Part shown: piece by piece, positions 1-23,321 of the stretch | How positions within the stretch are numbered: the first letter of the stretch is position 1 | How the letters are laid out: every line of letters begins with the position of its first letter | IMG/VR virus record: IMGVR_UViG_3300020462_000053 | Span: 1-23,321 of that record | Reading direction: 5' to 3' (one strand) | Origin: a virus | DNA length: 23,321 bases | Translations under genes and position numbers: made by a program | The notes under the pieces: generated by a model | The model's input: only the letters and a program-made list of their open reading frames with translations | What the model was told of the DNA's origin: nothing | Database searches by the model: none

Positions 1-17
1 GCGTTGTTTACTATGCC

Positions 18-521
18 ATGAGAAAACCATTATTACTTTTAGTCTTTCTCTTTGTAGTTCAAGAAATGCTTGCAAGGGAAACACAGATGTATGAACTGAT
101 TGGGTTCATAGAGAACAATAGTGAATATTCCTACACAGGCACACCATTACCCACAGTAAGGGTTATGACAAACGAATCAATCTGTATAGAGTTTGAGTTA
201 TCTTATCCTTGTGATATTGCAGGCTATTATGATTATCGTACTGATCTGATTGTTATTGCAACAACAGCGACAGATGGTATGATACAAGAAAACTTTTACG
301 AAGTGGTATTGATTCATGAGTTAGTTCATTACTTGCAGTATCATCAAGGTGTTTTCGATATCGTAGAGTGTAAAAGAGAATTAGAAGCAGATGCGTTTCG
401 TCTGCAAGACGAGTATATAGATCATATGGGGTATGATCCAGCGAATAAGAACGACCCTCTCTTTGCGTTATTAGCAAGTCAGTGTGTAGGGCCTCATGGA
501 TATATGAATGGGAGTATGTAA
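18..521 (+). CDS. Secreted HExxH zinc metallopeptidase-like protein
   Basis: The 167-residue product starts with a signal peptide: a basic MRK, a run of Leu/Val/Phe (residues 4-14) and a possible cleavage site near LA-R at 18-20. The rest should therefore act outside the cytoplasm. The zinc-protease motif HELVH is at residues 100-104. An ELEADAF segment at 121-127 resembles the E-x-E-A-D/N-x-F helix that supplies the third zinc ligand in M48/ImmA-type gluzincins. Four cysteines after the signal peptide (56, 65, 118, 156) could form disulphides, as in an exported protein. The frame is open to the window edge, so a start further upstream cannot be excluded. ATG 18 is preferred because it places the signal peptide at the N-terminus. 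A TGA at 19-21 in another frame could end an upstream gene in an ATGA overlap. The substrate is unknown; cell-wall or envelope action is only an inference. Confidence 0.72.
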   Translation: MRKPLLLLVFLFVVQEMLARETQMYELIGFIENNSEYSYTGTPLPTVRVMTNESICIEFELSYPCDIAGYYDYRTDLIVIATTATDGMIQENFYEVVLIHELVHYLQYHQGVFDIVECKRELEADAFRLQDEYIDHMGYDPANKNDPLFALLASQCVGPHGYMNGSM

Positions 522-525
522 AAAA

Positions 526-885
526 ATGATTCAAAAAATCGGAAAATGGTTCGGAAGAGTTTGTATAAGTTTTAGTATCTTTGTCAATACTTTGTTTGGT
601 GGAAAGAATAATCAAACTGTGAGTGCAAGACAGTATTTTTGTCAATTGCAGAATAGGTGGAACTTTTGTTTTTTAATTAATGGATTCTTCTGGTGGGAAG
701 AAAATCATTGCCAAGATAGTTATGATAAGTGGGAAGTGATTAACAATGCCATGCAATACTATGAGGAGTACAAAGAGAAGTATTCAGTTAAAATGGATTC
801 TATGATGATGGAAATGTCAAGCGCTAAAAGTAAAGAAACTGAAAAAGATCCATTGGATGATTATTATCGTTTGATGAGTCAGTAA
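526..885 (+). CDS. Small phage membrane protein of unknown function
   Basis: The product is about 119 residues, starting at ATG 526. A GTATG-based start at 508 would overlap the previous gene and has no ribosome site, whereas GGGAG at 508-512 is placed correctly for 526. The N-terminal half has two hydrophobic stretches (about residues 12-24 and 47-57) joined by a GGKNNQT-x-SAR segment, and the second ends in FWW followed by an EENHC segment. I recall this pattern (hydrophobic, L/F-GG, N-Q-T-x-SAR, a second hydrophobic part, then an aromatic cluster and HC) from small phage membrane proteins with no assigned role, sometimes near lysis genes. The C-terminal half is charged, has Met-rich and Glu/Lys stretches and is probably helical. 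It follows the secreted metallopeptidase gene closely, so the two may be co-translated. Lysis or envelope involvement is a guess from context. Confidence 0.65.
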   Translation: MIQKIGKWFGRVCISFSIFVNTLFGGKNNQTVSARQYFCQLQNRWNFCFLINGFFWWEENHCQDSYDKWEVINNAMQYYEEYKEKYSVKMDSMMMEMSSAKSKETEKDPLDDYYRLMSQ

Positions 886-904
886 TAGTAAAGGAGAAGT
901 GAAT

Positions 905-1114
905 ATGAGTAGTAAACCATTTGGAACACCAGCTCAAGATCTAATAGACAATGGACAGATAGAAGAACCTACCATACATTATACTGTCAATAAGAAAAAA
1001 TCATTAAAAGAACTGTGGGATCATCAGTATGGTGAGGGTACACGATTTGATCTCGACTATGGTAAATTAATTATCCTTGCACTCTGCATTTATATAGCTA
1101 TAAAAGTTTCTTAA
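905..1114 (+). CDS. Small C-terminally anchored membrane protein
   Basis: The product is about 69 residues, starting at ATG 905. AAGGAG at 891-896 is at the ideal distance from 905 but too close to the in-frame GTG at 899. Residues 1-50 are polar, with a KKK cluster in the middle. The last 17 or so residues (from about LIILALCIYIAI) form a single hydrophobic segment reaching almost to the C-terminus, as in tail-anchored proteins with a cytoplasmic N-terminal domain. No family is recognised. It closes the first cluster; a new promoter begins 8 bases after its stop codon. Confidence 0.6.
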   Translation: MSSKPFGTPAQDLIDNGQIEEPTIHYTVNKKKSLKELWDHQYGEGTRFDLDYGKLIILALCIYIAIKVS

Positions 1115-1122
1115 AAAAAGAC

Positions 1123-1151
1123 TTGACTTTGTTATCAGAACATGGTATAGT
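1123..1151 (+). promoter_or_regulatory. Sigma70-type promoter P1
   Basis: TTGACT (1123-1128) and TATAGT (1146-1151) are separated by exactly 17 bases, close to the sigma70 consensus. The promoter lies in the gap before the gene at 1184. In a T4-like phage this fits an early promoter read by unmodified host polymerase. GATTCGT at 1152-1158 is the reverse complement of the ACGAATC found in the spacers of P2 and P3, which may be chance. Confidence 0.8.
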
Positions 1152-1183
1152 GATTCGTAAACAAGAGAAAGAGAGAAAAACGA

Positions 1184-1597
1184 ATGGCATATATTTCAAC
1201 TGATGACGTTAAACATATCCGAAATACTTTAAAGAAAGAACTTCCACAGTATAAATTTTCTGTGGTTCGTGATCATCATTCAAGTGTTAAAGTTTCCATT
1301 ATGAAAGGCCCTGCATTCAAAGATTGGAAATATAGGGATAGATGGACTCAAGAAATTAAAGTTGGTTCTTTAAATAATGAGCATCACCAAATCAATCATT
1401 ACTACACAGAAGATTTCTACGGAAAAGAGAATGCAAAAATCTTAGACAAAGTTTATAAGATTATGAAAGTTGCACCTTCTTTGAATGGTGGAAAAGAATG
1501 GTATGATGATTCAGATGCCATGACAGATTATTTTGATACTGCATACTATATGCATATTGGAGTTGGTAAGTGGGATAAACCTTATGAGGTTGTGTAA
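1184..1597 (+). CDS. LPD29-like small protein
   Basis: The 137-residue product begins with a YISTDD-x(3)-IRNTLKKE-x-P-x-YKFSV segment. This matches the pattern I know from LPD29 (large polyvalent protein-associated domain 29), where a Y-x-S-T-K start is followed by a helix and KFSVR. The C-terminus (GKWDKPYEVV) also matches small phage and plasmid proteins of this kind. LPD29 modules occur inside polyvalent proteins of phages and mobile elements and as stand-alone proteins; their biochemical role is not established. No enzyme motif is visible. It has its own sigma70-type promoter and a GA-rich ribosome site (GAGAAAGAGAG, 1165-1175), pointing to early expression. Confidence 0.6.
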   Translation: MAYISTDDVKHIRNTLKKELPQYKFSVVRDHHSSVKVSIMKGPAFKDWKYRDRWTQEIKVGSLNNEHHQINHYYTEDFYGKENAKILDKVYKIMKVAPSLNGGKEWYDDSDAMTDYFDTAYYMHIGVGKWDKPYEVV

Positions 1598-1606
1598 AAA
1601 TAATAC

Positions 1607-1635
1607 TTGACACAGAAAACGAATCAGTGTATACT
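1607..1635 (+). promoter_or_regulatory. Sigma70-type promoter P2
   Basis: A perfect TTGACA (1607-1612) and TATACT (1630-1635) are 17 bases apart, 10 bases after the stop of the LPD29-like gene. The surrounding 40 bases (1605-1644) match the equivalent block of P3 (1983-2022) at 35 positions, including the whole spacer segment AAAACGAATCAGT. Confidence 0.88.
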
Positions 1636-1664
1636 GTAAGTATAGTTAATAAAAGAGAGAGAAT

Positions 1665-1976
1665 ATGAATAATTTAGTACATGAGAAATTTAATAATTCT
1701 GATTTAAAGCTTCCTATAGAACAAAGAAACATTTATACGACAATGTTTCTGGATTATGTATGGTCTTTTTACAATCATGTTGATGGTGTTTATCCTATTG
1801 ATGGGTTGACTAAAAATATGGTGGTCGAAGCAACTAACAAGTATTTAAACAGATGTTTAGAAGAAAATAATACTTGTAATTGGGGCGATGGCGATTCCTT
1901 AGATAGAGAAAGGGTACGAGATATAATTCTTGATACCAATGATCTAGGACATGATTGTTTTTTTACAAGATTTTAA
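1665..1976 (+). CDS. Hypothetical small early protein
   Basis: The 103-residue product is acidic and soluble, with no signal peptide or membrane segment. It is not a family I recognise. The middle (about residues 25-65) reads as helices rich in aromatic residues, and the C-terminal part (DRERVRDIILDTND) is probably helical and charged. The start is supported by GAGAGAGA at 1655-1662 just upstream and by promoter P2 at 1607-1635. It is flanked by two near-identical promoters, so it is probably its own transcription unit. A role in host takeover would fit an early phage gene but cannot be seen in the sequence. Confidence 0.6.
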   Translation: MNNLVHEKFNNSDLKLPIEQRNIYTTMFLDYVWSFYNHVDGVYPIDGLTKNMVVEATNKYLNRCLEENNTCNWGDGDSLDRERVRDIILDTNDLGHDCFFTRF

Positions 1977-1984
1977 TTATTTAC

Positions 1985-2013
1985 TTGACACGCAAAACGA
2001 ATCAGTATATAAT
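1985..2013 (+). promoter_or_regulatory. Consensus sigma70-type promoter P3
   Basis: TTGACA (1985-1990) and TATAAT (2008-2013) are both perfect consensus hexamers with a 17-base spacer. This is the strongest predicted promoter in the window. It should drive the three genes from 2045 to 2948, up to the terminator at 2978-3014. Confidence 0.92.
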
Positions 2014-2044
2014 ATAAGTATAATTTGAGAGAGGAAATAATAAT

Positions 2045-2248
2045 ATGTTTGGACAACCATTACCAAAAGTTAAGTTAACCCCAAAGTTTAGTTTATTTTT
2101 AAATGACGATAAGTTTGTTACTTTTACATCTGACACTTTAGCAAAGTGTAAGTCGATGGCAAAGAAACTTGGTAAACCTTGTACTGTCTATGTTGACTAT
2201 GGACGTAATTTTGCCCCTATATGGTCTAAGAGAGATTGGAGTATATAA
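2045..2248 (+). CDS. Hypothetical small basic early protein
   Basis: The 67-residue product is basic. A short beta-prone stretch (FSLFLNDDKFVTFTS, residues 15-29) is followed by a helix rich in Lys (about 33-43) and a final aromatic part with a WSKRDW motif. No family is recognised. It has a good ribosome site (AGAGG, 2030-2034) behind promoter P3. Its stop TAA shares a base with the next start (TAATG at 2246-2250), so the next gene is probably translationally coupled. Confidence 0.6.
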   Translation: MFGQPLPKVKLTPKFSLFLNDDKFVTFTSDTLAKCKSMAKKLGKPCTVYVDYGRNFAPIWSKRDWSI

Positions 2249-2673
2249 TGAGTGATGCAAACGGAAATAGGGCAGGCAATAAAGTTTTAGATTGGTATGA
2301 ATACGAGTCAGATGATTATTATATTCAAGATGATTTGTTTATAATAAGTTGGGCTCTTCATGAAGGTTATAAAAACATTCATGAAAAACTAACGGATCTT
2401 GTTCCATGTGAAGGTGCAGTTCCACAAGGACGTTCTGTTAACAAGTGTCTTGAAAAGTTTAGAGTTGCACAAAATCTAATCTACGATTTATTTAATAATG
2501 GTCTTATGAATAGAAAATCTCATTTCAGACAGTTCTTTGGTTGGGCTCCTTATACTAGGTATAGTATTAGTCAAAATGAATTTAATCGTTACAATTTGGA
2601 ATTAGAACCTATCTATACAAAGATTATAATAGATGCGTACAAAGAACAAAAGAATTTAGGAACTATACAATGA
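2248..2673 (+). CDS. Hypothetical early protein
   Basis: The product is about 141 residues from ATG 2248. A TTG at 2236 in the same frame is less likely, because GGAG at 2238-2241 lies at the right distance from ATG 2248 and would be inside the gene if TTG were used. The protein is soluble, with an acidic, Tyr-rich N-terminal part (WYEYESDDYY around residue 16-25) and helical segments after it. Part of the middle (about residues 45-90) has the look of a small helical domain, but no motif assigns it. It overlaps both neighbours by one to four bases, so it is the central gene of a coupled trio. Confidence 0.6.
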   Translation: MSDANGNRAGNKVLDWYEYESDDYYIQDDLFIISWALHEGYKNIHEKLTDLVPCEGAVPQGRSVNKCLEKFRVAQNLIYDLFNNGLMNRKSHFRQFFGWAPYTRYSISQNEFNRYNLELEPIYTKIIIDAYKEQKNLGTIQ

Positions 2674-2948
2674 AAAAAATATTATTAATAATAACTTTAA
2701 TTACTGTGGGTTGCCATCCACTTAACGCATTTGAATTGCGAATGAATAATCAAGATGCACTTAAACAACAAATGATTGGGTTGTTATTAAATCAACTCTT
2801 TAATGGTAATCAAGTAAATGTTGGTAATACAAATATCAACAAGAATGTGATTGCAAATTGGGCTACCAACAAACATGAAAGAATGTGTTGGATTTCTCAA
2901 AAATATAATTCTAATGGTACAATTGTAAACAAACTACAATGTGATTAA
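2670..2948 (+). CDS. Small secreted or lipoprotein-like protein
   Basis: The 92-residue product starts inside the stop of the previous gene (ATGA at 2670-2673). It begins MKK followed by a run of Ile/Leu (residues 4-13) and TVGC, a typical export signal. Cleavage could be lipoprotein-style before Cys15 (the -3 residue Thr makes the lipobox weak) or signal-peptidase-I style after LNA at about residue 20. The mature part is short and Asn/Gln-rich, with two further cysteines (77, 91) that could pair. No family is recognised. It is the last gene before the terminator at 2978-3014. A periplasmic or outer-membrane task during infection, such as superinfection exclusion, is possible but not shown. 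Confidence 0.6.
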   Translation: MKKILLIITLITVGCHPLNAFELRMNNQDALKQQMIGLLLNQLFNGNQVNVGNTNINKNVIANWATNKHERMCWISQKYNSNGTIVNKLQCD

Positions 2949-2977
2949 TTTTCCTTTCTTTGTTTCTTAACTAACTT

Positions 2978-3014
2978 TCCCTTTGCAGTATAAATACTCC
3001 AAAGGGATTTTTTT
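2978..3014 (+). terminator. Rho-independent terminator enclosing a late promoter
   Basis: The arms TCCCTTTG (2978-2985) and CAAAGGGA (3000-3007) are perfectly complementary. Inside them, after one C/C mismatch, AGTAT (2987-2991) and ATACT (2994-2998) can also pair in part. Seven T residues follow directly (3008-3014), giving a textbook intrinsic terminator for the early genes upstream. Two things are unusual. The late promoter TATAAATA occupies 2989-2996 in the top of the hairpin, and the 3' arm plus T-tract forms the ribosome site and spacer of the hub gene starting at 3015. Confidence 0.85.
2989..2996 (+). promoter_or_regulatory. T4-type late promoter for the hub operon
   Basis: An exact TATAAATA box lies 18 bases before ATG 3015. 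By analogy with T4, transcription should start about 6-7 bases after the box, near 3002-3003. That leaves a leader of about 12 bases beginning inside AAAGGGA. Such RNA would lack the 5' hairpin arm and leave GGGA free to bind ribosomes. Confidence 0.85.
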
Positions 3015-4073
3015 ATGCAAACACAAAGACTATCATATTTTTCTGGTAGAGATGGATTTCTCTGGTGGGTTGGTGTTGTAGAAGATCGTATAGACCCTAT
3101 GTCACTAGGAAGAGTACGAGTTAGAGTATTTGGTTATCATACATCAGATAAAACAAAACTTGCGACAGAAGATTTGCCGTGGGCGTTTTGCATACAACCT
3201 TGTACATCTGCTTCCGCTGGTGGTGTAGGAACTTCTCCGACAGGCCCGATAGAAGGAACGTGGGTAATTGGTTTCTGGAGAGATCCAGACTTTCTACAAG
3301 AACCTATGGTGTTTGGAACGATACCTGGCTACATCGGCCCTAATGGTGCTCCTCAAGGTGGAGCTCCCTATGATTATTCGCAAGGTCAAAATCGTGAACG
3401 AGGTAAGATAAGTGAGAATGTAGTTATCGCAGATGGAGTAACATCAGAGTTCGACTTACCAGCAAGTTCTAAAGACTCCACAGTATTAGTTACTAAAGAT
3501 GGTGTACCAGATAAAGCAACAAATTCACCACCTTCATCATTCATGAATACTGAACCTTCATCAGCAGAATTTGCTGGTGGAAGAACATACACTAAAAATG
3601 ATTTTCCTTTATCTAACTATGGAACTAGAACTGCAAGGAAGGTAAATGAATTGATACCATTTGCAAGAGATAGGGTTGCACAAGGTATTAATAATTTTCT
3701 TGAATCTAATAGTGGTTGGGATATGTCAATAGGTGACAAGTCTGGTTATAGAAATTATGCACAACAACAAGAGTTATATAATGATCCAAAAGTTAAAGCT
3801 GCAAGTCCTGGCGGTTCATGGCATAACTATGGTGTTGCAGTTGATGTAACAATATACAGACCAGATGGTTCTTGGGATGATGGTACGAGAGGAGATAGTA
3901 ATTATACAGGAAGAGCTCGTTCTGCATTTAAACCATTTAGAATGAAAAATACTGTACCTAATGATATGGGTCATTTTTATCCAGCAGAGTTTAAAATTCA
4001 GATACCACAATCTGTAAGGACAGGAAAAAAGTCTGTTACTGATTTTGCAAGAGAAAGAGGAGTGGATGTTTAA
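3015..4073 (+). CDS. 5: Baseplate hub protein, gp5-like OB domain plus M15 peptidase
   Basis: The 352-residue product is probably the central hub at the tail tip. Residues 10-110 look like the gp5/VgrG OB-fold: GRVRVRVFG at 32-40, LPWAFCIQP at 54-62 and a WVIGFWRDPD-x(3)-EPMVFGTI segment at 83-103. Residues 133-166 form a short beta module common in phage structural proteins. Residues 200-330 look like a peptidase M15 (VanY/D,D- or L,D-peptidase) domain: SGYRN at 243-247, SWHNYGVAVDV at 268-278 (zinc ligands H270 and D277) and DMGHFYP at 317-323 (H320 as third ligand). T4 gp5 carries a lysozyme at the equivalent place, so here a peptide-cleaving enzyme replaces a glycan-cleaving one. The T4 needle is not in this chain; it is encoded by the next gene, which overlaps by one base (TAATG). 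The ribosome site is GGGA at 3004-3007. Confidence 0.85.
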   Translation: MQTQRLSYFSGRDGFLWWVGVVEDRIDPMSLGRVRVRVFGYHTSDKTKLATEDLPWAFCIQPCTSASAGGVGTSPTGPIEGTWVIGFWRDPDFLQEPMVFGTIPGYIGPNGAPQGGAPYDYSQGQNRERGKISENVVIADGVTSEFDLPASSKDSTVLVTKDGVPDKATNSPPSSFMNTEPSSAEFAGGRTYTKNDFPLSNYGTRTARKVNELIPFARDRVAQGINNFLESNSGWDMSIGDKSGYRNYAQQQELYNDPKVKAASPGGSWHNYGVAVDVTIYRPDGSWDDGTRGDSNYTGRARSAFKPFRMKNTVPNDMGHFYPAEFKIQIPQSVRTGKKSVTDFARERGVDV

Positions 4074-5842
4074 TGGCATATGAAATAGAAGAAAGAAAGA
4101 TTAAATTTGAAAATCCACCAGCAAAAGGTACAGAAGTAAATCTAAAAGTTTCTACTCAACAATCACTTAATGGTTTTGCTGATCCTCGTTCTTTCTATCC
4201 TCGTAGAGTAAATGAAGTTGATACAAATAGACTTGCAGTAAATGATGCAACTAAACAGCACCCTGTAGTCAATCTTAAAAGACAAAGAATAGATGATCTG
4301 GTAGGAGAACCAGAAACACAGTATGCATCAAAGTATCCATACAATCATGTAAAGGAAACGGAGTCTGGTCATATCGTAGAGTTTGATGATACACCAGGCC
4401 ATGAACGTATACATGAATATCATAGGTCTGGTACTTTTTACGAAGTACATCCAGATGGTACAAAGGTTACAAAGATTATTGGTGATGATTATGAAATTGT
4501 GCATCAGAATAAAAAGTTAAGAGTAAGAGGAAATATTGAAGTCTACTGTGATGGTGATGCAGATTTATATGTGCGTGGCTCGTTAACAGGACAAGTAGAT
4601 GAGAATATAGATTTACACGCTGGTAAGAATATTAATATTCATGCTGGTAAGAATATGAGATTTTACGCAAATGACTCTATAGAGTTTACAGCACAGAAAG
4701 AACTAACGGCAACATCTGTATCAAACATGACATTACAATCACAAGCAGATATGAATATTAATGCAGAGGGTAGATACCTTACCAATATAAAAGGATTAAG
4801 TAGAATTAATTCAGATGGGTTTATTAGTATAAAATCTCCAAGTTCAATAATGATAAATGGAAATAGCACTATTGATATTCTTGGTGGTGGTGCTATGAAC
4901 TTAAAAGGTAGTTCGATAGATTTAAATGGTTCTAAAGAAAGAAAAGATGTAGAAAAAGTAGAAGATACAAAATATAGAGATAGTTCTGGTGTAAATTTAT
5001 ATAGTGAAGGTAAAGAAGTTGACGCACCATTAGAAGCTACAGTACTGGGTGCAAAAGATCTAAGTGCATTGGCAGATGAACAATCTGTATATGGTGAAGA
5101 TGATGTTCCAAAATCAGATGCAGATATTAAAGCTGCTGTTGCATCTGGAAATGCATTACCCTCTTCATCTTCAGATTATAGTTATAATTCTTTAGATGGA
5201 TCTTATAGTTCAGAAAGTGCATCAAGACCACTGATATCAATTCCAACAGTTCCAGATCTTGGAGGAGAACATGGATATTCAACTGGACAAAATAATTTAA
5301 TTTATACAGAAGCCGCAAAGGTTACATCAATAGTAAAACCTTCATTGATAAAACTTCCAGATGATGGATCTATAGATTACAATATGTATATATCTTCAAA
5401 GTATAAACTTTCCAAACTTACACTTGCACCACCTGTAGGACAGAAAATAAACAAGGGTAAAGAAGAAGCAGAAAAGATTATTAATAAATTAAGAGTTCTT
5501 GCAGTTAATTGTTTAGATCCATTACTTGCAGAATATCCTAAACTAAGAATTAACATGGGATATTTTGAATCAAGGCCTGGCACATCTTCTGCACATTCAT
5601 TAGGTGAAGCAGTTGACATACAGGTTGCAGATGCAAGTAAAGGAGAATACTTTGAGATTGCAATATGGATTAGAGAAAACTTACCACACGATTCTATCAT
5701 ACTACAATATAGAACTACTGGTTCTGGTATGCCTTGGATTCATCTTGGGTGTAAGGAGTCTGGTAATAGATCAGATATGATAACACAATACAATGGAAAA
5801 ACAACAACTGAACTAGGACAGATTGCACAGTATTATGCCTAG
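4073..5842 (+). CDS. Tail spike needle with a C-terminal M15-like peptidase
   Basis: The 589-residue product appears to be the separated needle half of gp5 with an added enzyme. Residues 88-130 match the gp5/VgrG C-terminal trimer start (YPYNHVKETESGH, then DDTPG-x-ERI and YEVHPDGT). Residues 130-285 are short beta repeats (for example HAGKNINIHAGKN at 182-194) expected to form a three-stranded beta-helix. Residues 290-440 are a low-complexity Ser/Asp-rich linker. Residues 450-575 hold a second M15-type domain: SAHSLGEAVDI at 506-516 (H508, D515) and MPWIHLG at 553-559 (H557). The likely job is to pierce the outer membrane as a trimer and cut peptidoglycan peptides. Its stop overlaps the start of the PAAR tip gene by 8 bases, fitting a needle-tip pair. 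Confidence 0.82.
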   Translation: MAYEIEERKIKFENPPAKGTEVNLKVSTQQSLNGFADPRSFYPRRVNEVDTNRLAVNDATKQHPVVNLKRQRIDDLVGEPETQYASKYPYNHVKETESGHIVEFDDTPGHERIHEYHRSGTFYEVHPDGTKVTKIIGDDYEIVHQNKKLRVRGNIEVYCDGDADLYVRGSLTGQVDENIDLHAGKNINIHAGKNMRFYANDSIEFTAQKELTATSVSNMTLQSQADMNINAEGRYLTNIKGLSRINSDGFISIKSPSSIMINGNSTIDILGGGAMNLKGSSIDLNGSKERKDVEKVEDTKYRDSSGVNLYSEGKEVDAPLEATVLGAKDLSALADEQSVYGEDDVPKSDADIKAAVASGNALPSSSSDYSYNSLDGSYSSESASRPLISIPTVPDLGGEHGYSTGQNNLIYTEAAKVTSIVKPSLIKLPDDGSIDYNMYISSKYKLSKLTLAPPVGQKINKGKEEAEKIINKLRVLAVNCLDPLLAEYPKLRINMGYFESRPGTSSAHSLGEAVDIQVADASKGEYFEIAIWIRENLPHDSIILQYRTTGSGMPWIHLGCKESGNRSDMITQYNGKTTTELGQIAQYYA

Positions 5843-6098
5843 TGTATGTAGAAAAGATGATACAGCTGGTGGTGCTCTAAGTGCATCACAAACTAAAGTA
5901 AAGGCGAATGGAAAATTAATTATAGTAGATGGTGATTCAGTTGCTTCTCATGGTTTGTCACCACATGATTCAGCAACAATTTCTGCTGGTTCTGGTATGA
6001 AGGTTAAAATTGGTGGCGTTAAAGTTTGTAATTCTGGAGATCTTGCATCATGTGGACATAGTGCAAGTAGTGATAGTAATGTTAAAGTAGGGGATTAG
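5835..6098 (+). CDS. PAAR-domain spike tip protein
   Basis: The 87-residue product starts at ATG 5835; an in-frame TTG at 5823 lies further inside the previous gene and is less likely. It opens MPSVCRKDDTAGG and has the Gly-rich short beta repeats of PAAR proteins, which form a sharp cone capping a VgrG/gp5 needle (T4 gp5.4 is the analogue). H39, H44, C65 and H75 are candidates for the tip metal site, which is three His and one Cys in known PAAR structures; C73 is an alternative. The gene order needle-PAAR and the 8-base overlap support a stoichiometric tip complex. Confidence 0.85.
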   Translation: MPSVCRKDDTAGGALSASQTKVKANGKLIIVDGDSVASHGLSPHDSATISAGSGMKVKIGGVKVCNSGDLASCGHSASSDSNVKVGD

Positions 6099-6099
6099 A

Positions 6100-6495
6100 A
6101 TGTTTGAATATAAATGTAAAGTTACAAATGTAGTTGATGGTGATACAGTTGATGTAGACATTGACTTAGGGTTTGGTGTTTGGTTACGAGATCAAAGGAT
6201 TAGACTATATGGTATTGATACACCAGAGTCAAGAACAAGTGATCCATTTGAAAAACCATATGGAAAGGCCGCAACAGAATTTTTAAAAAAATGGCTAGAT
6301 GGTGGAGATGTTACAATTAAAACTTCCAAAGATGGAAGAGGAAAGTTTGGTAGAATACTTGGTGAACTGTGGGTGTTTGATACGAATATTAATAAAAAGA
6401 TGATTGAAGAACATCATGCAGTAGAATATCATGGACAATCTAAAGATGAGATTGCAGAGCAACATATTATAAATCGAGCGTTCCATGATTTGTAG
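6100..6495 (+). CDS. Staphylococcal-nuclease-like (SNase) endonuclease
   Basis: The 131-residue product is a compact thermonuclease fold, about the length of the catalytic core. VVDGDTVDVDIDLGF at 11-25 gives the calcium-binding Asp (D15). The RIRLYGIDTPES segment at 33-44 supplies R35, D40 and E43, and GRILGEL at 84-90 supplies the second catalytic Arg (R85). All active-site residues of SNase have an equivalent, so the enzyme should be active. No signal peptide is present. It starts one base after the PAAR stop and closes the hub operon, so it should be made late and in step with the tail tip. It could degrade host DNA, process phage DNA or travel with the virion; the sequence does not decide between these. 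Confidence 0.88.
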   Translation: MFEYKCKVTNVVDGDTVDVDIDLGFGVWLRDQRIRLYGIDTPESRTSDPFEKPYGKAATEFLKKWLDGGDVTIKTSKDGRGKFGRILGELWVFDTNINKKMIEEHHAVEYHGQSKDEIAEQHIINRAFHDL

Positions 6496-6502
6496 AAATC
6501 GT

Positions 6503-6510
6503 TATAAATA
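6503..6510 (+). promoter_or_regulatory. T4-type late promoter for the wedge operon
   Basis: An exact TATAAATA box lies in the 33-base gap between the nuclease stop (6495) and the gp25 start (6529). A predicted start near 6516-6517 gives a leader that begins at the ribosome site AGGGAGA. The 7-base arms ATTTGTA (6488-6494) and TACAAAT (6509-6515) flank it, but there is no T-tract. Confidence 0.85.
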
Positions 6511-6528
6511 CAAATAGGGAGAAACGTA

Positions 6529-6972
6529 ATGGTTGCAAATCCAAGTGCATTTAAAGACGCAGAGAGTACAAGTGACTCAACTAGAAATGCACAAGTATTT
6601 ACTGATATAAATTTAAATTTGGTTAAGCACCCAGTTACTGGCGATATTGCAAAACTATCAAACGTAGAAGCTGTTAAAGCAAGTGTAAGAAATTTAATTA
6701 ATACGAATAAAGGAGAAAGACCATTCCAACCAGAGATTGGTTCTGATATTCGTAAAGCTCTTTTTGAACCAATGACTAGTGCAGTATCAAGTTCTATTAA
6801 AACATTTGTAAGAGATTTGATAGAAACCTATGAACCAAGAGCAGAATTAGTAAGTATTGATACTACTGAAGATTTTGATAACAATACTTATAATGTTACG
6901 ATAACATTCTTTTTGATAAATTCACCTAGTGGTGTTCAATCAATGAATATACTTTTAGAGAGATTAAGATAA
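6529..6972 (+). CDS. 25: Baseplate wedge protein gp25
   Basis: The 147-residue product has the conserved gp25/GPW core: HPVTGDI at 34-40, a helix (VEAVKASVRNLI), then GERPFQPEIGSDIRKALFEP at 62-81. It ends in a beta strand region (YNVTITFFL) that pairs into the baseplate. gp25 binds gp6 and joins the wedge core to the sheath. Despite the domain name gp25-like lysozyme it has no enzyme activity in known baseplates. The ribosome site AGGGAGA (6516-6522) and its own late promoter precede it. The gp6 gene follows after one base, the usual W-J pairing in contractile tails. Confidence 0.93.
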   Translation: MVANPSAFKDAESTSDSTRNAQVFTDINLNLVKHPVTGDIAKLSNVEAVKASVRNLINTNKGERPFQPEIGSDIRKALFEPMTSAVSSSIKTFVRDLIETYEPRAELVSIDTTEDFDNNTYNVTITFFLINSPSGVQSMNILLERLR

Positions 6973-6973
6973 A

Positions 6974-8923
6974 ATGGCTGGTAAATTACAAGTAACAGAA
7001 TTAGATTTTGATAGCATCAAAACAAATTTAAAAACCTATTTAAAAGGACAAAGTGAATTTTCAGATTATAATTTTGAAGGTTCTGGTTTATCTACTCTTG
7101 TAGATCTTCTTGCATATAATACACATTACCTAGCGATGAATGCAAATTATTTTACAAACGAAATGTTTTTAGATACTGCAACGACTCGTGACTCTGTCGT
7201 ATCACACGCAAAAACATTAGGTTATACTCCTCGTTCTGCAAGAGCTCCAAAAGCAGTTATTGATATATCAGTACCAGTATCTAATGGAAATATTACTTCT
7301 GTTACTATGAGTAAAGGAACAAGGTTTACAACAAACTTTGATGGAACAACTTATGGGTTTTTAGTAAATGAAGATATAACGGCATCAGTATCTGGCAGTC
7401 GTGCTAATTTTGTAAATGTTTCTATCTTTGAAGGTACACTTGCAAAAGCAAAGTATACTGTAGACAGTAACAATCCAGATAAGAAATTTATTATTACTAG
7501 TAATAGAGCTGATACAACAACACTAAAAGTTTCAGTTCAAACATCTGCAACTGATACCTCACTCACTACATATACTCTTGCAACTGAATTAACAAATGTT
7601 ACTGCAACATCTCCTGTATACTTTTTACAAGAAGATCATCATGGAGAATTTGAAGTTTACTTTGGCGATAATGTTTTAGGTCAAGGTTTAGTAGATGGTA
7701 ATATTGTTATATTAGAATATGTTGTTACAAATCAAAAAGAGGCTAATGGTTCATCTATATTTTCTTCACCAAGTATTGGTGGACAAAGTGGTGGAATTGT
7801 AACGACTACTACAGAAGCAACTGGTGGTGATATTCCAGAGAGTATACAATCAATAAAGTATTATGCACCATTAAGTTATACTGCACAAAACAGAGCTGTT
7901 ACTGCATTTGATTATAAGGCACTTATTCCTAAAGTTTATCCAAACGTAAAAAGTATTCAAGTATGGGGTGGAGAAGATAATGATCCACCAATATATGGAC
8001 AGGTATATGTTTCAATATCTCCTACTGCTGGAACAACTCTTACACAAACACAAAAGGCAAATATTATTTCAGATTTAAAACAATATAATATTGCATCAGT
8101 AAGACCAGTAATAATAGATCCAGAAGTTTTATATGTTATTGTAGATATAGACTTTAGATATGATCCTAATAAAACTGTAAAAACTGCTACTGATTTACAA
8201 AGTGCTATTGATACCCTTGTAAGTAATTATAGTGGAGATATTTTAGAAAGGTTTGATGGTATGTTTAGATATTCAGAATTATCTAGACTAGTTGATAATT
8301 CTGATAGTTCTATTTTAAGTAACATTATGAACATAAGATTATACAAAGCCATTACTCCTACCATATCAACATCAAAACAATATGACATAAATTTTTATAA
8401 TAAAATATATCATCCATATGATGGTAATGAATCTCCTGTTATATCTTCTACAGGATTTACGATTGCTGGTTCTACTGAAACACACTTTTTAGATGATAAT
8501 GGTTCTGGTGTTGTTAGACTTTATAGAATGGTTGCAGATACTAGAACATATGTAAACAATACTGCTGGAACTATTAATTATACCACAGGTGCAATTAGTA
8601 TTACAGATTTAAATGTTACATCTACTGTTAATGAAAATGGTACAATTCACGTATTTACCATACCAGATTCAAATGATATTATTCCAGTAAGAAATCAACT
8701 TATCTCTATTGATCTTGGCGGTTCTTCTATAATTGCACAGACAGATCAAAATGGAACAACTGCATCAGTTGGCTCACATACAAATGTAGGTTCTTTTGGT
8801 GGAACAACTACAGGAACTGGTACAGTAACATTTGGAACAACAACATCATCAACTTCAGTATCAAGTACTGCAAGTAGTTCATCATCTTCATCATCAAGTT
8901 CATCTTCATCTAGTGGTTATTAA
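6974..8923 (+). CDS. 6: Baseplate wedge protein gp6 (baseplate J-like)
   Basis: The 649-residue product matches T4 gp6 in length (about 660) and in pattern. The N-terminus has LDFDSIKTNLKTYLKGQ at 10-26, then YNFEGSG and LVDLLAYNTHYLAMNANY, typical of gp6/baseplate_J proteins that dimerise into the inner baseplate ring. Later it has the EVYFGD strand, RAVTAFDYKALI around 313-324 and VKSIQVWGGEDNDPP after it, all gp6-like. The C-terminal 100 or so residues are beta-rich and end in a low-complexity Thr/Ser tail with 14 consecutive Ser (634-647). The tail is not part of the T4 protein as I know it. It sits directly after gp25 and two bases before the gp7-like gene. Confidence 0.9.
   Translation: MAGKLQVTELDFDSIKTNLKTYLKGQSEFSDYNFEGSGLSTLVDLLAYNTHYLAMNANYFTNEMFLDTATTRDSVVSHAKTLGYTPRSARAPKAVIDISVPVSNGNITSVTMSKGTRFTTNFDGTTYGFLVNEDITASVSGSRANFVNVSIFEGTLAKAKYTVDSNNPDKKFIITSNRADTTTLKVSVQTSATDTSLTTYTLATELTNVTATSPVYFLQEDHHGEFEVYFGDNVLGQGLVDGNIVILEYVVTNQKEANGSSIFSSPSIGGQSGGIVTTTTEATGGDIPESIQSIKYYAPLSYTAQNRAVTAFDYKALIPKVYPNVKSIQVWGGEDNDPPIYGQVYVSISPTAGTTLTQTQKANIISDLKQYNIASVRPVIIDPEVLYVIVDIDFRYDPNKTVKTATDLQSAIDTLVSNYSGDILERFDGMFRYSELSRLVDNSDSSILSNIMNIRLYKAITPTISTSKQYDINFYNKIYHPYDGNESPVISSTGFTIAGSTETHFLDDNGSGVVRLYRMVADTRTYVNNTAGTINYTTGAISITDLNVTSTVNENGTIHVFTIPDSNDIIPVRNQLISIDLGGSSIIAQTDQNGTTASVGSHTNVGSFGGTTTGTGTVTFGTTTSSTSVSSTASSSSSSSSSSSSSSGY
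8873..8914 (+). repeat. Poly-serine codon tract at the end of gp6
   Basis: Fourteen serine codons in a row (7 TCA, 3 TCT, 4 AGT) lie just before the final Gly-Tyr. The preceding 20 codons are also mostly Ser and Thr. The TCA/TCT mix makes it a near-microsatellite that could vary in length by slippage without breaking the frame. Confidence 0.9.
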
Positions 8924-8925
8924 TA

Positions 8926-11700
8926 ATGTCAGGCTGTCCTAGAACATCTAAATTAGAAAGTAAAGTATCTCCTCATATTGAGGAACAACTACCAGAGTTT
9001 GTTCGTTCTGAACATCCTTTGTTTGCATCTTTCGTTAAACACTACTATCAATTTTTAGAAGCTGGTTGTTTAACATTAGGTGGTTCTAATGATTATCTAG
9101 CACAAGAAACACTTACCAATAATTTAATCCTTGATAACAATGATGACAAAATTGTTCTTGAAAGTTCTGTGGGTAAGTTTCAAGAAGGTGAAACTATTCG
9201 TGGAGAAAAAAGTAAATATACTGCAACAATACTGGTAGATGATTATGACTCTACTGGTAAACTCTACATTAGTTCACAACAAAAATTTGCAAAAGGTGAA
9301 AATGTAGTTGGATTAACTTCTGGTGCAAGAGCTGTTGTTAATGATTATCAAGGTAATCCTATACAAAACATACAACAATTATTAGCGTATGCAGATATAG
9401 ATAATACAGTTTATACTTTCTTTGATAAATTTAAAAAATCATTTTTAGAATCTTTGCCTGAGTCTATTACAGACAATATTGATATAAGAAATCTAATTAA
9501 AAGTGTAAAAGATTTATACGAAGCAAGAGGTACAGAAGAAGGTCACAAGTTATTCTTCAGAATATTGTTTGATCAAGAATCCAGTTTATTATACCCAAAA
9601 GATAATATGATGAAACTTTCTGATGGTCAGTGGAGCACTGACTATCTTATGAGAGTTAGAGAAGATGGTAATTCAGATTTTTCTCAATTGGTTGGAAAAA
9701 CTGTTACTGGAGAAACATCTGGTGCAACAGCTGTTGTACAGAGTGTTACTAAATTTATCTATGGTGCAGATGTTATTGCAGAATTAAATTTAGATCGTGG
9801 AACTATTATAGGAACTTTTGACTCTGGTAGTGCTGATTTACTTTTATCAGAAGATGGAGATACTCTTATTACAGAGAGTGATGAACAAATAAGAGAAGAA
9901 GGTTCTATAGGGGAGATTGTTACTGGTGTTTCTAATACTTTAGATCTTACTATTACTGCAAGAGTTGTTGGTATTACAAATAATATTAGTCTTTCTAGTA
10001 GAGGACAATATTATAGAGTTAATGATATTATTCATTTTTCTTTACCCCAAGATGTTTCGGTTGGAGTTAAGGGTGAAGTGCGAAGTATTGGAACTGGTGG
10101 CGTAACTGACGTTTATATTGAAGATGGTGGTACAGGATATACTTATAACGATACTGTAACTTTTAATAATGCAAACACAAATGGAGTTGATGCAACTGCT
10201 AATATAGCTGTATTGGGTGGTATTCTAACAATAGAAAATGATACATACCCAGATAATATTGTTTTAGAAGGAGCATCAGATCACAATAAGTTAATTATAA
10301 AAGATACGAATGGTGAACTGCATGAGTTACAACAAGAAGAACAACTAGGAGATAATAGTGGACTCCTACTAGAAAATGGCCATAATATTATTTTAGAAAG
10401 TGAAACTTTACTTTCTGCACAAAGAACATCAATAAGAAAAATAAGAGTTACTAAAAAAGGTAATGGTTATACAAAACTTCCAGATGTTACAATAACATCT
10501 TCTACAGGATCAAATGCAAAAGTTCTTGCTACTACAACTGATGGTATTGGAAGAATATTAGAAATACAAATGAAAGACTATGGTGTAGGTTATGTTCGTC
10601 CACCTACTGTCACTTTCAATAAAAATGTAATTGTAAAGAATGTAAGTGGTACATTTAATAAAGGCGATGTAATAACATCTTTTAATGGAACTATAGAATC
10701 TTATGATAGTACATTACAATTATTAGAAATAAAATCTGAAATAGAACACTTTACTGAAGGTGATTCTATAACTACGGCTAGTGCAAATGCAACTGCTCAT
10801 CAATGTGTTCATGCAGAAGCATCTGCAAGTAATGGTGCAATAGTTATTTCTAGTGGTGATTACTCTGGATTTAAAGGACAACTCAACGAAGAACAAATGA
10901 AGATTCAAGATTCTAGATTTTATCAAGATTACTCTTATGTAGTAAAGGTTGGTGAATCTATTAATATTTGGAGAGATAGTATTATAAGATCAGTTCATCC
11001 TGCTGGTTGGAATGTATTTGGTGAAGTATCTATTGCAACTTCTATTGCAGAAGCACAACTTCATTCTATGAAGATAAGAAATCCAGCTGCTGGTGATGTT
11101 GTCGATTTTACATCTGATACAACAACATACTCACCAGAACTTGCATCTACATTTAGAACAATATTTTCTTCTAGATTTAGAAGAAGATTAGGTACTGCTG
11201 ATGATGGTACAACATTGAATACAACAAATCCAATGAGTGGTACAGAGTTTGAAGATATATGGGAAACAAACTCTCCTAATAATAAATTAGATAATGATAA
11301 CAAACGTGAAAGAACTGTTAGTAGTTCTTATGAATTTGAAATTGGAGTAGGTGGTGGTATAGTTGGGGTCTTTAGTCCTACTTTAGAACTATTACCTAAG
11401 TACGCATTTTCACAACCACCAACTGGAACAAATGTTGCAATTCCACATTATCCAGGCCTTACAAGACAAGTAAGACTTGATGATACAAACCAAAGTGCAT
11501 ATTTTACAATTGGACAGTTTTCACAATTCAGAATTAATCAAGTAAGTGATTCAAATGGAGATATTCCAGAAACTGCAAAAAGTGTAAAAATAAATGTACA
11601 ACCACCAGGCGAAATTATTTTAATAAGAACTGGTTCAGTAACATTTGATAGTTCATCTACTACTATAGACGATACTACTAGAACATTTGATGACCAGTGA
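8926..11700 (+). CDS. 7: Baseplate wedge protein, gp7-like
   Basis: The 924-residue product is close in size to T4 gp7 (1032). Its N-terminus (LPEFVRSEHPLF at 22-33, then KHYYQFLE) is the pattern seen in gp7-like wedge proteins of marine T4-like phages. A second helical block (about 165-235: FDKFKKSFLESLPE, then LIKSVKDLYEARGTEEGHKLFFRILF) continues it. The centre holds beta repeats with a G-x-GY-(x)n-P-x-V-T core, near residues 398-412, 512-525 and 548-562. The C-terminal 250 residues are less ordered in pattern. It follows gp6 by two bases and ends 36 bases before the next late unit. The gp7 label rests on position, size and N-terminal pattern, so an unrelated large structural protein cannot be excluded. 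Confidence 0.68.
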   Translation: MSGCPRTSKLESKVSPHIEEQLPEFVRSEHPLFASFVKHYYQFLEAGCLTLGGSNDYLAQETLTNNLILDNNDDKIVLESSVGKFQEGETIRGEKSKYTATILVDDYDSTGKLYISSQQKFAKGENVVGLTSGARAVVNDYQGNPIQNIQQLLAYADIDNTVYTFFDKFKKSFLESLPESITDNIDIRNLIKSVKDLYEARGTEEGHKLFFRILFDQESSLLYPKDNMMKLSDGQWSTDYLMRVREDGNSDFSQLVGKTVTGETSGATAVVQSVTKFIYGADVIAELNLDRGTIIGTFDSGSADLLLSEDGDTLITESDEQIREEGSIGEIVTGVSNTLDLTITARVVGITNNISLSSRGQYYRVNDIIHFSLPQDVSVGVKGEVRSIGTGGVTDVYIEDGGTGYTYNDTVTFNNANTNGVDATANIAVLGGILTIENDTYPDNIVLEGASDHNKLIIKDTNGELHELQQEEQLGDNSGLLLENGHNIILESETLLSAQRTSIRKIRVTKKGNGYTKLPDVTITSSTGSNAKVLATTTDGIGRILEIQMKDYGVGYVRPPTVTFNKNVIVKNVSGTFNKGDVITSFNGTIESYDSTLQLLEIKSEIEHFTEGDSITTASANATAHQCVHAEASASNGAIVISSGDYSGFKGQLNEEQMKIQDSRFYQDYSYVVKVGESINIWRDSIIRSVHPAGWNVFGEVSIATSIAEAQLHSMKIRNPAAGDVVDFTSDTTTYSPELASTFRTIFSSRFRRRLGTADDGTTLNTTNPMSGTEFEDIWETNSPNNKLDNDNKRERTVSSSYEFEIGVGGGIVGVFSPTLELLPKYAFSQPPTGTNVAIPHYPGLTRQVRLDDTNQSAYFTIGQFSQFRINQVSDSNGDIPETAKSVKINVQPPGEIILIRTGSVTFDSSSTTIDDTTRTFDDQ

Positions 11701-11708
11701 TATAAATA
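11701..11708 (+). promoter_or_regulatory. T4-type late promoter for the fibre cassette
   Basis: An exact TATAAATA box starts one base after the gp7-like stop codon. The next gene starts at 11736 with GGAG at 11722-11725, giving a leader of about 21 bases. It separates the fibre cassette from the wedge operon as its own late unit. Confidence 0.83.
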
Positions 11709-11735
11709 AGAGGAAACCTTTGGAGAAATTCTAAA

Positions 11736-13010
11736 ATGGCAAAACAAGTAATAGGAATAGGTAATGCAGCTAATGATGGAAGTGGAGATCCATTAAGAAC
11801 TGCTGGTGATAAAGTAAATGATAACTTTAATGAATTTTATAGTAAACTTGGAGATGGAACAAATTTATATCCTTTGACATTTCCAAATGCAAATGCTACT
11901 ATTTTAACAACCTCTAATGCAGATGTAGGTGCAACTACAACATCAAGTTTAAATGCAGATCATATTTTAATAAATGATGATGGTATTTTGAAAAAGATTA
12001 CTCCAGCTAATCTTGGAATAGGTAGTGCTTATACGTTATTAGTACAAGAAGAAGGCAGTAATACATCTACAACTGGTGCTACCACTTTAAACTTTGTAGG
12101 TGCTGGGGTTACTGCGTCTGGTGCTGGTGCAACAAAAACTTTAACTATACCAGGCGGATCTGGTATAAATGTGCAAGATGAAGGTGGTGCATTAAGTACT
12201 GCTGGAACTACTTTTAATTTTGTAGGTTCTGGTGTAACTGCATCTGGAACTGGTGCAACAAAAACTATAACTATTCCTGGCGGCGCTTCACAAAATGTAT
12301 TTGATAAAGTTGCAGTAAGTGGACAATCTAATGTAGTAGCAGATAGTGCAACTGATACTCTTACTTTAGTTGCTGGTACTAATGTTACGATTACTACAGA
12401 CGCTAACGCTGATAGTGTTACAATTAATTCTACTGGAACTACAGATTTAAACAGTTTATCTGCTGGTGTAGTTAATATACAAAATGATAGTATTGGATTT
12501 ATTGATGCAGATGATAGTAATAATAGTAAGAAAGAATCAATCGCTGACTTTTTAGTTGCAATTTCTGGTTCTGGTATTGTTATAAGTGGTGGTCAACTAA
12601 CAGCAGCTACTGGTACACTATCAAATGTTGTAGAGGATACTACGCCTCAACTAGGTGGCGATTTAGATGTAAATGGCAAAACTATTATGCATACTTTTAA
12701 CATAACTGCAAGTGGAACTGATCATTATGTTTTTGCTGATACTGGAAATGTTTGGTTTCCATCATCAGAAAATGATCCGACCTTATATTTACGTAGAGGT
12801 GAACAATATAAATTTAATAATACTTCTGGTGGACACCCAATTAGAATACAATCAACGTCTGGTGCAAGTGGAACAGCATATAATGTTGGTGTAACAAATA
12901 ATGCTGGTTCTGGTGCAGTTATATTTAAAGTATCAATGAGTGCGCCTGCAACACTTTATTACCAATGCACATCTCATGCAAACATGAATGGTACAATTAA
13001 TATAGTTTAA
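11736..13010 (+). CDS. Fibre or adhesin protein with cupredoxin-like C-terminus
   Basis: The 424-residue product begins with a module (IGIGNAANDGSGDPLR, then GDKVNDNFNEFY, residues 6-35) that is common at the head of fibre-type structural proteins of marine myoviruses and is probably the baseplate or fibre joint. Residues 103-141 and 146-183 are two copies of a 38-39-residue beta repeat (VQ-D/E-EG ... TIPGG). Residues 230-315 include another fibre segment with PQLGGDLDVNGK. Residues 318-424 look like a cupredoxin: H367 in GGHPIRI, then C411, H414 and M417 in CTSHANMNGT, a complete type 1 copper ligand set with the C-x2-H-x2-M-x-G spacing of plastocyanin-like proteins. It may bind copper or may use the fold only as a binding domain. 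It is the first gene of the fibre cassette. Confidence 0.75.
   Translation: MAKQVIGIGNAANDGSGDPLRTAGDKVNDNFNEFYSKLGDGTNLYPLTFPNANATILTTSNADVGATTTSSLNADHILINDDGILKKITPANLGIGSAYTLLVQEEGSNTSTTGATTLNFVGAGVTASGAGATKTLTIPGGSGINVQDEGGALSTAGTTFNFVGSGVTASGTGATKTITIPGGASQNVFDKVAVSGQSNVVADSATDTLTLVAGTNVTITTDANADSVTINSTGTTDLNSLSAGVVNIQNDSIGFIDADDSNNSKKESIADFLVAISGSGIVISGGQLTAATGTLSNVVEDTTPQLGGDLDVNGKTIMHTFNITASGTDHYVFADTGNVWFPSSENDPTLYLRRGEQYKFNNTSGGHPIRIQSTSGASGTAYNVGVTNNAGSGAVIFKVSMSAPATLYYQCTSHANMNGTINIV
12042..12284 (+). repeat. Tandem 38-39-residue beta repeat in the fibre protein
   Basis: Two copies lie at 12042-12158 and 12171-12284. They share VQ-x-EG, NFVG-x-GVTASG, GATKT and TIPGG, and long stretches are near identical at the DNA level (for example around GGTGCAACAAAAACT). 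This fits a fairly recent internal duplication in the fibre shaft. Confidence 0.85.
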
Positions 13011-13022
13011 TAGGAGCAAAAA

Positions 13023-13373
13023 ATGGCTATAGACACTATAGGAACAAAATCTAGTGCAGCTGCAACTGGAAGAGGTTTGTCCGAAGTAATAGAAAAAATA
13101 GATTTTGGTGCATGGACAGTAACAGAAAGTAGTGGTAATATAAATTTTGCACATAATGGTGCAACTAAAGTTACACTTACTTCAGCTGGAAATATAGATT
13201 TAACTGGAAATGTTAATGTTTCTGGACTTTTAGATCTTGGAAACTGGACTATTAATGAAAATGGAAGTGGATTATTTTTTGCTCATGGTGGTACAGATAG
13301 AGTAAAAATAAATTCAAATGGAAACATTGATATGTCTGGTGATGTAAACTCAAATGATAGTTCAATAACTTAA
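13023..13373 (+). CDS. Small fibre-like protein made of two repeats
   Basis: After a short head (residues 1-26) the 116-residue product consists almost only of two 41-residue repeats (27-67 and 71-111). Both follow D-F/L-G-x-WT-(x)n-G-x-x-x-FAH-x-G-(x)n-N-G/A-NID-x-(S/T)G. The repeats read as beta hairpins of the kind found in phage fibre shafts. No enzyme or signal motif is visible. It could be a fibre shaft subunit, an adaptor or a decoration protein. AGGAG at 13012-13016 is a strong ribosome site. It lies between two fibre genes in the same direction with gaps of about 10 bases, so co-expression is expected. Confidence 0.68.
   Translation: MAIDTIGTKSSAAATGRGLSEVIEKIDFGAWTVTESSGNINFAHNGATKVTLTSAGNIDLTGNVNVSGLLDLGNWTINENGSGLFFAHGGTDRVKINSNGNIDMSGDVNSNDSSIT
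13101..13355 (+). repeat. Duplicated 41-residue module
   Basis: Copies at 13101-13223 and 13233-13355 encode aligned segments of equal length. Conserved positions include the W in G-x/N-WT, FAH-x-G, and NID-L/M-(S/T)G. Divergence is moderate, so the duplication is older than the one in the preceding gene. Confidence 0.82.
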
Positions 13374-13382
13374 TGGTGAGTT

Positions 13383-13586
13383 ATGGCATATAAAATCGGA
13401 GATACAACTGTAATAGATAATTCTCGTAATGTAACTACTGGAATGGTAACTGTTACATCAACAACTAATTTTGTATCACCAAATGGAAACACTGCTGGAA
13501 GGCCAGGTAGTCCATCTGTCGGACATATGTATTTTGATACTGACTTAAAAAAATTACTGACCTATAATGGTACTGATTGGAAATAG
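13383..13586 (+). CDS. 67-residue protein duplicating the next fibre's head module
   Basis: It is a complete small reading frame beginning MAYKIGDTTVIDNSR, identical to the first 15 residues of the 625-residue fibre that follows. The similarity continues to the end: TNFVSPNGNTAGRPGSPSVG aligns with TNLVIPSGTTSNRPTGAVG, and MYFDTDLKKLL with LYFDTDLGKLL. It stops exactly where the fibre's head module ends (DWK against SWIV). A GGTGAG ribosome site lies at 13375-13380. Either this is a functional stand-alone head, for example a capping or joint subunit, or it is what is left of a fibre whose distal part was lost. The intact frame and ribosome site favour function. Confidence 0.68.
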   Translation: MAYKIGDTTVIDNSRNVTTGMVTVTSTTNFVSPNGNTAGRPGSPSVGHMYFDTDLKKLLTYNGTDWK

Positions 13587-13790
13587 GAAAAGAATATGGC
13601 ATATAAAATTGGTGATACAACTGTAATAGATAATAGTAGAGAGTTAACTGCTGTTGGTGTAACTCCATCTACTAATTTAGTTATACCATCTGGAACAACT
13701 TCAAACAGACCAACTGGTGCTGTAGGAAAATTATATTTTGATACTGATTTAGGAAAACTTTTGGTTCATGATGGAACATCATGGATTGTT
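13383..13790 (+). repeat. Duplicated fibre-head coding module
   Basis: The 67-codon module at 13383-13583 is followed 10 bases after its stop codon by a second copy at 13596-13790 that continues into the long fibre. The first 39 bases of the two copies differ at only two third-codon positions. A unit like this could support recombination between fibre genes. Confidence 0.8.
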
Positions 13791-15473
13791 GCCTCTACTA
13801 CAGCAGATGGTGATCTTGCAGTTCATGGTTCAACATATACTTTTCCTATAAATGGTGGAGATGAAAATCCAAATAAAATTACTACTTATCTTCCTTTCAA
13901 TGAAGCAGCTACTAATTTTACATTTACAAAAAGAATACATGGCAGCAATAATTATGAGTATTGGGATGCTTATGTGAAAATAAAAGGTATTCCTTATGAG
14001 GTTCAATTAATGCCTTCATTAGATTCGCATGGAACAGCAGGTTGGCCTTGTCCTCAAAAGCCTTATACTAATTCTGGTGCTGTTAATACAGATGTAAATG
14101 CATTTCAACCACACGCAACATTATCTTTAGATAATACTGCTGTTAATGTAAATATAGGTGGTGCTGCTGCTGGAGGTGGAGCTTCTTATGCTCCAGCACA
14201 ATCTTGGATATTTGATAGTAAATTTCCAAAACAAGGATTTTTAATAGAATCTCAAAATAGTGGTTGGGGTCTTGATGGTGGTGGACAAGGTATTTACAAA
14301 TATAGTGACACTCAATATGTTACCTTTACAAATCACAATCAATTAAATGCTTCAGAGTTATCTAGTGGAATGGGTAAAATAAATCTTAGATGCTATAATC
14401 CAAATAATATAGTGGAAGGACAAGACGTTACTACTAATGCAACAAATCCTGTTTGGAATAAAGATTATGATTCAACTAATGCATATAAAATTAGAGGTAT
14501 GGTTTATGGTGTATGGAAAAGTGCAACAGCAAATCAACTTACTGTTATGTATACAACCAATAAAGGTTTGACTCAACAAAGTAGTCTTGGTAATCCAAAC
14601 TGGTATCAAAGAATAAATATTTTTGATATTAACATGACTACTGGTGCAGTTGTTTCTAATTCAACAATTTCTCATGATGAGTTTAGACCAACTAGTAGTA
14701 ATAGTTTAAACACTGGTACTCCTCTTATGCCATCAGGTCATGGTTTTACTGTATGCGAATGTTCTACTCATGTTACTATGTGTTCATGGCCAGATTATGC
14801 TGGTGGTTCAACTCACCCATTCGCATTTTGGATTTGGGATAAGGCAAATAGAGATCTTAGAGTTTTTCAACCAGAACTGTATGATGATTCTACTTTTAAT
14901 AGTAGTTCTCTTTCTAATCAATCTGCTTCATATTATAGTGGAGTTTGGATGAATCATTTTAAAATGAATGATAAAATATATTTAGCAACTAAAAATACTG
15001 GTGCGACTCATAATACTCATCAAGGTGTTCATATTTACGAAACATCATCAACTAGTGCAACTCCTTATATGCGAATATATAATGATACTAATAATGATCA
15101 AATTTTTAATGCCCGTTCACAATTTCAACAACTAAGACCTTTATTTTCAAATGATACCATTACATATTCTCATCTTGGTTTGTATGATTGGAATGGAGCA
15201 AACTATAATACTGAAGGTGAAACTGCATTAATGTATAGTGGCGTAACAGTAAATCCAGAAACTGATAAAGGTATGATTCAAACAAAATTTGGGCCAGGTA
15301 CTAAATCTGGAGCTTGGTCTAGTAGTAACAATATAACTTATTATACAAATCCAGTTAAACAATCAAATGGTACTACATTATGGACAGATTCAGCAGGAAC
15401 TAATGGTTCAAATCAAGGTGGTTGGAAAACTGACATGACAACACGAAAATTCTTTGGTGGTGGTACTCAATAG
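13596..15473 (+). CDS. Large tail fibre or receptor-binding candidate
   Basis: The 625-residue product starts with the MAYKIGDTTVIDNSR head module (residues 1-65) that probably joins it to the tail. The remaining 560 residues are beta-rich, with many Gly, Asn, Thr, Tyr and Trp. They contain no domain I recognise, as is usual for fast-changing receptor-binding regions. A compact cluster C387-E-C389-x2-H392-x3-C396 lies in the middle and could hold a metal or disulphides. AGGAAAAG at 13586-13593 is the ribosome site. It is the largest protein of the fibre cassette and the best candidate for host recognition, but this is inferred from context only. No tail-fibre chaperone follows it in the window; the next gene is gp8. 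Confidence 0.7.
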   Translation: MAYKIGDTTVIDNSRELTAVGVTPSTNLVIPSGTTSNRPTGAVGKLYFDTDLGKLLVHDGTSWIVASTTADGDLAVHGSTYTFPINGGDENPNKITTYLPFNEAATNFTFTKRIHGSNNYEYWDAYVKIKGIPYEVQLMPSLDSHGTAGWPCPQKPYTNSGAVNTDVNAFQPHATLSLDNTAVNVNIGGAAAGGGASYAPAQSWIFDSKFPKQGFLIESQNSGWGLDGGGQGIYKYSDTQYVTFTNHNQLNASELSSGMGKINLRCYNPNNIVEGQDVTTNATNPVWNKDYDSTNAYKIRGMVYGVWKSATANQLTVMYTTNKGLTQQSSLGNPNWYQRINIFDINMTTGAVVSNSTISHDEFRPTSSNSLNTGTPLMPSGHGFTVCECSTHVTMCSWPDYAGGSTHPFAFWIWDKANRDLRVFQPELYDDSTFNSSSLSNQSASYYSGVWMNHFKMNDKIYLATKNTGATHNTHQGVHIYETSSTSATPYMRIYNDTNNDQIFNARSQFQQLRPLFSNDTITYSHLGLYDWNGANYNTEGETALMYSGVTVNPETDKGMIQTKFGPGTKSGAWSSSNNITYYTNPVKQSNGTTLWTDSAGTNGSNQGGWKTDMTTRKFFGGGTQ

Positions 15474-15476
15474 GTG

Positions 15477-15484
15477 TATAAATA
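15477..15484 (+). promoter_or_regulatory. T4-type late promoter for gp8 and the DUF4815 gene
   Basis: An exact TATAAATA box starts four bases after the fibre stop codon. ATG 15507 follows with AGGAAA at 15495-15500. It begins the last late unit of the window. Confidence 0.84.
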
Positions 15485-15506
15485 ATACTATAATAGGAAA
15501 AAAACA

Positions 15507-17045
15507 ATGGCAGCAATTATTACAGAAAAATTTAGATTACACAATGCAGATCAATTTAAGGAATCTTTTTCCGAATCAGCTGCATCTAACTACTACTTGT
15601 TTGTAGGAAAGTCAAGTCCTTTTACTACAACAACAAAGTATTCCGATACTGAAACTACAGGGGGAACTGACGCATCTCCACCCAATCCACATGATAGAGT
15701 TATCGAAGAAAATTACAAATGGGATTCTATGTTAGCTGCTAAAAGAATAACATCTACAGATGTTCAAGCTGTTATTCCTCGTAGAAACTATCCAACAACA
15801 TCAACCATATTAGATATGTATGAACATGATATCTCTTCTTTAAATACCACAACAAGTGGTGCAACTAATCTTTATGATAGTACATTTTATTTTGTTACTA
15901 CTGCATATAGAGTATATAAAATTTTAGATAATGATAATGGTACTGCATTAAATACAGTTACAGAACCAACATCTACATCATCTGCACCATTCTTTCATGG
16001 TAACTATTATATTCAATATATGTACACCTTAAATACTGCTGATACTATAAAGTTTTTAACTACAGACTTTGTTGCAGCTAGAACTGATGCAAGTGTGGTT
16101 ACTGATGTTGAAACTGCATCTGGCGATACTGCACCTTTTAATGGAGCTCCGATACAGGTTGTTCGCATAACGCCTGGAAGTGGTTTAGCTAGTAGTATTA
16201 CAAATACAGATTACTATACATCAGTAAATGGTGATGGTACTAATGGCATTGTTAAATTAAAAGTTGCAAGTAATAATATTGCTAGGTTTGGTCAAAATGG
16301 TTCATTAATTCATGCTGGTGGTGTTGGTTATACTTTTGGAACTATTGATTTAACAAAATGTTATACTGATGTTGGGTTATCACAAAATGAAACAAATTTA
16401 TCTGGTGGTGGTTCAACAGTTGTTCCAATTATATCACCAAGAGTTGGACACGGACATAATCCAGTTGCAGAACTAGGTGGACACTTTGTTATGATGAATG
16501 CAAGACTAGAACAGACAGAAAGTGGTGACTTTACAGTTGCAAATGATTTTAGAGAGGTTGGTATTGTTGTTGATCCACATCTAAAAGGTGGAACGACAGT
16601 TTCTGCTGTATCGCAAGTAAGAATGACTTATGCAATTAAAATGACAACATCAAGTAGTACGTTTGATGTTGATGAAAAAATAACACAAGCAACAACAAAT
16701 GCAACTGGTAGAGTTGTTGAGTGGGATGCAACAAATAAAATTTTATATTATTTACAAGAACAATGGGAAAACTATGGTATAGACTCAAATAGTTCATCAT
16801 CAACATACAGAAATCATGTTGCTTTTAGTTCTAATCATTTAGTTACTGGTGCATCAAGTAATGCAAATGGAACTCCAGATAGTGGTACTGCATCTCAAAC
16901 AGTATCTGGTATAACATTTGCAAATGGATATGCATCACCAGAACTAGAACATGATAGTGGAAATATAATCTATGTAGAAAATCGTAGACCAATTTCAAGA
17001 GCATCAGACCAAACAGAAGATATAAAAATAGTTATAGAATTTTAA
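15507..17045 (+). CDS. 8: Baseplate wedge protein gp8
   Basis: The 512-residue product matches the gp8 pattern of marine T4-like phages. There is an N-terminal NYYLFVGKSSPF (29-40), then YKWDSMLAAKR at 70-80 with DVQAVIPRRNY after it at 85-95, an YDSTFYFVTTAYRVYKILDNDNG region and a late NDFREVGIVVDP (346-357). T4 gp8 is shorter (334 residues); the extra length here seems to lie in beta insertions in the middle and in a Ser/Thr-rich part before the C-terminus. gp8 is a wedge component that links the inner wedge to outer baseplate parts. It is separated from the other wedge genes by the fibre cassette, and the DUF4815-type gene follows 18 bases after it. Confidence 0.8.
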   Translation: MAAIITEKFRLHNADQFKESFSESAASNYYLFVGKSSPFTTTTKYSDTETTGGTDASPPNPHDRVIEENYKWDSMLAAKRITSTDVQAVIPRRNYPTTSTILDMYEHDISSLNTTTSGATNLYDSTFYFVTTAYRVYKILDNDNGTALNTVTEPTSTSSAPFFHGNYYIQYMYTLNTADTIKFLTTDFVAARTDASVVTDVETASGDTAPFNGAPIQVVRITPGSGLASSITNTDYYTSVNGDGTNGIVKLKVASNNIARFGQNGSLIHAGGVGYTFGTIDLTKCYTDVGLSQNETNLSGGGSTVVPIISPRVGHGHNPVAELGGHFVMMNARLEQTESGDFTVANDFREVGIVVDPHLKGGTTVSAVSQVRMTYAIKMTTSSSTFDVDEKITQATTNATGRVVEWDATNKILYYLQEQWENYGIDSNSSSSTYRNHVAFSSNHLVTGASSNANGTPDSGTASQTVSGITFANGYASPELEHDSGNIIYVENRRPISRASDQTEDIKIVIEF

Positions 17046-17063
17046 AACTAGGAATTTGATTTA

Positions 17064-20000
17064 ATGGCTACAAACTTTAATGTAAAACCCTACTATGATG
17101 ATTACGACTCATCAAAGAATTTTCACAGAGTTATGTTTCGTCCTGCTTATTCAGTACAAGCTCGTGAATTAACACAACTACAGACAATACTACAAAATCA
17201 AATTACTAAATTTGGAGAACATATTTTCCAAAATGGTTCTATGGTTATTCCAGGCGATCTTAACTTTGATATGCAGTATGATTATATCAAAGTCAACTCT
17301 GCATATAATACATTAGAAGTTGAAACATATAGAACAAGTTTTCTTAATAAAATAATTGTAGGTGCAACAAGTGGTGTAAAGGCAAAGGTTATTGGTACAG
17401 TTGCAGCTACAAGTTCAACATCAACTACATCTGCTGATCCTATAACTTTATATATTAAATATGAAGATAGTGGAACTAATAATGCAACACTTAAATTTGC
17501 ATCTGGAGAAGTTGTTACATCAACAAATGCAAATAATACCACAACTGTAAATCCAAGTTTAAGTACAAATCAAACAACTGAATTAAATGCAACCATACAA
17601 TCAACTGATACTCCAGTTGGTACTGGTTCTGCTGTACTGGTTCACGCTGGTGTTTACTTTATCAATGGTCACTTTGTTTCTAATACAGAACAAGTTATTC
17701 TTTTAGACAAATATACTAATACACCATCATATCGTGTCGGATTTGTTGTAGCAGAAACTTTTGCAACACCAGAAGAAGATACCAGTTTATTAGATAATGC
17801 AACTGGATCATCTAATGTGAATGCGCCAGGCGCCCATAGATTTAAAATTGCAGTAACACTTACAAAGAAAGCTTTAACTGCAACTGATGATTCTGACTTT
17901 GTTGAACTTGGAAGAATAAGTAATGGTAAAATTTTATCTTATAAGAAAAATGCAGATTATGCTGAACTACAACACACACTTGCAAGAAGAACATTTGATG
18001 AAAGTGGTAACTATGAAGTAAGACCATTTTTAACAGAAGTTCGTGAACATTTAAAGAGTGGAACAAATAGAGGTATATATTCTTCATCTGTCGGTGGAGA
18101 TGCTGATAAAATTGTATTTGCAGTAGAACCAGGCAAAGCTTATGTTGATGGTTATGAAATAGAAACCATGTCAACACAATTCATTAAAGCAGATAAACCA
18201 AGAACATTTGATAGAGTAGAAGATAAAACAATACAAACACCAGTAGGTAATCATGTATTAATTCATAATGTTGTAGGTACGCCTGCAATAGATGAATTTG
18301 AAACACTTCATTTGAGAGATCAACTCATATCTGATACTAGTGGTAATACAGTTATAGGAACTGCAAAGGCAAAGTTTTTTCTTTTGCATGATGGTGATTA
18401 TCTTGGTACAAATCCACCAGTGATATTTAAACTTGGTCTTTTTGATATAAAAATGAATGATGGAAAAGACTTTGCAAGAGATGTTAAGTCCATAAATGAT
18501 CATGCTACCATAGGTGGTACTGGTAGTGATTTTGAAGCTGATATAAAACCAACATTCGTTGCCATATCTGGTGTTGGTACATCACCAGATGTTAGTAGTA
18601 ATAATAGTGGTGTTAGTGGTTTTCAAGGTTCTGTTTTTAGTCAACAATTAAAATTAAAAGATAGATTGATTGCAAAAGTTATTGGTGTAGAAACTGATAT
18701 TGGAAGAATAAGTACTCTTACCGATAATGATAGTTTAGTTTTATCAGCAGTTTCTCCAACAACATTTACTAATGCAACTATAGGTAGATTTTCTGCACAA
18801 ATAATTAGACCAGATCAAAAACTTTTAGTATTTCCAAGTGACTATCGTAGGGTCAGAAAAATTCGTGGAAACACAGTATCAAATCCAGATAGTGCATTAG
18901 GAACAAGTTACACAGTAATGAAAAGCTTTTCTGCACAGACTAGTAACTCTAGTGGTATCGTAGAATTTTCTTTGTCTGCTAATGAAGAGTTTCAAGGTAC
19001 AAGTCTTAAAAATTATGTATTACAATTAAATTCAGCTCCTCATCATATTTTAGCAATAGAATCAAGTGATGTATCACTAGTAGATAGTCAGACAGTGCAA
19101 ATTGATACTACTGGTGTTGCGGCAATTAGTGGTGGTAGTGCAATAGGTGGTGCTAACAAATCACTTGAATTATTAGCTGCAGTAAAAGTATCTTCTGGAG
19201 AGGCACAAGAAAAAAGTAAAACTTTACAGACTAATGGATCAGATGATATTACTGGTCAGAGTAATGTAGAAAAAACAGAAATTTTGTTAGACGAAGCAGA
19301 TGGATTTAGATTACTTGCAGTTTCAATGGGAACGTCTTATGGTTCATATTCAGCAACTGGTGCTATTGATATTACAAATAGATATAATTTTGATAGTGGA
19401 CAAAGAGATGCATTTTATGATCTTGCAAGAATAAATTTAAAGCCTGGTCAACCAGTTCCAACTGGTGCTCTTAGAATTACTTTTGAATTTTTCCAACATA
19501 GTGCTGGTGGTGGTGGTGACTACTTTTCTGTAGACTCCTATCCAACTAGTTTAGGTTACGAAAATATACCAAGTTATACTTCCACACAAGGTAGTGGTAA
19601 AAAATTTGAGTTAAGAGATTGTTTAGATTTTAGACCAAGAGTTGGAAGTAATGGTAGTTTTAATACAGGTCAAGGTGCTGTTCTTTCAGAAATACCTTTT
19701 TTCGGAACAAATGTTGAAGCTGATTTTTCTTATTTCTTAGGAAGAAAAGATTTAATTTTTGTAGATAAACTAGGAAATTTTGATGTACTACAAGGTGTAC
19801 CTTCATTAAATCCAGAAAAACCACAAGAACCAGAAAATGGTATGGTTTTATTTGAAGTTGCATATGAACCTTATGTAGTAAATTTAAAAGAAGTAAGACA
19901 TAAAAAGTTAGATAATCGTAGATATACTATGAGAGATATAGGTAGATTGGATAAAAGAATTTCTAATCTAGAATATTATACATCTCTTAATCTTTTAGAA

Positions 20001-23000
20001 AAAGAAACAGCAGATCTTGCAGTTAAAGATTCAGATGGTAACGATAGATTAAAAAATGGATTTATTGTAGATAACTTTTCTGGTCATGTGATAGGTGATT
20101 TTATAAATCCAGATTATAAAAATTCTATAGACATGAAGAAAAGAGAGCTTCGTCCTATGGGATTTAGTGATAATGTAGGATTAATAGAATCTGTTTCTAG
20201 TAATTCATCTAGAACATCTGCAAATTATAAAATACATGATGATGGTATTATAACATTACCATATACAGAAACATCTCATGTAGAAAATCCATATGCATCT
20301 GATAGTTTTGATATAAATCCATATAAAGTTGCACCATTTAATGGTAAGGTTGTTCTTGTACCATATTCTGATGATTGGAATGATGTAACAAGAAGGCCTG
20401 ATATTGTTGTGAATGATGATAATAACTTTGATGCAATTAAAGAAATTGCAGATGAAACAGGTGTGACAGGAATTGTATGGGAAAGTTGGCAAGATAATTG
20501 GTTTGGTTCTCCAGTATCTGCTGGAACTCAAAGTTTAGGTAGTACTCAATCAACGTCATCAGCAAGAGTATCTGGCGGTACAGTTACAACAACTACAGAA
20601 ACAAGTCAAAGTAGAGAAGTATTTTCTCAAACTGTAGGACAAGTTCGTTCTGGTATAGAAACAACTTTACAATCTACAGTTGAAACTCATAATATGGGTG
20701 ACAGAATTGTAGGTATTTCTATGATACCTTTTATTCGTTCCAGACCAGTAAGTATTTCTATTCAAAATATGAAACCTAATGCAAAGTTATATGGTTTTTT
20801 TGATAATGAAAATGTAACATCTTTTGTAAGACAAGCAGATATTTTTAATCTTACAATAACTCAACAAACTTTAACTGATAATGGGGCAATAGAATTAAGT
20901 CCAAATCAATTAGAAACGCCTGGTGCTTCAGCTGCATCTGACTCTGGTAGAATTTGGGATGGTGTTACTGATGCAGTACAAGCTTTTGGTTTTGGTGACA
21001 TTATTAGAAATTCAACTCATACTGCAACTGCTGTTACCAGTGTTACCTTTACTGGAACTGGTGGATCAGATACAACTTCTGCACAAGTTACAGTTGCAAG
21101 TGTTGATGAAATAAAGCCTGGTCATCATATTCAATTAAGTATTTTAACTGGAACTACAGAATTAAATTTTACTGTATCAAGAAATAATAATTATGTTGTA
21201 ACTGCTGTAGACTCATCAACTAAAATAGTTACCATTGGTGCGATAGGTGGTGGTAGATTAGATGATGGAACTGAATCAAATAAACTTTCATCTTCTGGTA
21301 CTCAAACTGGAACTTTACAAAGACTTCAAGCATCTGCTCATATTGCAACTCAAGGGCCTGGAACATCAACTGCTAGAGATGTTTTTGTAACAAATGTTTT
21401 AAATGGATTTGCAGTAGGCGAAACTGCAAATGGAACAATTGCAAAAATTTCTAATGGTAAAGTAAATATTACAATGATTATATCTTCTATTAATGGAAGT
21501 ACAGTTACAACATCTAATCCAACAATGAAAACAAATTCTAGTGATATGATTACAAATGCAAATGGTCAATTTGTTGGTGTTTTCTATATTCCAAATACAG
21601 AAGAAGTAAGATTTAGAACTGGTGAAAGACTATTAAGATTAATTGATAATATTAATAATAGTACAGAATTTGGATTATGGTCTACCAAAGGTGAAAGAGA
21701 ATATAATGCAACTGGTATTGCAGAAGAAAGAGAACAGACTATTCTTAATATAAGAAAGGCTCACTTTCAAAGAGATTACAAAGAAGAAACACAACAAGTT
21801 AACAGAACTGTATATGGTGCAGTTCAAACAAGTAATAGACCAATTGCATCTGCATTTGTTGCTGATCCACCCCCACCACCACCAGATCCACCACAAAGAC
21901 ATGATCCTCTTGCACAAACATTTTTAAATGTAGGACAAGAAGGTGCATTTGTTACTAGTGTAGATTTATTTTTTAGTGTAAAGGGTACAAGACCAGTAAC
22001 AGTACAGATAACTGATACGATAGATGGATTTCCATCTAATAAAGTAATGTCAGAGGTAACATTAGAAATTGATGATGTTAATGTATCTGATGATGCTTCA
22101 GCATCAACTCGATTTACTTTTCCATCACCTGTATATCTAAAAGATGATATAAATTATGCAATCTTAATTAAGGTTGATGAGCCTGGAACAAGAGTATTTT
22201 TCTCTGAAGTCGGTGGAACAAATCTAACTGATAGTAGATTGATATCTGCAAACCCATTAACAGGAACATTATTCTTATCACAAAATGGTCAGACATGGAC
22301 ACCACACCAGACTCGTGATGTTAAGTTTACTTTGTATCGTGCTGATTTCGCAACATCAGCTGCTGGAACTCCATCATTTATTAATACTACAGTTCCTGCT
22401 GATACTTTAAAAGATAATCCATTTCAGACTAACACAGGAACTGGAACTAATGATGATGTTGCAACAAAAGTTAGAGTTCTTCATCAAAATCATGGAATGA
22501 AAGCAAATGATAAAGTTATAATTTCAAATGTTGCAAATGGTTTTTATGGTGCAGAATCAACAACACAAGGTATTACATCAAATGCACTAAATGGAACTCA
22601 TACAATTAGTAGTGCAGATAATGATAGTTATATTATTGCTATTACTGATGATGCAGCTGCAGCTAATATACCAGGCGGAAAACCTGCTTTGAAATCTGTA
22701 TTTAGTGGTGGATCTGGTATTGTTGCAACTAGAAATATTGCAGCTGATATTGTACAACTCGCAGTATCAGAAATTAAAGTGCCTGGAACAAATATTACAT
22801 ATTCATGGACAGGTATGGATACATCATATGCAAAACAAAATTCTAAACCTATAACAGAGAATAGAAGTTATTATCCACCTTCAAGACAAATTGTTGCTTC
22901 AGAGGTTAATCAGAATAATAGTTTAGGTGGTGGAAGAACTGGAAACTCAAGTCTTATCGCTGGAACTTCTGCAAATGTTGTTGCAACAATGAGTTCAACT

Positions 23001-23321
23001 AGTTCATTTTTAACACCTGTATTGGATAGTGAAAGAATATCACTATGTTTAACATCTAATAAAATTTCTAATTATACAAGGTCAACATTTAATGATACTA
23101 ATTTAGATGATAGAACTGTTTCTAGTTCTCCAGCTAATCTTACATTTGATGCATCTGCAAAAACAATGAATACTTCTACTTCAGCAGTTAAATTAGAATT
23201 TTTAACTTTAGACATAGGTAAAGAAATTACTGTTACTGGAGCTATTAATAGTAATAATGGAACTTATACAATAACATCTGTATCTGATGATGGTGCAAGT
23301 GTTGGAATAGATCCAGCTCCT
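17064..23321 (+). CDS. Giant DUF4815-type virion structural protein (partial)
   Basis: The frame is open for 2086 codons from ATG 17064 (AGGA at 17050-17053) to the window end, so the C-terminus is missing. The N-terminus has the DUF4815 signature: FRPAYSVQARELTQLQTIL (25-43), FGEHIFQNGSMVIPG (50-64), LDFRPR at 854-859 and YTMRDIGRLDKRISNLEYY at 954-972. Around 1213-1250 a VGISMIPFIRSRPVSI segment followed by LYGFFDNENV matches large structural proteins of marine T4-like phages. A DPPPPPPDPP hinge (1601-1610) leads into a DPLAQTF domain (1614 on) known from the same group. The protein probably forms an outer baseplate or fibre-network component. The order after gp8 is where T4 has gp9/gp10, but sequence alone does not equate them. 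Confidence 0.88.
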   Translation, partial: MATNFNVKPYYDDYDSSKNFHRVMFRPAYSVQARELTQLQTILQNQITKFGEHIFQNGSMVIPGDLNFDMQYDYIKVNSAYNTLEVETYRTSFLNKIIVGATSGVKAKVIGTVAATSSTSTTSADPITLYIKYEDSGTNNATLKFASGEVVTSTNANNTTTVNPSLSTNQTTELNATIQSTDTPVGTGSAVLVHAGVYFINGHFVSNTEQVILLDKYTNTPSYRVGFVVAETFATPEEDTSLLDNATGSSNVNAPGAHRFKIAVTLTKKALTATDDSDFVELGRISNGKILSYKKNADYAELQHTLARRTFDESGNYEVRPFLTEVREHLKSGTNRGIYSSSVGGDADKIVFAVEPGKAYVDGYEIETMSTQFIKADKPRTFDRVEDKTIQTPVGNHVLIHNVVGTPAIDEFETLHLRDQLISDTSGNTVIGTAKAKFFLLHDGDYLGTNPPVIFKLGLFDIKMNDGKDFARDVKSINDHATIGGTGSDFEADIKPTFVAISGVGTSPDVSSNNSGVSGFQGSVFSQQLKLKDRLIAKVIGVETDIGRISTLTDNDSLVLSAVSPTTFTNATIGRFSAQIIRPDQKLLVFPSDYRRVRKIRGNTVSNPDSALGTSYTVMKSFSAQTSNSSGIVEFSLSANEEFQGTSLKNYVLQLNSAPHHILAIESSDVSLVDSQTVQIDTTGVAAISGGSAIGGANKSLELLAAVKVSSGEAQEKSKTLQTNGSDDITGQSNVEKTEILLDEADGFRLLAVSMGTSYGSYSATGAIDITNRYNFDSGQRDAFYDLARINLKPGQPVPTGALRITFEFFQHSAGGGGDYFSVDSYPTSLGYENIPSYTSTQGSGKKFELRDCLDFRPRVGSNGSFNTGQGAVLSEIPFFGTNVEADFSYFLGRKDLIFVDKLGNFDVLQGVPSLNPEKPQEPENGMVLFEVAYEPYVVNLKEVRHKKLDNRRYTMRDIGRLDKRISNLEYYTSLNLLEKETADLAVKDSDGNDRLKNGFIVDNFSGHVIGDFINPDYKNSIDMKKRELRPMGFSDNVGLIESVSSNSSRTSANYKIHDDGIITLPYTETSHVENPYASDSFDINPYKVAPFNGKVVLVPYSDDWNDVTRRPDIVVNDDNNFDAIKEIADETGVTGIVWESWQDNWFGSPVSAGTQSLGSTQSTSSARVSGGTVTTTTETSQSREVFSQTVGQVRSGIETTLQSTVETHNMGDRIVGISMIPFIRSRPVSISIQNMKPNAKLYGFFDNENVTSFVRQADIFNLTITQQTLTDNGAIELSPNQLETPGASAASDSGRIWDGVTDAVQAFGFGDIIRNSTHTATAVTSVTFTGTGGSDTTSAQVTVASVDEIKPGHHIQLSILTGTTELNFTVSRNNNYVVTAVDSSTKIVTIGAIGGGRLDDGTESNKLSSSGTQTGTLQRLQASAHIATQGPGTSTARDVFVTNVLNGFAVGETANGTIAKISNGKVNITMIISSINGSTVTTSNPTMKTNSSDMITNANGQFVGVFYIPNTEEVRFRTGERLLRLIDNINNSTEFGLWSTKGEREYNATGIAEEREQTILNIRKAHFQRDYKEETQQVNRTVYGAVQTSNRPIASAFVADPPPPPPDPPQRHDPLAQTFLNVGQEGAFVTSVDLFFSVKGTRPVTVQITDTIDGFPSNKVMSEVTLEIDDVNVSDDASASTRFTFPSPVYLKDDINYAILIKVDEPGTRVFFSEVGGTNLTDSRLISANPLTGTLFLSQNGQTWTPHQTRDVKFTLYRADFATSAAGTPSFINTTVPADTLKDNPFQTNTGTGTNDDVATKVRVLHQNHGMKANDKVIISNVANGFYGAESTTQGITSNALNGTHTISSADNDSYIIAITDDAAAANIPGGKPALKSVFSGGSGIVATRNIAADIVQLAVSEIKVPGTNITYSWTGMDTSYAKQNSKPITENRSYYPPSRQIVASEVNQNNSLGGGRTGNSSLIAGTSANVVATMSSTSSFLTPVLDSERISLCLTSNKISNYTRSTFNDTNLDDRTVSSSPANLTFDASAKTMNTSTSAVKLEFLTLDIGKEITVTGAINSNNGTYTITSVSDDGASVGIDPAP

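Follow-up and report, generated by a model that had tools for sequence, protein, structure and literature searches.

The closest described fold to the phage domain reported here, and its best profile match in the PDB, is domain I of the three-domain copper nitrite reductase of Hyphomicrobium denitrificans (2dv6/6tfd; 2vmj). The ligand loop of 2vmj, CTPHPFM, has the same C-x2-H-x2-M form as the phage domain; however, the nitrite reductase is an exported enzyme with a second copper centre, whereas the phage has one such domain, on a baseplate protein, with Pro directly after its first His ligand. Amicyanin (1aac and relatives) shares the C-x2-H-x2-M loop, and in plasmid-borne amicyanin-type cupredoxins all four ligands align with those of the phage domain, but amicyanin is an exported, free electron carrier with His-Asn, whereas the phage domain has His-Pro and no export signal. 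Plastocyanin, including the PetE of cyanophages, agrees with the phage domain in fold and ligand set, but has a C-x2-H-x4-M loop and His-Asn; moreover, PetE is encoded by a separate, signal-bearing gene within the same cyanophages and is not the tail domain. Rusticyanin (1rcy) has a similar fold but is a longer, acid-stable periplasmic electron carrier.

To our knowledge, the metal sites of phage tails have so far been mostly iron (His-x-His) or zinc (PAAR tips). Iron sites of the HxH type are found in tail fibres such as T4 gp37 and that of Alteromonas phage R22Y (PMC11705849). These are octahedral, His-only iron sites in a trimeric needle, whereas the domain studied here has a predicted type 1 copper set within one chain; both place a metal, in the case of the cupredoxin domain a predicted one, on the phage tail. 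The nearest relative of the whole protein is the T4 gp9/gp10-like connector of cyanophages, phrog_677, with which it has the PF07880 N-terminus in common and whose family profile includes the C-terminal domain, but whose annotation goes no further than 'connector' and says nothing of a copper site, and which has an ortholog without the domain in Methylophilales phage Melnitz. For S-SM1, 41 virion proteins are reported (PMC3037559).

The connector gene and its baseplate neighbours

The DNA analysed (hereafter the window) is a viral stretch of 23,321 nucleotides, positions 1 to 23,321 of IMG/VR record IMGVR_UViG_3300020462_000053. The gene of interest and its parts are as follows, in window positions.

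11736..13010, + strand: whole gene, 424 amino acids, T4 gp9/gp10-like baseplate wedge/tail-fibre connector (ORF; phrog_677; baseplate gene neighbours)
11742..11858, + strand: N-terminal attachment segment, residues 3-41, T4_gp9_10_N (PF07880, E 7.6e-8, 33.1 bits against a cut-off of 25; helix predicted at residues 20-38)
11859..12686, + strand: shaft, residues 42-317, Gly/Thr-rich and of low complexity (pLDDT <50 over residues 33-316 in the full-length model)
12687..13007, + strand: C-terminal domain of predicted cupredoxin fold, residues 318-424 (AF2 model; Foldseek and VIA-align matches)

An earlier reading made from the letters alone (the sequence-only reading) had called the product a fibre protein. 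It is a tail protein, but specifically a T4 gp9/gp10-like baseplate wedge connector and not a generic fibre: the N-terminal gp9/10 domain is present, with PF07880 above its cut-off, and the protein matches phrog_677, 'baseplate wedge tail fiber protein connector', over its whole length (E 1.8e-61). The shaft had no confident fold in the full-length model, as expected when the monomer of a trimer is modelled. On inspection, no hydrophobic leader that could serve as an export signal for the 424-residue protein was apparent at the N-terminus (MAKQVIGIGNAANDGSG).

The connector gene is located between gp6/gp7-like and gp8-like genes, and the genes on the same strand encode a gp5-like OB/VanY protein, a second gp5-like protein, a PAAR-like tip, a nuclease, gp25, gp6 and a gp7-like wedge protein, the last three upstream of the connector, as well as gp8 downstream of it and a DUF4815 protein. 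This cluster is a T4-like baseplate operon. The closest relatives of the window's gp6 are those of Melnitz (56% identity), followed by Pelagibacter phages (46-48%) and cyanophages (38%), suggesting that the host was a SAR11- or OM43-like heterotroph rather than a photosynthetic cell and that the phage is probably pelagiphage/OM43-like, not a cyanophage.

Several other features of the window were observed. The gp5-like OB domain is fused to a VanY-type peptidase (3015-4073), which replaces the usual lysozyme, and the PAAR-like spike tip is encoded separately (5823-6098). A 67-residue ORF (13383-13586) repeats the N-terminus (MAYKIGDTTVIDNSR...) of the next protein, which has 625 residues (13596-15473) and a weak match to Mtd_N (major tropism determinant); the short ORF is possibly a truncated duplicate of a receptor-binding protein. 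Near the left end, a small protein (18-521) with an apparent signal peptide and an HELVH motif weakly matches SprT-like/DUF6647 metallopeptidases.

Predicted fold and ligand register

The AF2 model of residues 318-424, built from a 25-sequence alignment, had a mean pLDDT of 82.3, a pTM of 0.73 and eight strands arranged as the Greek-key beta sandwich of the cupredoxin superfamily. Foldseek against the PDB returned 18 matches at E<1e-3, all of them nitrite reductase domain I, rusticyanin, plastocyanin or amicyanin, so that structure prediction bore out the cupredoxin fold proposed from the letters, with copper proteins as the top matches. The best VIA-align match was domain I of 2dv6 (Z 11.0, rmsd 2.0, 91 residues, 20% identity), and rusticyanin crystal structures gave Z of 9.5-10.5 (9.8-10.5 over 93 residues for 1rcy). 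In the full-length model the C-terminal domain was again confident and independently folded, with pLDDT of about 80-87 from residue 350. That AF2 forced a cupredoxin fold on the domain is argued against by profile matches made without any structure, namely to 2vmj (E 2.2e-4) and in hhalign (E 1.4e-8). Residues 318-424 are thus, as modelled, a cupredoxin-fold domain. No solved structure of a close relative was found. Giant-virus 'Beta-sandwich proteins' in BFVD (A0A481Z6J5, A0A481Z7Q7 and A0A481YWX9; pithovirus-, marseillevirus-like) also match the model, with TM of 0.70-0.74.

The predicted copper ligands, and the residue after the first of them, are located as follows; counts are from a set of relatives retrieved without the ligands.

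12834..12836, + strand: H367, N-terminal His ligand (70/70; on the ligand His of cupredoxins)
12837..12839, + strand: P368, after the first His ligand, where the cellular cupredoxins compared have N/T/D (conservation 0.986)
12966..12968, + strand: C411, thiolate ligand (69/70; on the ligand Cys of cupredoxins)
12975..12977, + strand: H414, second His ligand (69/70; on the ligand His of cupredoxins)
12984..12986, + strand: M417, axial Met ligand (70/70; on the ligand Met of cupredoxins)

The translated ORF places all four residues where the sequence-only reading had put them, preceded by LYYQ, the loop being LYYQ-C-TS-H-AN-M-N-G. Two details of that reading need amendment. Apart from H414 of the motif, it had named one His, H367, in the last 107 residues, whereas there are four in all (H319, H330, H367 and H414), with only H367 and H414 invariant; and it had given the motif as C-x2-H-x2-M-G, in which C411, H414 and M417 are right but N418 lies between M417 and G419, making M-x-G in this protein and M-G-G in many relatives.

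Three comparisons placed the ligands on those of known cupredoxins. In a phmmer search with the window sequence alone, all four matched those of the fern plastocyanin 1kdi (E 0.033). The 25-sequence profile matched the N-terminal cupredoxin domain of the copper nitrite reductase 2vmj (E 2.2e-4) and, more weakly, amicyanins (E 0.25-0.94). When 104 phage domains were compared by hhalign with eight true cupredoxins, taken from plasmids and from PetE genes of cyanophages, the probability was 95.5% and the E 1.4e-8, with the four ligands in register, GGHPIRI lying over MPHNVAF and YYQCTSHANMNG over YDYTCTPHPFMRG. The His...Cys-x-x-His...Met pattern of the superfamily is thus in register by both alignment and conservation, and the claim of a complete type 1 copper ligand set (H367, C411, H414 and M417) holds as a prediction, the proximity of the four being read from their alignment register.

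The possibility that this is a chance motif in an unrelated beta domain would find some comfort in family models, since the window domain scored 16.0 bits against Pfam PF00127 Copper-bind, under the 21.2 cut-off (the best of 25 relatives reached E 0.0027), and 13.2 bits against the NCBIfam amicyanin model, whose cut-off is 110.2. It is nevertheless extremely improbable, and refuted as far as computation allows, given the profile-profile E of 1.4e-8, the Z of 11 and the near-invariance of the ligands across hundreds of copies. A plant At5g54830-like domain, PF25489, was matched by 9 of the 25 phage domains about as well as PF00127, both below cut-off, and may itself be cupredoxin-like; a scan of the window's own record with PF25489 gave no match, and the control likewise had no match anywhere.

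The ligand context had been described as plastocyanin-like, which stands for the fold and the ligand set. The loop, however, is C-x2-H-x2-M, of the length found in amicyanin and nitrite reductase domain I, and Pro follows the first His in nearly all phage copies, where the cellular set of the hhalign comparison has Asn, Thr or Asp. Nor is the protein a NirK, which has two cupredoxin domains with type 2 copper between them, whereas there is a single cupredoxin domain in this protein and in the whole window. By fold and ligands, it is a divergent, phage-specific cupredoxin-fold domain and not a plastocyanin. A published viral 'nirK' was considered as the same thing and rejected, being 67-70% identical to bacterial NirK and having two copper motifs (PMC8115048).

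The His-Pro pair bears on whether the domain might be redox-active, cycling between Cu(II) and Cu(I) at the cell surface, for instance as a disulphide trigger or for protection of the virion against peroxide or superoxide. In blue copper proteins (e.g. plastocyanin and amicyanin), the residue following the first His ligand contributes a backbone NH that donates to the Cys sulphur. Pro at this place removes the donor, so that the phage site may differ in electronic properties and may lack the tuning of an electron carrier. In addition, no redox partner or second copper centre was seen adjacent to the domain, and its position in the virion varies. Although the type 1 set is complete, the axial Met is invariant and the nearest folds are electron-transfer domains, we regard a redox function as quite improbable.

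Conservation, variants and spread

All four ligands were present in 40 of 40 clusters that spanned the whole site, down to 28% identity to the window; these came from 42 clusters formed at 80% identity from 165 hits, a set retrieved in part with the motif itself. Because of this, the search was redone with the first 36-42 residues of the domain, which contain no ligand. Of the 69 untruncated copies in the window-type subfamily, 68 then had the full set; column by column, the first His was present in 70/70, C in 69/70, the second His in 69/70 and M in 70/70, and the ligand columns reached a conservation of 0.986-1.00, compared with a median of 0.69 in the half of the domain that had played no part in retrieval. 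A third subfamily retrieved in the same way was complete in 59 of 60 untruncated copies, the exception being an apparent frameshift, and a second in 48 of 59. Among the 11 incomplete copies of the latter, one (L286) has a longer last His-Met spacing, and the others are chimeras that include peptidase-like sequence and have the second half of the domain displaced or missing. The sequence-only reading had proposed conservation of H/C/H/M as a check and would have abandoned its idea had the rest of the domain been conserved without them; we found the opposite, the ligands being among the most conserved positions of the half not used in the search. Close relatives of the window domain differ by dN 0.039 against dS 0.095-0.145, and a 77% relative by dN 0.14 against dS 0.76, giving dN/dS of about 0.19-0.4 and indicating that the domain is under purifying selection.

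At L275, L284, L285, L289, L292, L294, L295, L299, L301 and L303, half of a cupredoxin domain is fused to peptidase S8-like sequence within a large phage protein; in some of these chimeras, the C-x2-H-x2-M half lies about 215 residues further on, as if a protease had been inserted into the cupredoxin.

Real ligand loss was found in two cases: in L235, C->S and H->T changes are present with the rest of the domain kept (LRYVSGTTAGMTG), and in a stand-alone 112-residue protein of cyanophage PSS2 (L159, GU071090.1 61960-62298), C->A and H->T changes, again with the rest kept (LYYYAVGTAAMGG). Ligand-free variants of the domain thus exist but are rare. They are what might be expected if the domain were a plain beta-sandwich adhesin, its four residues retained for packing or for another metal, such as zinc, and copper having no part, and the scarcity of free copper where virions assemble would also fit. 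We consider such an adhesin distinctly unlikely, however, as H, C, H and M are jointly near-invariant in the three independent ligand-free samples, and a thiolate, a thioether and two imidazoles in cupredoxin register are a copper set.

The suggestion that the domain is widespread but under-described in marine phages was supported. A tblastn search (E<1e-3) found it in 356 of 50,697 phage records, nearly all from phages of Synechococcus or Prochlorococcus or from other marine phages; further Pelagibacter and Methylophilales phages were recovered with a query from a different subfamily, and IMG/VR scans placed it at hundreds of loci at least. The families containing it are named otherwise: matches in BFVD include cyanophage tail fibre and connector proteins, none of them named cupredoxin. 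Among intact ORFs, 64 have it at the N-terminus, 58 at the C-terminus and 53 in the middle, and a single protein may contain as many as four copies (multi-copy ORFs include L136, L140 and L149). For example, the tail spike PSSM2_298 of P-SSM2 has two copies, and the T7-like phage P-GSP1 also carries the domain. In Melnitz, the equivalent connector has none, whereas a tail fibre of the close variant Melnitz-2 has one, which suggests that the domain is not essential at the connector position. It behaves as a mobile module of marine phage tail proteins.

The sequence-only reading had also raised a fold borrowed from the host, for which we found no sign in the form of a recent loan from host plastocyanin. 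A scan of cellular genomes for the phage-type motif returned a single contig (L141, NZGL01000008.1) and thus no cellular donor, although a cellular family may exist. This contig, labelled a Gammaproteobacteria MAG, encodes two copies of the domain within large ORFs of tail-like character and probably represents phage DNA that was binned with the MAG. No PF00127 match was present in that genome.

This distribution also bears on a receptor-binding module, in which a copper-loaded or empty head would recognise a protein on the host surface, for instance a receptor for metal uptake. The domain is on the surface of baseplate and fibre proteins, the site is invariant amid a variable surface, and for HxH-bearing phage tails an iron 'Trojan horse' has been proposed (PMC11705849), of which this would be a possible copper analogue. 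However, phages of Synechococcus/Prochlorococcus, Pelagibacter and Methylophilales all carry the domain, making one common receptor unlikely, and most copies are N-terminal or mid-fibre instead of at the tips. On balance, a receptor-binding module seems unlikely to us.

A possible structural role and its meaning

The explanation that we favour, with moderate confidence, is an intact type 1 site on the C-terminal, probably distal, end of the gp9/gp10-like connector, with the metal acting mainly as a structural clamp and not as an electron carrier. The connector would be synthesised and assembled in the cytoplasm, where free copper is scarce, and would not be exported; the domain would fold around a pre-formed empty site and then take copper from the lysate or from seawater. 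The bound metal would lock the open end of the sandwich by fixing its loops, and the locked domain would form a rigid, protease-resistant head of a trimeric fibre or connector, touching a neighbouring fibre or the cell surface. A structural role is preferred to a redox one because the module is present in many unrelated positions, with no common partner protein and no export signal. Two observations pull away from the clamp: the ligand-free relatives (PSS2 and L235) suggest that the fold can do something without metal, and the strict retention of the axial Met exceeds the need of a plain clamp, leaving room for a role in redox or copper affinity.

A wider proposal is that copper-loaded tail sites are present in a large share of T4-like and some T7-like marine phages, the copper acting in infection through recognition of a host metal-uptake receptor or redox signalling at attachment. 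We give this proposal a low probability. About 18 copper sites per virion would be expected were the connector present as six trimers.

Among the titles, abstracts and term counts of the open-access literature, nothing was found that describes a cupredoxin domain in a tail protein of a phage; since automatic domain databases may already flag the fold and the search covered open-access sources only, we claim no priority. For surveys of viruses, the data advise caution against labelling such domains as plastocyanin-like or nitrite-reductase-like metabolic genes, and they provide a functional hypothesis for a module hidden in families called 'connector' or 'hypothetical'. Conserved across the genomes of hundreds of marine phages, such a type 1 copper set would constitute a metal site of a class new to virions, and the domain offers a testable link between phages and the trace-metal chemistry of the ocean. 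Judging from the conserved ligands, many marine phage particles may carry copper on their tails and, if the tails are indeed copper-loaded, virions would in addition make up a reservoir of bound copper in seawater.
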